Source: a virus. From it: a stretch of DNA of 49,163 nt. The stretch spans positions 1 through 49,163 of the IMG/VR virus record IMGVR_UViG_3300005527_002496, one strand, 5' to 3'. Of the stretch, positions 1 through 49,163 are shown piece after piece; positions within the stretch are counted from its first letter, which is position 1, and each line of letters opens with the position of its first letter. A program made the translations under genes and the position numbers. The notes below the pieces were generated by a model that did no database searches, was not told where the DNA came from, and saw nothing but the letters and a program-made list of their open reading frames with translations.

Positions 1-444
1 ATCATACCGAGGGATGGCAACCCCACCGCCAGTTTTCGCCTTACCAGAAGCATCCTTTGTAATGCGCTCATACTCGGCCTTGCTTTCTGCGACGAAGATG
101 CGGTTACCCTTGCCGGTATTAGCATCATAGCCCAGATTGTTGTTGGTCAGCCACCGGATGCCATTCAGAACCTTGGCAATAAGCTTGGGCTTGGAGACCC
201 CCTCTGCGTTGTTCCCCTCATGGCGACTCATCAAACCCTCCATCGCATCAATGTCCGACGCGTCCACGGCACCCTTGGGTGCGGGCTCTGCGGTCGGAGC
301 AGTGATCGCAGCTTTGGCCTGCTGCGTAAGCTGCGGAATCTTAGCAAGCAGACCTTCGGCCAGCAATGCTTGGAACTGGGCGTAGGAGTAATCCTTGCCC
401 TCGAACGTGAAGATGCGTTCGGAAAGTTTGCAGTTGAGTGCCAT
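1..444 (-). CDS. Unknown late protein, N-terminal part (cut by window edge)
   Basis: An ATG at 444 on the minus strand opens a frame that stays open for 148 codons to base 1, so the C-terminus lies outside the window. Its ATG overlaps the TAA of the ferritin-like gene by one base, which suggests translational coupling at the end of the late operon. The protein starts MALNCKLSERIFTFEGK, continues with a Gln/Ala-rich helix and a Pro/Ala linker near residues 47-55, then a segment containing GIRWLTNNNLGYD. I do not recognise the family. It may be a further internal virion protein or the start of a large multidomain protein; both are guesses. Confidence 0.75.
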   Translation of the reverse strand, partial: MALNCKLSERIFTFEGKDYSYAQFQALLAEGLLAKIPQLTQQAKAAITAPTAEPAPKGAVDASDIDAMEGLMSRHEGNNAEGVSKPKLIAKVLNGIRWLTNNNLGYDANTGKGNRIFVAESKAEYERITKDASGKAKTGGGVAIPRYD

Positions 445-947
445 TAGGCGAATTTCTCTTTTTGCCAGTAATAGATGGCGAAGCTGTTGTCAGCACCGAT
501 GGTATCCAGTTCGTTGAGCATATCGCTGTACTCGATCACGCTCTCGTTCTGGCCCAAGCGCAGCGGGGTGAGGAAGTCAAACACGCACAGGTCGAGGTTG
601 AACATCTCCTTGGATGTCTCCTCATACGCCTCGTACAGGGCGTACTCAATGTCGTAGGCTTGCTCAACCACGTCCACGAGGCTGGCGTACTCCTTGTCCG
701 GGCGCTCGATGGCAGGGAGCTCGAAGAAGACGTTCCAGTCCGTGAGGTACTTCTCCACCTTACGAGCGTGGTCGTGCTCGTTCTCCGCTTCCTTGAGGAA
801 GAACTTGGCAGCCGACTCGTACCCCTTGCCTTGGCACCAGTTGGCCACGGCGGTGTAGAAGTACATGGCGTCATACTCGTCCTTGAGACGCTCAAGCAGC
901 TTGGAGACTACCAGCTTGTCGAGTGATTTGGGGGTCTTTACGGGCAT
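444..947 (-). CDS. Ferritin-like protein
   Basis: The 167-aa protein has the length and helix pattern of a bacterial ferritin. Against E. coli FtnA (family knowledge, aligned by eye), site-A iron ligands appear conserved: E24 in KDEYDAMYFY, E57 and H60 in EAENEHDHAR. Q133 and E135 lie in the fourth helix where ferritins carry Q and E, but the residue matching FtnA E94 appears to be Q96, so ferroxidase site B may be altered. The region EYASLVDVVEQAYDIEYAL matches the third ferritin helix. The gene overlaps its upstream neighbour (ejection-type protein) by 10 bases and its downstream neighbour by one, so it sits inside the virion operon. It could store or oxidise iron, or be a helical-bundle structural protein that reuses the fold. 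Confidence 0.75.
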   Translation of the reverse strand: MPVKTPKSLDKLVVSKLLERLKDEYDAMYFYTAVANWCQGKGYESAAKFFLKEAENEHDHARKVEKYLTDWNVFFELPAIERPDKEYASLVDVVEQAYDIEYALYEAYEETSKEMFNLDLCVFDFLTPLRLGQNESVIEYSDMLNELDTIGADNSFAIYYWQKEKFA

Positions 948-3900
948 CGTACTTTGAGTTTTTTGGCGTCTTCAAGCTGCTTCACAGCTTCGTCAAATTT
1001 AGCACTTACCTCGGCAAGCTTGGGGTTTTCACGAAGAAGGTCGTCTATCTCCTTCTGAGTTTTATTCTTGGTGCCTGCGTGAGTCGTACCTTTTAAGTTG
1101 TCTCGCAACTTGGCAAGCTTTTGGAATAAAGCCACGGTCTTTGCCTTGGGTTCGGCCACCGTTACAGGCTCTGCTACTGGCTTTGGAGCAGGCTTGGCCG
1201 CTGGCTTGGCCGCTGGCTTGGGTTCGTAGATGTAAGGAACTTCAATGTTGTTCTCCGTTACAATCGTTTGGAACTCAATGTCAAACTCATCCTGCGGAAT
1301 CTCTCCAAGCTCCAACTTGGCCACATGAATAGCCGCATCGATTGAAAGGTCGTCATCAAGAATGGTGATCTTCTTTCCGCCGGGCAGGGTGATATTGGCA
1401 ACAGAAGCCAGAGGCCCGGTTGTCCGATTCTCAATGCCAGCGAACTGAACAGATCCGTCCACAATAGCAGCGTCGCCAATTACCACGGGCTTGAATTTCT
1501 TCACAGCGCCCATGGGCTTTTGGTAGAATACATACTGCCCGTTCTCCTTCTTGACTACCCCTTGTTTTGGCCCGGAGACTCCATCGTCGTAGGTGATGGA
1601 GATTCCTTCATCGGCTGCTGCTGCGATTGGGGTTGCCCCTCGCCTCGCCGCTTTAGGAGCCTGTTTAGGAGCTCTAACTGCAACCGCTTGGGTAGCTGTG
1701 CGAGTTTCAGTTCTTGTTCTAAATCCATAGTCCTGTAGTGTTTGAATTGAGCGTTCTACCGCAGCCTGCATTTGGCCTTTTTGCTCAGGCGTAAGGTCTT
1801 CCCTTGATTCAATGTCGTCGAAGATGCTGTAAAGTTCATCTTCAGCGGCAGCAAGCCTGTTCTCGTTGACATACTCAGCACCACGGACAGAGGCAAGCAC
1901 TGAAGAAAGCTCACTTCTGCCCGGGGCTACTACCGCTACTTCTTCTTCGGTGAGCGTTTCGGGAGCTTTAGGCCCTTGGACTCCCGGTCCCACTCCTTCA
2001 CCCCCTTCTTCCCGAGCGCCTTCTGGCCCGAGGGGCTGTGCGCCCATTTGCGCTGCTGTTCGCTTTTGTACGGCATCCGTTTGTGTTTTTAGTTGTTGTT
2101 GTTTCTTTATCAGTTCTTGCACCCTTTTCTGCACGGCAGGGTCTGCCTTGCCAAAAGACTGGATGCTTATGTTGCTTGAGCCAAGTGCGCCATCGATGAA
2201 TTGCTGGTCACCAAGGAGTCTGGTCATGCCCTCCTCGGTCTGCACCATTGGCACACCATTGGTCATGGTGATGGTGTAGTATGCACCACCTTTGTTGTTG
2301 GCGAAGTCAACAAGCCCTTGGCTTGCGGTCTTCATCCTGTCCTCCAGCACCTTCTTGGCCACTGGGTCTTGCTCTGCTTCCAGCTTGGCCCTGAGACCAT
2401 CTAGTTCGCCGGACATCGCCGTGTAGATGTACTGCCGCTGACCGTCCAGACCAAGCCTTTCTGCCTGCTCCTTGTTTTTAATTGCCGAGTCAAACCTATT
2501 TCTCAGTGCATCTCTTTCATTTTGATCAATGCTCCCATTTGCGAACATCAGATCAATTGAAGCGCGAGCCATTGAAGGATTTTCAAACACACCCTTGAGA
2601 ACCCACGCGTTCTTGTAAGAGTCGTTTACCTTATCAGCAGCACGCTGAGCCAAAAACTCATTAGCCAGACCGCTTCTTGTAGGTTCGGAGACTCCACCAA
2701 CTGCACCGATAAAACCAGCGGGACCGACAGCAACTAAGGTTTTTTTCCAGTCATTAATATCCTTTAGATCCTGACCAAGCCTATCAAATGCCCCACCACC
2801 TTCAAGGACGCTCTTCTCCGTGGACCCCTCAAACTTCTCTTGAATGGTTTCCACGCCAAGCTCAAATACGCCCTTGGCCCCCATTTGAATGGGTTTTTCA
2901 AGAGCGGTAAGTGATGCCGGAAGCTTTGAAGCAAGTTTTGATGGAAGCATCGAAAGCCCCTTCACAAATGGCATTGCTTCTGCAAACGACAGAGGGAGAT
3001 AAGCTATTTGACTTTTCAGCGTTTCCGTGCCAGCCTTATCTGCTGCCGCTGCATCTCCAGTCTCGTTGAAAACATCCTCTCTCGCACTACCAGATACCTG
3101 CCACGCATTCATCACAGCAGATGTAAGACCACCGGCCATAGCAGCGGCAGCAGGAGTTCCAAATCCAGTAGAGGCCAATGTTGCGGCGCCAACGGACGGA
3201 ATCATTGTAGCGGCAAGCTGGCCCGTCAATGTACCAAGACCCTGACCCGGAAGCCACGACTTGAAAGTACCCATGTCCACCTCCTTGGTAAAGTATCTGT
3301 TCTCCAGCCAATCACCAAGCTCGTACATGGGGCCTATGTCCTCCCCGAACGCAGCGGACATACTCTTTATGACGCCGCCAGTTGTCTTTAGATAAGAGTC
3401 AAATAAAGCTGTGTATGGATTAGCAAGCTCCTCTCGAAATCCTTTTATGCTACCGGTTACCGTTTTGTAAGAATCCTCATATGCCTGCTCAAGCTGCTTT
3501 TTAAGCTCTGGATCTTTGCTCCATTTCTGTACAATAGAAGCATTCTCTTTATTAAAAGCACTTACCTCTGCATCGTAGAGCGAATTGTAATTTTTGTTCA
3601 ACTCGCTAAATCTTGCATTGTATCCTTGAAGTATTTGCTCTTGTAACGCATTCCTTTTTTTATCGTATTCTTCTGCCGTTTTTTTGAATGATTCATTAAG
3701 CTGCGCAAGCTCAGCATTTGCAGAATCAGAATCAATTAAGCCAGAATTATATCTTTCTTGTATACTTGCATATGATTGATTATACCCCTGCTCAAGTTGT
3801 TGATTTTCAATTTTTATCTGTTCTGAAATTGGGGCAATTTCAGTCTCGTATTGTTTTCTTATTTCTTCTTGATCAAAGACATAACTTGATTTCAAAGACT

Positions 3901-4726
3901 GAAGTCTTGCTTGACTTGAAGCATAAAGTTTATCATCTTCAGTAAACTTAAGAGAATACCTGTCGTAGATATTTTTTGCTTTTTCTTCATACAAGCTTTC
4001 TATGGATGGCCTGATAAAAGCATTATCTACTTTTTGCTTTAGTTTATTGTAGTAAAGCTTTTCAAATTCAGTTCCTTCTACTCCAAGTTTTCTAGATTCG
4101 TCCTCCGCTATGGTTCTAATCTTCCCTTCATCCGGAACAAGAGTTCCATCAGACGCTTGCTTCATAAGAAGCTTTGCTTGAGCTTGACCAATCTTGGAAT
4201 CAGAACTTACATACTTATTACTAGCTTCATTGATGTACTTTTCAGTATCAAGAATGTTTTGTTTGTGAGACTTTTCAAATGCAGAATAAACATAATTTGC
4301 CTGTTCTTTTCTTTTTTTGTTTTGATTAAAAGCATCAGGCTGATTTATTTCTGCGTACCTTGAATTTGCAGCAGCCATAGGGTCTTCAAGCGCATCTTTA
4401 TAGTCTCTCCATTGCTTGAAGTCCTGAGAAGATTTAATGTATCGATTTGCTATTTCGCCTCCCCTTATTAGCATTTCGGTTTCTTGACCCCTTTGGCCGT
4501 CCGGGGCCACGCTTTGCCCCACCACCCCAACTGATGTTGAAGGAGACACCGAAGATGGTGACTCCGAAGATGGTGATGGGGCCTCGGCGAAAGGGGTTCT
4601 TACGCCACGAGGCTCTCCTGTTGATGAAGTCTCCGATTCCGTACTGCTAAGAATAGCATCCGATGGAGGAGTCCATTCAGTTTCACTTGAAAGAATTGCG
4701 TCTGCTGGTGGTTTCCAAGTACTCAT
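938..4726 (-). CDS. Large internal virion / ejection-type protein (1262 aa)
   Basis: Near the N-terminus are two copies of a W-x-P-P-x-D-A-I-L-S-S motif (residues 4-14 and 18-28), a style common in phage internal virion proteins, then a Ser/Pro-rich stretch to about residue 75. Residues about 95-460 are charged and coiled-coil-like; a Gly/Ala-rich hydrophobic region follows near 490-560 and could cross a membrane. The C-terminus has Ala-Lys-Pro repeats (about 1165-1190) and a final helix. Its ATG overlaps the stop of the transglycosylase gene by four bases. Its 5' half (about 3,400-4,450) is much richer in A+T than its neighbours. I infer a protein ejected with the DNA; no enzyme motif is visible. 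Confidence 0.65.
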   Translation of the reverse strand: MSTWKPPADAILSSETEWTPPSDAILSSTESETSSTGEPRGVRTPFAEAPSPSSESPSSVSPSTSVGVVGQSVAPDGQRGQETEMLIRGGEIANRYIKSSQDFKQWRDYKDALEDPMAAANSRYAEINQPDAFNQNKKRKEQANYVYSAFEKSHKQNILDTEKYINEASNKYVSSDSKIGQAQAKLLMKQASDGTLVPDEGKIRTIAEDESRKLGVEGTEFEKLYYNKLKQKVDNAFIRPSIESLYEEKAKNIYDRYSLKFTEDDKLYASSQARLQSLKSSYVFDQEEIRKQYETEIAPISEQIKIENQQLEQGYNQSYASIQERYNSGLIDSDSANAELAQLNESFKKTAEEYDKKRNALQEQILQGYNARFSELNKNYNSLYDAEVSAFNKENASIVQKWSKDPELKKQLEQAYEDSYKTVTGSIKGFREELANPYTALFDSYLKTTGGVIKSMSAAFGEDIGPMYELGDWLENRYFTKEVDMGTFKSWLPGQGLGTLTGQLAATMIPSVGAATLASTGFGTPAAAAMAGGLTSAVMNAWQVSGSAREDVFNETGDAAAADKAGTETLKSQIAYLPLSFAEAMPFVKGLSMLPSKLASKLPASLTALEKPIQMGAKGVFELGVETIQEKFEGSTEKSVLEGGGAFDRLGQDLKDINDWKKTLVAVGPAGFIGAVGGVSEPTRSGLANEFLAQRAADKVNDSYKNAWVLKGVFENPSMARASIDLMFANGSIDQNERDALRNRFDSAIKNKEQAERLGLDGQRQYIYTAMSGELDGLRAKLEAEQDPVAKKVLEDRMKTASQGLVDFANNKGGAYYTITMTNGVPMVQTEEGMTRLLGDQQFIDGALGSSNISIQSFGKADPAVQKRVQELIKKQQQLKTQTDAVQKRTAAQMGAQPLGPEGAREEGGEGVGPGVQGPKAPETLTEEEVAVVAPGRSELSSVLASVRGAEYVNENRLAAAEDELYSIFDDIESREDLTPEQKGQMQAAVERSIQTLQDYGFRTRTETRTATQAVAVRAPKQAPKAARRGATPIAAAADEGISITYDDGVSGPKQGVVKKENGQYVFYQKPMGAVKKFKPVVIGDAAIVDGSVQFAGIENRTTGPLASVANITLPGGKKITILDDDLSIDAAIHVAKLELGEIPQDEFDIEFQTIVTENNIEVPYIYEPKPAAKPAAKPAPKPVAEPVTVAEPKAKTVALFQKLAKLRDNLKGTTHAGTKNKTQKEIDDLLRENPKLAEVSAKFDEAVKQLEDAKKLKVRCP

Positions 4727-7380
4727 TTTTTCGTGTATTCTTTTCCATTCGGCCCAACAAGTTTTCCTCCGCTAGGAAGTTCGGACCACTTTCTATTGAA
4801 TTCTTCTGCGGTAATTTGAGTTTGTTCAACACTCTCGCCTTGTCCTCCAAAAATCAAAGGCATCCTTTTTTTAACCCCGGGAATGTAATTCCTTGTTTCT
4901 TCTGGCATATTTTCCATGCCTTTTCTTTTCACGTTTCCAATTCCCCAATTGTATGAAGCAAGCGCCTTATCAAGATCGCCATCATTTTCTTTCAACAAAT
5001 CGCTCAACATCTTGGCAGCGCCTTCGGCCTCTGATTCAATGTTATTTATCTCAACATTGTATTGACTAGCCGTGTCTGGCATGAATTGAAAATATCCCTG
5101 AGCTCCAGTTCTTGATGTTAGCCCGGGGCGCCCTCGCGATTCTTGCATCATTACAGCGTTAAGAAGCCCGGACGGAAGTTCATATTTGCTTTCAAGGCTG
5201 GAGAACATTGAAGACACCTCAGGCTGAGAATTTACATCTATTGCAGTTCCGCTGGTTTCAATCTCCCTTATTGCCTGATTTCGTTGCTGTTCAAGTGCAA
5301 TGTCAAGACTCATTCTTTCCATCTGCTCGGGAGGCACCGGTCCCATTGGGGCCTCAAATGGGTTGCTGGGCATTCCGGGAATGCGCGGCTGTGTTTGTTG
5401 AGAAGCCGTAGCGGCAGATTGTTGTTGTGCTTGTGCTGTGGCTCCAATTGGAAGACCTAGCTGACTCCTGAATTGATCAATTGCATTACTTGCATCTTGC
5501 TCTGATTCAATCCCGCTTGCTACGCTTATGGCTGCGCGAGCCATATTATAAGGAACGACAGAGTCTTCAAGGTTATTGAATTTTGTTATGTTGATATTTC
5601 CAGAGTCATCATAAAGTCCACCGATGATGTCGTCTGGAGATTGAGCAGCGGCGCCAGCATACCTTGCTTTCTTGCCATACATGAAAATCTTGTTATCCTT
5701 ATCCCTAAAAACACCGACAGGGATTATAGCCTCGCCTTGAATGCTTTGAGCCGCCGGAATTCTAGCTTTCTTGTTAGATACTTCAAAGAATTGAATTGCA
5801 TCTATGGAATAACTCCTTGAAAGATCTGATGTAATTTTTGCTCCTTTCCTTTGAGCCTCTTTCACAAGTGGGCTAAGTTGCGTTGATGTCTTTCCATCCT
5901 CATCAGTTGCTGCAACTATTGGATTAAGGGGCTGATACCTTATCGTAGTTCCTCCAAGTCCTCCTGCACCTGTACCTGCACCGCCGCCAGTTGCTTCTCC
6001 ATCTGCTCCTCCACCACCCTTGTACATATCCTCAACAGTCGTGGTCATGTCAAACTTATCTGGAAGCATATTGCTCAAAAACTTTTTGTTATCGGCAATT
6101 TTTTGATCCAGATTGTCTCCTGCTCCATACCCTTGCTCAAGGGCCATTGAACGAGCAAGTTGATTGATTTGATTCTCAAATGTTTCTCTATGCCCCTTGG
6201 TAACAAACATATATCTTCCATCCTTGACAACCATGCCCGGAGTTTTCCCCGGTTGCAAGAATTGCCTTTCGGCAAAGTCTTTTACAGACGGAGCAATAGT
6301 GGTCTTAAAATACTCATCACGGCCCAGCATCATGTCGAACTGGGTCATGTCATTGACCAGTTTGTCGAAGTTGCCACCAACGCCACCGCCACCAGCATAT
6401 CTGCCCATGCCATAAAGGATGTCTTTGGCAAGCTGGCGGGCCTCGGGAGTGGAGGCTATCTTGTTCGTTGCTGCTTGGGTAAGGTAATCTTCCGCACGCT
6501 TGAAGTTGTACAGACCGTGGGAGGCAAGTGCTTCGTTCTTGGCGTTCATATCGCGCCAGCGGGCCTGTAGCTCGGGGTTGGTTGCAATGGCCCTGTATGC
6601 CTTGTTCACGTTCCCTCCGTACATGGCATCGGCAATGCCCTGCACGAACTCGTTGTTCCGATCCTGTACGAGACGGGTGAAGTTCTGCTGGTAGGGGTCG
6701 GCGGTCTTGGGAACCTTGAAGAACTCGGCTGCGAACGCCTGTCGCTTTTTGTCAAGTTCAACCTGCCGGTTGTTCAAGATGGTCGCCGCCTTGCTGATGG
6801 CACCCATTGGCATCCTGCCGGGGCGGGCCACGACCTCAAGGCCGGTGCTGTAGTTGTACTGCGCGGGGTCTTGCGGGTTGGGGTAAAAGTCCTCTTGGGT
6901 AAATTCAACGGTCTCTTCGGGGGCAGGCCACGTCACCCCTCCACGCTGGCGAGGAGCGCGTTCTTCTGAAGTGCCGGGCGCAGTTCCAGCAGTAGCAGTA
7001 GTTGTTCCTTGGGGGGTTACAGCAGTTGAACCAATCCCACCGCCGGAATATATGTTAGCGCCAGTCCGAACAGCATTTGATAAATCAAGAGGTTGATTTA
7101 TTTGGCCGGGTGCATTGAAATTAATTGCACTCGGTGCCATTTCGTAATTAACCAAAGGAAGAGCTTGATCTTGCTCTCTCAAAAAATTAAACTCAGTATT
7201 ATACAACTCATCTACATTAGATGCAGGTATGTTGTACCGAGACACCCTTCTTCCGCCCGGCGCATTTGGATCTTCAAATGTTAAGTTCCAATCTACTCCA
7301 GATGTCCGTGACCCTGTATTTTCAGGGCCGCCTTCATTCTGAGCAGCAAGCTGGTCGAGTTCTTCTATGTAGTTGGCCAT
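4723..7380 (-). CDS. Virion-associated lytic transglycosylase (885 aa)
   Basis: The C-terminal part (about residues 720-850) is an SLT/lysozyme-like transglycosylase domain: probable catalytic E747 in MMQESRG, followed by GAQGYFQFMPDTA and ALASYNWGIGNV, all typical of the family. The N-terminal 700 residues are unlike any enzyme I know and contain Gly/Thr-rich and Gln-rich linkers (about 110-140 and 650-690). The layout of a peptidoglycan-cutting domain on a large protein between two other ejection-type proteins fits an internal virion protein that opens the cell wall during DNA entry. It could also help lysis, as no other cell-wall hydrolase is visible in the window. Confidence 0.8.
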   Translation of the reverse strand: MANYIEELDQLAAQNEGGPENTGSRTSGVDWNLTFEDPNAPGGRRVSRYNIPASNVDELYNTEFNFLREQDQALPLVNYEMAPSAINFNAPGQINQPLDLSNAVRTGANIYSGGGIGSTAVTPQGTTTATAGTAPGTSEERAPRQRGGVTWPAPEETVEFTQEDFYPNPQDPAQYNYSTGLEVVARPGRMPMGAISKAATILNNRQVELDKKRQAFAAEFFKVPKTADPYQQNFTRLVQDRNNEFVQGIADAMYGGNVNKAYRAIATNPELQARWRDMNAKNEALASHGLYNFKRAEDYLTQAATNKIASTPEARQLAKDILYGMGRYAGGGGVGGNFDKLVNDMTQFDMMLGRDEYFKTTIAPSVKDFAERQFLQPGKTPGMVVKDGRYMFVTKGHRETFENQINQLARSMALEQGYGAGDNLDQKIADNKKFLSNMLPDKFDMTTTVEDMYKGGGGADGEATGGGAGTGAGGLGGTTIRYQPLNPIVAATDEDGKTSTQLSPLVKEAQRKGAKITSDLSRSYSIDAIQFFEVSNKKARIPAAQSIQGEAIIPVGVFRDKDNKIFMYGKKARYAGAAAQSPDDIIGGLYDDSGNINITKFNNLEDSVVPYNMARAAISVASGIESEQDASNAIDQFRSQLGLPIGATAQAQQQSAATASQQTQPRIPGMPSNPFEAPMGPVPPEQMERMSLDIALEQQRNQAIREIETSGTAIDVNSQPEVSSMFSSLESKYELPSGLLNAVMMQESRGRPGLTSRTGAQGYFQFMPDTASQYNVEINNIESEAEGAAKMLSDLLKENDGDLDKALASYNWGIGNVKRKGMENMPEETRNYIPGVKKRMPLIFGGQGESVEQTQITAEEFNRKWSELPSGGKLVGPNGKEYTKK

Positions 7381-7392
7381 GTCTGCTTGCTG

Positions 7393-8160
7393 TTATTGGA
7401 ATGGTGCAAATGACGGGGTCGGAAGATTTGAAGCGTAATCACCTATCGTTGCGCTAAAGCCCGGAATTGAAGGATTGCTCGGAGTTGCGTTATACCCAAA
7501 CCCGTAATTTGTAGTTTGCGGAGTTTGCGTAAGCTGGCCAAGCTGATAATTCTTTGGCAGCAGTTTTTCTTGACCTCCATCGGCTGGAGCCGATTTATTC
7601 ATTTCGGGAATCATGGTCGCCGCCTGAGCAAAAGAGCCAATGGCAGCGGTTGCGCTATCCGTTGCAGCTTGGCGCATCTGTGCGGCCACGGCTTGGGCGT
7701 AGTTGCGGCGCTTCATCTGAAGGCCATAGATGGCGTTCTGAATGTTATCAATCAGCCCACCCTGATATGCAAGCATCTGATCGGCTCCCCGTGCAGCCTG
7801 TGCAGCAACCTGACCAATACCCTGCCCATAGCCGGTCTGTGACCGCAGCAGGGCATTGACCGTACCAGCGCCACCGCCAGCCCGTACAAGATTGGCTTGC
7901 GTTTGGGCCAACGAGCCAGCCAGCCCCTGCCGCGCCATCGCCGAGGTGGGGTCGGTGCCCAAGCGCATCGAACGCTCAAGCTGCCGGGTGCGGGCAAGCT
8001 GTGCGTACTGCTCGGGGCTTACGGGGGTCAGGGCTTTGTCCAGACGCTGGAACTCAGCCTCAAGACCCTTCGCTTTCTTCGCTTGGCCGATACCCCGAAT
8101 GGCGTTGGCTGCTGCCGACGCACCCATCAGGGCAAGGGGTACGAATGCTGGAATTGCCAT
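7393..8160 (-). CDS. Small internal virion protein (255 aa)
   Basis: The first 30 residues are hydrophobic and Ala-rich (IPAFVPLALMGASAAANA), followed by an Ala/Gln/Gly-rich helical region to about residue 185 and a disordered tail rich in Asn, Pro and Tyr. This composition is typical of small ejection proteins of podoviruses (T7 gp14 or P22 gp7 class), known to help form a trans-envelope channel. It starts one base after the 1568-aa gene stops and ends 12 bases before the transglycosylase gene, completing a set of three ejection-type genes. There is no specific motif, so the function is inferred from composition and position. Confidence 0.6.
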   Translation of the reverse strand: MAIPAFVPLALMGASAAANAIRGIGQAKKAKGLEAEFQRLDKALTPVSPEQYAQLARTRQLERSMRLGTDPTSAMARQGLAGSLAQTQANLVRAGGGAGTVNALLRSQTGYGQGIGQVAAQAARGADQMLAYQGGLIDNIQNAIYGLQMKRRNYAQAVAAQMRQAATDSATAAIGSFAQAATMIPEMNKSAPADGGQEKLLPKNYQLGQLTQTPQTTNYGFGYNATPSNPSIPGFSATIGDYASNLPTPSFAPFQ

Positions 8161-8161
8161 C

Positions 8162-11100
8162 TTACTTAATTGGCTTTAGTTGACCGCTCATTGCAGTCGC
8201 AGCCTTGTCAGCAGCGGTGTTCCAAATGAGTCGGAGGTAAAAGTACTGATTTTGTGGCAGCTTGCGGTCGGGGTCGTAGCTGGACAGCGTCCTGTCCGCC
8301 CAGCCCTCCCAGCCGTCATAGTGCTTCACCCAGTAGGGGCTGGTGTTGCCCACCCCGGGCATCTCGCACATCACGTTGAACTGCGGGTCAAGGATCTGGA
8401 TCTTATCGGGCTTGGACAGCGCAATGTCACCGGAAATACGCCAACGGAGGAACTCCTTGTAGCTGTCAAGGTCACCGGTCATGGGCACGGTGATCGTCGC
8501 CTCCCTTGTGTCACCGCTTATGGTGTAGTTGTTGTCAACGTCCACGCGGTAGGTCTCAAGATCCCTGTGGCCGAAGATGTCATTACCCACCTGTGCATAG
8601 GCGTCGAATCGGTAGGTGAACACGCCCACCCAGTTGTCGATGTCGGCATTGTAAACTACCAGCAGCTTGGGTGGGGTGCGGGTCTGCTCCCCATCCTCTG
8701 TGCCGGAGCGGTCTACAAGGGTCATCCACGCCTCGTTGTACTTACGGTTGTAGAATCCGTTCACGCCCACGACGTACCCATCAGGGTAAGTGCGTAGCTT
8801 GGGGAGCAGGAAGCTCAGGAAGCGGTTGCGACCAATGTCGATGATCTGGTCGCCCACCATGCGGTAGACGCTGTTCCTGTCCGCCCAAAAGAACGAGTCG
8901 GCATAGCTGCTGCCCATCGTGGCAAACCCCTTGACGAAGAACTGCCACATCTGGTCAGGGCTACCGATGTTCCGCGACAACCACATCTCTTCGCCCCAAT
9001 AGTTGGCAATGGATTGCGTGGAAATAACCTCGCCCGAAGCACCCGTGAGGATGTTCTTGTTGGTCAGCACGCGCACCACACCACGTTCGGTGATGGCGTA
9101 CATATTCCGCCCTCCGCCGCCAAGCACAGAAGCGATGGTCTTGATCTCCCCGTTCTCTTCGCTGACCACCTTCAGGTTGCCGTCCACGAAGGTGCGAAGG
9201 CCCGGAACATCGCGTAGCAATGGGTCCACTTCGAGGGAAGAGATGAGCCCGGTGGGGAAGTAGGTCTTCTCTTGGTATCCTCCTATCTCATCGAACGGCA
9301 CACCAAAGCCCGACACAAATGGCTGCTTCCAATAGTCCTTGTTGTAACCATCGGTGAACAAGACTCCTCCCCTGTTTCGGGGCGTTTGATTCAAGTCCAC
9401 ATCAGTCCCATCAACGTTAACAAGGGGATATTGGAACATTCCGTCCAGCGGGTTGGCGCTGACGTAGATGTACGGCTTGATGATATATCCGATCTTCGGC
9501 CACTCATATGGGCCGCCGATGGCCGTGTCGTTAGTGCCCTTCGCGTAACGCTTGGCGCTACGTTGCTCTGCGTCCCAAAGAACAACCCATTGGCGCATAC
9601 TAATGATCAAAGAACACCAGCCCGATGAGAAAAGGCTTGGGTTCGCGTTGAGTACTGCGTTGTATTCAGGTGACTTATACCAGCCACTATACGGCAAGCG
9701 CGGAACAAACTTCCTGTCATTGCTCACGCTCAAATAGCCGCTGTTTTCCGTGTGGAAGTCATTTATGATGCAGCTTGTGGCCGGAGCTATGGTTACATCT
9801 CCGCCAAAGAAGCGAATCGGCGATCGGCTGTCGTAACGAACAAGAATGCGAGAATTGAGCGGAGGACAGTTGATCGTCAATACGCCATAGCTGCCAAATG
9901 TGATGGAAGCGAATGGCGCTATCTGTCCGCTGGAAAGCCAGTCACCTTGGTTGAACCCATACAGTCCATGGACTAGGTTACCATCATTGTCCGCGAACGG
10001 TATACCAGCGTTCAGGTCGGCCACCAAGACGGAGATCTGCGCGGGCGTCAGCGATGCGAGGTAGCTGTTATTCACCCAGCACATCCAGCGCGTAACCTCT
10101 CCTCCCGATTGGATGTAGATATACCTGTTACCGCCATTGACATCGAATACGTCCTCAGGGCGCTCATTAAGAAGCTGCACCGTCTGAGGCTGGCCAGTGC
10201 CAATGCCAATGCAGCTTTCAATCTTTATGTGATGTCCGGTATTTACGTATCGGTCAATTGAACTAGATGGAACCTGCGCGTCCCGCCGGATCAAATTGAT
10301 GACATATACCGGTTCGTGCCAATCTCGAGTTAAAGAAGAGCCAAAATCAGCGCCATTTACAGCATTGTCCTGCAAGTAAATGTTAGAATCAAACACAACC
10401 CTGTAGTATACATTGTTGTTTTCGATTATCTGAAATACAGCATCTATGTCAAATATCCTATTACCATCATTGGGAGTCTCAAATGGGCTGCCCGGCGGAA
10501 TGCCAGCAGATGCAAGCCTACGCCACATTGAATAGCCAACGTAGTTGCTTGCAGACGGTTGGTTTATTGGGCTTGGTGATGCGACTTCTTGATATGCCAT
10601 CCCCTGCCCGCCATTTGAAATGGCAAGAGGTTCCCCGGGGTTTACTTGACTTTCATCGTATTGTATCCCAGCATAGCTAAGTATATCTACAGCACCTCCA
10701 ATATAATTCTCCGGCCCATAATCATTCGCGGTTATATTGAGCGGGCTTAATGGATTCAGCGGAACGTCTATACCTGAAAATCCAGAATACCCAGCGCCAA
10801 AACTGTATGGCTCCGAATAAATTCCAAGAGGAGATACAAATTGGATGGCAAAGTTTTCGGGAGATGAGTTGAACTCATCAATTATGTTCTGATCAACTTT
10901 CCCGCTATCAAAGTCGGGGAACTTGATGGCAAGCCTGTTCTTTTTCTTTACCGTTGCCGGGTCCGAAGCATTCAAACCCTTTGGCATAAGGTCATATACG
11001 GCGATGCCCTGAGCAATGACCCGGTTGGCTGGCTCTGTCCGCATGATGGACATCACCTTGGCCTTGCGTGGGATGTTGGTTACGCCGTACAGCGCACCGC

Positions 11101-12868
11101 CCATTGCTTGATATTGAGGAGCCCATATCTTCCCGCTGAGTTCAAGCGGAGTGTAGTTGGAGTGGTTGGTGCTGCCCTGTGCCTCCAAAAAACCAAGCGT
11201 AGGGCTTCCTGTGTAAACGCCATTGACCGGAGAGGTGGACAAACGCGTTTGGTCATTGAGAGGATTGACCCCGCTATTGACTGGGTTTGTTGGACCGAAA
11301 GCAGTTCTGCCATCTCCGTCTATTGCATAATTGACAAATGGATAGCTAAGATTCGGATTAAACTTGTTCTTATCCCCTTGTATGAACGCATCAAACGTGT
11401 CATAGACCACCTCCGGGCCGTTGCAGTCCGTGGATGCGGCCCAAATGGGGGCGCTGGAGTAGGTGGCGCTGTCGATGCTCTTCTTGTCCCTGCGGTTGGG
11501 GAACTGGTAGCCGGAGTCAGGCTGGTTGGGAAGATCGGCCACATAGCTGCGGTTCAGATACGCATCCCACAGCATCACGCCGAAGCCGTACTTCTCCCCG
11601 CGCATGAAGCTCTTCAGGTAGGTGTTGTTCACCGGGTCTGAGTAGCCGTCATTGTACGCCTCACGCGTGGTCGAACCCTCCGGAGTATACCATGTATGCA
11701 CCCCCTGCGTGATGGGCACCATCGGCTGTCCGTCCTTGAGGATGAAGTCAATGGTCGGGATATTCGAAGAAGTCTCGAAGTTGGCGTAGGTCAACCGACG
11801 GTCGGCATACTCCACGCTCTTTGGCTTGGTGAAGACAATGAGACGCTGCTCCTCCTCGTCAGGGGGGATGACCTCTGGCGTGGCAATGGCATCAGAGGGG
11901 TCAGAGAAGGTCCGAATGGAAACCTCGCCCGGCGCAAGCTGCAATTTGCCGACCACCTCGATCACCCCCGTATCCGTCCCGTCATTGAACCTGCGGCGAA
12001 GGATCTCCACGAACTGGAATCCCTGCTGGTTGTCCACGCGGAACTGTATCCTAGCGCCGTATCCCGTGGTCTGAAGGGGGGTCAATACACCTCCGCCCAC
12101 GGTAGACACACCGGGGTATTGGTCCTGCTCCCAAGTGAGCTTGCGGTCCTGCCAGATGGGGATGCTGATCAGCGGGGTCTCGGGGCCGGGGTTGGTCCGG
12201 TCGCCCTGAGGGCTTACCCACCGCAGCCGATACTGGTACTGGCCCGGAGGCAGGCCCGGCTCGACCTCAAAGTTGCCCACATGAATAGGGAACTCAGGGT
12301 TGGAGATAAGCTGTACGGAGTTGTAATCGGTGGTGTACGAGGGGTCGAAGAACATCCCCGTGTTGTTGTTCAAGTTGAACAGCAACTCCTTCAAGTCCCA
12401 ATACAGCGGTTCGCTGTTGTGGTCGGCAGGGTAAACCACACCCCTTCCCTCAACCGAACCTCCAGCACCTTGGTTGTCAATGATGCTTGTACCCACCAAA
12501 TCCTCGACCACAGCGATCTGAAGTGGCCTATTGTACACATAGGGAATGTTCTGGCTCTGCGCGACGATCTCCCCATCAATGCGAACGATGGGGTATTCAC
12601 CCGCCACGCTGGAGGCCCAGAACTCGATCAACTTCCCATTGCATGAAGCAGAGCCGATGCACACATATCCAGTACCCCCGGGATTCGCATACTGCAAAAC
12701 CTCTCCATGTACGGCCTCCGCTGCTCCTGTGCGGCCACCGATGGAGGTGGGGCGCACGTTCACAGCCTCACGCGACACACCATCGGGCAGAAGCTCGGGC
12801 GTGATGTCGGTGTTGACCCCCTTGCCAAGGAGCCTGCGAAGCCACGGGAAATGGAAGAGTTTGGGCAT
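8162..12868 (-). CDS. Giant tail-hub / muzzle-like protein (1568 aa)
   Basis: The start region (GVNTDITPELLPDG, then SREAVNVRP near residue 40) resembles the N-terminal signature of P22 gp10-type stabilisation proteins and of the muzzle/tail-hub proteins of crAss-like phages. The remainder is beta-rich with many Gly, Asn and Tyr residues and no transmembrane segment, as expected for a large extracellular tail protein. It lies downstream of three neck/ring-like genes and upstream of the ejection proteins, the position of the muzzle in the crAss001 gene order. A patch at about 10,400-11,000 is richer in A+T than the flanks. A receptor-contacting role for that patch is only a guess. Confidence 0.65.
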   Translation of the reverse strand: MPKLFHFPWLRRLLGKGVNTDITPELLPDGVSREAVNVRPTSIGGRTGAAEAVHGEVLQYANPGGTGYVCIGSASCNGKLIEFWASSVAGEYPIVRIDGEIVAQSQNIPYVYNRPLQIAVVEDLVGTSIIDNQGAGGSVEGRGVVYPADHNSEPLYWDLKELLFNLNNNTGMFFDPSYTTDYNSVQLISNPEFPIHVGNFEVEPGLPPGQYQYRLRWVSPQGDRTNPGPETPLISIPIWQDRKLTWEQDQYPGVSTVGGGVLTPLQTTGYGARIQFRVDNQQGFQFVEILRRRFNDGTDTGVIEVVGKLQLAPGEVSIRTFSDPSDAIATPEVIPPDEEEQRLIVFTKPKSVEYADRRLTYANFETSSNIPTIDFILKDGQPMVPITQGVHTWYTPEGSTTREAYNDGYSDPVNNTYLKSFMRGEKYGFGVMLWDAYLNRSYVADLPNQPDSGYQFPNRRDKKSIDSATYSSAPIWAASTDCNGPEVVYDTFDAFIQGDKNKFNPNLSYPFVNYAIDGDGRTAFGPTNPVNSGVNPLNDQTRLSTSPVNGVYTGSPTLGFLEAQGSTNHSNYTPLELSGKIWAPQYQAMGGALYGVTNIPRKAKVMSIMRTEPANRVIAQGIAVYDLMPKGLNASDPATVKKKNRLAIKFPDFDSGKVDQNIIDEFNSSPENFAIQFVSPLGIYSEPYSFGAGYSGFSGIDVPLNPLSPLNITANDYGPENYIGGAVDILSYAGIQYDESQVNPGEPLAISNGGQGMAYQEVASPSPINQPSASNYVGYSMWRRLASAGIPPGSPFETPNDGNRIFDIDAVFQIIENNNVYYRVVFDSNIYLQDNAVNGADFGSSLTRDWHEPVYVINLIRRDAQVPSSSIDRYVNTGHHIKIESCIGIGTGQPQTVQLLNERPEDVFDVNGGNRYIYIQSGGEVTRWMCWVNNSYLASLTPAQISVLVADLNAGIPFADNDGNLVHGLYGFNQGDWLSSGQIAPFASITFGSYGVLTINCPPLNSRILVRYDSRSPIRFFGGDVTIAPATSCIINDFHTENSGYLSVSNDRKFVPRLPYSGWYKSPEYNAVLNANPSLFSSGWCSLIISMRQWVVLWDAEQRSAKRYAKGTNDTAIGGPYEWPKIGYIIKPYIYVSANPLDGMFQYPLVNVDGTDVDLNQTPRNRGGVLFTDGYNKDYWKQPFVSGFGVPFDEIGGYQEKTYFPTGLISSLEVDPLLRDVPGLRTFVDGNLKVVSEENGEIKTIASVLGGGGRNMYAITERGVVRVLTNKNILTGASGEVISTQSIANYWGEEMWLSRNIGSPDQMWQFFVKGFATMGSSYADSFFWADRNSVYRMVGDQIIDIGRNRFLSFLLPKLRTYPDGYVVGVNGFYNRKYNEAWMTLVDRSGTEDGEQTRTPPKLLVVYNADIDNWVGVFTYRFDAYAQVGNDIFGHRDLETYRVDVDNNYTISGDTREATITVPMTGDLDSYKEFLRWRISGDIALSKPDKIQILDPQFNVMCEMPGVGNTSPYWVKHYDGWEGWADRTLSSYDPDRKLPQNQYFYLRLIWNTAADKAATAMSGQLKPIK

Positions 12869-12871
12869 TGG

Positions 12872-13180
12872 TTAGCGGGCTCGGCCCTTGTGCTTCATGA
12901 TCTTGTGCTGAACTCCGCGCGCATCCTTCCCGTAATCCTTCGTGACGGCTGAGTGAAAGCTCTTTCCGTGGCCATCGTATGTGTTGCGACCGCGCACCTT
13001 ATCCACAGCATCCGCGATGCGATCCTTCAGCGGAGTAGGGTTCTTCGTTGGGCGCAAGTACTCCCGCCCGTCCGATGTGGTGACGCGGTTCTTGCTGAGC
13101 GACTTCTCGCGCTCTGCATCGATCTGGGCTTGGGTCATCTTGCGCTTGCGCTTGCGGCCCTCAAACTCTGATAGGTTCAT
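12872..13180 (-). CDS. Small basic late protein (102 aa)
   Basis: I place the start at the ATG at 13,180 (MNLSEFEGRKRKRKM), four bases after the 249-aa neighbour ends; an upstream in-frame start would overlap that gene by 80 bases. The protein is strongly basic with an N-terminal RKRKRK cluster and His/Lys-rich C-terminus (HGKSFHSAVTKDYGKDA). Such proteins often bind nucleic acid or act as small head-completion proteins. I do not recognise the family. It sits between the last neck-type gene and the 1568-aa gene and is probably co-transcribed with both. Confidence 0.65.
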   Translation of the reverse strand: MNLSEFEGRKRKRKMTQAQIDAEREKSLSKNRVTTSDGREYLRPTKNPTPLKDRIADAVDKVRGRNTYDGHGKSFHSAVTKDYGKDARGVQHKIMKHKGRAR

Positions 13181-13184
13181 TGTA

Positions 13185-13934
13185 TTACGGGGTATGCCCG
13201 ATGCGGAAGGTGTAGGCGGTGGTGTCGTAGCGACCCTTCTTGTCAAGACGCTTGTAACGACCAACGGCGGTCCACCAAGAACCGTTCGGGGCTTTTAGTT
13301 CGTTCTCCTTTCGAGCAATGACGCGGGCGTAGAAGTTGGGGTTCTCCATCTCCATGGCCAGCGCAGCGCGGTGGATGACAAAGTCGGTTATTGCTTCCCG
13401 GCACCAATGCGGGATCTCAAAATCCTCACCGAAGCAATCAACTCCAAGACCCGTATACATGACGAGCAAACGGTCCCAGTTCTTGCACGACGGAGAAAGG
13501 TAAAGAATCCCATTACGCAACCCCGCAAAGTAGATATGAGCCGGAGGAGCTTCGCTCCAAGCCAGCGAGAACTGGAAGTCGTCATGATTCCTCGCCTTGT
13601 TATTGGCCACGTATCCCTCTCCTCCCTTATGCCACATATTGGGCTTGATGAACAGCGGGGTGGAAGAGGTGATGTTGTTTCCGCTACCGCGCACCAAGTA
13701 GATCTGGTCGGCCTCTGTCAGGTCCGTTGGAAGCTCAAGCTGTAGGCTGGCCGGGATTTCAGAGTCCCATTGCTTCTTGAAGAAGTTGGTCGCCGAGTTT
13801 ATCTCCTGCAACCCGCGCTGGGCGGCAGAGAGATAGAAGGGGCGGCCAAGCCTGCCGAACTCCTCGTCACGAAGCTCCTGCGCCGCTGCGATGATAACCT
13901 CGCTTACGTTGAATTTGGCGTTACCGAGTGGCAT
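13185..13934 (-). CDS. Neck / ring-type structural protein (249 aa)
   Basis: The N-terminus (ELRDEEFGRLGRPFYLSAA) is helical and followed by a beta-rich body, then a second helical segment containing PHWCREAITDFVIHRAALA. Helical ends around a beta core, at 249 aa and placed two genes before the giant hub protein, fit a ring or head-tail connector protein. Its ATG overlaps the stop of the 254-aa gene (TGATG). The assignment rests on position and size; no catalytic motif is visible. Its nearest functional relatives would be the ring proteins of crAss-like phages (inference). Confidence 0.6.
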   Translation of the reverse strand: MPLGNAKFNVSEVIIAAAQELRDEEFGRLGRPFYLSAAQRGLQEINSATNFFKKQWDSEIPASLQLELPTDLTEADQIYLVRGSGNNITSSTPLFIKPNMWHKGGEGYVANNKARNHDDFQFSLAWSEAPPAHIYFAGLRNGILYLSPSCKNWDRLLVMYTGLGVDCFGEDFEIPHWCREAITDFVIHRAALAMEMENPNFYARVIARKENELKAPNGSWWTAVGRYKRLDKKGRYDTTAYTFRIGHTP

Positions 13935-14698
13935 CAGGCGTCAATTTGAGTGGGACTATTCACGGACATTGTGCGCTCGGTTCTTACCTGCTGATTGGGC
14001 TCAAAGTCTCTACCATCATTTTTCAACCGTTCTTGCGGCATCATCACCGCCCAACGCTCAAGGTCGATGACCATCTTCTTGAGGGTCTCAAGCATCTCGT
14101 TGGGAAGCCCGGTGTCCTGATCGGGGTCCACGTCATCGAAGTCCACGATGGCGAACAGGCCAACAAGCAAATGCTTGATGTCGCAGGGGACACCGAACAG
14201 ATACACCCTATCCTTGGTGGTATCACCGACCTTGGCTTTGGCCCGCGCAAAGTATGGGCGGCTGGGTCGCGGAGATTGGTATGCGCTACCGTACATCAGG
14301 CTCACCGAAGCCAATGTGGTTCCCGTGAAAGGAACCTTCGAGATGGCCGGTGGACACCCGCAAGGGATCTCGTTGTTGAGGTAGCGAATGAAGTTCACCC
14401 CGCTGTCGTGGTCAAGAGAGAACACGCTCACAGGGAGGTCAAAGTAGCTGTAGTCCCAGTCGGCGGTGCTGTTGTCAGGGGCATCGTTGTGGTTCACCTC
14501 CACGATGTACGTGGACACCATCTCGCCACCCCTGCGGTGGTCGCCGATCGCGTCGCCCTTCGCAAGGATCTGCTTCTTGAGCTTGTCAACTGCGATCTTT
14601 ACGTTGTAGAGGACCGCTTCCTTGTTGCGAAGGCGGTCATCATGGGTGAACCCCATGGTGACCATAATGTCGTCCACCACCTGATCGTAGGTCGCCAT
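13934..14698 (-). CDS. Neck / ring-type structural protein (254 aa)
   Basis: It starts with a helical segment (TYDQVVDDIMVTMGF, then KNYNVKIAVDKLKKQ-like helices) and continues with beta-rich sequence (DWDYSYFDLPVSVFSLD). It is one of three consecutive proteins of about 250 aa between the capsid region and the giant hub protein, which suggests stacked connector rings. A TATCTTTG element six bases upstream of the ATG (14,704-14,711) implies it begins its own transcript. The C-terminus is short and polar. The function is inferred from context. Confidence 0.6.
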   Translation of the reverse strand: MATYDQVVDDIMVTMGFTHDDRLRNKEAVLYNVKIAVDKLKKQILAKGDAIGDHRRGGEMVSTYIVEVNHNDAPDNSTADWDYSYFDLPVSVFSLDHDSGVNFIRYLNNEIPCGCPPAISKVPFTGTTLASVSLMYGSAYQSPRPSRPYFARAKAKVGDTTKDRVYLFGVPCDIKHLLVGLFAIVDFDDVDPDQDTGLPNEMLETLKKMVIDLERWAVMMPQERLKNDGRDFEPNQQVRTERTMSVNSPTQIDA

Positions 14699-14703
14699 GC
14701 CTA

Positions 14704-14711
14704 CAAAGATA
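14704..14711 (-). promoter_or_regulatory. Bacteroidota-type promoter (-7 TATCTTTG)
   Basis: On the minus strand TATCTTTG fits TAnnTTTG exactly and lies five bases before the ATG of the 254-aa ring-type gene, just after the stop of the preceding gene. No clear -33 TTTG was seen. The transcript would have almost no leader. Confidence 0.5.
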
Positions 14712-14713
14712 GC

Positions 14714-15505
14714 TTAGTTGGTAGTAAGCTGGAACAGTTCTGCTGCGTCTTTTTGCGCGTTCATTTGCAGATTTGTCCCATCCCCTTGCTTCCAAGCGAT
14801 ATACTGCAATGCCCAGTCCGCCAGCGTGCGTTTCATGCTCTGCGGGAACTGGATCTGTGCGGTAAGGTAGTTGTTGGCGTCAAGCTCAAGCGGGTTGGCC
14901 AAGTATGCAATGGCCACCAGTTTCTGGTTGACTTGGCTCTGCGGGAGAACCCGAATTTCCCCCGTACCGCTGGAATAACTATTCGATGAGCCGTTGCCTA
15001 CGATGTAATAAGCGTAGGTGCGGCGCTTGGGCTTGTCGGCCAGCGTTTCGTTGCCGGACATGAACCGGTTGGTCCTGAGCACAGGAACCTCCTCAAGGGT
15101 CACCCGCTCCACAGGCTGACCTGAGCCGGACCATGACAGGTCGTCGCGGTAGACGCTCTGATTGGGGTTCAGGGGCAATAGGGCGGGGTTGGGCTCAACG
15201 GTTATGGGCTCGGCATAAACAGCCAGCACATTCCAAATCCCGTGGCCAAGAGAGGCAAGCAGGGCAGGGTCGCTGATTGCAACCCCGCCCTGCGAGTTCG
15301 TCTGGAACATCCTGACATAGGTCAGGTCTCGTATCGCCTCCTCTGTATTATCCCGCTGTGCCATCATAAAGCTGATGGCGGTCATCGCCCTCGACACAGC
15401 AGAGTTAATAGCAGGAATATAATCCTGAACGTCAAGATAGCGTTCGCTTCCCTCGGCATCGAGGTTGGCTTGCATTACAGTCTTCAGTTCAGGATAGGTG
15501 ATCAT
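14714..15505 (-). CDS. Neck / ring-type structural protein (263 aa)
   Basis: The protein opens with a helical region (PELKTVMQANLDAEG; NSAVSRAMTAISFMMAQRD) followed by Pro/Tyr-rich beta sequence and a closing helix (SMKRTLADWALQYIAWKQG). This resembles head-completion or ring proteins and matches its two downstream neighbours in size. A TAATTTTG promoter element overlaps the stop codon of the preceding gene. I infer a virion connector component; I cannot name a family. Confidence 0.6.
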   Translation of the reverse strand: MITYPELKTVMQANLDAEGSERYLDVQDYIPAINSAVSRAMTAISFMMAQRDNTEEAIRDLTYVRMFQTNSQGGVAISDPALLASLGHGIWNVLAVYAEPITVEPNPALLPLNPNQSVYRDDLSWSGSGQPVERVTLEEVPVLRTNRFMSGNETLADKPKRRTYAYYIVGNGSSNSYSSGTGEIRVLPQSQVNQKLVAIAYLANPLELDANNYLTAQIQFPQSMKRTLADWALQYIAWKQGDGTNLQMNAQKDAAELFQLTTN

Positions 15506-15509
15506 ACTA

Positions 15510-15517
15510 CAAAATTA
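15510..15517 (-). promoter_or_regulatory. Bacteroidota-type promoter (-7 TAATTTTG)
   Basis: TAATTTTG on the minus strand begins inside the TAA stop of the 269-aa gene and ends four bases before the ATG of the 263-aa gene. It fits TAnnTTTG. No strong -33 element was found. Confidence 0.45.
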
Positions 15518-16324
15518 CTGCTGTTCAGCGGTCGGGTCGCTCAAAAGAGAGGCCCGGCCAGCCGAAGAGACCATGCTCTTCATCATCTCGGCGTCCCGCT
15601 GGATGTCACGCGCAGCAAGGGCGTTCGCAATGTTGGTGCGGATGGTTGAGAGGGACATCTTGCTGTCCAGCTTGATGCCATTCTCGGCGGCCATGCGGTA
15701 AAGCTGCGGGGCCATGCGAACATTGAGGTTCTGCATATGCTGCGAGAACTTCTGGGCGAACTTCACCTGATCGCTGGTGATGTCGGCTTCCTTGGCGTTG
15801 GAGAAGAAGATTTTCTTGTACAGGTCGTGGGTCTCCAAATACGCCTGCTCCCGCTTGGAGTTGGTCACATAGGTGCTCATGTAGCGGGTCTGGAACTGGT
15901 CCCCGTTACGGATGGCATCACCGTGCGACATCTTGAACACCATCTTCTTGTACGGTGCTTTCACAAGCTGGCCACCGATGCGCTTAGCAGGGACGATCCA
16001 AAAGAACTGCGGGGTGAAGTACACCCTCTCCTCGCCAATGTCGTCGGGGTCCACGTCACGGTCGTCCACCAGACCGTCCTCGTCGGGCTCCTGCACAACG
16101 GTACGCATCACCTTGCCCATCTCTTGGGCGATGGCTTTGCCGATCTCTACCGCGCTTGCAGCACTCGAGGCCGGGGCTTCTTCCTCCGTCTCTTCTTTCG
16201 CAGCCTTGATGGCCAGCTTGAGGGTTTCCTCGGTCACGTCCTCGTGATAGCTGATGCCAAGGTCGTCAGCTTGTTTCTTCAGTTTGCCAAGTCGGGCCTT
16301 GGCCGCCGTTTCACTGTTCGCCAT
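15515..16324 (-). CDS. Post-capsid structural protein with HeH/LEM-like N-terminus (269 aa)
   Basis: Residues about 5-45 (ARLGKLKKQADDLGISYHED) look like a helix-extension-helix/SAP-like domain, often DNA- or protein-binding in phage head proteins. A Glu/Ala-rich acidic linker follows (about 45-60), then a mixed domain (YFTPQFFWIVPAKRIGG) and a helical C-terminus. It is the first gene after the capsid gene but is separated from it by an intrinsic terminator and has its own TATATTTG promoter, so it may be expressed at a different level. Possible roles are head-tail joining or DNA organisation; neither is proven. Confidence 0.6.
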   Translation of the reverse strand: MANSETAAKARLGKLKKQADDLGISYHEDVTEETLKLAIKAAKEETEEEAPASSAASAVEIGKAIAQEMGKVMRTVVQEPDEDGLVDDRDVDPDDIGEERVYFTPQFFWIVPAKRIGGQLVKAPYKKMVFKMSHGDAIRNGDQFQTRYMSTYVTNSKREQAYLETHDLYKKIFFSNAKEADITSDQVKFAQKFSQHMQNLNVRMAPQLYRMAAENGIKLDSKMSLSTIRTNIANALAARDIQRDAEMMKSMVSSAGRASLLSDPTAEQQ

Positions 16325-16343
16325 AGTGTATGGTTAGTTTGCA

Positions 16344-16351
16344 CAAATATA
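16344..16351 (-). promoter_or_regulatory. Bacteroidota-type promoter (-7 TATATTTG)
   Basis: TATATTTG on the minus strand lies 19 bases upstream of the 269-aa gene's ATG and just after the post-capsid terminator. It restarts transcription of the downstream neck genes. Confidence 0.6.
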
Positions 16352-16360
16352 CACCAATAC

Positions 16361-16391
16361 CAAAAGAAAAACCCCCAGCCAAGGCCGGGGG
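16361..16391 (-). terminator. Intrinsic terminator after the capsid gene
   Basis: A GC hairpin (arms 16,372-16,380 and 16,383-16,391, nine near-perfect pairs, one G-U) is followed on the minus strand by a T-rich run (TTTTTCTTTT). It sits 23 bases after the capsid stop codon, in the correct orientation. Confidence 0.75.
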
Positions 16392-16414
16392 TCTTTCGGA
16401 AGAGTTACGATGCC

Positions 16415-17734
16415 TTACGCCACATCCACAATAAAATTCTGGGCAGCGTTCTGCACCTTGGTGCCCACCATGCCCTCCACCGTGTACCGCTCGAAGTCGT
16501 AGATCTCGAACGGAGTGATGTTGGAGCGGCTCTGGCTCACCTTGGCCTCTTGGCTGATCATGGGCACGCCGCGCATGGTGGCGAGCTTCACGCTCGACTT
16601 CTGGAGGACCACAAGACGACGGGCGTACTCCTCGGGGAAGCTGGCGGCATCGTTCCAGATCTGCGTCGGAACGAGGGTCAGCTTCTGACCGCCAAAGCGC
16701 CACTCCTCGAAGTCCAGATCCCAGATCTTGTCGGTGGTGCTGTAACGGACGAACTCAGCCTTCTGCTTCAGGTTCAGAGCGTGCAGCATCTCGGGGGTGC
16801 CGAAGATCACGCGCTCGTTGTTGATGGGGCCGAAGTTGGTCTGGAAGATACCCGTGGTCAGGTCATCCCACACGGTGCTCATGGTGCTGTTCAGCGTAGC
16901 GCCACCGTTGTTCTGGATGCTGGGCACGATACCCTCGGTGAACTTGGCAATGGCGGTCTCGCCGCTGTTGCTGTAGCTCACCAGACCCTCGCCGTATTGG
17001 CCCAGCCAAATGCGCTGGCACATCGACACCTTGAGCTGGGTCAGGACGTTACGCATATCAACCTCCATGAAGTTGGTCTGCGACTGGTTCTTCCACTTGA
17101 TGCGCTCCAGACGGTTCCAGATCATCTGCTCAGGACCAACCTTTTCGATGAGGTTGGTGCGGCGGACGGTCTTGGTACGCACCGGGTTGCTGAAGGTCTG
17201 GAAGCCATCGCCACCGGCGGTCAGGCCGTTGGTCAGGTTCACGCCAGTAGCGGTCAGGGCACCGATGCCAACGCCCACCATCGAGCGCATGGTCACGGTG
17301 GCCGTACCGGTGTTCACGTTCGACACGATCACTTGGTTCGGCACACCAGCGTCATCCGTAAAGTGCAGCTTCTGGCCCACGAACACGTAGTTCAGCGAGT
17401 CGGTGGTCACCACCACGGTGCCGGTCACAGTGCTACCGGGAACGGCAGCGGTGCCGGTGATGGCGCCAGCCGTCACGATGGGGCTGCGGCTCCACACGTT
17501 CTCGTGCCACATGAGTTCATCGCCCGGGGCCTCCTCGGTGGCGAACGCCATGAGGTACTGGAGGTCGAGGAACTGCTGGGGCTGGGCATCGAAGATGATG
17601 GGGTCCACCGGCAGGTAGAGGTGACTGGTCACGCCACGGCCATAAGCTGCGGCATAGGGCGAACCGGGCGCGTTAGTATTGGCTAGGCCAAACGGCGCGT
17701 TGTTCACATTCTGTTGATAAGACTGAAGGGACAT
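16415..17734 (-). CDS. Probable major capsid protein (439 aa)
   Basis: A 439-aa protein lies directly downstream of portal and scaffold-like genes, the classical position of the major head protein. It has the mixed alpha/beta composition of HK97-fold capsids: a long helical motif region (LERIKWKNQSQTNFMEVDMR), a beta-rich insertion near residues 95-160 (Thr/Val-rich) and a compact C-terminal domain. A strong terminator follows it, a usual arrangement for a highly expressed capsid gene. The HK97 fold is inferred by position and composition; no short diagnostic motif exists. Confidence 0.75.
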   Translation of the reverse strand: MSLQSYQQNVNNAPFGLANTNAPGSPYAAAYGRGVTSHLYLPVDPIIFDAQPQQFLDLQYLMAFATEEAPGDELMWHENVWSRSPIVTAGAITGTAAVPGSTVTGTVVVTTDSLNYVFVGQKLHFTDDAGVPNQVIVSNVNTGTATVTMRSMVGVGIGALTATGVNLTNGLTAGGDGFQTFSNPVRTKTVRRTNLIEKVGPEQMIWNRLERIKWKNQSQTNFMEVDMRNVLTQLKVSMCQRIWLGQYGEGLVSYSNSGETAIAKFTEGIVPSIQNNGGATLNSTMSTVWDDLTTGIFQTNFGPINNERVIFGTPEMLHALNLKQKAEFVRYSTTDKIWDLDFEEWRFGGQKLTLVPTQIWNDAASFPEEYARRLVVLQKSSVKLATMRGVPMISQEAKVSQSRSNITPFEIYDFERYTVEGMVGTKVQNAAQNFIVDVA

Positions 17735-17756
17735 TGTCTAATTGGATTTAGAAGGG

Positions 17757-18923
17757 TTAGGTTTGAAGACCGGCCTTGAGCAGAATCTGGCGAATCGCAT
17801 CATCTGGGTTTGTCGCCATGGGCTGCGTGCCGGGGTCGCGGTTTGCCGAACGGCTCATCGCCGGTTGGCGGGAAGTCGCCTCAAGGAGGGCCTGCTGCCT
17901 GCCGCGCTCGTAGCCTCTCGCTTCTGCGGCCTTCACTGCGGGGTCGAAGTGAAGCGCCTTCAGATACAGGGTCGTAGCGTCAGCGGTGGGAGTAACCCCA
18001 TCCTCTTTGACGAACTTGTGAATGAAATTCCCAGCGGATACTTCCTTGACGACCGCTTCGTCAACGAATACCCCGAGGGAAGAGTTTTTTGCTACTGCAA
18101 TGCTGTCGGCAACGCCTTTCTGGTAATCCTCGAAGGCTTGCTTACGCATATGCTCCTGCTGCTGCACCTGAGCGGTGATCTCATTGCGCTTCTTGTCGTG
18201 AAGCTCTGCAGCGGTGTCGCGAAGGATGGCGATGCGGCTCTCGATGGCGTCGATGGTGTCCTCGTCCGCCTCGGGGTCATTGAGCATCTCCCACTGCTCA
18301 GGCTTGATCTTGCCCGGCAGGTAGGTGTCAATGAGCGTCCGATCCTCCAGATCCTTGCTCTCCTTATTCTCAAGTGCTACCTTAGGAAGCGTCTTGAGAT
18401 AGTCTTGGGCGTCCTCTACCTTGCCCTCCAAGGCAAGTTGGAGCGCCCGATACATGGTCGGAGGGAGCTTCTCAAGCTGACCAAGGACAGGGGCTGCCTC
18501 GTCATACTTCTGCTTGTAAAGCTGGCTCTCCGCCAGTTTAGTATCAATCTCTTTCTTGAAGGCCAAGGGGTCTTCCACCCCATAGGTCTGCTTGAAAAGA
18601 TTCTTCGCCTCGTCCGTCCACTGGATGTCCAGCGCGGGTTTATCGTCACCAACAATGCTGGTAACGATCTTAGCGTAAGGGTCTTCCCCTTTGGAATTAC
18701 CACCGGAATTTACAACCGGAGGTGCTTCGGTTTTTTGCTCGGAAGCCGCTACTGGCGCGGGTTGCGCGGGTTCGGAGACCTCCGGAGCAGGCGCAGGAGG
18801 AGCCTCCTGCTGTTTTGCAGAAATGGGAGGGGCACCGGCAATGGACGATTGACTGCGAAGAATATTCGCAAGGGCGTCACCGGCGACGTCTACAACTTCC
18901 TGATTGTCAGTTTGTTGAGCCAT
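17757..18923 (-). CDS. Scaffolding-like protein (388 aa)
   Basis: Located between portal and capsid genes, as scaffolds are. The N-terminal ~75 residues are low-complexity Ala/Pro/Glu sequence, the middle is highly charged and helical (about 100-300), and the C-terminus is basic (RGYERGRQQALLEATSR), the part that typically contacts capsid. Length fits known scaffolds. It has its own TATATTTG promoter four bases before the ATG, with a small palindrome upstream. No protease motif is visible, so an internal protease role is unlikely. Confidence 0.7.
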   Translation of the reverse strand: MAQQTDNQEVVDVAGDALANILRSQSSIAGAPPISAKQQEAPPAPAPEVSEPAQPAPVAASEQKTEAPPVVNSGGNSKGEDPYAKIVTSIVGDDKPALDIQWTDEAKNLFKQTYGVEDPLAFKKEIDTKLAESQLYKQKYDEAAPVLGQLEKLPPTMYRALQLALEGKVEDAQDYLKTLPKVALENKESKDLEDRTLIDTYLPGKIKPEQWEMLNDPEADEDTIDAIESRIAILRDTAAELHDKKRNEITAQVQQQEHMRKQAFEDYQKGVADSIAVAKNSSLGVFVDEAVVKEVSAGNFIHKFVKEDGVTPTADATTLYLKALHFDPAVKAAEARGYERGRQQALLEATSRQPAMSRSANRDPGTQPMATNPDDAIRQILLKAGLQT

Positions 18924-18927
18924 GGTA

Positions 18928-18949
18928 CAAATATATGAGCAGTGTGCTC
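18928..18949 (-). promoter_or_regulatory. Promoter TATATTTG with adjacent 13-bp palindrome
   Basis: TATATTTG (18,928-18,935, minus strand) ends four bases before the scaffold ATG. Immediately upstream lies the palindrome GAGCA-GTG-TGCTC (18,937-18,949), placed between the -7 and -33 positions where a repressor or activator could bind. The operator role is inference. Confidence 0.5.
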
Positions 18950-18971
18950 GGTTTTGGTTTGTTTTCGTTTT

Positions 18972-21326
18972 TTACGGTTGCTGGCCCATGGCACCAAGCA
19001 GGTCTGCGTCTGGTCGCATCCATTCGCTTTCTGCTTGACGGTAGGGCTGCTCGGCCTTCTGTTGCAGCTTCGCCTGTTCCATTTCGGCCTTTGTCCCCTG
19101 CTTGGAGACCTCAAGCTGCTGCTGGTCGATGGCTTGCTGTTCCTGCGCGAACTGTGCCTCGGCTGCGGCCATCTGCTGCTGCTGCTGTGCGGCTGCGGCG
19201 GCTGCTTGCGCTTGCTTGGCGAACTGGCGGGCGGCGGAGTACACATCGTCCGGCGTGGAGCGTCCCATAAGCTGGGATGCGGTGACCGGGTCGAGCATAC
19301 CCATTTGCATAAGCTGCGGGATGATCTGCTGGTCGGTGATGGTCCGAAGCTGGGCACCATCCGGGGACAGGCTGATTTTCACGCGGAACTGCTCAAGCTG
19401 CATATCATCACTTGAGACAAGGGCTTGGATGTCGTCGTCGCCCACCATCTGGCTCAGGAGCCAAGGCCGCTTGGAGTAGAACTGCTTGCCCGCCTGTGCG
19501 TTGAATTGGTGGATCTGCTTGTACAAGTCTGCAATGGCAGCGTAGAACGGCTGCTGCATCACCCCCGCCTGCTGAAGCTGAAGCTGGAGCGTGCCCACAA
19601 GCTGCCCGCCCTGCGGAGCGCCGTAGTTGCTCTCGTATACACCCGTGGCGCTTTCTGCGATCGCCTTGAACTGCGGGAGCGCACCAAGGAGGTTGTAGAT
19701 GCCAGCACCCGGGGAAGCATCGATTTGGCCAGAAGCGTTCTGAAGGCCACCAAGCTGGCTGGCAGAGAGCACCAAAGTGTCCCCCTCCTTTACCTTCATG
19801 TTGATCTCCTCCTCGTCCATGTTGGAGCCATCAACAGCTTCCTTGGCAATGAGGGTGGCCTTGCCTCCGGCTTTACGCATCCTCCAAGCGATGTCGGAGG
19901 TGATCTGGTTCATCCACCGCTGGGGGTCACGGGCAGAGGTCAGCGGGGCAACAACGTGGCCACCGAGGTAACGCCATGCTGAGAATTTGATCGGGAAGCG
20001 GACGGAATACACGTCATCGGGGTCCGCCTCTTGCAAGGGGTACATCCCATAGTCCAGCACAAGGTCTCCCACCACGCCCACGTCAGGCAGCCCGCTGTTC
20101 ATGGGCGGCTTGGGGGCGGTGCGGTCGGCGGCAAAGGGCATATTCTTGGTGTATCCACCCGGGAGGTACTCCCAAGGGATCATGGAGCAGTAGCGGACCA
20201 CCTCAATGGCCCTTTTCTGCTTCTTTGCTTTCTTTTCCGATGCCGTCCACGCCTCCGTATAAATGTTCATCGGAGGGTCGATCAAGTCCTTGTCGGTAAA
20301 GTCTGGCTTGCCGGTGTCGGGGTTGATTTCGTTGATGGTCACATACTGTTCCTCGCCATCCTTGATCACATAACCCCGGTCCACGTACTTCATGTCCTTC
20401 CAGTACATGGTAAAGACGCGGGGGCGGCTCTGGGGCCAACCAGCGTTGAAGTTGTAGCCACCGGGCAGGATACGCGCCCATTTGTCCAGCGCCTCGATCT
20501 TGTCCTTGACGGGGTTCCAGCGTTCTGCGATGCCGGAGACGTTCATCAGCGGGCAGACATAGACGAACTGCGCGTCGGTGAAATCAGGCTTCATCGCAGA
20601 GGTGTCCCAGCCCACCTCGCGGGGTTCGCACATCTCCCACTCAAGGTTGTTGCCGTTGATGAAGCAGTGGGATGCAGCGACACCGGACAGGGCCATATAT
20701 CCAGCGGATACGCGCTTGGTGTCATCCAGCTTGCTGCGCTCGGCGAGCATTGACATCAGGGAGTTCGCACCACGAATGATGTGGTCCTGATAGGTCATAT
20801 CGAAGATCTGCTCGGTCTCCTGCTCGTCAGGCGAGATGCCTTGGTTCTCATACACCTTGGCCATGTTGGGGCCAGCGGCGGCGGCGCGGGACAGGACCAT
20901 GGCTTTGGCCAGAGCGTCCTCACGGCGGGTCTGAGACAAGTACTGCGTGGCCGGTTCAGCCTTGGCAGAGATGGAGATGTTGTCCACCGCCCCGATCATG
21001 CGGGTGAGCATGGGGGAGAGGATGGGGAACTTGAACGGGATGCGGCTGGTCTGGGCGGGGCCGTCGCCAAGGAACATACGCACATCCTCCTCCTCGCCCC
21101 AGCGGGAGTCGATGGCGTACTCCATGTTCAGCACGAAGTTGGAGCGGTAGAACTCGATCCAAGCGCCGACCTGCCGCGACAGGAAGTAACGGGTCCACAG
21201 GGCATGATAGGCCTCCCCCTTGTCCGCCTCGGTGGTCATCATGCTCGGCGGAATCATCGTGGCGATCGGGATCCATGTCCAAAAGCCACGGTTATTGGTC
21301 GTTGTTGGAATACTCGTACCGCTCAT
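18972..21326 (-). CDS. Portal protein (784 aa)
   Basis: The size, position next to the terminase genes, and architecture fit a large podovirus portal: an alpha/beta body, a region reading FKAIAESATGVYESNYGAP typical of portal wing/stem sequences, and a long helical Gln/Ala-rich C-terminal barrel (about residues 690-770, including runs of Ala and Gln). The portal forms the dodecameric DNA entry ring of the head. It overlaps the 195-aa gene by four bases and ends 48 bases before the scaffold gene. Confident as portal from context; no invariant motif exists for this family. Confidence 0.8.
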   Translation of the reverse strand: MSGTSIPTTTNNRGFWTWIPIATMIPPSMMTTEADKGEAYHALWTRYFLSRQVGAWIEFYRSNFVLNMEYAIDSRWGEEEDVRMFLGDGPAQTSRIPFKFPILSPMLTRMIGAVDNISISAKAEPATQYLSQTRREDALAKAMVLSRAAAAGPNMAKVYENQGISPDEQETEQIFDMTYQDHIIRGANSLMSMLAERSKLDDTKRVSAGYMALSGVAASHCFINGNNLEWEMCEPREVGWDTSAMKPDFTDAQFVYVCPLMNVSGIAERWNPVKDKIEALDKWARILPGGYNFNAGWPQSRPRVFTMYWKDMKYVDRGYVIKDGEEQYVTINEINPDTGKPDFTDKDLIDPPMNIYTEAWTASEKKAKKQKRAIEVVRYCSMIPWEYLPGGYTKNMPFAADRTAPKPPMNSGLPDVGVVGDLVLDYGMYPLQEADPDDVYSVRFPIKFSAWRYLGGHVVAPLTSARDPQRWMNQITSDIAWRMRKAGGKATLIAKEAVDGSNMDEEEINMKVKEGDTLVLSASQLGGLQNASGQIDASPGAGIYNLLGALPQFKAIAESATGVYESNYGAPQGGQLVGTLQLQLQQAGVMQQPFYAAIADLYKQIHQFNAQAGKQFYSKRPWLLSQMVGDDDIQALVSSDDMQLEQFRVKISLSPDGAQLRTITDQQIIPQLMQMGMLDPVTASQLMGRSTPDDVYSAARQFAKQAQAAAAAAQQQQQMAAAEAQFAQEQQAIDQQQLEVSKQGTKAEMEQAKLQQKAEQPYRQAESEWMRPDADLLGAMGQQP

Positions 21327-21910
21327 CGACGTGATTGTCTAAAGGCCCTCACACTTCCATCAAGTTCGTCCACAATGGTCTGCTCCCGTTCGACAACCCC
21401 AAAACCCCCTTTTTCGAGGGTTTTAGAGGTCTCTTCCATCAGCTTCCATATCCCCGGAGCGCGTTTGCTCCAAGATTCCTGTTCTTCAAGGTCCATCGTC
21501 GCGATGTCAACGGCAAGCATTTCCTTGCAGTTTTCCCTTACTCTTAGCGTGTAAAGGTAATTCTCAACCCTAGCTCCAAGGTTAAATGCCTCCATTCTTT
21601 TGAAGGCGTTTTTTATATTGTCAGGGAACCCGACCTTGAATTCTTTGAGCTTGGACTCGCGCTGCTGCTGGGTGGGGTAAGCGATATTGACGCATTTCTC
21701 CAGCTTTTCGGCGTCTTCAATGTCGTTGAATGGGGACGCAGAACAGCGGAACCACCACACGAACAGCAGGTCGTGGGTCTTTATAGCATCCGCCTTGAAC
21801 TCCGGGTAGTCCAGCAGTTCGGGATACTGGACCCGCAGGTCTTTGGCGTTCTTTGGAGCGAAGATCAAGTACTTGCGCTCCAGCATTTTCTCTATGATGT
21901 CGCTTGTCAT
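21323..21910 (-). CDS. Conserved-position protein between terminase and portal (195 aa)
   Basis: A charged, mainly helical protein with no recognised family. It contains a Trp/Phe-rich stretch (HDLLFVWWFRCSASPF, about residues 45-60) and a helical C-terminal half. It overlaps terminase by four bases and portal by four bases, so it is translated together with the packaging machinery. A small-terminase or head-assembly helper role is possible, but it lies downstream rather than upstream of the large subunit, and I see no helix-turn-helix. Confidence 0.6.
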   Translation of the reverse strand: MTSDIIEKMLERKYLIFAPKNAKDLRVQYPELLDYPEFKADAIKTHDLLFVWWFRCSASPFNDIEDAEKLEKCVNIAYPTQQQRESKLKEFKVGFPDNIKNAFKRMEAFNLGARVENYLYTLRVRENCKEMLAVDIATMDLEEQESWSKRAPGIWKLMEETSKTLEKGGFGVVEREQTIVDELDGSVRAFRQSRR

Positions 21911-24291
21911 CGGTATCGTAATTCTACCTTTTCAGTTGTGTAGTACGGCATCAGGTTGGGACCGCGCTTCAGCAAACGCTTTGTCTTGTACTGTTTGGTC
22001 TCCGCCGTCAAATGCACAGGCTGCTTGTTGATGCAGCGGCAGCACAGTTCAGCGTATGCCACAGCGTACACCATGTCGTCGTTGTAGACGTTCTTGTTCA
22101 TGGTGCCCCACACCACAGAACCATCGGCCTTGGACTCCACAGAGATGTTACGCACCTGCGACCAGAAGTCGTAGTACCAAATGTTGTGGCCATGGGTGCG
22201 GATAAGATCTGTCACATCCCCATACAGCGACTCCTTCCGGCTTCCTTTTCCGCCCTTCATGTCCACCCCGTAAATGTGATTGCCACCACGGTACTTTGGC
22301 AGAAGCTCGTTGCGGAGCAAAATGGATTCCCTGAGGTTGAACACGGGAGAGGATTTGAAGTCCGTGTACCTGTGGCCCACGTTGATCTCCACCAACTCCC
22401 TACAAGCCTTCTGCCCTTGGTTTCGGTAATACATCCCCATCAGCACGCTCTGTAGGAACAGGTCCACGGGGAATGATGTACGGGCGTTCAGAATACACGC
22501 TACAGTCGGCACGTAGACCGAGTTCTCCCCACTCCCTACCTCCTTGGCCGCAGAGTCCCATATTGCGCTGGAGAAGCGGGAAAAACCGCCATCGTTCTGG
22601 ATGGGGTCCGTGCCTTGGAAGTATCGGTAGGCGAAGCTGTTGTCCGGCTCCAAGAACATTTTGACCGGGGCGTCCAAGTCATCCGCCTTGCTGGGCTCCC
22701 ACACAACACCTTTTACCGGGTGCGGGAAATGGCTACCCTCCGGAAGCTTGACTGATTCATCCCAAATGGGCTTGAACCTTCCGGGGGTCGGGGCAAGACC
22801 CTTCTTGTGGCACTCGTTCTGGATGCGGTTCTGCTGACGGACGATTATCTCCATTGGCACCAGCGTCTTGTGGCTGGTCATGAACGCATCGTCGGGCTTG
22901 CTGGGATAGTGGGCACAGAACAGCGAAAGACGTTCGGTGGTCGAAAGACCCTTGGTCTCCTCGGTCTGGCCACGCAGATACTTGGCCCGCTGCTTCAAGT
23001 AGAACTCCCTGTTCATGCCGGGTCGGCAGGTCCAGTCCATGAAGACCGGAACCCATCCCGCAGTATCTTCTCCACCCTCCCACGCAGCCAGCAGCGACTT
23101 GAAATCATTCTCGAACGCACCCTGACCGGTATTGTTGGACGAGCCGGTGCCCCATGCGAATGCCTGACGGACCAGTTCAAAGCGACCTTTCGCCTTGTTG
23201 AACTGATACATCGTGGGGTCAATCTCGGCCTTGACCGTCTGAAATGTTGGGATATTCTGTGCCTCATCGAACAAGGACCACGTTGGGGTACGACCGTTCA
23301 CGGTCATACTGTCTTCGGCGGAGAGCAGACGGAACTCGGAGATGTCGCGGCCCTTCTGTGCCTTGGTGTCCCCGGGGTCAAAGTCAAGGATGGCGCTCTC
23401 GGACGAGAACCCCTTGCTCACGTCCACTTCCCCGATCATCCAATGCGGGAGGTGCTGGAAGGTGCTCTGGAACTTGTCGCGGAACAGAGTTTTACCGGTC
23501 CCCTCCTTTTTGTGGACCATGAACACCCCGCTGAACGACGAACGCACCACAGCTTCAAGGGAGGCCATGGCCATCATCGTGGAGGTGATGGCAGCCTGAC
23601 GGCCTTTTACAAGGTCAAAGCTATTTCCCCGGTCCACAAGGAATGCCAGCAGCGCCTGAGGTGTAGAGGCTTCGTATGGCCTACGACCGCCGATGAATCC
23701 ATCCTCCTTGATGCTGACGTACTTGTTCAGTCCGTATAGCTTGTTGTCGGCCACGCGGGCAAGTTCCCGACGCTTGTACTCATACCGCTCAACGGGGTCA
23801 ACATCGGCCAGCGTCCGCTTGTCCTCCAGCCACCTCCGAGCTTGCTCGATGTACAGAAAGAACGGCTCGTATGGGATGAGGCTGTCGAACTGGGGGATGT
23901 GCGAGTTGATGAACTTGCGGAATTCATTGTCCGTAATATCCGCAGAGTCCGGACGCCAATGAGACCGCTCAATGTCAGCGTCCTCCCATTTGTTGATCCA
24001 CTCCTTGGGTATCTTGTCGTAGTAACATACCCCCTCAAGAGGCTCACCAGCTTTGGCGCCTTCTGTAATAGTTGGTATCTCGTATAGCCACAGGTGCTTC
24101 TCGCCAAAGTCAGGGATCTCGTCTTTTTCCACCTCATATCCCTTTTGCTGGGTCTTAATGGTGGCGAGTTCCTCAGAAAAGCCAGCAGACCTGACCTCCT
24201 GCTGCTGAGTGGGGGAGATGTCTATTCCCTCATAACTGAGTTTCAGCAGAAGCTCGGCGGTATGCTCCTGTATGGACTTCTTGGTGCTCAT
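21907..24291 (-). CDS. terL: Terminase large subunit (794 aa)
   Basis: The packaging ATPase-nuclease. A Walker A-like motif EGTGKT lies near residues 263-268 (K267), Walker B LFDEAQN near 340-346 (D342, E343), and a GTGSSN coupling-type motif follows (about 400). The C-terminal half carries the nuclease acidic residues: GTDPIQND (about 555), YGVDMKGGKG (about 685) and the terminal NDDMVYA (about 755). At 794 aa it is longer than most terminases (450-650 aa), with about 200 extra N-terminal residues. It is first in the late operon, directly after the promoter at 24,297-24,304. Confidence 0.88.
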   Translation of the reverse strand: MSTKKSIQEHTAELLLKLSYEGIDISPTQQQEVRSAGFSEELATIKTQQKGYEVEKDEIPDFGEKHLWLYEIPTITEGAKAGEPLEGVCYYDKIPKEWINKWEDADIERSHWRPDSADITDNEFRKFINSHIPQFDSLIPYEPFFLYIEQARRWLEDKRTLADVDPVERYEYKRRELARVADNKLYGLNKYVSIKEDGFIGGRRPYEASTPQALLAFLVDRGNSFDLVKGRQAAITSTMMAMASLEAVVRSSFSGVFMVHKKEGTGKTLFRDKFQSTFQHLPHWMIGEVDVSKGFSSESAILDFDPGDTKAQKGRDISEFRLLSAEDSMTVNGRTPTWSLFDEAQNIPTFQTVKAEIDPTMYQFNKAKGRFELVRQAFAWGTGSSNNTGQGAFENDFKSLLAAWEGGEDTAGWVPVFMDWTCRPGMNREFYLKQRAKYLRGQTEETKGLSTTERLSLFCAHYPSKPDDAFMTSHKTLVPMEIIVRQQNRIQNECHKKGLAPTPGRFKPIWDESVKLPEGSHFPHPVKGVVWEPSKADDLDAPVKMFLEPDNSFAYRYFQGTDPIQNDGGFSRFSSAIWDSAAKEVGSGENSVYVPTVACILNARTSFPVDLFLQSVLMGMYYRNQGQKACRELVEINVGHRYTDFKSSPVFNLRESILLRNELLPKYRGGNHIYGVDMKGGKGSRKESLYGDVTDLIRTHGHNIWYYDFWSQVRNISVESKADGSVVWGTMNKNVYNDDMVYAVAYAELCCRCINKQPVHLTAETKQYKTKRLLKRGPNLMPYYTTEKVELRYR

Positions 24292-24296
24292 GGGAA

Positions 24297-24304
24297 CAAA
24301 GTTA
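24297..24304 (-). promoter_or_regulatory. Late-operon promoter (-7 TAACTTTG)
   Basis: TAACTTTG on the minus strand ends five bases before the terminase ATG. Together with the plus-strand TATATTTG at 24,335 it makes a compact divergent promoter region of 55 bases. Confidence 0.6.
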
Positions 24305-24334
24305 GTACAAAATACTGTACATCAGATAGTTGAC

Positions 24335-24342
24335 TATATTTG
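24335..24342 (+). promoter_or_regulatory. Bacteroidota-type promoter (-7 TATATTTG), copy 1 of duplicated leader
   Basis: TATATTTG drives the plus-strand small genes. The 26 bases from here (24,335-24,360) match 25,163-25,188 at 23 positions, so promoter and start of the leader are duplicated. Confidence 0.65.
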
Positions 24343-24346
24343 CATC

Positions 24347-24442
24347 ATGTACGAATCAGATGTCTCCTACTCGGGTTTTGCAGAGATTGAACTCATTGAG
24401 TGCGACGGAGCCATCGTAATCTACTTCAAAGAAAATGGCTAA
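24347..24442 (+). CDS. Possible 31-aa leader peptide
   Basis: An ATG only four bases after the TATATTTG element starts a 31-codon frame (MYESDVSYSGFAEIELIE...) ending at TAA 24,440-24,442, overlapping the ATG of the 159-aa gene by eight bases. The mRNA would be almost leaderless. It could be a coupled leader peptide or a chance frame: in the second copy of this leader the matching bases read TCATAA and give no start. Moderate to low support. Confidence 0.35.
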   Translation: MYESDVSYSGFAEIELIECDGAIVIYFKENG

Positions 24443-24914
24443 CTGGCGATATGATGTGACCCTTGGCGCAGAAAGCATTGCCCTGTCTCCGACCGGGACG
24501 ACCGATTACGTGCATCTGATCCACTATCGCACGGTCATTGATGCGGTGGCTCATGTGAAATACAAGTATCTGTATGATACGTATTCCACAGATTCATTTA
24601 CCCCTAAAAGCCATGATCTTCCACCTCAGGTGGCCAACATTTTATCTACTGCAAATGACGCTACGCTGAGTCAAGATAATTGGCCAGACCCAAGCAATGC
24701 TGCGACGTTGTCAACATCTCAATTGCCAAAAACACTGTATTTAGACGACCCAAATAGTGTCTATCAGCAGTGGTTTGTGCGTCTTCGTTACAACGATGGC
24801 CGATTCATGGATCTGCCAATGGGAAAAATTGCAAATCAAAGTGGCTGGGTAAATAGTCAAGTAGGAGCAGTGGCGTGCGTTGAAGATATTCTTACCGTCT
24901 GCATCACTCCTTGA
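24435..24914 (+). CDS. Unknown small protein on the strand opposite the late genes (159 aa)
   Basis: A beta-rich protein with Thr/Ser/Tyr-rich sequence (GAESIALSPTGTTDYVHLI), two short Pro/Asn linkers and a final segment AVACVEDILTVCITP with two Cys. No domain is recognised. It is transcribed from the divergent promoter at 24,335, away from terminase, and overlaps the 3' end of the minus-strand 61-aa gene by 11 bases. The sequence could suit a small virion decoration or fibre protein, paired with the similarly controlled 156-aa gene, but this is inference. Confidence 0.65.
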   Translation: MANWRYDVTLGAESIALSPTGTTDYVHLIHYRTVIDAVAHVKYKYLYDTYSTDSFTPKSHDLPPQVANILSTANDATLSQDNWPDPSNAATLSTSQLPKTLYLDDPNSVYQQWFVRLRYNDGRFMDLPMGKIANQSGWVNSQVGAVACVEDILTVCITP

Positions 24915-25089
24915 TCCGGTCAATCTCAGTAAGCAGTTCAATAAGGGCGTTTATTTTTCCTTCAACTACGCCCACTTTTAAGTAATCTGCTGCGTTTACG
25001 CGGTCTTCCTTATCGACCATTTTCTTCCACTCCTGTTCAAGAGCAGAGAGCTTGGAAGCGATGAGCAGCTTGATATGTTGCTTTTCCAT
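24904..25089 (-). CDS. Small coiled-coil protein (61 aa)
   Basis: I choose the ATG at 25,089 (MEKQHIKLLIASKLSALEQ) rather than the GTG 15 bases upstream because a weak promoter-like TACTTTCG (25,094-25,101) covers the upstream codons. The protein is a single amphipathic, charged helix (EWKKMVDKEDR; GKINALIELLTEIDRIKE). It resembles small helical accessory proteins of phages; no function can be named. Convergent with the 159-aa gene. Confidence 0.55.
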   Translation of the reverse strand: MEKQHIKLLIASKLSALEQEWKKMVDKEDRVNAADYLKVGVVEGKINALIELLTEIDRIKE

Positions 25090-25162
25090 GCTGCGAAAGT
25101 ACACGATATGTTGTAGTCTTGGATTTTTTTTGGCATTGATCGCATAACTCCCTGATAATCAG

Positions 25163-25170
25163 TATATTTG
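25163..25170 (+). promoter_or_regulatory. Bacteroidota-type promoter (-7 TATATTTG), copy 2 of duplicated leader
   Basis: TATATTTG lies 20 bases upstream of the 156-aa gene's ATG. This element plus the following 18 bases repeats the sequence at 24,335 almost exactly. Confidence 0.65.
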
Positions 25171-25190
25171 CCTCATAAACGAATCAGACA

Positions 25191-25661
25191 ATGCTCATTC
25201 AGTTTCAAACCCCCAGTGGCGAAGTGGTGAATACCGCGTTCGTTACGCCCCAGATCTTGGCCACCAATGGTCCGTGGAGCAAGCTCATCACCTACCCGAC
25301 CTATGCTAACCCGGGCAATTACAGCTACAGCGGTCCCTACTTTGGCAACACGCCTCCCGGCGTTAACCAAAACCCGGGCGCTAACGCCAAGGGTAACACC
25401 GAGCCGGTCGAAGGTCAACTGACCACCCAGTATCTGGACGAAGATACTTTGGTTCCCTTTGGCCCCACCGGTAGCTACCTCTTCCCGCTGGGTCAGGGTG
25501 GCTCCTATCTTGGCTTCTACAGCGCCACCGGTGTGCTGTACACCAAGTGGAAAATGGACGATGCCACCGCCGTGAGCGATGCCATCACGAGCATCGCCAC
25601 CGCCCTTGGTGCCGGTGATGCCTACCTGCTGCTCGGCTCCGACGGCGCTGCCATCCCGTAA
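25191..25661 (+). CDS. Probable small virion or decoration-type protein (156 aa)
   Basis: A Gly/Thr/Pro/Tyr-rich, beta-type protein (YPTYANPGNYSYSGPYFGN, then FGPTGSYLFPLGQGGSYLG) ending in an Ala-rich segment and GSDGAAIP. It has a strong promoter in front and a clean intrinsic terminator behind, so it forms a single-gene unit likely made in quantity. Its GC-rich, codon-biased sequence resembles the capsid gene. I infer a head fibre or decoration protein; no family is recognised. Confidence 0.65.
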   Translation: MLIQFQTPSGEVVNTAFVTPQILATNGPWSKLITYPTYANPGNYSYSGPYFGNTPPGVNQNPGANAKGNTEPVEGQLTTQYLDEDTLVPFGPTGSYLFPLGQGGSYLGFYSATGVLYTKWKMDDATAVSDAITSIATALGAGDAYLLLGSDGAAIP

Positions 25662-25684
25662 GTAATTCTCTTCTTGATATGCAG

Positions 25685-25710
25685 AGGCCCCCGAAAGGGG
25701 GCTTCTTGCT
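25685..25710 (+). terminator. Intrinsic terminator after the 156-aa gene
   Basis: Six-to-eight-pair GC hairpin GCCCCC-GAAA-GGGGGC (25,687-25,702) followed by TTCTTGCTTT. It isolates the 156-aa gene from the next promoter. Confidence 0.75.
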
Positions 25711-25715
25711 TTCAA

Positions 25716-25723
25716 TAGCTTTG
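25716..25723 (+). promoter_or_regulatory. Bacteroidota-type promoter (-7 TAGCTTTG)
   Basis: TAGCTTTG lies four bases before the ATG of the 70-aa coiled-coil gene and directly after the terminator, giving that gene its own nearly leaderless transcript. Confidence 0.6.
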
Positions 25724-25727
25724 TAGT

Positions 25728-25940
25728 ATGAAAGAAGCATTCACCGAGATACGAGAGGACTTTGACAAAATCGTTCAATCCGTGGTCGAGGTCAACAAAG
25801 CGATAACCCGATTTGAGTCCGAGGGCGACTCAAGGTTCGGAATGCTGGTGAACCGCAGGCTGGACGAACTGATGCGTGCGTGTCAGTCCATCAAGAAGAA
25901 AGTGAACGAGACCAGACGAGAGATCAACTCTTCGTATTGA
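25728..25940 (+). CDS. Small coiled-coil protein (70 aa)
   Basis: The whole protein is a charged helix with heptad-like spacing (FDKIVQSVVEVNKAITRFE; MRACQSIKKKVNETRREIN). Four bases separate TAGCTTTG from the ATG. It converges on and overlaps by 17 bases the 65-aa gene on the other strand. No family is recognised. Confidence 0.65.
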   Translation: MKEAFTEIREDFDKIVQSVVEVNKAITRFESEGDSRFGMLVNRRLDELMRACQSIKKKVNETRREINSSY

Positions 25941-26121
25941 TACCAAGGGTGTGGTTGGAACACATCCTCACTTGGTTGGTGTCGAAGAACTTTATTTCCC
26001 CGCTTTCCAGCCCGACCATGAACACGCTGTTGGCCTGTGGGCCGTAGTCTATCAAGCAGATCACTATCCCCTCACCAAGCTCGGTGGAGACCCACAGTAT
26101 CTGCTTGAGCTCGTGTATCAA
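25924..26121 (-). CDS. Small unknown protein (65 aa)
   Basis: A compact beta-type protein (LGEGIVICLIDYGPQANSVF; GLESGEIKFFDTNQVRM) that looks like a small SH3/OB-like barrel and resembles many short phage proteins. It overlaps the stop of the next gene upstream by four bases and so belongs to the minus-strand host-contact operon as its last gene. The function is unknown. Confidence 0.65.
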   Translation of the reverse strand: MIHELKQILWVSTELGEGIVICLIDYGPQANSVFMVGLESGEIKFFDTNQVRMCSNHTLGINTKS

Positions 26122-26423
26122 GGGACCACGATGAGGGAGGGCGTCTCTTCAGCCTTCTCCTCCGCCTTGGGCTCCTCCGGCTTTTGCGCCTCCGCCAGCT
26201 TGTTGATCATCTCAATGGTGCTGGAGAAGATCTCCGGGTGGTTCATGGCCATGTGGGCGACGACGGTTTGCACCATTGCCTCTCCGTAGTTGCCAAGCGC
26301 CTTGGCCATCCCGGGTTCGTCACCGTCGTGAATAATGAACACCTGAAGGTTGCTTGCCTTGGCGTGCTTGCGAAGCTGCTCCGCGAGGATGGACAGCTTC
26401 TTTCGTTTGGGGTTGTTTGTCAT
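26118..26423 (-). CDS. Unknown protein with acidic Pro/Glu tail (101 aa)
   Basis: I place the start at the ATG 26,423 (MTNNPKRKK), which overlaps the TGA of the preceding gene in a TGATG arrangement; longer upstream starts would run deep into that gene. The N-terminus is basic, the middle mainly helical (GNYGEAMVQTVVAHMAMNH), and the last 25 residues are Lys/Glu/Pro-rich and disordered. No family is recognised. Confidence 0.6.
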   Translation of the reverse strand: MTNNPKRKKLSILAEQLRKHAKASNLQVFIIHDGDEPGMAKALGNYGEAMVQTVVAHMAMNHPEIFSSTIEMINKLAEAQKPEEPKAEEKAEETPSLIVVP

Positions 26424-26746
26424 CAGTCTTTCTTTTTGCCTTTGTATCGTGCGAGCATCCGCTTGCCTTTGGCCACGGCGGATGCCTTGTCTCCATGGTG
26501 ACCCCAAGCTTCAAGCGAGAGCTTCAATCGGGTCTTCTTGCCATCCTTCATCAGCGGGCCAGCGGCAGAACCCATGCGGACAAGGAACGAACCCTTGCGG
26601 CGCATCTGCTCGGGGCTGGAAGGCGCTCCTTTGACCGGAGCCTTCAGGTTGCTCCCGGTCTCGCGGTTGTACTTGGCGCGACCGGCAGCGGACAATCCGC
26701 CCTTGGGGTTCTTGTGCTCTTTGCGGAGGTTCACTTGCTTTGCCAT
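26423..26746 (-). CDS. DUF6321-like basic protein (107 aa)
   Basis: The core NPKGGLSAAGRAKYNRETG plus RRKGSFLVRMGSAAGP matches the pattern of DUF6321, a short basic family widespread in phage virion regions, whose function is unknown to me. The start is taken as MAKQV at 26,746. The C-terminus is Lys-rich (GKRMLARYKGKKKD). It is coupled on both sides: its start is next to the tailspike stop and its stop overlaps the next ATG. The family assignment is from memory of the motif, not from a search. Confidence 0.65.
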   Translation of the reverse strand: MAKQVNLRKEHKNPKGGLSAAGRAKYNRETGSNLKAPVKGAPSSPEQMRRKGSFLVRMGSAAGPLMKDGKKTRLKLSLEAWGHHGDKASAVAKGKRMLARYKGKKKD

Positions 26747-26748
26747 GA

Positions 26749-28269
26749 TCACATATTGGTTCCGTCAAACACGTTGATACCCGTGGTTGGGAAAACACCG
26801 TTGGGGCCAGTAGTCTGATTCCAAGTGTTCCCATAGGTGTTGTTGATGAACGGCTGGCGTCCGGGCCACACGCCTGTGATAACAGGGTAGCTGACCTGAC
26901 GCATGGGGTCAATACAACTGGTCATGTTCTGTGCGTTCCAGTACATATCCCCATAGTAGTTGTCGTTGTCCCAGCTTGGGTCAACCACGGTATCGTAACA
27001 CTCGAACTTACGGTCGCCACCAAGCGGACTATATCCCGTATGTAGCCAATGCTTGTATCGCTTCAGGTAGGTGCCGATCATGCGGATGCTGGAGCCGGTG
27101 AGCGGGATGCCCGTAGTGCCATTGCCGCAGTCCGGGTCGTAGAAGTCATCCTTCACTTCCACCATGCTGTCCACTTTGCCACCGTGGGCAAAGGAGGTTC
27201 CACCAATGACAGTAAAGGAGAATCGACCGGACAAACGCGCAAGCATCTGGCCCTTACCCTCGCTGGCGTTGGGCACGCAGAGCGAATACCCGGGATCGGT
27301 CCCGCAGCAGAACGCTTCAAGCTTGTGGCCTGTAAGGGTGATCATGCCTCCCGGGTTACCGTCGTAGTAGTAGGGCCAGAAGTTCGGGTCTCCGTTGGGG
27401 CCGGTGAAGCCCTGACGGAACATATAGATCATGTACGGGTTGTAGTCGCCCGACTGCGTGTAGATGGCAATGTCCGCCGTCCCGCAACCGCGAACACCAA
27501 TTTGGGCCACGTTGTTGTAGAACCCGCTGTTGTGGTACATCACGAACGGGGCAGGGGTGCCGTCGATCAACACACCAAAGTCATTGTGGCGCTCAAAGTA
27601 GCAACGCTCGATGGCCGACTGCTCCCCGGGGGACGACATCATCACCGCGACCTCCTGCTTGGTGGGGTCGTACCACGTACCAGCCGTCCCGAAGAATCGA
27701 AACTGCCGGAACACAAGGGAGTGCGCCCAGCTTGAACCCACGGTCACCGGGGCGAATCGGGGGCAGAGCGTGTTCATGGACCCATCCTCACCGGCATAGG
27801 CCCAGTTGGAGAACGCCATCTTGGTCACGCCTTGGCCGGGGCCGTACAGGCTCTTCCAGTTGGTGTCCGTGCGGTAGATGCTGGTTCCTCCGTTGGCATA
27901 GGTGTCATTCGTCGAACCATCCCCTTCGATCACGCCAAGGGACCAGCGCACCTCGCGGTTCAGCCACCAGCGACCGGCGGGGATCTTTACGCTGGTACGG
28001 TTCTGGGTGGTGTCGATAAGCGGCCACGTTCCGGTGATGCAGCGCAGGGCAGCCTCTTGGAAACAGAACCACTCGTACGTTCCGTTGAGGATGTCGGTGT
28101 TGTTCCAGCCAAGACCCAAGGGGTTGGGCTGGGAGAGCATCTCATAGGTGTTTGGGAACCTGTCCTGAACGAACGAGATGCCGTAGCCAAGGGACGCGAT
28201 GGTCTCAATGTTGTTCTGAGACGACAGGGGGCGCTGTGTGAGCCCATAGTCTTTCGCAACGTCGATCAT
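26749..28269 (-). CDS. Beta-helix tailspike / receptor-binding protein (506 aa)
   Basis: After an N-terminal segment to about residue 90, the protein shows the pattern of a pectate-lyase-like right-handed beta-helix: short beta repeats with Asn, Gly and aromatic ladders (VKIPAGRWWLNREVRWSLG; ERCYFERHNDFGVLIDG; YHNSGFYNNVAQIGVRGCG). Such folds form trimeric tailspikes that bind or cut surface polysaccharide. No catalytic triad can be assigned by eye. It lies in a minus-strand operon with a collagen-like fibre and a GH130-like protein. Confidence 0.7.
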   Translation of the reverse strand: MIDVAKDYGLTQRPLSSQNNIETIASLGYGISFVQDRFPNTYEMLSQPNPLGLGWNNTDILNGTYEWFCFQEAALRCITGTWPLIDTTQNRTSVKIPAGRWWLNREVRWSLGVIEGDGSTNDTYANGGTSIYRTDTNWKSLYGPGQGVTKMAFSNWAYAGEDGSMNTLCPRFAPVTVGSSWAHSLVFRQFRFFGTAGTWYDPTKQEVAVMMSSPGEQSAIERCYFERHNDFGVLIDGTPAPFVMYHNSGFYNNVAQIGVRGCGTADIAIYTQSGDYNPYMIYMFRQGFTGPNGDPNFWPYYYDGNPGGMITLTGHKLEAFCCGTDPGYSLCVPNASEGKGQMLARLSGRFSFTVIGGTSFAHGGKVDSMVEVKDDFYDPDCGNGTTGIPLTGSSIRMIGTYLKRYKHWLHTGYSPLGGDRKFECYDTVVDPSWDNDNYYGDMYWNAQNMTSCIDPMRQVSYPVITGVWPGRQPFINNTYGNTWNQTTGPNGVFPTTGINVFDGTNM

Positions 28270-28295
28270 TTGGCCGGGTATAATAGACCGCTAAT

Positions 28296-28865
28296 TTATG
28301 GAACAAATGCCTTGCCCGTGATCTTCATGAGGTTGTCTCGGCACGATTTTACGTACTCGTCGGGCATTGGCACATTGCACAGAAGGCTGGAGAACAAGTT
28401 CTTGCTTTCCTCGAACTTGCACATCCACCAAGAGGCAATAGCTTTTTGGTACATGAAACCGAACCTCCCCGGGTAGTCAAGTTCGTGGCTTGGTTCTGTG
28501 TCATCGAACCGCTGCAATGCAATGCTGGCTATGGCGTAGCTCTCATGCCAGCTTTTGGTCTCCTCGTAGAACCTGCTGAGCAGAAAGTACGCCTCCGGCC
28601 TGTCGGGGAGAAGGGTGATGGCATGAAGCAATTGATTCTTCTGCGACCCGTTCCTCTTCCCCTGCTTTCTGAAGTTCAGGGCGTTGAGCAACAAGCATTT
28701 GTATGCTAGGTCTTGATCATCAGTAAGTTCTGCCGTGCGAAGGAAGAAAGACAACGACCCCCCGTACTGTTGTTGGTGGTGATACCACATCCCAAGCTCG
28801 TAGTTGGCCACGGGGTCATTGGGGTTGAGGATGTAGTTATTGAGCTTATCCGTTGATGAATTCAT
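28296..28865 (-). CDS. TPR-repeat protein (189 aa)
   Basis: Several 34-residue helix-turn-helix repeats are visible: NYELGMWYHHQQQYGGSLSF (about 19-38), AYKCLLLNALNFRKQGKRNG, PEAYFLLSRFYEETKSWHES and GFMYQKAIASWWMCKFEESK. These have the aromatic/Ala spacing of tetratricopeptide repeats, which mediate protein-protein contact. The sequence resembles TPR units attached to glycosyltransferases in phages and giant viruses. Its start overlaps the GH130-like gene by 20 bases, so the two probably work as partners. Confidence 0.7.
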   Translation of the reverse strand: MNSSTDKLNNYILNPNDPVANYELGMWYHHQQQYGGSLSFFLRTAELTDDQDLAYKCLLLNALNFRKQGKRNGSQKNQLLHAITLLPDRPEAYFLLSRFYEETKSWHESYAIASIALQRFDDTEPSHELDYPGRFGFMYQKAIASWWMCKFEESKNLFSSLLCNVPMPDEYVKSCRDNLMKITGKAFVP

Positions 28866-29805
28866 CTACTGCTTGTTTGGAGATACGCATAATGAACGCA
28901 GCGTTGTCTTGGTAGCCGAAGGTGATCAGATAGTCATCTCCCTTTTCAGCAAGTCCACAACAGAACTCTATGCGTGCGTCCATGAACTTGAACTCTTTGC
29001 TGGCTTGGATGACCTGTAGCCTGTCATCCCAGACCACGAACCTGTGGTAGTACTGGGCGTCTTTGTGTCCTCCCTCGCCATACCAAAAGTCAACCTCATG
29101 CGTGATGGCTAAATACCCGCCCTTGTACGGGATAAGCTGAGACCCGCCACGGATGTCCCTCGGGAACGGGATGAGCGACTTCTCTGTGGACTCGGTCCAC
29201 GCCCGTTCTCCTTCGACCCTGACCACCTCGGTTGGATTGGTCCACTTGACGTAGTGGAACGGTCGATCAATGATGGGCATCCAGTTCTTCTCGCAGTAGC
29301 TATTGTGGTCGGGTGGGTGTACGCGAACCCTGCTGATCTCCTTGTGGCCGCCAAGCTCGGAAAGCTCCATCCTGCCCTGCCCGTTGGATGTGGTGTCCCT
29401 GCGGACGCCGGTGAGGAATAGCTTGTCGTCCCACCTGACCAACCTAGCATCCTCAAGTCCAACGAACGACCATTGTGGTTGATGCAATTGGAGCATCTCA
29501 ACTTTGTCGATCGTGTTGATGCTCAAGTCGTCGTTCAGCCCACAGATGTAGTTCTCGGTCCTGAGCGTCAGGTCGTCTTCCGGGTGAAGGTAGATGAGCG
29601 GGCCATACCACGATGGGAACTTTTGGTCCTTCTCGCTGTGGTAGATGGTGTACTGGACGTGGCGCACATTGACAAGTATTTTGTCGTTGTCCACGATGAT
29701 GGACGGGTTGCACAATCCCGTTCCGCCGGTCAGCGAATGCGGGATGACAAGCGGAGCTACCGCACCGCCCGAACGAAGGGCAATGCTTGCAAGTGTTTCA
29801 GACAT
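28846..29805 (-). CDS. GH130-like five-bladed beta-propeller protein (319 aa)
   Basis: The sequence follows the blade pattern of GH130-type glycoside phosphorylases/hydrolases: NPSIIV (residues 33-38), GLEDARLVRWDDKLFL (116-131), EKNWMPI (172-178), RGGSQLIPYKGGYLAITHEV (about 219-238) and a final IEFCCGLAEKGDDYLITFG. The family acts on beta-mannosides or related glycans; the acidic residue in GLEDAR corresponds to the region of its catalytic Asp. It has no signal peptide. In this position it may alter sugars on tail fibres or act on host surface glycans (inference). It could also be an inactive relative. Confidence 0.7.
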   Translation of the reverse strand: MSETLASIALRSGGAVAPLVIPHSLTGGTGLCNPSIIVDNDKILVNVRHVQYTIYHSEKDQKFPSWYGPLIYLHPEDDLTLRTENYICGLNDDLSINTIDKVEMLQLHQPQWSFVGLEDARLVRWDDKLFLTGVRRDTTSNGQGRMELSELGGHKEISRVRVHPPDHNSYCEKNWMPIIDRPFHYVKWTNPTEVVRVEGERAWTESTEKSLIPFPRDIRGGSQLIPYKGGYLAITHEVDFWYGEGGHKDAQYYHRFVVWDDRLQVIQASKEFKFMDARIEFCCGLAEKGDDYLITFGYQDNAAFIMRISKQAVDEFING

Positions 29806-29815
29806 AAGTACTTGT

Positions 29816-30085
29816 TTACTGAGACGTATGCTGGGTGTACCAATCCTGCATTTGAGAGCGATATGTTGTTTTGAGAAGGTCGTTCAGTTCATTGAAGTAG
29901 ATCTGAGGGCCTACCTGCTCTATTACAGATGTTCCACTTAGCTCATCATCTGGCGACAGGTCTGCAATGTAATCCTGTTCCTTGAACACAATGCCAAACC
30001 TCACCCTTGGCTGACCGTTAAAATTCAACACATCCTTGGTATCGACCACAAGAAGATCAGGCCGTAGGTTAAAGTTGATCTCCAT
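29816..30085 (-). CDS. Small unknown protein of the tail module (89 aa)
   Basis: The start is set at the ATG 30,085 (MEINFNLRPDLLVVDTKD), one base after the collagen-like gene stops. The protein has a beta-type N-terminal half (NGQPRVRFGIVFKEQDY) and helical, Gln/Thr-rich C-terminus. It might be a chaperone or connector for the neighbouring fibre; no motif proves this. Confidence 0.6.
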   Translation of the reverse strand: MEINFNLRPDLLVVDTKDVLNFNGQPRVRFGIVFKEQDYIADLSPDDELSGTSVIEQVGPQIYFNELNDLLKTTYRSQMQDWYTQHTSQ

Positions 30086-30086
30086 T

Positions 30087-31724
30087 TTATTGATATTGAC
30101 GTATCCAGCCAACAATGGCTGTAGCCGTAATTGCACTACCAGCAACCTCTGTTGCAAATTGCAGTGTCAAAGACCCCGAACCGCTTGAGTAAAAATTGCC
30201 CTGCACAATTGCGTAGTTGTTAGTAGTTGCCCTGCTGCTCGCCGTAGCAATAGCAGCGGGACTCAAACCAATGACGGCGGTCGACGATCCATCCGCCGCC
30301 AAAGTTTGATAATTTGTTGTGTATGTCAAATATGTGCCATTTGCTCCTTGCAAAACAAACAAAGAGCCAGTTGATGTTGCTGCCGCATTATACGTTATTG
30401 CAAATTCAAACGTATATCTTCCGGATGCTATTCCAGTAAATGCAGCACTGGTATGCACGTTGGCCACGGACGTGGACGTAGTGGCTTGGTTTCCGCCGGT
30501 ATAATTAAGATCGGTGCTTGTGTAAACAGCGCCCGATGTGCCTTGTATTCCTTGAGTTCCCTGAAGACCAGTAGGGCCGGTGATACCAGTTGTTCCCTGC
30601 AAACCCTGCGTACCCTGCGCTCCAGTAGCCCCGGTTGAGCCGGTCAGACCTTGCAGCCCTTGCGTTCCCTGAGCGCCTGTAGCCCCAGTTGCACCTGTGA
30701 GACCCTGCAACCCTTGCGTTCCCTGAGGTCCGGTCGCGCCAATAAGACCATCGGTTCCTTGCGGTCCCTGAAGACCCTGAGCACCAGTAAAGCCCTGAAT
30801 GCCGGTCGCGCCCTGTGCTGCTGTAGTTCCTTGTATGCCCTGCACCCCCTGTATCCCCTGTATCCCCTGCGTGCCTTGCGGGCCAGCTTGGGTGTACATC
30901 ACTTGGGCCACGGTGACGATGACGCTGGGAATAGCCGGGTGGACAGCATTGGCCACCTCGTGGTGCATGGACACCCTTGTATCTGTTACTGCCCAGTAGA
31001 TCTCAAGCACATCACCGGCGGTGAATGTCGCCATGTAGTTCCACGCCGGGAGGGCATAACCGTCCACACCAGACTGCCTCTTGGGGATGGTTATCTGGCT
31101 GTCGCTGTCGGGGACGTTGACGTTGTTCTTCTTGAACCAGATGTCGATGACCTCCTCCGCGCTATGCGAGTTGGCGAACTGGGCAGAGAACTGGATGTCG
31201 TATGTCCCAGCGTTGGCGAAGGTGATCTGGGTAGGCTGGCCAAGTCCGTTGTTGGTGATGGATATACCGTTGGCCTCTGCTGTGGTACCCAGCTTCATGG
31301 GGTACCCTGTATTGGCCACAGCAGCGGTCTGGTCGGTGATGTCGTAGAACACCCCGTAGTAACCTAGCGCACCGCCGGTGCCGATGGTACCCTGAACACC
31401 CTGAGCACCTTGTATCCCTTGTATCCCCTGAACGATTAGCCCATCGAACGGGTTGCAGCACTCCCCTGCAATGGCGGAGATGTCGTCCACGCACTGCTTG
31501 GCGCCGAACAGGTCGTTGGTCCACCCCTTCTGGTTCTCTATGCCCGAGCGAAGGTCAAGCTGGAAGGTATCCGCGCTCTTGCGTGCGACATAGACCACGT
31601 AGTAGTTCTGGTCCCCCTCGCGCTTGAGCTCATACCACACCCGGGTCATGTCAGTACCCAGAATGGTGACAACGAACGACCCTACGTCGAAGGTGACCTT
31701 GGAGTTGGTGAAGACTGCGGTCAT
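30087..31724 (-). CDS. Collagen-like tail fibre protein (545 aa)
   Basis: Two Gly-x-y tracts are present: residues about 97-120 (short) and 281-398 (long, rich in GIQG, GLQG, GATG units). Between them (about 121-278) is a beta-rich domain resembling C1q/TNF-type jelly-rolls, and residues 400-545 form a second beta domain with Thr/Ser/Ala-rich sequence. Collagen-like phage fibres form trimeric rods with globular heads, so this is probably a receptor-binding fibre. DNA for 30,100-30,500 is AT-richer than its surroundings, which suggests a recently exchanged tip domain. Confidence 0.8.
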   Translation of the reverse strand: MTAVFTNSKVTFDVGSFVVTILGTDMTRVWYELKREGDQNYYVVYVARKSADTFQLDLRSGIENQKGWTNDLFGAKQCVDDISAIAGECCNPFDGLIVQGIQGIQGAQGVQGTIGTGGALGYYGVFYDITDQTAAVANTGYPMKLGTTAEANGISITNNGLGQPTQITFANAGTYDIQFSAQFANSHSAEEVIDIWFKKNNVNVPDSDSQITIPKRQSGVDGYALPAWNYMATFTAGDVLEIYWAVTDTRVSMHHEVANAVHPAIPSVIVTVAQVMYTQAGPQGTQGIQGIQGVQGIQGTTAAQGATGIQGFTGAQGLQGPQGTDGLIGATGPQGTQGLQGLTGATGATGAQGTQGLQGLTGSTGATGAQGTQGLQGTTGITGPTGLQGTQGIQGTSGAVYTSTDLNYTGGNQATTSTSVANVHTSAAFTGIASGRYTFEFAITYNAAATSTGSLFVLQGANGTYLTYTTNYQTLAADGSSTAVIGLSPAAIATASSRATTNNYAIVQGNFYSSGSGSLTLQFATEVAGSAITATAIVGWIRQYQ

Positions 31725-31725
31725 A

Positions 31726-31818
31726 CTAGTTCATGCAGTAGATGAAGGAGTAGTCCCCTCCGACGATGGACACAAAGATACCATCAGAGTAGTAGAAGTA
31801 CTCAACCTCCTGTTCCAC
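31726..31818 (-). CDS. Possible 30-aa peptide coupled to the fibre gene
   Basis: A GTG at 31,818 opens a frame (MEQEVEYFYYSDGIFVSIVG...) that ends in TAG one base before the fibre ATG. The tyrosine-rich sequence looks protein-like and the spacing suggests coupling, but there is no ATG and the frame closes just upstream. It may be a remnant of a longer gene. Confidence 0.3.
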   Translation of the reverse strand: MEQEVEYFYYSDGIFVSIVGGDYSFIYCMN

Positions 31819-31882
31819 AGGGGTAAATGTATGGTCTTAGAAACTTTTTTGTCGTCCACGTCGAAAGTTCCATCGGATGTTG

Positions 31883-31890
31883 TATGTTTG
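31883..31890 (+). promoter_or_regulatory. Bacteroidota-type promoter (-7 TATGTTTG)
   Basis: TATGTTTG on the plus strand starts a long leader of about 280 bases before the first small gene at 32,176. No good -33 element was found at 19-21 bases. Confidence 0.5.
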
Positions 31891-32175
31891 CCCCACTGAG
31901 AAGGTCATGTGAGCCACAAGCACTCTCCCTCGCTAGTAGCCATAGGCGGGGTAACCAAAGGGACAACTTGCAGCAGGTGCTGCTTGGATCACGTAAATAT
32001 CCCTTGAGGGATGAGAGAAAGACTTTTCGTGGGGGGCCTTTTCTTTCTTTCTCTCTTTTCCCTCTCTTCCTTTATGTTCTGGGGGACTTCTTTTCCTTCT
32101 CTCGCTTTTCTCTCTTTCTTTCTTTAAGCAGTGGGGGGTGTGGGGCGAGAAGAGTAAAAAAAAACAAGTAGTAAG
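31891..32175 (+). other. Long non-coding leader with hairpins and two polypyrimidine tracts
   Basis: No credible gene is visible here. It contains a hairpin GCAGC-AGGT-GCTGC (31,970-31,983), a nine-pair stem between 32,013-32,021 and 32,047-32,055, and two nearly pure C/T tracts (32,037-32,073 and 32,087-32,125). The stem followed by T-rich sequence may terminate a short RNA started at 31,883. Confidence 0.5.
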
Positions 32176-32436
32176 TTGAATACAACTAAGTATTATGTGG
32201 TATGGTTGAACAATGCTGAACAGCCAGTACTACTTAACAAACTACCCAAAGACAGTAGTGTGTATCTTTACACAGACGATGCTGACGAGGCGATGCTCCT
32301 GATGAAGAAGCAGAAGCCGAGTTGGAATGATGTTGTAGAGCACAACAAAAAAAACAAGTCCAAGTGGAGTTCCAAGTTCGACAGGATGAACTTCTCAAGG
32401 GCTGCCTTGATAAGGAGAAATCACGGTCACAGGTAA
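32176..32436 (+). CDS. Small unknown protein, TTG start (86 aa)
   Basis: The frame opens with TTG after an A-rich leader; no in-frame ATG is available near the start. The sequence is protein-like: NTTKYYVVWLNNAEQPVLL, an acidic patch (YTDDADEAML) and a basic C-terminus (NFSRAALIRRNHGHR). It is the first gene of the control-region micro-operon. No family is recognised. Confidence 0.5.
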   Translation: MNTTKYYVVWLNNAEQPVLLNKLPKDSSVYLYTDDADEAMLLMKKQKPSWNDVVEHNKKNKSKWSSKFDRMNFSRAALIRRNHGHR

Positions 32437-32477
32437 AAAGAGAAAGAAAGGCCATCTGGATAGCACAAAGACTCACC

Positions 32478-32597
32478 ATGAAGTGTGACTGTGGATGTGG
32501 CCAGATGTTGCTTGAGAGGGACCAGAGACCGATCACCGTGGACAAAAAAGTCATTCAGCTTTCGGCCTTTTCAAAAAAAACGACCACGAACAAATGA
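32478..32597 (+). CDS. Cys-rich mini-protein (39 aa)
   Basis: The ATG at 32,478 gives MKCDCGCGQMLLERDQRP..., with three closely spaced Cys in C-x-C-x-C, possibly half of a zinc site. A longer version using a GTG at 32,364 would overlap the previous gene by 73 bases and is less likely. Its TGA overlaps the next ATG (ATGA). Confidence 0.5.
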   Translation: MKCDCGCGQMLLERDQRPITVDKKVIQLSAFSKKTTTNK

Positions 32598-32713
32598 AAA
32601 AGCAAAGCAAACCAACTGCGTGCTGGAAAGGGTACGAGATGGTTGGTACCAAAAAGAAGAATGGGAAGAGCGTTCCCAACTGCGTGCCCAAGAAGCCCAC
32701 GAAGAAAAAATAA
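32594..32713 (+). CDS. Mini-protein with GYE-VGTK-K-GK-VPNCVP motif (39 aa)
   Basis: The frame contains CWKGYEMVGTKKKNGK followed by SVPNCVPKK. This motif recurs in many phage proteins, usually as a short tail on larger proteins; here it stands alone. Two Cys (10 and 30) frame the motif. Role unknown. The start overlaps the stop of the preceding mini-gene by one ATGA unit, supporting real translation. Confidence 0.6.
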   Translation: MKKQSKPTACWKGYEMVGTKKKNGKSVPNCVPKKPTKKK

Positions 32714-32834
32714 GCTGCCGAGGTGTTTACTGAGGTACAAGCATAAACCCGTCCGTGGACATCCCACGGCACTATGCCCTCAGACAGCCGGGACAAATAT
32801 ATCACAACTCTCTGAAAACCAACAACTTACCATC

Positions 32835-33059
32835 GTGGACGAAAACTTGAACCAAGACCTTGAGGGTCTGCGCGACTACGTCGAGAACTACGTCAAGCCA
32901 ATGGCAGAAAGCGTAGAGAAGCTTGTGACCACGATAGAGAAGCTCGAGATGGCCCTCGCCCGCCACGAAGAGCAGATTAAGTACATCAGTGGCCGTATCA
33001 GCGAACAAGACGCCGACATGGCCCACGTGTTCCGCCTGATGTCCACACTACCCCGCTGA
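32835..33059 (+). CDS. Small coiled-coil protein, GTG start (74 aa)
   Basis: The preferred start is the GTG at 32,835 (DENLNQDLEGLRDYVENYV); the open frame extends further upstream but reads as low-quality sequence overlapping the 39-aa gene. The body is one long amphipathic helix (AESVEKLVTTIEKLEMALAR; HEEQIKYISGRISEQDADM) typical of a coiled-coil oligomer. The next gene begins one base after its stop. Confidence 0.6.
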   Translation: MDENLNQDLEGLRDYVENYVKPMAESVEKLVTTIEKLEMALARHEEQIKYISGRISEQDADMAHVFRLMSTLPR

Positions 33060-33060
33060 C

Positions 33061-33147
33061 ATGGGAGAGATCATCTACGTCTTGTGTGCGTTCGCCCTTC
33101 TGGTCTACATCGTGGACAGCATCATGTCCCTCGAAGACCACAAGTAG
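33061..33147 (+). CDS. Single-span membrane micro-protein (28 aa)
   Basis: MGEIIYVLCAFALLVYIVD forms one hydrophobic helix, followed by a short polar tail. It follows the coiled-coil gene by one base. Micro-proteins of this type could act at the host membrane; no function is known. Confidence 0.45.
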   Translation: MGEIIYVLCAFALLVYIVDSIMSLEDHK

Positions 33148-33153
33148 TACCAA

Positions 33154-33387
33154 CTACTTCTTACCTTCCAAGAAAGAGTCGCCACTACTCTCCCTGTTGG
33201 CCCTACTTTTCTTCCTACGGGGATAGAACCCCACCTCATACCTGACCACGTTCAGATATGCCCTCTGCTCTGGAGTAAAGAAGTCCTCCTCCAGCCGGTG
33301 GACCACATCTACCCCCACCCCCATCTCCTTGGCCATCTCCTCCACCGTGTAGAGACTCTCCCTACGCCTTGTCACCCTGTTCTTCAT
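33154..33387 (-). CDS. Small HTH-like candidate regulator (77 aa)
   Basis: The start is set at the second ATG (33,387, MKNRVTRRRE), because the first ATG is inside the TATGTTTG promoter. Residues about 12-35 (YTVEEMAKEMGVGVDVVHRL) fit a helix-turn-helix of MerR/Xre style, flanked by basic sequence; the C-terminus is Lys/Arg/Ser-rich. It is the only minus-strand gene between the late fibre operon and the early operon and has a near-consensus promoter. It is a good candidate for controlling the divergent region (inference). Confidence 0.55.
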   Translation of the reverse strand: MKNRVTRRRESLYTVEEMAKEMGVGVDVVHRLEEDFFTPEQRAYLNVVRYEVGFYPRRKKSRANRESSGDSFLEGKK

Positions 33388-33392
33388 AGGTG

Positions 33393-33425
33393 CAAACATA
33401 ATAGTACCATCCCCACACCTCCAAA
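33393..33425 (-). promoter_or_regulatory. Near-consensus Bacteroidota promoter (TTTG-N21-TATGTTTG)
   Basis: On the minus strand TTTG (33,422-33,425), a 21-base spacer and TATGTTTG (33,393-33,400) match both promoter elements. It drives the HTH-like gene with a leader of only a few bases. Confidence 0.7.
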
Positions 33426-33815
33426 AACAAAAATCCTCGCCCTACGCCCCTATCTCCCTCCCAAACTACCCCTACCCCCATCCAATAGGAGAAAACGCAT
33501 CAGAACGCAGATTATGGGCCTCCAATAGGGTACCTTATCACTTAAACACTCCTAACTAAAAGAATCCGCACACAAGGGAGTGACCCCCCTCAACCCACCC
33601 CTCCCCCTCTGCGCAGGGAGAACGGTCCTCGCCCCATCGCCGCCCGGAAACGCAAAGGGGACCCGGCCTGCTGGTCGCAATCCATCACCGGGCCGAGCAT
33701 GGCACCGCGCACCATTTTTGGCGCACCGGGTGACCGCCTACCTTGTGATCTGGAAAAGGGTCTTTTCCGCCATCCCTGATCTGGGAGAAGGTGGAGTGGA
33801 AGAAGAGCCTGAGGA

Positions 33816-33843
33816 GGGGAGGGGAGGGAAGGAAGGGCAGGGG
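33816..33843 (+). other. Potential G-quadruplex tract
   Basis: Several runs of three or four G separated by one to six bases on the plus strand satisfy the usual quadruplex pattern. It lies within a purine-rich segment (33,785-33,845). Confidence 0.4.
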
Positions 33844-33909
33844 AACAACCCTCCCCCCTCTTCCACCACCTATGAACCACCACCGAGCGGTACATACACA
33901 CGCGAGAGG

Positions 33910-33997
33910 CGTTTGTTGGACACTTAATTTTTGGTAGGCAAGGTGCTGATCACCAGCGAGTTAGCAAGCGTTATCCGTTTGCTGGACACTTATTTTT
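33910..33997 (+). repeat. Direct repeat pair (CGTTTG-YTGGACACTTA)
   Basis: The unit CGTTTGyTGGACACTTA plus a T-run occurs at 33,910-33,932 and 33,976-33,997, 66 bases apart, with one substitution and one inserted A. The paired layout upstream of the early promoter suggests protein binding sites. Confidence 0.6.
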
Positions 33998-34090
33998 ACG
34001 TCCTGTGTTGCACGTTTGTAATGCACTGTGCGTCAAGCAGTTACAAAATGGCGACCTTCTGGAACCCGCGTCAATGCTGGGGTTCTCAGA

Positions 34091-34123
34091 TTTGCATATC
34101 GAAAATTGATGCCCCCATATTTG
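34091..34123 (+). promoter_or_regulatory. Early promoter (TTTG-N21-CATATTTG)
   Basis: TTTG (34,091-34,094), a 21-base spacer and CATATTTG (34,116-34,123) differ from the Bacteroidota consensus at one base. The transcript would have a leader of about 95 bases before the first early gene. Confidence 0.65.
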
Positions 34124-34226
34124 CACCGTCAACGGCAGACGACCACTGCCCGCCACAGGCCCCGAAGGGCGCACAACGTGTGGGACACCTGACATCTTGG
34201 CCTCCAACACCTAAACACCCAACACC

Positions 34227-34463
34227 ATGAGAAAATACCTGTACGTCACCGAAGAGCAAGTTCGTGAGGCTTGGAGCGAACTGATGGAAAGCGAAGGGCA
34301 TTGGTTCGTAACGGTGCGGCCCAACGGGTCCACCAGCATCGACACCGCAGCCGAGGACGAAGCCTTCAACAACTTCATCGACCGCCTCCAAAAAGATGGC
34401 AGCATCCCCGAGGGTATGTTCTACCCCGGCTACGACCCCGAGAACCCCGACAGTGATTACTAA
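34227..34463 (+). CDS. First early gene, unknown acidic protein (78 aa)
   Basis: A small mixed protein (YVTEEQVREAWSELMESEG; VRPNGSTSIDTAAEDEAF) ending in a Tyr/Pro/Asp-rich tail (YPGYDPENPDSDY). It lies first after the early promoter, a position often used for host-takeover factors, but no motif points to a target. The GC-rich codon use matches the rest of the early block. Confidence 0.65.
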   Translation: MRKYLYVTEEQVREAWSELMESEGHWFVTVRPNGSTSIDTAAEDEAFNNFIDRLQKDGSIPEGMFYPGYDPENPDSDY

Positions 34464-34483
34464 CTTCAAACAACTCAACACCC

Positions 34484-34918
34484 ATGAAAGCAGCACAGAA
34501 AGACCTCGCCCTCGCCACGCGCATCGCCGACCACATCGACCCCAAGCGTGACCGCATCAGCACCTTCGACCTCAGCGACCCGGCCAACGTCCTGCGCCGG
34601 GCGCAGATGGCCCTGCACCGCTGGCACGAACTGGAGTGCGGGACCGATGCCGGACACATCGAAGAGGCGGTTGGCCCCGATGGCAACACCTACCACCTGT
34701 TCCGCCCCGCTGGACGTATGACCAGCAAGGGCTGGGTGCAGCCTCAAGGCTGGCCGATGCGGAACACCTACGACCCGGCCATCAAGCGGGTGCAGGCCAT
34801 CTGCAAGGAACTTGGCCTGAACTACTACGTGCAGACAGACCCCCGTGGATGTGCCCTGTACGTCAGCGACAAGACCTTGACCGCTGAGAACTACAACCAC
34901 GGCATCCCCTGCCTCTGA
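34484..34918 (+). CDS. Unknown early protein (144 aa)
   Basis: The protein has a helical N-terminal half (QKDLALATRIADHIDPKRDR; VLRRAQMALHRWHELECG) and a mixed C-terminal half containing AICKELGLNYYVQTDPRGCA, suggestive of a small alpha/beta fold. It resembles accessory proteins shared by phages and plasmids, but I cannot name a family. It follows the first early gene after 20 bases with an A/C-rich leader and no Shine-Dalgarno sequence. Confidence 0.65.
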   Translation: MKAAQKDLALATRIADHIDPKRDRISTFDLSDPANVLRRAQMALHRWHELECGTDAGHIEEAVGPDGNTYHLFRPAGRMTSKGWVQPQGWPMRNTYDPAIKRVQAICKELGLNYYVQTDPRGCALYVSDKTLTAENYNHGIPCL

Positions 34919-35029
34919 TGCCAAGCCCGTGAGGTGGACCGCCACCGCGCCCCCCTTCGATGGGTGGCCACGGCCAATGGGCATAACATTCAGGCGTGGC
35001 CCGCGCCATCAACTCCAAAACTCAATACC

Positions 35030-35416
35030 ATGAGCAAGCAGATCGTTCCCCAGCACCTTGAACTCACCCCAGCAGAAGCCGCCCTGTACGAGAAGTATTA
35101 CCATATGGGCCACCGCCACGCCAACGGCATAGCCTGCCACAATGTGCCACGCATCGGTGACCGCATCGACCGCAGCGTTGACTACATCGGCCTTGGCAAG
35201 GTCGTGACCGATCATAACGCCAAGGAGTACCACGCACTGCTCTGCTACGCGGCAGAGCAGCACTCCCGCGACTACTCGCCCTTTGAGCGCACCGCTCACG
35301 AGATCAACAGCGACGAGGTGCTGGGAAGCGAGTACGGGTGGGACGCATTCGATAGCGGGGTGGCCGACCGCATCGGCGAAGAAATGGCAAACTACACCGA
35401 AGAGGACTACAAGTAA
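35030..35416 (+). CDS. Unknown early protein (128 aa)
   Basis: I set the start at ATG 35,030 (MSKQIVPQHLELTPAEAAL); the longer frame runs back through a GC-rich leader. The body has a His-rich segment (YYHMGHRHANGIACHNVP) that could bind metal, and an acidic C-terminus (DRIGEEMANYTEEDYK). No family is recognised. The first copy of the repeated GC hairpin follows its stop codon by about ten bases. Confidence 0.6.
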   Translation: MSKQIVPQHLELTPAEAALYEKYYHMGHRHANGIACHNVPRIGDRIDRSVDYIGLGKVVTDHNAKEYHALLCYAAEQHSRDYSPFERTAHEINSDEVLGSEYGWDAFDSGVADRIGEEMANYTEEDYK

Positions 35417-35425
35417 ATCAACACC

Positions 35426-35449
35426 GCCCCCGGCAACACCGCCGGGGGC
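35426..35449 (+). repeat. Intercistronic GC hairpin, copy 1
   Basis: Arms GCCCCCGGC and GCCGGGGGC (nine pairs) enclose a six-base loop. It ends 17 bases before the ATG of the 83-aa gene and lacks a T-run, so it is probably not a simple terminator. Confidence 0.75.
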
Positions 35450-35465
35450 ATAACACCTGAGCACC

Positions 35466-35717
35466 ATGACCCTCGCAGAACAACTCCTCGAAGACATCAC
35501 CAAAGCACTAGCCGATGGCCGTACCGTCTACGTGGCCACGGCCCTGAAGGCCATCAAGGTCACTCCCTCCACCGCCGCCTCGTGGGAGGCCAGCGGGCAC
35601 CAGTTGTTCAAGCTGGACAAGAAGGGGGACCTGACCATGGCCAAGGGCCGCAAGTACGTCCCCATCACCTTCTGCTCCGGACAATACCTCTACTGCAACG
35701 TAAAGATCACCCAATGA
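35466..35717 (+). CDS. Unknown early protein (83 aa)
   Basis: A small protein with a helical N-terminus (LAEQLLEDITKALADGR) and a segment VYVATALKAIKVTPSTAASW that may form a winged-helix or similar DNA-binding fold, then beta sequence with one Cys pair (FCSGQYLYCNV). It follows hairpin copy 1 and overlaps the next gene by one ATGA unit. No function can be assigned. Confidence 0.6.
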   Translation: MTLAEQLLEDITKALADGRTVYVATALKAIKVTPSTAASWEASGHQLFKLDKKGDLTMAKGRKYVPITFCSGQYLYCNVKITQ

Positions 35718-35818
35718 CCAAGCACGAACGCCTCCTGATCAAGACAGGGTTCACCCTCGCCGCCATCATGGTGGCATACGGTTTCACCAACATCATCATC
35801 AACCTCCTGAACCAATGA
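35714..35818 (+). CDS. Single-span membrane micro-protein (34 aa)
   Basis: MTKHERLLIKTGFTLAAIMV continues into a hydrophobic helix ending in NIIINLLNQ. It starts in the ATGA overlap with the preceding gene and ends in an ATGA overlap with the next, so it is part of a tightly coupled set. Confidence 0.55.
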   Translation: MTKHERLLIKTGFTLAAIMVAYGFTNIIINLLNQ

Positions 35819-36066
35819 ACATCCGCATCTACGACAACGAAGGGCAGACCTTCGACCGCTACACCGTGGTCTACATGGACGACCCCATAACAGACAAGAC
35901 CTACAGCGCCCGGGGAATGAGCGAACGACCGTTCCACCCGCTGGGCTTCGGCCAGTGGTGCGAGGCCATGGCAGGCAAGCACCTCGGCAAAGAGATCACC
36001 TTCAAAGAACTCCCGGCCCAGTGCCAGCAACTCGTGCAACAAGACATCCAAACCATCAAACTCTAA
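35815..36066 (+). CDS. Small phage/plasmid-type accessory protein (83 aa)
   Basis: The start IRIYDNEGQTFDRYTVVYMD and the following SARGMSERPFHPLGFGQWCE belong to a pattern I have seen in many small phage and plasmid proteins: an IYDN..TFDRYT motif, then a conserved His/Pro/Gly/Phe region and a Lys-Leu-rich C-terminus. The function of that group is unknown. It is coupled by ATGA to the upstream membrane micro-gene. Confidence 0.6.
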   Translation: MNIRIYDNEGQTFDRYTVVYMDDPITDKTYSARGMSERPFHPLGFGQWCEAMAGKHLGKEITFKELPAQCQQLVQQDIQTIKL

Positions 36067-36071
36067 GACCC

Positions 36072-36236
36072 ATGAAGTACCTGTTCCTCGTCCTCGCCCT
36101 GCTCATCAGCGCACCTGACATCCACGCCGAGAGCGACCCCGGCAAACGCCGCCACACCTACGGCGTCAGCAAGAAGAAGAAGAAGTTCACCTCCTGTCGC
36201 AAGGCCAAGCGCATCCTCAATCGCCGTCACCGCTAA
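36072..36236 (+). CDS. Secreted basic micro-protein (54 aa)
   Basis: MKYLFLVLALLISAPDIHA is a textbook Sec signal peptide, with likely cleavage after HA (residue 19). The mature part is short, very basic (KKKKKFTSCRKAKRILN) and has one Cys. It might act in the periplasm, for example on envelope targets or to exclude other phages; this is inference. No family is recognised. Confidence 0.6.
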   Translation: MKYLFLVLALLISAPDIHAESDPGKRRHTYGVSKKKKKFTSCRKAKRILNRRHR

Positions 36237-36254
36237 CCCGTTAATAACTTTAGC

Positions 36255-36285
36255 TTGCACAATTGTCGGCAAACGTTGACATTTG
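36255..36285 (+). promoter_or_regulatory. Possible promoter (TTG-N20-GACATTTG)
   Basis: TTG at 36,255-36,257 and GACATTTG at 36,278-36,285 roughly fit Bacteroidota spacing; the first base of the -7 element is off-consensus. It precedes the 123-aa gene by 21 bases. Confidence 0.4.
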
Positions 36286-36306
36286 CACATCCAAAACAAA
36301 AGCACC

Positions 36307-36678
36307 ATGGAAGCCAAGCAGATTCACGAAAAAGCCATGTTCGCGGCCATCGCAGCAGCAGATACCTGCATCCCCACGCCAATGGTCGTGGGCTCCCCCT
36401 CCACCCCTTGGGGCAATGACATCGACCGGACCAAGCCCACGTACTACGTGGCAGACGGACCCTGCGGGTTCGCGTGGGTCAAGATCAAAGGGCGCGGGGC
36501 GTTCGCACGGTGGGCCAAAGAATCAGGCGTGGCTCGTCCCAGCGCATTGGGTGGCTACACGATCTACCCCAACCTCTTGACCCAATCCATGGAGCGCAAG
36601 GAAGCTTGGGCCAACGCCTACGCACAGGTGCTGCGCGACCACGGCATCGAAGCATACGTCGATAGCCGCCTCGATTAA
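36307..36678 (+). CDS. Conserved phage/plasmid accessory protein (123 aa)
   Basis: The centre reads YYVADGPCGFAWVKIKGRGA, then FARWAKESG, and the C-terminal helix NAYAQVLRDHGIEAYVDSRLD. This layout (CGFAWV-I-, a short W helix, and a terminal YA-VL--GI-----SR-D) recurs in an uncharacterised family in phages and mobile elements. The start is the ATG at 36,307 after a promoter-like site and an A-rich leader. Its function is unknown; the small size and conservation suggest a DNA- or RNA-binding accessory. Confidence 0.65.
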   Translation: MEAKQIHEKAMFAAIAAADTCIPTPMVVGSPSTPWGNDIDRTKPTYYVADGPCGFAWVKIKGRGAFARWAKESGVARPSALGGYTIYPNLLTQSMERKEAWANAYAQVLRDHGIEAYVDSRLD

Positions 36679-36687
36679 CACTGACCA

Positions 36688-36710
36688 GCCTCCGGTAATT
36701 GGCCGGGGGC
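36688..36710 (+). repeat. Intercistronic GC hairpin, copy 2
   Basis: Arms GCCTCCGGT and GCCGGGGGC pair with wobbles; the loop is five bases. It ends 18 bases before the ATG of the 65-aa gene, the same arrangement as copies 1 and 3. Confidence 0.7.
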
Positions 36711-36727
36711 ATAACATCCAAAACAGC

Positions 36728-36925
36728 ATGACGACCATCTATCCCCTCGGCGATGAGATGCAGTTGCATCTCACCCACGACAACGGCATCTACATCCTGC
36801 GCCTGTTCGACCTTGACGAAGGTCAGTACGTCCCCGGCATGAAGGGATACAGCGGGCCGGGTGCCGAGCAACTGGCGCAGGACGCCGTCCAGCGCATCGT
36901 GAACGAATCCATCAACCTCAACTGA
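36728..36925 (+). CDS. Unknown early protein (65 aa)
   Basis: A compact beta-type protein (PLGDEMQLHLTHDNGIYILR; FDLDEGQYVPGMKGYSG) ending in a helix with EQLAQDAVQRIVNESI. The sequence pattern suggests a single small domain. It follows hairpin copy 2, and its stop is two bases before the next ATG. Confidence 0.6.
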   Translation: MTTIYPLGDEMQLHLTHDNGIYILRLFDLDEGQYVPGMKGYSGPGAEQLAQDAVQRIVNESINLN

Positions 36926-36927
36926 CC

Positions 36928-37221
36928 ATGCGTATCATCGAACGTAACACCGAGACCAGCAGGACGCTCGAGTTCCTGCACGACATCCACCGCGCCATCA
37001 TCGTCGAAGGTGACGATATGCCCCGCGCTGTCTACACAGCAATGCACTACAGACTGGGGCAGTCCACCATCGCAGCAGCCCAACGGCAGGGCATCATCCG
37101 CCGCTACGGGTGGCGATGGGATTGGTGCGCCAGCAAGCCTACCATGAAGATGGCCGACCGGGTGGCATCCGAGGCGCAGGAGGTGCGCCGCATCTACGTC
37201 AAGAACCTCAAGCGCAAGTAG
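36928..37221 (+). CDS. Unknown basic early protein (97 aa)
   Basis: The protein contains helical N- and C-terminal parts and a basic C-terminus (SEAQEVRRIYVKNLKRK). A middle segment LGQSTIAAAQRQGIIRRYGW resembles a winged-helix or short DNA-binding motif. It is the last gene of its cluster before the DUF932 transcription unit. No family is recognised. Confidence 0.55.
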   Translation: MRIIERNTETSRTLEFLHDIHRAIIVEGDDMPRAVYTAMHYRLGQSTIAAAQRQGIIRRYGWRWDWCASKPTMKMADRVASEAQEVRRIYVKNLKRK

Positions 37222-37271
37222 ACTCACAAAAACTTTCAGCAAGTATTGGTGCTAACTTGTTGGAAGTTGCA

Positions 37272-37279
37272 TATCTTCG
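37272..37279 (+). promoter_or_regulatory. Possible promoter (-7 TATCTTCG)
   Basis: TATCTTCG differs from TAnnTTTG at one base and lies 31 bases before the DUF932 gene; a TTG is 23 bases upstream. Weak to moderate support. Confidence 0.4.
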
Positions 37280-37310
37280 CACCGCAAAACAAAACAAACA
37301 ACTCAGTAAC

Positions 37311-38195
37311 ATGACGACCTACGAGCAAACCTTCGACCTCCTTGAGAACACCGGCCTCAACTGGACCGTGAACAAGCTTCCCCTTGTCGGCCCCGATGGG
37401 CAGAAGACCGACAGCTACGGCATCTTCCGCAATGATTCAGGCGGGTGGCTGGGCACGGTCGGCCCGCGCTACACGCCCATGCAGAACAGCGACCTCGCCG
37501 AGACCATCATCGACGCCTGTGAGGGCGTGGGCATCGAGGCCAAGCGTGGTGGTTCGCTGCGTGGTGGGCAGCGGGTGTACATTCAAGCGCAATTGACCGA
37601 CGAGTACATCGGTCGGTCGGGCGTCAAGCGTTACATCACTGCCCTCAACAGCCATGATGGGACCACCGCCATCGCATTCGGCAGCACCAACACCGTGGTC
37701 ATCTGCGAGAACACGTTCCACATGGCCTACAAGTCCGGTGGCCTCACCCGCTTCCTGCACACGGCCAGCGCCAAGGCCCGTATCGAAGCAGCCATGAAGG
37801 AGTTGCGTGACGCGATGACCAACGAGCAGAAGCTTATCGACAACTACAAGCGCATGGCAGATGTCACCGTTGAAGAGGGGATGGTGCGCCGCATCCTGCT
37901 GGACATCATCAAGAAGGGGTTCGGTGCCGATGAGAACGAGAAGCTGTCCACGCGCCGTACCAATCAACTGGTGTCGCTCAACAGCGCCATCGAGCGTGAG
38001 TTCGTGGATGAGGGGCCGACCCTGTGGGGCCTGTTCAATGGCGTGACCCGCTACACCAACCACATCGCTGCCCCCAAGGCGGAGAAGATGGACTACCTGA
38101 TGAACGGCGCTGGCTATGACCTCAACCTCGTGGCCTATGACGCTGTCATGAACTGGATCGAGCAGCACACCGCCAAGCAGTACGTTGTCGCCTGA
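37311..38195 (+). CDS. DUF932 (phage/plasmid-like) protein (294 aa)
   Basis: The sequence fits the DUF932 / phage-plasmid-like (TIGR03299) family: N-terminal region with GWLGTVGPRYTPMQNSDLAE, a central beta domain (GGQRVYIQAQL; NTVVICENTFHMA, the conserved C-x-N motif) and a C-terminal helix (LWGLFNGVTRYTNH). Members occur in phages and integrative elements and are of unproven biochemistry, sometimes linked to recombination. I start at ATG 37,311 after the promoter-like site; the frame upstream runs through other genes. Length fits the family. Confidence 0.85.
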   Translation: MTTYEQTFDLLENTGLNWTVNKLPLVGPDGQKTDSYGIFRNDSGGWLGTVGPRYTPMQNSDLAETIIDACEGVGIEAKRGGSLRGGQRVYIQAQLTDEYIGRSGVKRYITALNSHDGTTAIAFGSTNTVVICENTFHMAYKSGGLTRFLHTASAKARIEAAMKELRDAMTNEQKLIDNYKRMADVTVEEGMVRRILLDIIKKGFGADENEKLSTRRTNQLVSLNSAIEREFVDEGPTLWGLFNGVTRYTNHIAAPKAEKMDYLMNGAGYDLNLVAYDAVMNWIEQHTAKQYVVA

Positions 38196-38216
38196 TTACG
38201 GATATTTACGGATACA

Positions 38217-38242
38217 GCCCCCGGTCAACACGGGCCGGGGGC
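38217..38242 (+). repeat. Intercistronic GC hairpin, copy 3
   Basis: Arms GCCCCCGG and CCGGGGGC surround a ten-base loop. The sequence of copies 3 and 4 is identical over about 32 bases. It ends 17 bases before the ATG at 38,259. Confidence 0.8.
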
Positions 38243-38258
38243 ACAACACCCAAGCACG

Positions 38259-38600
38259 ATGGCATACCTCTCAAAGTTTGACCCAACTCTCAACGACTGG
38301 AGAACCAACACCAACAACACCATGAACACGAAGCACACCCCCGGACCTTGGCACCGGAATGAAGAAGACGGAACGATTGCAAACAGCGGCGGAATGGTTG
38401 TGGCTGCCGCTTATGAACTGCGGCACGAAACCACCAGCGATGTCGAAGAAGCCAACGCCCGCCTCATCGCCGCCGCCCCTGACCTCCTCGCCGCCCTTGA
38501 CGCACTGATTGTAGCCATTTACGAAGGAAAGTATGTGGACCCATACTCAGATGTGTACCGGGACGCTCTCAACGCCCGCGCCAAAGCAACCAAACCATGA
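38259..38600 (+). CDS. HTPGPW/NARLIAAAPDLL-type early protein (113 aa)
   Basis: The core HTPGPWHRNEEDGTI and NARLIAAAPDLLAALDALI is typical of an uncharacterised family very common in phages. I keep the ATG at 38,259 because it lies 17 bases after hairpin copy 3, as in other copies; an in-frame ATG at 38,322 (MNTKHTPGPW) is the alternative and is where most family members begin. It overlaps the next micro-gene by one ATGA unit. Confidence 0.7.
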   Translation: MAYLSKFDPTLNDWRTNTNNTMNTKHTPGPWHRNEEDGTIANSGGMVVAAAYELRHETTSDVEEANARLIAAAPDLLAALDALIVAIYEGKYVDPYSDVYRDALNARAKATKP

Positions 38601-38689
38601 ACATCGTCTTCATCGGGTACGCAGTAACGATGGCCGCTGCCATCCTGTTCCTCTCCATTGTACGTTACAACACCAACAAACAACCATGA
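38597..38689 (+). CDS. Single-span membrane micro-protein (30 aa)
   Basis: MNIVFIGYAVTMAAAILFLS is one hydrophobic helix followed by a short polar tail. ATGA overlaps on both sides couple it to its neighbours, similar to the 34-aa gene at 35,714. No known function. Confidence 0.5.
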   Translation: MNIVFIGYAVTMAAAILFLSIVRYNTNKQP

Positions 38690-38877
38690 ACGACCAACAG
38701 ATCATCGACCTTCTTCAGCACCTTGACAAGTGCCTGTCAACTACGTGGCCTTCCACCTTGGTGGCAATTCCATACGAGGAGTCTGCCACCCACGAACGCG
38801 TCCTGCGCGTCATCAAAGCACTGGAGAACCGCAAGGTGACCACCATTGAAGAACTGGAACGGCAAGGACGCATCTGA
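38686..38877 (+). CDS. Small helical protein (63 aa)
   Basis: Start at ATG 38,686 (MNDQQIIDLLQHLDKCLST), in an ATGA overlap with the membrane micro-gene. The protein is mostly helical (THERVLRVIKALENRKVTTI) with a basic end. No family is recognised. Hairpin copy 4 follows its stop by nine bases. Confidence 0.6.
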   Translation: MNDQQIIDLLQHLDKCLSTTWPSTLVAIPYEESATHERVLRVIKALENRKVTTIEELERQGRI

Positions 38878-38886
38878 TACCAACCA

Positions 38887-38912
38887 GCCCCCGGTCAACA
38901 CGGGCCGGGGGC
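38887..38912 (+). repeat. Intercistronic GC hairpin, copy 4
   Basis: Identical in stem and loop to copy 3. It ends 21 bases before the ATG at 38,933. Confidence 0.8.
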
Positions 38913-38932
38913 ACAACCAAAAAACAACACCC

Positions 38933-39157
38933 ATGATTAACCGCATCGGCACCCCTCTCTCGACCTTCGGGTCCAGCATCAACATTTCCCTCCCCCAGTA
39001 TGAGGGGGACAACATCTACCTCCACGTCCACTTCGCCAACGGGAACATATGCATCCCGCTGTCTGCTGACGACCTGAGTAAGCTGGCGTTCAGCTTCGAT
39101 ACAGCAGTGAAGGCCGTGGAAAATTATCCACAGGCTGTCGAAGCAACGAAAGAATGA
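38933..39157 (+). CDS. Unknown early protein (74 aa)
   Basis: A compact beta-type protein (NRIGTPLSTFGSSINISL; IYLHVHFANGNICIPLSADD) and a C-terminal helix (LAFSFDTAVKAVENYPQAV). It has the same layout (beta half, then ALS-type helix) as the 92-aa protein after the non-coding region and could be a distant relative. It follows hairpin copy 4. Near its 3' end the DNA contains one perfect DnaA-box sequence (39,124-39,132). Confidence 0.6.
   Translation: MINRIGTPLSTFGSSINISLPQYEGDNIYLHVHFANGNICIPLSADDLSKLAFSFDTAVKAVENYPQAVEATKE
39124..39132 (+). promoter_or_regulatory. Perfect DnaA-box sequence TTATCCACA
   Basis: Matches the consensus DnaA box. It lies in coding sequence just before the promoter of the structured RNA region. 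A second perfect copy is at 12,999-13,007, so it may be chance; the phage encodes a DnaA domain IV-like protein, which makes it worth noting. Confidence 0.3.
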
Positions 39158-39158
39158 C

Positions 39159-39166
39159 TATGTTTG
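39159..39166 (+). promoter_or_regulatory. Promoter of the structured non-coding region (-7 TATGTTTG)
   Basis: TATGTTTG starts two bases after the stop of the 74-aa gene. It is followed by about 400 bases with no gene, so the transcript is probably an RNA gene or very long leader. Confidence 0.6.
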
Positions 39167-39170
39167 CATG

Positions 39171-39575
39171 GTCGGTGGTCGCTCGCTGACTTTTGCTAAG
39201 GCCCCCCTTCGGTGTTTGCCCACCGGAACAAGAAGCCGGGTAGAGTTGAGCGACCAACTCCCCGGCTTCGTTCTTTCCGAGTGTACATAGCGGTTCCCCT
39301 GACCACCGCGCCCGGATGGGTGAGATAAAAGGTCAGCACACCGAGGCGTCCAACGTCACAAACCCCTGCGCTGTCCGACCAGCCGACAACAGGGTGCCCA
39401 TGCTCGTGAGAGTATCACAGCACGTTGGTCAGGCATCGTAATGGGCGATGCGGTCCTCAGGGTGGATGGTGGTTCTCCCACCTGCAAGCCTCACGGCTGA
39501 AGAGTGCGCTAAGACGCACGTCCCCCAATGCATGGGCATAGGGCTGGGTATGTCTAACTCAAAACAAACAAGACA
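39171..39575 (+). ncRNA. Candidate structured non-coding RNA (about 400 nt, or about 110 nt if terminated early)
   Basis: No credible gene fits here. Visible pairing: a nine-pair outer stem (39,232-39,240 with 39,261-39,269) with a six-pair inner stem (39,243-39,248 with 39,255-39,260) and loop AGCGAC; that loop and flanking bases are complementary to GGTCGCTC at 39,177-39,184, giving a possible pseudoknot. Further stems: CTGACC/GGTCAG (39,299-39,304 with 39,331-39,336), GCATCG/CGATGC (39,433-39,451), GGTGG/CCACC (39,468-39,482), AGCC/GGCT (39,487-39,498) and GTGCG/CGCAC (39,504-39,519). The first big stem is followed by GTTCTTTCC and could terminate a small RNA. It does not match tmRNA or RNase P by eye. 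Confidence 0.5.
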
Positions 39576-39854
39576 ATGGAAACCAAGTTCATCAAAGGGA
39601 CCAACAGCGAATCCGACATCGCCATCTCCCTGAATCAAGACAAGAGCAGCGCATTCATGACCATCTCGATCGTCACTGTTGGTGCTATTGGTCGCACCTC
39701 CCTATACCTGAACGCAGCGGGGTTGCGGGAACTGGCAAGGGAGACAATCAGGCTGGCCAATGAGATCGACCCGCCCAAGGTCGATGGTACCACAGAGACA
39801 TCCTACGAGGACTACCTTGATTGGATGTATCACAACAACGCTGTTGCGAAGTGA
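39576..39854 (+). CDS. Unknown early protein (92 aa)
   Basis: Start ATG follows an A/C-rich leader directly after the non-coding region. The protein has a beta-type N-terminal half (ESDIAISLNQDKSSAFMTI) and a helix (AAGLRELARETIRLANEID), then an acidic tail. The pattern resembles the 74-aa protein before the non-coding region. No function can be named. Confidence 0.65.
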   Translation: METKFIKGTNSESDIAISLNQDKSSAFMTISIVTVGAIGRTSLYLNAAGLRELARETIRLANEIDPPKVDGTTETSYEDYLDWMYHNNAVAK

Positions 39855-39881
39855 CAACTATTTCGTACCTTGGTCCCCGAC

Positions 39882-40106
39882 ATGAGCACCAAGAAGTACG
39901 ACGAGATGCTGACCCACCGGGTGAGGGCGCTGCGATCAGGCTTAGGCCCGCAGCCCCTCGCCCAGCTATGGGCAATCGACCCGACCCTCAAAGATGAAGC
40001 GCAGAAGTTCCGCCGCATCCTGTGCTACAAGGTGTACCCCGGTGATAGGGGCCACGTTGAGCGGTTGGAGCAAGCACGAGAGAAACTGATCAAAGCAAGG
40101 CAATGA
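39882..40106 (+). CDS. Small basic early protein (74 aa)
   Basis: The start is ATG 39,882 (MSTKKYDEMLTHRVRALR). The protein is basic and helical (DEAQKFRRILCYKVYPGD; LEQAREKLIKARQ), consistent with nucleic-acid binding, but no motif is decisive. Its stop overlaps the next ATG in ATGA. Confidence 0.6.
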   Translation: MSTKKYDEMLTHRVRALRSGLGPQPLAQLWAIDPTLKDEAQKFRRILCYKVYPGDRGHVERLEQAREKLIKARQ

Positions 40107-40285
40107 CATACAAACTCTTCTACAGGAACAAACGCAAGCCCGACGATCAGGGCGAAGGTCGTGTGGTGGCGAAGGAAGACGCCGCCTACAAGATCTGCAA
40201 GCAATCCAATGAACTCTTCCCCGGATACCACCACTGGTATGAATTGGTGGACAAGACCCAAGGCAAAGACACCACGGAGCAATGA
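40103..40285 (+). CDS. Small basic early protein (60 aa)
   Basis: A small protein (YKLFYRNKRKPDDQGEGRVV; NELFPGYHHWYELVDKTQGK) ending TTEQ. Its last codons and the start of the following Gly-rich gene match the same junction at 40,924-40,958 at 31 of 35 bases, showing that this junction was duplicated. No domain is recognised. Confidence 0.6.
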   Translation: MTYKLFYRNKRKPDDQGEGRVVAKEDAAYKICKQSNELFPGYHHWYELVDKTQGKDTTEQ

Positions 40286-40563
40286 GCACAACTATACATG
40301 ACGGCGGCGGCTACGGTTCCGGCCACGGCGACGGCTACGGCGGCGGCTACGGCTGGGGCGGCGGCTACGGCTGGGGCAGCGGCGACGGCAACGGCAGCGG
40401 CTACGGCAGCGGCTCCGGCTACGGCAGCGGCTACGGCTGGGGCAGCGGCGACGGCTACGGCGACGGCAGCGGCAACGGCAGCGGCTCCGGCAGCGGCGGC
40501 GGCGGCTACGGCGACGGCTACGGCAGCAGCTCCGGCTCCGGCTACGGCGGCGGCAAAGGATAA
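40282..40563 (+). CDS. Gly/Tyr/Ser/Asp repeat protein, copy 1 (93 aa)
   Basis: After MSTTIHDG the protein is almost only Gly with Tyr, Ser, Asp, Asn and Trp, in dipeptide units such as GYGSGSGYGSG and GDGYGDG. The start overlaps the upstream stop (ATGA) and shares its N-terminus with the second copy (MSATIHDG). Such sequences are disordered, sticky and can form condensates or gels; no function is known. The very GC-rich repeat DNA is likely prone to expansion and contraction. Confidence 0.7.
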   Translation: MSTTIHDGGGYGSGHGDGYGGGYGWGGGYGWGSGDGNGSGYGSGSGYGSGYGWGSGDGYGDGSGNGSGSGSGGGGYGDGYGSSSGSGYGGGKG

Positions 40564-40571
40564 GACAGGCG

Positions 40572-40598
40572 TTGCCTGCGGCCATAAACGGCAGGCAA
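40572..40598 (+). other. Hairpin between Gly-rich gene and DUF6948-like gene
   Basis: TTGCCTGC (40,572-40,579) and GCAGGCAA (40,591-40,598) form eight pairs around an 11-base loop. No T-run follows, so it is more likely a leader hairpin than a terminator. Confidence 0.5.
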
Positions 40599-40620
40599 AC
40601 AACAAACAACACGTAGTAAC

Positions 40621-40938
40621 ATGAGCAAGCAAGTGATCATCGACGGGGTGACCTACACAGCACAGACCCCCAGCAGTGGCGAGGTAATCGTCCGCACCTA
40701 CAGCGCCGGTGTACATATCGGAACGCTCAAAGAGCGCAACGGCAAGGAGGTGACGCTGACGAACGCCCGCCGCCTGTGGTCGTGGGCCGGGGCGTTCACC
40801 CTCTCCGCTGTGGCCACCAAAGGCGTGGACCGGGGCAACAGCCGCATCAGCGTGGCGGTGCCTGAAATCCTACTGACCGAGGCTATTGAAATCATCCCAG
40901 TCAGCAAGGGCGTGAACCTCAGCACCACCGAGCAATGA
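40621..40938 (+). CDS. DUF6948-like protein (105 aa)
   Basis: The sequence GEVIVRTYSAGVHIGTLKER, then VTLTNARRLWSWAGAFTLS and LTEAIEIIPV matches my memory of the DUF6948 family, a short beta-type protein common in phages and often followed by Gly-rich repeat genes. The function is unknown. It is sandwiched between the two Gly-rich proteins and ends with TTEQ in the duplicated junction. Confidence 0.7.
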   Translation: MSKQVIIDGVTYTAQTPSSGEVIVRTYSAGVHIGTLKERNGKEVTLTNARRLWSWAGAFTLSAVATKGVDRGNSRISVAVPEILLTEAIEIIPVSKGVNLSTTEQ

Positions 40939-41144
40939 GCGCCACCATACATGACGGCAGCGGCAACGGCAGCGGCTCCGGCAGCGGCGGCGGCGGCTAC
41001 GGCGGCGGCTACGGCGACGGCTACGGCTGGGGCGACGGCTACGGCGGCGGCTGGGGCTACGGCGACGGCTCTAGCAACGGCGACGGCTACGGCGACGGCT
41101 ACGGCTCCGGCAGCGGCTCCGGCTACGGCGACGGCAACGGATAA
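40935..41144 (+). CDS. Gly/Tyr/Ser/Asp repeat protein, copy 2 (69 aa)
   Basis: MSATIHDGSGNGSG begins a Gly-rich repeat like copy 1, with GYGDGYG and GSGSGYG units. The ATGA overlap and shared 5' junction with copy 1 indicate tandem duplication around the DUF6948-like gene. Function unknown. Confidence 0.7.
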   Translation: MSATIHDGSGNGSGSGSGGGGYGGGYGDGYGWGDGYGGGWGYGDGSSNGDGYGDGYGSGSGSGYGDGNG

Positions 41145-41170
41145 CAAAACAACTCAAAACAACAAAGAAG

Positions 41171-41824
41171 ATGGCACGAGGAACTAAGAACACAGAGAGC
41201 GGCGCGGTATTCCTGCGCTTGGCAGACGGCAAGGTGGTCGAGACCGTCGAGGCGAACACGCCCGGCGCAGAGTCACGCACCACCAAGCCCAGCGATGAAC
41301 ACCCCGACGGGCGCACCGTGTGGGAGCGCAAGGATGACTACGTCGAGGGGATGATCACCAGCATCTACCGCAAGGAGCGGGAGTACAAGGGCGAGGTGAT
41401 GAAATCCCTCATCGTCCGGCTGAGTGACGTGGGCGAGAACTACAACGTGGAGATCAGGGAGGGGTCGCGCTACTGGTCCTCCTTCATGCTGCGCCTGCCC
41501 AACATCAAGCTGGGCGAGCCCGTTCGCATTGTCCCCTACGACTTCACCGACAAGGAAGGCAAGCGCATCATCGGCCTGAACGCGCTACAATCAGGCGTGA
41601 AGGTGGCTCCGGCGTGGGACAAGAACAACCCCGGCGAACTGCCGCAGGGCCGCAAGGTGCGCGTCAATGGCAAGGACGTGTGGGACTTCGAAGAGCGCGA
41701 CCAGCACCTGATCGGCGTCATGCAGAAGATTGCCAGCAAACTCCAAGCAGCCGATACGGCCATCGGTGGTGCCCAAGGAGACCCGGTTGTGGCCGATGAT
41801 GTTGACAACGACCTTCCCTTCTGA
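41171..41824 (+). CDS. Single-stranded DNA-binding-like protein (217 aa)
   Basis: The central part (about residues 55-135: YVEGMITSIYRKEREYKGEV; SLIVRLSDVGENYNVEI; SFMLRLPNIKLGEPVRIV) reads as an OB-fold, and the protein ends in an acidic tail DDVDNDLPF, the hallmark of SSB proteins that recruits replication partners. A 20-residue disordered stretch precedes the tail. It is at the head of the replication cluster and likely coats ssDNA during phage replication. It is longer than typical E. coli SSB and the OB core is diverged. Confidence 0.75.
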   Translation: MARGTKNTESGAVFLRLADGKVVETVEANTPGAESRTTKPSDEHPDGRTVWERKDDYVEGMITSIYRKEREYKGEVMKSLIVRLSDVGENYNVEIREGSRYWSSFMLRLPNIKLGEPVRIVPYDFTDKEGKRIIGLNALQSGVKVAPAWDKNNPGELPQGRKVRVNGKDVWDFEERDQHLIGVMQKIASKLQAADTAIGGAQGDPVVADDVDNDLPF

Positions 41825-41827
41825 GCC

Positions 41828-42226
41828 ATGGAAATGAAACAAGCAATCTACGACCTTGCAACCAAGGCAGTAGAAGGTAACGCCGACCCTGCTGACACCT
41901 ACGCCAAGCTGTACTCCCTTCGCAAGGCGCTGGACGAGTGCATCGAATTGGTCAAGACCGTGGCAGTGAGCGAGGTGGCCAAGTATGGCAAGGAAGGGGT
42001 GGAGAAGGAGGGGTATGTAATGACCACCAAGGCGGGAGCCGGTCGGTGGAAGTACACCAGCGTCACCCTGCACACCGAACTCCAAGCAAAGCTGAAGGCT
42101 GTCGAGGCGCTGGCTCAGGCCGCGTACAAGACAGGGGCCAGCATCGCTGACGAGAACGGCCAACTGATCGAGCCCGCTGGCTACATCGCCGGGGACGAGA
42201 CCATCGTCTGCACCAAGGCGAAGTAA
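41828..42226 (+). CDS. Unknown replication-cluster protein (132 aa)
   Basis: Helical N-terminal half (ADTYAKLYSLRKALDECIEL; KTVAVSEVAKYGKEG) followed by a motif GAGRWKYTSVTLHTELQAKL and an Ala-rich helix. The pattern occurs in other Bacteroidota phage genomes near SSB and helicase genes, but I do not know a family name. It starts three bases after the SSB-like gene and ends overlapping the next start. A nuclease-inhibitor or recombination-accessory role is conceivable but unproven. Confidence 0.6.
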   Translation: MEMKQAIYDLATKAVEGNADPADTYAKLYSLRKALDECIELVKTVAVSEVAKYGKEGVEKEGYVMTTKAGAGRWKYTSVTLHTELQAKLKAVEALAQAAYKTGASIADENGQLIEPAGYIAGDETIVCTKAK

Positions 42227-42411
42227 TGTGGGACGACACGGCCACCGATGGGCAGATCAGCTACATCATGCGGATGCTCGACACCCGCGTGGTCACGCGA
42301 AAGACAGCAGATAAATTGATACGTTTGCTGGAGGACTGCAACATGGTCGGCGACAATGGGATGAACATCACGCACATCAAGAACGAAGTCAACGAAAACA
42401 AACAACGATGA
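42226..42411 (+). CDS. Small unknown protein (61 aa)
   Basis: A short helical protein (ATDGQISYIMRMLDTRVVTR; TADKLIRLLEDCNMVGDNG). The TDGQ..YI..L pattern resembles the small domains found at the ends of larger phage replication and recombination proteins. It overlaps its neighbours by one and four bases. Confidence 0.55.
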   Translation: MWDDTATDGQISYIMRMLDTRVVTRKTADKLIRLLEDCNMVGDNGMNITHIKNEVNENKQR

Positions 42412-42638
42412 TCGAGAAGAACGTACCTATGCCTGAGCGGGCCAAGCGCGGCCCCACGAACGAGCACTACAAGCTGTTCGCAGCGATGGAAGTGGGAGAT
42501 AGCTTCCTGTTCCCCATCAAGAGCAACTACCGCACGTCGGTGGTGTGCATCAGCCGGGCCAAGGGATTATACGCCCCTGACATCAAGCTGTCGTACAAGC
42601 AAGAAGATAACAACATCCGGGTATGGCGGAGGGCCTGA
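42408..42638 (+). CDS. DUF7303-like small protein (76 aa)
   Basis: The region KNVPMPERAKRGPTNEHYKL and AAMEVGDSFLFPI is the pattern of a short phage family (I associate it with DUF7303: P-x-P-E/R ... -MEVGDSF-VP). Its function is unknown to me. It has ATGA coupling on its 5' side and overlaps the coiled-coil gene by 16 bases on its 3' side. Confidence 0.6.
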   Translation: MIEKNVPMPERAKRGPTNEHYKLFAAMEVGDSFLFPIKSNYRTSVVCISRAKGLYAPDIKLSYKQEDNNIRVWRRA

Positions 42639-43051
42639 CGCTCACCGAGGAGCTGGATGCGCTGATCGATGAGACCCGCCGGGATGACCTTAGTCCCGGC
42701 GATCTCATCTCCATACAGACCAACATCAGCGCAATCAAGTACACCGTGTCCACGCAGCTTGCCAAAGCAGAAGGCAGGATGCTCGTGGCCAAGGAGAACT
42801 ATGAGAAGCACCTGCTGCGGGAGCGGTTCACCCTCCAAGCCAGTGACTCCAAGCTGTCGGCCACCAAGGCGAACGACATGGTGGAGATGGACGAGGATAC
42901 CGAGAAGCTCAGGCAGGAGGTGCTGCGTACCAAGATCACCTACAGCGCCCTGAAGAACAGGGTGGACAATGCCAAGGATGTCCTTGTGGCCCTGTCGGTG
43001 AGGATCAAAGGACTGGAGCAAGAGATGAAGGAATCAAGACTGCACACATGA
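42623..43051 (+). CDS. Coiled-coil protein of replication cluster (142 aa)
   Basis: Predicted from sequence to be almost entirely helical: LSPGDLISIQTNISAIKYTV, then NYEKHLLRERFTLQASDSKL and a long C-terminal heptad region (DTEKLRQEVLRTKITYSALK). It resembles recombination-associated coiled-coil accessory proteins of phages in length and position, but no diagnostic residues are visible. It overlaps both neighbours, suggesting translation coupling. Confidence 0.6.
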   Translation: MAEGLTLTEELDALIDETRRDDLSPGDLISIQTNISAIKYTVSTQLAKAEGRMLVAKENYEKHLLRERFTLQASDSKLSATKANDMVEMDEDTEKLRQEVLRTKITYSALKNRVDNAKDVLVALSVRIKGLEQEMKESRLHT

Positions 43052-43242
43052 TCGACAAAACAAAGAGCAAGGTTCTGTGCCAGCTTCTCAGGGAGCGCGG
43101 CCTGAAGGTGATGAGCACGGCTGTCCCCACAAGCTGGGAGCCCATCGATGAAAGGTTCAACGAACTCGTAAAACAAGAAGAGCAATGGACACAGCGGCAG
43201 GAAGGAAAGAACTCGCGTTCCAACGTGTACTCTCAGCGATAG
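43048..43242 (+). CDS. Small unknown protein (64 aa)
   Basis: KVLCQLLRERGLKVMSTAVP and ERFNELVKQEEQWTQRQEG form a short basic-acidic protein with a helical end. It overlaps the previous gene by four bases and the DnaA-like gene by 58 bases in another frame, unusually long for this genome. Either start could be later than annotated. No function can be named. Confidence 0.5.
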   Translation: MIDKTKSKVLCQLLRERGLKVMSTAVPTSWEPIDERFNELVKQEEQWTQRQEGKNSRSNVYSQR

Positions 43243-43646
43243 CCCTTGCCAACCACGAGAGCGGGATATGGATCGGGCCAAAGGAAATGATGATCAGGCG
43301 CAGATACCAGCGGTTCAGCGACTCGCGCCATATCGCCATGCACATTTTGTATAACCATTTCGGCATGAGCACCACCGAGGTGGCCAAGCGGTTCGGCCTT
43401 GTCAACCACAGCACCGTGGTCCATGGCAAGAAGATCATCGTGGACAAGGTGATGTTCGACGGGGTGCTGTCCAAGGTGTTCCAGCGAACGCTTGATCTTT
43501 TGGGAATACCCAAGGAGAGTTCAATGAAATTCGCTTCCTTTACCCGCCCGGAAGTGGAAGATCAGTACAACGAGAAGTTGAGGGCGACCAAGAAGCTTCG
43601 TCGTCTTGGTGTACTACCAACTAATAAGAAGCGCAAGGGCAAGTAA
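43185..43646 (+). CDS. Standalone DnaA domain IV-like DNA-binding protein (153 aa)
   Basis: Residues about 40-95 match the DNA-binding domain IV of DnaA: SDSRHIAMHILYNHFGMST, TTEVAKRFGLVNHSTVVHGK, with NHSTVVH (74-80) equivalent to the DnaA signature (DHTTV-H). The AAA+ domain of DnaA is absent. Family knowledge: such standalone domains are seen in phages and may bind DnaA-box-like sites for origin recognition or regulation. The C-terminus is Lys/Arg-rich. It lies just upstream of the tRNA and helicase genes. Confidence 0.75.
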   Translation: MDTAAGRKELAFQRVLSAIALANHESGIWIGPKEMMIRRRYQRFSDSRHIAMHILYNHFGMSTTEVAKRFGLVNHSTVVHGKKIIVDKVMFDGVLSKVFQRTLDLLGIPKESSMKFASFTRPEVEDQYNEKLRATKKLRRLGVLPTNKKRKGK

Positions 43647-43651
43647 GTACA

Positions 43652-43724
43652 GGGCCTATAGCTCAGCGGTCAGAGCAGGGGACTCATAATCCCTTGGTCG
43701 CAGGTTCAAATCCTGCTGGGCCCA
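43652..43724 (+). tRNA. tRNA-Ile2 (anticodon CAU)
   Basis: A complete cloverleaf: acceptor GGGCCTA/TGGGCCC (one G-U), D-stem GCTC/GAGC, anticodon stem GGGGA/TCCCT with loop CTCATAA, T-stem GCAGG/CCTGC with loop TTCAAAT. The anticodon is CAU; the loop and the TTGGTCGC variable region match bacterial tRNA-Ile2, whose C34 is changed to lysidine to read AUA. An elongator tRNA-Met is the alternative. CCA is not encoded. Confidence 0.85.
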
Positions 43725-43741
43725 CAACTAAAAAGCAAGCC

Positions 43742-44272
43742 ATGAGTCTACTTCCCCGTAACCAGTTCCGGTCCGACGAAGAGTGGGCGGAGCACACCAA
43801 GCTGGTCCTTGCTGCGATGGCCATGCAAGGGATGGCACAACACCACCTGTCCCCATCATCCGTTGTCGGCCCTGCGTTCAGCCTTGCCGAGGCGATGATG
43901 GCACGTCTTATCCAGCACAAGGCAAAGGAGCCGAAGGAAAAGGAACCAGCGCCTGCTCCGATCACGTTCCCATCGTGGGCCGGGGAGAAGGTCAAAGGGA
44001 TGTGGGAGCAGTTCAAGGCATACAGATGGGCGCAGCACAAGTTCAAGTACAAGTCCGTAGCCACCGAACAGCAAGCGGTGACGCTTTTGAGCAGGTACTT
44101 CAAGTCAGGCCCGGAATGCTATGTGGCCCTTGAACACGCCATGGCCAAGGGCTGGCACTTCCCCGTGGACCCTGCCGAGTACAAGTACCCCTCCTTCCAG
44201 CCCGCACAGCAGACCACCAGCATCGGAGACAGTCACCCCTTGGAAACCAAGGCAACCATTTATGACGAATGA
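43742..44272 (+). CDS. Possible helicase loader / primosomal protein (176 aa)
   Basis: The start is ATG 43,742; the open frame upstream runs back through the tRNA. The protein has a helical N-terminus, a Lys/Glu/Pro linker (KEPKEKEPAPAP, about residues 62-73) and a C-terminal helical domain (WEQFKAYRWAQHKFKYKSVA; LLSRYFKSGPECYVALEHAM). It overlaps the DnaB gene by four bases. Such a linker-plus-helical layout directly before dnaB is typical for phage helicase loaders or DnaD-like proteins; identification is by context. Confidence 0.5.
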   Translation: MSLLPRNQFRSDEEWAEHTKLVLAAMAMQGMAQHHLSPSSVVGPAFSLAEAMMARLIQHKAKEPKEKEPAPAPITFPSWAGEKVKGMWEQFKAYRWAQHKFKYKSVATEQQAVTLLSRYFKSGPECYVALEHAMAKGWHFPVDPAEYKYPSFQPAQQTTSIGDSHPLETKATIYDE

Positions 44273-45549
44273 ACGTAGAACCAATTGAAGTATCCGTCAT
44301 CGGGGCGATGCTGGTGGACAACACCCGCAGCGAGGCGGTTTTTTCAGCCCCTGAGCTTCTGTTCTCCTCCGAGCGGGGCAAGACCCTGTACCAAGGGGTG
44401 AAGTCGCTCTATAAGCAGAACTACGACCTGTCCCCCGAGACCCTCACCGTGGTCCTTCAGGGGGAGATGGGGATGGACGAGGGCACGGCACAGGGGCTGG
44501 TGGCCATGGCCATCCAATCGGCGGCCAAGCCCGACCATCTCCCGTTCCTGATCAAGAGCCTTTCCTCCAGCAGGGTCACATCCCTGCGGATGGAGTTGGC
44601 CAAGGCGCTGGGTCACGAAGGGTCGATGCGGATGGGTGAAGTGCTGTCCAAGGTGTCGGAGTTCCAGCGGCAGATAGCCCTGCTCGACGACCACAAGGCG
44701 ATGACCTACGAGGGGGCGCTGCTGGACCTGACCCAGCAACAGAACGTCAAGTATTTCGTTCCGGGGATGGGCGCTCTGGACAAGGTGTTCCAGATCGACG
44801 AGGGTACCGTGTGCTACATCGGTGGCCGGAGCGGGGGAGGCAAGACAGCGTTCGCCCTGAACATGATGTACAACATCGCCAAGGCCGGTCATAACGTAGG
44901 CATCATCGAGGTGGAGATGCGAAGGAAGCCCATCGCGGCCAGACTTTCAGGCGTAATGTCAAGGCTCAACACCCGGCGTGTGATGAAGGGAGAGATCAAT
45001 GACGCCGAGCGTCAGCATCTGCAAGCGTCGGTGGACAAGCACCGGGAAATCCTCTCCCGCATCCGGGGCATCGAACCATCTGCCTTCCATGCCGACATGA
45101 TCAAGCCCACCATCGAGCGTTGGAGGGACGAGTGGGGGTGCGAGATGGTAATGATCGACTACGTGCAGATTCTTCAGGGCAAGGGTCAGGACAGGACCAA
45201 GGAGGTGGCGTACATCTCCCGGTGCATCACCGAAGCAGCCAAGGATACCAACATCCCCATCGTGGCTCTGTCGCAAGCAAGGAGAAGCGAGGGGGATGTG
45301 AAGATGAGCGACTTCAAGGAGTCAGCCCAGCTTGAGCACGATGCCGATACAATGGTCACGCTGAACCAAGCTGATGGCTATGTCCCGGGGGCGGAGACCA
45401 AGCAAGTGTGGTGCGAGTTGGTCAAGAGCAGGAACGGGTTCCTCACCCGCGACCTGATGGAATACCACTTGCCCACGCAGACCTTCACACACACCGGGAA
45501 GATAGCTTCGTCGCAGACACAAGGGGGTAATGAACCAGCCCCATTTTGA
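44269..45549 (+). CDS. dnaB: Replicative DNA helicase, DnaB family (426 aa)
   Basis: RecA-fold hexameric helicase that unwinds the replication fork. N-terminal DnaB domain: EVSVIGAMLVDNTRSEAVF (about 7-25) and following helices. Walker A GGRSGGGKT (185-193), Walker B MVMIDYVQIL (293-302, D297), downstream VALSQARRSEGD (sensor/arginine region). Length is slightly shorter than the 450-470 aa of host DnaB. Tail QGGNEPAPF is short and disordered. It overlaps the loader-like gene by ATGA, giving a loader-helicase pair. Confidence 0.93.
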   Translation: MNVEPIEVSVIGAMLVDNTRSEAVFSAPELLFSSERGKTLYQGVKSLYKQNYDLSPETLTVVLQGEMGMDEGTAQGLVAMAIQSAAKPDHLPFLIKSLSSSRVTSLRMELAKALGHEGSMRMGEVLSKVSEFQRQIALLDDHKAMTYEGALLDLTQQQNVKYFVPGMGALDKVFQIDEGTVCYIGGRSGGGKTAFALNMMYNIAKAGHNVGIIEVEMRRKPIAARLSGVMSRLNTRRVMKGEINDAERQHLQASVDKHREILSRIRGIEPSAFHADMIKPTIERWRDEWGCEMVMIDYVQILQGKGQDRTKEVAYISRCITEAAKDTNIPIVALSQARRSEGDVKMSDFKESAQLEHDADTMVTLNQADGYVPGAETKQVWCELVKSRNGFLTRDLMEYHLPTQTFTHTGKIASSQTQGGNEPAPF

Positions 45550-45574
45550 TGGTTCAAACTAATTAGTAGCTTTG
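45545..45574 (+). promoter_or_regulatory. Bacteroidota promoter (TTTG-N18-TAGCTTTG)
   Basis: TTTG (45,545-45,548), an 18-base spacer and TAGCTTTG (45,567-45,574) start a new transcript four bases before the ATG of the 136-aa gene. The -33 element overlaps the end of dnaB. Confidence 0.65.
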
Positions 45575-45578
45575 CGTC

Positions 45579-45989
45579 ATGAGCAACCGATTCCCCGCAG
45601 ATGACGAACATCTGCACAAGTACCCCGGCAACCTGAAGCACCACAAGGTGGACAAGGAAAGGCAACGCAAGTTGCTTTGCGAGATGATGAAGGACGATGC
45701 TAAGAGCGGTCTGTATAACGAGAGGAAACGTGAACCGCTGTTGAGCGATGATGAGATTGAGCGGTATTCAATGATGTACACAATACCGATCCGATACGAA
45801 ATAGCGCGAGCATTGAAGCACGCCAAGGCTATTTACGAATCCGCCCGCGTCAAGGATGCGGAGCTGATACAGCAGTTGTTTGATGCGCTGTACGCAGAGC
45901 AGTTTGTTCCAAGCCTTGGACCGTCTCCTTTGACCAAGCCAGCCATTGCCGCCGCCTCCGCCGCTGGATTCAAACCCACAGACCAATGA
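45579..45989 (+). CDS. Tandem paralogue A, unknown (136 aa)
   Basis: Its C-terminal half shares KREPLL, ARVKDAELIQQLFDAL and AAGFKPT with the following 87-aa protein, so the two are tandem paralogues; this one has an extra N-terminal segment rich in His/Lys. It starts four bases after TAGCTTTG, giving an almost leaderless mRNA. Function unknown. Confidence 0.65.
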   Translation: MSNRFPADDEHLHKYPGNLKHHKVDKERQRKLLCEMMKDDAKSGLYNERKREPLLSDDEIERYSMMYTIPIRYEIARALKHAKAIYESARVKDAELIQQLFDALYAEQFVPSLGPSPLTKPAIAAASAAGFKPTDQ

Positions 45990-46249
45990 GCAACAAACGA
46001 GAACCGTTGTTTACCGATGAACAGCTATTTGGAGACGCATCTCCGCTGTTCGCCAATGATGGTCGTGATAATAGAATTGCGCTCTACTTTGTTGGGTTAT
46101 GCGAAGCCGCCCGCGCCAAGGATGCGGAGTTGATCGAGCGGCTGGTGGATGGGCTTCAGCAGATAGCAGACGAAGGTCATTGGACGCCAGATATGCACGA
46201 ACTACTGAATGTCGCCGCCGCCGCAGGCTTCAAACCAACTGAACCATGA
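45986..46249 (+). CDS. Tandem paralogue B, unknown (87 aa)
   Basis: Shorter copy of the preceding protein: KREPLFTDEQ at the start, ARAKDAELIERLVDGL in the middle and AAAGFKPTEP at the end. The ATGA overlaps on both sides support translation. The middle helix and the conserved terminal AAGFKPT suggest a small helical adaptor; the role is unknown. Confidence 0.65.
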   Translation: MSNKREPLFTDEQLFGDASPLFANDGRDNRIALYFVGLCEAARAKDAELIERLVDGLQQIADEGHWTPDMHELLNVAAAAGFKPTEP

Positions 46250-46458
46250 ACTGCTACATCTGCGGGAACCCAGCCACGAGAAGGCTCACGCCCGATATGG
46301 AAATCCATGGCCTATCTCTGTGCGACAGCAAGGACTGCCAGCAGTTGCTCCTGCTGGGTATGTGGACCGACACAGAGAAGTCCGAGAAGTTCCTTGACAG
46401 GATACGCAAGCGCAAACACAAAGAAAACAACAAACAATGGAAACCGTCATCAAAATAG
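46246..46458 (+). CDS. Small zinc-finger-like protein (70 aa)
   Basis: C-x2-C at the start (NCYICGNPATRRL), then LCDSKDCQQLLLL provides a second Cys pair, so a four-Cys zinc site is likely. The C-terminus is basic (RIRKRKHKENNK). It overlaps upstream by ATGA and downstream by 22 bases. Role unknown; small zinc proteins of phages often bind nucleic acid. Confidence 0.6.
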   Translation: MNCYICGNPATRRLTPDMEIHGLSLCDSKDCQQLLLLGMWTDTEKSEKFLDRIRKRKHKENNKQWKPSSK

Positions 46459-46613
46459 GGCTGCTGCTTGTGGCCATACCTACAGGTCTTTTGTGGATTA
46501 CAGAGTGCTGGAATATGGCGATAGTCATTCATCGCCGTAAGGGCAAAGCTGAAATCAGCATATCGAACGCCGTGCTGTTCGCTTTGTCCCTTTACCTGAT
46601 GGGCAAGATCTGA
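46437..46613 (+). CDS. Two-span membrane micro-protein (58 aa)
   Basis: MKTV-like start: METVIKIGLLLVAIPTGLLW is one membrane helix, and AVLFALSLYLMGKI is a second, with a basic loop (HRRKGKAEI) between. Size fits many small phage membrane proteins; a holin role is possible but not supported by position in the replication cluster. Four bases separate it from the primase gene. Confidence 0.5.
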   Translation: METVIKIGLLLVAIPTGLLWITECWNMAIVIHRRKGKAEISISNAVLFALSLYLMGKI

Positions 46614-46617
46614 TGCC

Positions 46618-47718
46618 ATGACCCTAAGAAACCCAAGCGCAAGGTTCGTCCTTGACCACAAGACCAAGAAGACGCCATGTCCTTCCTGTGGCCATAGGGG
46701 TACGTTCAGGTTGTACCTCGACCGGCAGACAGGAGAGCATCTGCCCGACCACGTTGGCGTGTGCGACAGGGAGAACAACTGCTCCTACTCATACACCGCA
46801 GCGCAATACATCAAAGAAGGGGGGTTCATCAGGCCAGCAGATGAGTTCAAGCCCATCCCTCTTCCTCCTCCCAAGCGTACCGATTGGCGGTGCCCACCGG
46901 AGTTCGTAGCCTACACTCACAAGGACATCAAGAACAATTTCCTTGTGTGGCTGGAGAAGACCATCGGCCCCAACAAGCTGGCCGAGACCTACCGGGTTGG
47001 GACGTTCCCAAAGGGCAGGAACTACCCGCAGTACGAGGGAGCGATGGTGTATTGGCAGATCGGGGAGGACGGGCTGGAGCGCAGTGGGAAGATCATCCAA
47101 TACGGAGATGATGGGAAGCGGGTGAAAGACCTCAAGGCCATGTGGATGCACACGGTTGTCACCAGCCAGAGCATGGAGGATTTAGGCTGCGCTCAGGTGT
47201 ACTTCGGAACGCATTTGATCAAGGATTGGCATGGCCCTGTGGCCATCGTCGAGAGCGAGAAGTCCGCGCTCATCTGCTCGTGGTTCTACCCGCAGTACCT
47301 GTGGCTGGCCACGGGAGGATCGAACATGATCAGCGTGGAGAAGTCCATGTGCCTCACCGGGAGGGATGTCACCTTCTTCCCCGACAGGGGGATGTACGAT
47401 AACTGGAGCAAGGTGGTGATCGACCTCGAGCCCCTGTTCAAGTCGTGTATTGTGAGCGACATCCTTGAGTGCATCGGGGCGGAGGATGGGGAGGACATCG
47501 CGGACTACCTCCTGCCTGTCAATGTCATTGCAGCCATGCAGATAGACCTGTTCCCTGAAACTCAAGAAAAGGTACAAGAAACTTTGCAGGTGTCAGGGCA
47601 AGTTGCTACACTTGCATCCCCGGTGGACAGGATGCTGGCCATCCCTGAGATAGACACCCTGTTCAAAGAGCTTGACCTTGACAGAGAAAGAGTTACAGTT
47701 ACTTCGCTTAATGAATGA
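46618..47718 (+). CDS. Primase-like protein with zinc ribbon and Toprim-type core (366 aa)
   Basis: An N-terminal zinc site C21-x2-C24 ... C49-x5-C55 (CPSCGH; CDRENNC) and a Toprim-like core with VAIVE212SEKSALIC, GGSNM and FFPDRG (D256) fit a DnaG-related primase; the layout resembles DUF6371-type proteins of Bacteroidota phages and mobile elements. The Toprim DxD is reduced to DRG, so activity may differ from DnaG. It makes RNA primers or processes nucleic acid with the DnaB protein from the same cluster (inference). Length is shorter than full DnaG, lacking a helicase-binding domain. Confidence 0.75.
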   Translation: MTLRNPSARFVLDHKTKKTPCPSCGHRGTFRLYLDRQTGEHLPDHVGVCDRENNCSYSYTAAQYIKEGGFIRPADEFKPIPLPPPKRTDWRCPPEFVAYTHKDIKNNFLVWLEKTIGPNKLAETYRVGTFPKGRNYPQYEGAMVYWQIGEDGLERSGKIIQYGDDGKRVKDLKAMWMHTVVTSQSMEDLGCAQVYFGTHLIKDWHGPVAIVESEKSALICSWFYPQYLWLATGGSNMISVEKSMCLTGRDVTFFPDRGMYDNWSKVVIDLEPLFKSCIVSDILECIGAEDGEDIADYLLPVNVIAAMQIDLFPETQEKVQETLQVSGQVATLASPVDRMLAIPEIDTLFKELDLDRERVTVTSLNE

Positions 47719-47933
47719 CTCCAAACCGCGCATCGAATAAGTGCAGCTACTGCTACGGTCATGGCGAGTACGCAGCCTATGTGGACAAGGGAATAAGAAG
47801 GGTGATGGAGAAGGGGACACATGGCAGACCAGCATGGCCAAATGAACGTGTGTACAGGTGCAGATACTGCGACCTACCCAAACACGCAATACCTAACCCG
47901 AATGAAGGCAAACGAGTACGTGATACTTTCTGA
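47715..47933 (+). CDS. Small zinc-finger-like protein (72 aa)
   Basis: Two C-x2-C pairs (KCSYCYGHGEY near residues 9-19 and YRCRYCDLPKH near 48-58) form a likely zinc ribbon. The start overlaps the primase stop by ATGA. Its 3' end overlaps the next gene by 32 bases. It could be a transcription or replication accessory protein; nothing decides this. Confidence 0.6.
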   Translation: MTPNRASNKCSYCYGHGEYAAYVDKGIRRVMEKGTHGRPAWPNERVYRCRYCDLPKHAIPNPNEGKRVRDTF

Positions 47934-48111
47934 GTGCATAGAGACCGGTGTGAACTATGGATGGCGTAGGGCGCTCAAGTATCTTGATATGCCTGATAAT
48001 GTCAGGGAATGGCTGGAAGAGCATGAGGTCACGATAAAGGACCACATTGACACAGCGGTCAATGGACAGATCTGCGAGTACTTCAAGTTCGACGAACCCA
48101 AGGAAGATTAA
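47902..48111 (+). CDS. Small unknown protein (69 aa)
   Basis: I use ATG 47,902 (MKANEYVILSECIETGVNYG); a longer frame from 47,821 overlaps the zinc-finger gene more. The sequence is helical with WRRALKYLDMPDNVREWLEE and an acidic end (KFDEPKED). It precedes the RusA-like gene by two bases. Role unknown. Confidence 0.6.
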   Translation: MKANEYVILSECIETGVNYGWRRALKYLDMPDNVREWLEEHEVTIKDHIDTAVNGQICEYFKFDEPKED

Positions 48112-48113
48112 CA

Positions 48114-48482
48114 ATGCTGACAATCGAGATACCCCGACTTGCCCCCGGACTCAATGGGTCCAAAGGTCTTATCCGTATGCACTTCTCCGAGTACAAGAAG
48201 GAGAAGGAGAAGTGGATATGGTGGATGAAGAAAGCTGGTGCCAATCTAAAGGCACCAATACCCTGCACCATGGAGTTCAATCGCTATTACTGCAAACAAC
48301 CCATGGATCTTGATAACGCCTATAGTACAACAAAAATTGTTATCGATGCGATGAAAGAGTGCGGCATAATTCCAGAAGACAATCCTAATTGTTTGACTGC
48401 GCTTGCTGTGTTCCAGCACAAGGTCAAGACCATCAAGGACGAGAAGACCGTGATCTTCATACGTGATGCGACAGCCGTATAA
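48114..48482 (+). CDS. rusA: RusA-like Holliday junction resolvase (122 aa)
   Basis: A small endonuclease that resolves four-way DNA junctions. The family signature is visible: PMDLDNAYSTTKIVIDAM with D65, D67, K74 and D78, followed by CGIIPEDN (D89), matching the acidic catalytic set and Lys of RusA. Length fits the family. The N-terminal part includes basic residues for DNA binding. Its TAA stop (48,480-48,482) lies inside the attC-like site that follows. Confidence 0.85.
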   Translation: MLTIEIPRLAPGLNGSKGLIRMHFSEYKKEKEKWIWWMKKAGANLKAPIPCTMEFNRYYCKQPMDLDNAYSTTKIVIDAMKECGIIPEDNPNCLTALAVFQHKVKTIKDEKTVIFIRDATAV

Positions 48483-48536
48483 CGGGCCGCGTGGTTGTAG
48501 CCGTGGCTCTGCATGGCTACAACCACGCTGTTATGC
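48477..48536 (+). repeat. attC-like inverted repeat site (60 bp)
   Basis: A perfect 14-bp stem (48,489-48,502 with 48,515-48,528; loop 12 bases) is bounded by GTATAAC (48,477-48,483) and GTTATGC (48,530-48,536), which resemble the RYYYAAC and GTTRRRY boxes of integron attC sites with one mismatch each. An intrinsic terminator is the alternative: a T-run occurs about ten bases beyond the stem. Confidence 0.45.
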
Positions 48537-49047
48537 GGGGGCTTTTTCGGTATTCAGGCATTAGGCCAGTGGCCAGTAACAACCAAAAACACGAACATGA
48601 AGTACATACAGACCAACGAGCTACAGGCTCAAATTAACTGGGAGGCCATCATGCCGATGAGCCGCTACGCCGGAGGCCACGACGAGCAAATGAAGGCGCT
48701 CTTCAAAGGCTCAAAGGTTCTTGGCCATTGGAACGAAGGCGACTACCAAGGTCAAGTGGCGACCTGCGTACAACTGGCCGATGGGCGTGTAGCAGTCTAC
48801 AACGACTACTACGGATCATGCTCCGGCTGCGATTCGTGGGAAGATGCCACCGATGCCGATGTGCGGAAGCTGTGCATCGACCTTTCCAACAGCGCCTACG
48901 TGTTCGCTACGCTGGAAGATGCGATGGCATGGATGGAGAACGAGGCCAAAGGTGACAAGTCGGAATGGTGCCGATGGAACGAGTGCGCCGTTCATCTTCT
49001 CGATGCGGTTCGGCGTGGCGATGTTGGTTATTCAGATCCCGCATAAC
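48530..49047. repeat. 10-bp inverted repeats flanking the last complete gene
   Basis: GTTATGCGGG at 48,530-48,539 and CCCGCATAAC at 49,038-49,047 are exact inverse repeats on either side of the 149-aa gene. The right copy contains that gene's stop codon, as in integron-type cassettes. Confidence 0.5.
48597..49046 (+). CDS. Unknown cassette-like protein (149 aa)
   Basis: Start ATG 48,597 (MKYIQTNELQAQINWEAIMP). A beta-type region (GQVATCVQLADGRVAVYND) and a Cys pair (YGSCSGCDSW) are followed by a helical C-terminus (LEDAMAWMENEAKG). No family is recognised. Flanking inverted repeats and an attC-like site suggest it was inserted as a unit. Base use is similar to the rest of the early block. 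Confidence 0.6.
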   Translation: MKYIQTNELQAQINWEAIMPMSRYAGGHDEQMKALFKGSKVLGHWNEGDYQGQVATCVQLADGRVAVYNDYYGSCSGCDSWEDATDADVRKLCIDLSNSAYVFATLEDAMAWMENEAKGDKSEWCRWNECAVHLLDAVRRGDVGYSDPA

Positions 49048-49103
49048 GGTCTGACAGTTACCGATGGCACCACACTCACAAACATTTCAAACACTGACAA
49101 GCC

Positions 49104-49163
49104 ATGAACACAAAGACGACATTTCAACCTCGCACAGTGGGGCTATTGGTAACTACTCTGTTA
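49104..49163 (+). CDS. Start of another gene, cut by window edge
   Basis: An ATG at 49,104 opens a frame of 20 codons (MNTKTTFQPRTVGLLVTTLL) without stop to the end of the window. The leader is A/C-rich as in other early genes. The hydrophobic end may be the start of a membrane segment. Too short to identify. Confidence 0.5.
   Translation, partial: MNTKTTFQPRTVGLLVTTLL

Follow-up and report, generated by a model that had tools for sequence, protein, structure and literature searches.

A candidate gene for a new, two-module structured RNA in phages of Bacteroidota

An RNA gene in two modules

The window, meaning the whole stretch of DNA analysed here, is a virus record of 49,163 bases. At positions 39,159-39,554 it appears to carry the gene for a new trans-acting phage RNA, the output of which would be set by a self-matching kissing-loop terminator; from sequence comparison we put the probability of this reading at roughly 0.6. 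The gene consists of two modules. Module 1 (39,167-39,276) contains two hairpins whose loops are complementary; the second hairpin resembles a terminator. Module 2 (39,270-39,554, about 270 nt in the window clade) is compact: it has a three-way junction and an invariant core hairpin, and two long-range pairings turn it into a multiple pseudoknot. Eight further lineages of phage contigs proved to carry homologues, one of the carriers being the cultured Flavobacterium phage FL-1. Outside the core the primary sequences of the homologues are almost unalike, and the main helices are kept by compensatory change. We regard it as close to certain that these sequences form a real structured RNA family. 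The homologues, the compensatory pairing and the loop pseudoknot support the candidate phage RNA gene put forward in the original prediction. We call the family new, as an undescribed class of structured RNA; our search of the open-licence literature returned no description of it, and a description elsewhere is possible. Its hosts are presumably Bacteroidota, judging from the promoter type and from FL-1.

The locus in the window

The window phage encodes a P22-type portal, a DnaB helicase and a protein with a DnaA C-terminal domain. As had been predicted, a promoter element directly follows a stop codon: TATGTTTG, which matches the Bacteroidota sigma-ABfr -7 consensus TAnnTTTG (PMC7366714), begins one base past the stop codon (39,155-39,157) of the 38,933-39,157 gene. 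The bare motif is common in the window (22 found vs 15 expected) and a clear -33 TTTG is absent upstream of TATGTTTG there; every lineage has the same element, replaced by TATGTTCG in G012, at 120-267 nt upstream of the core. In FL-1 the RNA (region 3.69-4.2 kb) is predicted to start just after TACATTTG. No convincing ORF was found between the 38,933-39,157 gene and 39,576, which agrees with the gene-free stretch of about 400 bases first described. The extent first given (39,159-39,575) does contain the RNA gene, but the real 3' end lies near 39,554 (Table 1). The gap to the following gene holds no terminator, so the window RNA may be co-transcribed with that gene.

Another phage has a relative of the 39,576 gene at L002:4584-4900; before it come a tRNA-Glu and another gap of 250 nt, which contains strong inverted repeats and is not recognisably the window RNA. 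A GC-rich hairpin repeat (CCCCCGGTCAACACGGGCCGGGGGCACAAC and variants) is present in the window at 35442, 36703, 38232 and 38902, and repeats of this type stand shortly before the start codons of several plus-strand genes; similar repeats occur in the sister phage L003 at 2558-2591. Positions 40282-40624 of the window hold a glycine-rich low-complexity repeat ORF, nearly 80% GC, with two overlapping frames open. A tRNA-Met at 43652-43725 is backed by both ARAGORN and Rfam, and an ARAGORN call of tRNA-Pro at 15131-15209 lies inside a coding gene and is without Rfam support.

Two readings of the locus that do not involve an RNA were weighed. The first, a protein-coding or decayed gene with chance folds, could draw on an ORF that reads through the RNA in G027; that frame, however, is kept in no other homologue seen, clade members differ by indels of 1, 4 and 5 nt, and the helices show pair-wise compensation. 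With no conserved frame across the homologues the coding reading was rejected as already refuted, and its probability is negligible. The second takes the region as a phage replication origin, that is, a DNA element. A cumulative GC skew minimum near 39.75 kb, a TTATCCACA box at 39124-39132 and the gene for the DnaA C-terminal domain protein at 43185-43646 would fit it, but L003, in which the RNA is absent, has the skew minimum at the same place, and DnaA boxes are at chance level (2 found vs 2.8 expected). Moreover, the compensatory changes fit pairing within one RNA strand, and the homologues lie elsewhere in other genomes. The origin was rejected on account of the L003 skew minimum and the box count, and we consider it very improbable.

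Table 1. Features of the RNA gene and the following gene (window positions)
Feature	Position	Strand	Evidence or remark
sigma-ABfr type -7 promoter element, TATGTTTG (TAnnTTTG)	39159..39166	+	sequence; recurs upstream of homologues
Hairpin A, loop carries GGTCGCTC (39,177-39,184)	39170..39191	+	folds; complementary to hairpin B loop
Hairpin B, terminator-like, loop carries GAGCGACC (39,248-39,255)	39232..39269	+	fold z -5.6
GTTCTTT, U-rich tail of hairpin B and conserved start of module 2	39270..39276	+	identical in 5/5 window-clade homologues
P1 5' strand, pairs with 39,549-39,553	39285..39289	+	
P2 hairpin GCGGT/ACCGC, loop carries P3 5' strand	39290..39309	+	one pair changed on both sides in G012
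P3 CTGACC (39,299-39,304)/GGTCAG (39,331-39,336), H-type pseudoknot with P2	39299..39336	+	
P4, three-way junction, CCAACGT/ACGTTGG (39,350-39,356/39,422-39,428)	39350..39428	+	partner swap 1/20,000
P5, invariant core hairpin, CCCUG-CGC-UGUC[loop]GACA-A-CAGGG	39364..39394	+	
P5 loop CCAGCC, pairs with GGCTGG 39,542-39,547 (PK)	39379..39384	+	partner swap 2/20,000; two clade double changes
P8 5' strand GCCCATG, pairs with CATGGGC 39,531-39,537	39396..39402	+	partner swap 1/20,000
P6 mini-hairpin CTC-GTGA-GAG, GNRA loop	39403..39412	+	
Variable domain between P4 and P8, several local hairpins	39429..39530	+	poor alignment even within clade
3' motif (CATGGGCATAGGGCTGGGTATGTC): P8 3' strand, PK strand, P1 3' strand	39531..39554	+	
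Next gene, 92 aa, no family match	39576..39854	+	starts 22 nt past RNA end

Homologues in other phages

Nearer relatives were gathered by their portal protein and their records were then searched with the RNA. Identity to the window RNA is 83% over the whole length in G023 and G024, 81% in G027, and 88% over the core in G012. The syntenic neighbouring genes are only about 70-74% identical vs 81-83% for the RNA, which is therefore better conserved than its neighbours. Searching with a core pattern added L051 and then the distant lineages L058 (with L082 and L087), L060 and L075, and a relaxed form of the pattern added L099, L101 and L105. BLAST with L105 led to FL-1 (KY421186.2; PMC5465603), in which the RNA fills an unannotated 1,063-nt gap past the terminase gene. 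Upstream of the RNA in the same gap (L112:2750-3220) are more promoter-terminator units, in which hairpins with T tracts follow TATATTTG elements; these may be further small RNAs. Most of the homologues come from metagenome contigs, and near-identical sequences were counted once.

Of 31 records, 12 contain the core hairpin pattern, each of them once, and none contains the reversed pattern. Matches to it in bacterial genomes (L054-L056) and in phages MT836736 and MT835551 were rejected as coding or chance matches. Phage and plasmid collections yielded nothing useful when searched by BLAST with the window RNA. By model and pattern the RNA is absent from the cultured Bacteroidota phages FCL-2, phi46:3, phi10:1, phi40:1, B40-8, crAss001, 11b, 6H, CRP19 and PM93P1. 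The sister phages L003 and L006 share neighbouring genes with the window and are without the RNA at the equivalent place. In L003 that site (2863-3740) holds two genes of W-Y-V-N-G-x-L/R-H-R-x-D-G-P repeats, MORN-like by eye.

Fold and covariation of module 2

The elements of module 2 keep a fixed order and spacing across the lineages. P4 has its strands 11-16 nt upstream and 19-48 nt downstream of the core, the P8 5' strand comes 1-7 nt past the core, and the P8 3' strand lies within 7 nt of the 3' motif, with which the core loop pairs. The core hairpin has the family consensus CUG-CKC-UGUC...GACA-A-CAG, and the identity of the distant homologues in this segment is partly circular, as they were chosen by the core motif. 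The long-range pairings played no part in that choice and are free of such circularity; their strands differ from lineage to lineage and remain complementary (Table 2). The smaller helices vary as well: P3 is GTCAAT/ATTGAC in L058 (by inspection) and weak in G012, and P6 is CTC-GAAA-GAG in L058, GC-GUAA-GC in L101 and absent in FL-1.

Table 2. Paired strands by carrier (5' strand/3' strand)
Carrier	P4	PK	P8	Module 1 loops
Window	CCAACGT/ACGTTGG	CCAGCC/GGCTGG	GCCCATG/CATGGGC	GGTCGCTC/GAGCGACC (also L051)
G024				TGATTGCAGCA/TGCTGCAATCA
G012	CCTGCGT/ACGCAGG	CCGTCC/GGACGG	ACCCATG/CATGGGT	
L058	CTTGAT/ATCAAG	ATCCCC/GGGGAT	TCCGTGAAA/TTTCACGGA	
L060	GTTTATG/CATAAAC	ACCAGCC/GGCTGGT	CCCAA/TTGGG	GGGAGAGAATT/AATTCTCTCCC
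L105	AATATCCC/GGGATATT	ACCAGCC/GGCTGGT	CCAAC/GTTGG	GTTGCGG/CCGCAAC
L101	CCTTACT/AGTAAGG	ACAAGCC/GGCTTGT	CACCATAA/TTATGGTG	
L075	AATCC/GGATT	CCTCC/GGAGG	CTGAAA/TTTCAG	GTCTGGCTGG/CCAGCCAGAC
L099	AGTCC/GGACT			GTGTAGAGAG/CTCTCTACAC
FL-1	GATCGT/ACGATC	TACCT/AGGTA	CAAGT/ACTTG	GGGCTGAA/TTCAGCCC

Pairing was tested by swapping partners among eight lineages over 20,000 permutations, using windows set by position and not by the paired strings. Swapped partners equalled own partners in 1 (P4), 1 (P8) and 2 (PK) of the permutations. The alignment of the window clade has 240 pair cells, of which 97.9% are paired, and 7 pairs are changed on both sides vs a shuffled mean of 1.4; sliding the partner by 1-3 columns lowers pairing to 30-40%. 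Compensation is thus seen both across the lineages and within the clade. When a covariance model was built from window-clade sequences only, it gave full-length matches to L060 (4e-6), L105 (1.6e-5) and L058 (4.6e-5) and local matches to L101, L075 and FL-1 (2.7e-4 to 0.04), and chance core matches scored worse (0.35 and 1.7). Because the tested loci had been chosen by the core motif, this test is supportive and not blind.

Folding energy alone would have left only the first 120 nt standing, and comparison decided the rest. Against dinucleotide shuffles, 39,167-39,290 has a z of -3.6 and 39,222-39,276 a z of -5.6, with 0 of 200 shuffles as stable, but the 3' two thirds of the stretch is unremarkable (z -1.0 to +0.1). 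The chain of stable stems reported earlier accordingly holds by energy in the 5' part; the remaining stems, unremarkable in energy, are proven by covariation.

Kissing hairpins of module 1

Loop AGCGAC of the second hairpin (39,249-39,254) had been noted as complementary to a site near the 5' end. The pairing comprises 9 bp and not 6, joining TGGTCGCTC (39,176-39,184) with GAGCGACCA (39,248-39,256), and it covaries between G024 and the window. The carriers of module 1, which follows the promoter, are the window, G024, L051, L060, L105, L075, L099 and FL-1; its upstream element is a hairpin loop in most carriers and complements the loop of the second hairpin, which ends in a T-rich tract. This kissing-loop architecture recurs in six lineages with loops that differ and are always complementary (Table 2), and partner swapping matches the observed score in 2 of 20,000 permutations. 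The module is missing in G027, G012 and L058, where the promoter closely precedes the T-rich beginning of module 2, and is thus an optional part; L101 gives no clear case.

A possible internal termination at about 39,279 had also been proposed, and it finds a parallel in the homologues. In L075, L105 and FL-1 the second hairpin is followed by 7-8 T, as in a classic intrinsic terminator. In the window the U-tail itself is weak (GTTCTTT), and a scan for consensus terminators calls none at hairpin B; termination here is a prediction.

Close relatives show how the loops change. Between L051 and G024 both hairpin stems are identical and both loops are changed to complementary sequences. Between L075 and L099, identity is 94% in module 2 and 98% in the upstream flank but falls to 51% in module 1; of the 21 differences in module 2, 8 affect the pseudoknot loop and the strand that it pairs with, and another two make up a compensatory P4 pair. 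Such in-step changes in otherwise near-identical RNAs constitute a rare natural record of coevolving RNA-RNA recognition.

Genomic position and orientation

Across the family the RNA is found amid unrelated neighbours, at varying sites and in differing orientations. It occupies the same operon site in the window, G024, L051 and G027. In G012 it stands at a site equivalent to window ~31.8-32.9 kb, despite a portal that is 92% identical. L075 and L099 carry it in convergent orientation to the next gene; in L101 it follows a tape-measure-like gene (by eye), and in L060 and L105 it adjoins ORFs from which it is divergent and which are repressor-like by eye only. A strong terminator lies ~45 nt past the 3' end of the RNA in L060. 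Only the L101 and L105 records contain a Pfam integrase, and only FL-1 an HTH_3 domain. The varied position and orientation argue for an independent transcription unit and not an operon leader, and we judge the former very probable from these arrangements.

The HK022 put RNA, about 65 nt long, is a cis-acting element found where early operons begin. The window family resembles it as phage RNA hairpins just past a promoter, and a cis-acting leader was weighed in which the nascent early RNA makes polymerase ignore terminators (as HK022 put or lambda nut) or attenuates its operon. The window-clade RNA does lie between a promoter and a same-strand operon; in L060 and L105 it is placed, relative to the repressor-like ORFs, where early lytic transcription would start, and L060 has its terminator downstream. 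Yet put and nut stand at the 5' end of the operon that they control and on the same strand, which is not the arrangement found in L075 and L099, where the RNA points against the next gene, nor in L101 and FL-1, where it lies in late-gene regions. The different site in G012 and a fold far larger than put also speak against a leader, and unlike put the window-family RNA often does not head an operon. A leader is improbable on this evidence; the independent, trans-acting RNA is the reading that we prefer.

Proposed mechanism

In this model the host RNA polymerase would transcribe the RNA from its own TAnnTTTG promoter. Some transcripts would stop at hairpin B and yield a short RNA of ~110 nt, and others would read through to a long RNA. 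Kissing of loops A and B would tune termination at hairpin B and so set the dose of module 2, which would work in trans, its invariant core binding a conserved host factor. That the paired UGUC/GACA bases and the internal-loop A and CKC stay constant while other helices vary suggests recognition by a host protein or RNA, part of this constancy being built in by the search pattern. An RNA kept by very different phages of one phylum would, moreover, have to serve against or with a shared host machine. That the RNA acts in trans seems probable from these comparisons; for module 1 as a kissing-loop attenuator the odds appear even.

A bolder view of module 1 makes it a self-recognition device. Loop A of existing RNAs would bind loop B of new transcripts of the same type and switch termination before module 2, and the loops would define types of incompatibility or superinfection immunity. 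This is rather unlikely, and we keep it and do not dismiss it because the loops switch in step (L051/G024; L075/L099). If true, it would be an RNA-only immunity system, undescribed for Bacteroidota phages, with a new trans-acting RNA as its output.

Comparison with known RNAs

At the Rfam 15 gathering score no RNA match other than tRNAs was obtained in the window or in L040, L051, L058, L060, L075, L082, L099, L101 and L105, and permissive scans gave unrelated chance families only. Nothing thus rises above chance in either search, in keeping with the original impression that the RNA is neither tmRNA nor RNase P RNA. A tmRNA identity was rejected on negative ARAGORN and Rfam results for the window RNA, and RNase P RNA for want of an Rfam match. 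A complete, divergent tmRNA (82.6 bits) does occur in a distant phage lineage, at L009:5587-5945 and also in L010 and L011, ~100 nt past a homologue of the window 37,110-38,195 gene; ARAGORN gives it an unusual 26-residue tag ending QLVA.

In copy-control loops of the ColE1 and IncFII type, both sides change together between near-identical relatives, as incompatibility types. The loop pairs of the window family likewise switch in step, but they stand in tandem on one strand and not as sense and antisense, and there is no plasmid replication gene; an opposite-strand TAnnTTTG promoter was not found within module 1. In the RNA immunity of phage P4, pairing of the CI RNA or termination picks a short RNA vs a longer transcript. 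Gifsy-1 IsrK RNA likewise has isoforms (PMC4825925). Both are phage RNAs in which pairing or termination chooses between short and long transcripts, as proposed here; they differ in that another structured RNA lies downstream of the terminator in the window family, and no sequence match to them was found.

The loops of phi29 pRNA are mutually complementary between molecules and vary between phages. Here too loops are complementary with a sequence free to change, and we asked how far the window RNA might form dimers or rings by intermolecular pairing, in an RNA-only or RNA-protein assembly, as do phi29 pRNA, GOLLD and ROOL. The freely changing, ever complementary loop pairs would suit such an assembly, in the manner of pRNA. 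However, the loops can also pair within one molecule, no symmetry or repeated motif was found, and pRNA itself differs in fold and gives no Rfam match, the window family being carried by genomes of P22-portal type and of myophages. Oligomers are accordingly doubtful, and the single trans-acting RNA remains our preferred reading.

GOLLD and ROOL, both large and ornate RNAs, assemble into homo-oligomers (PMC12286853). Rfam scans of the window and its homologues matched neither family. They share with the window RNA a highly structured, pseudoknotted, phage-carried form without a known job, and for years GOLLD and ROOL stayed without a function. The window RNA differs from them in its smaller size (270-450 nt), another core, Bacteroidota hosts and a terminator-like module in front. 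With this smaller size, a cultured carrier in FL-1 and sharp predictions, it is open to direct test.
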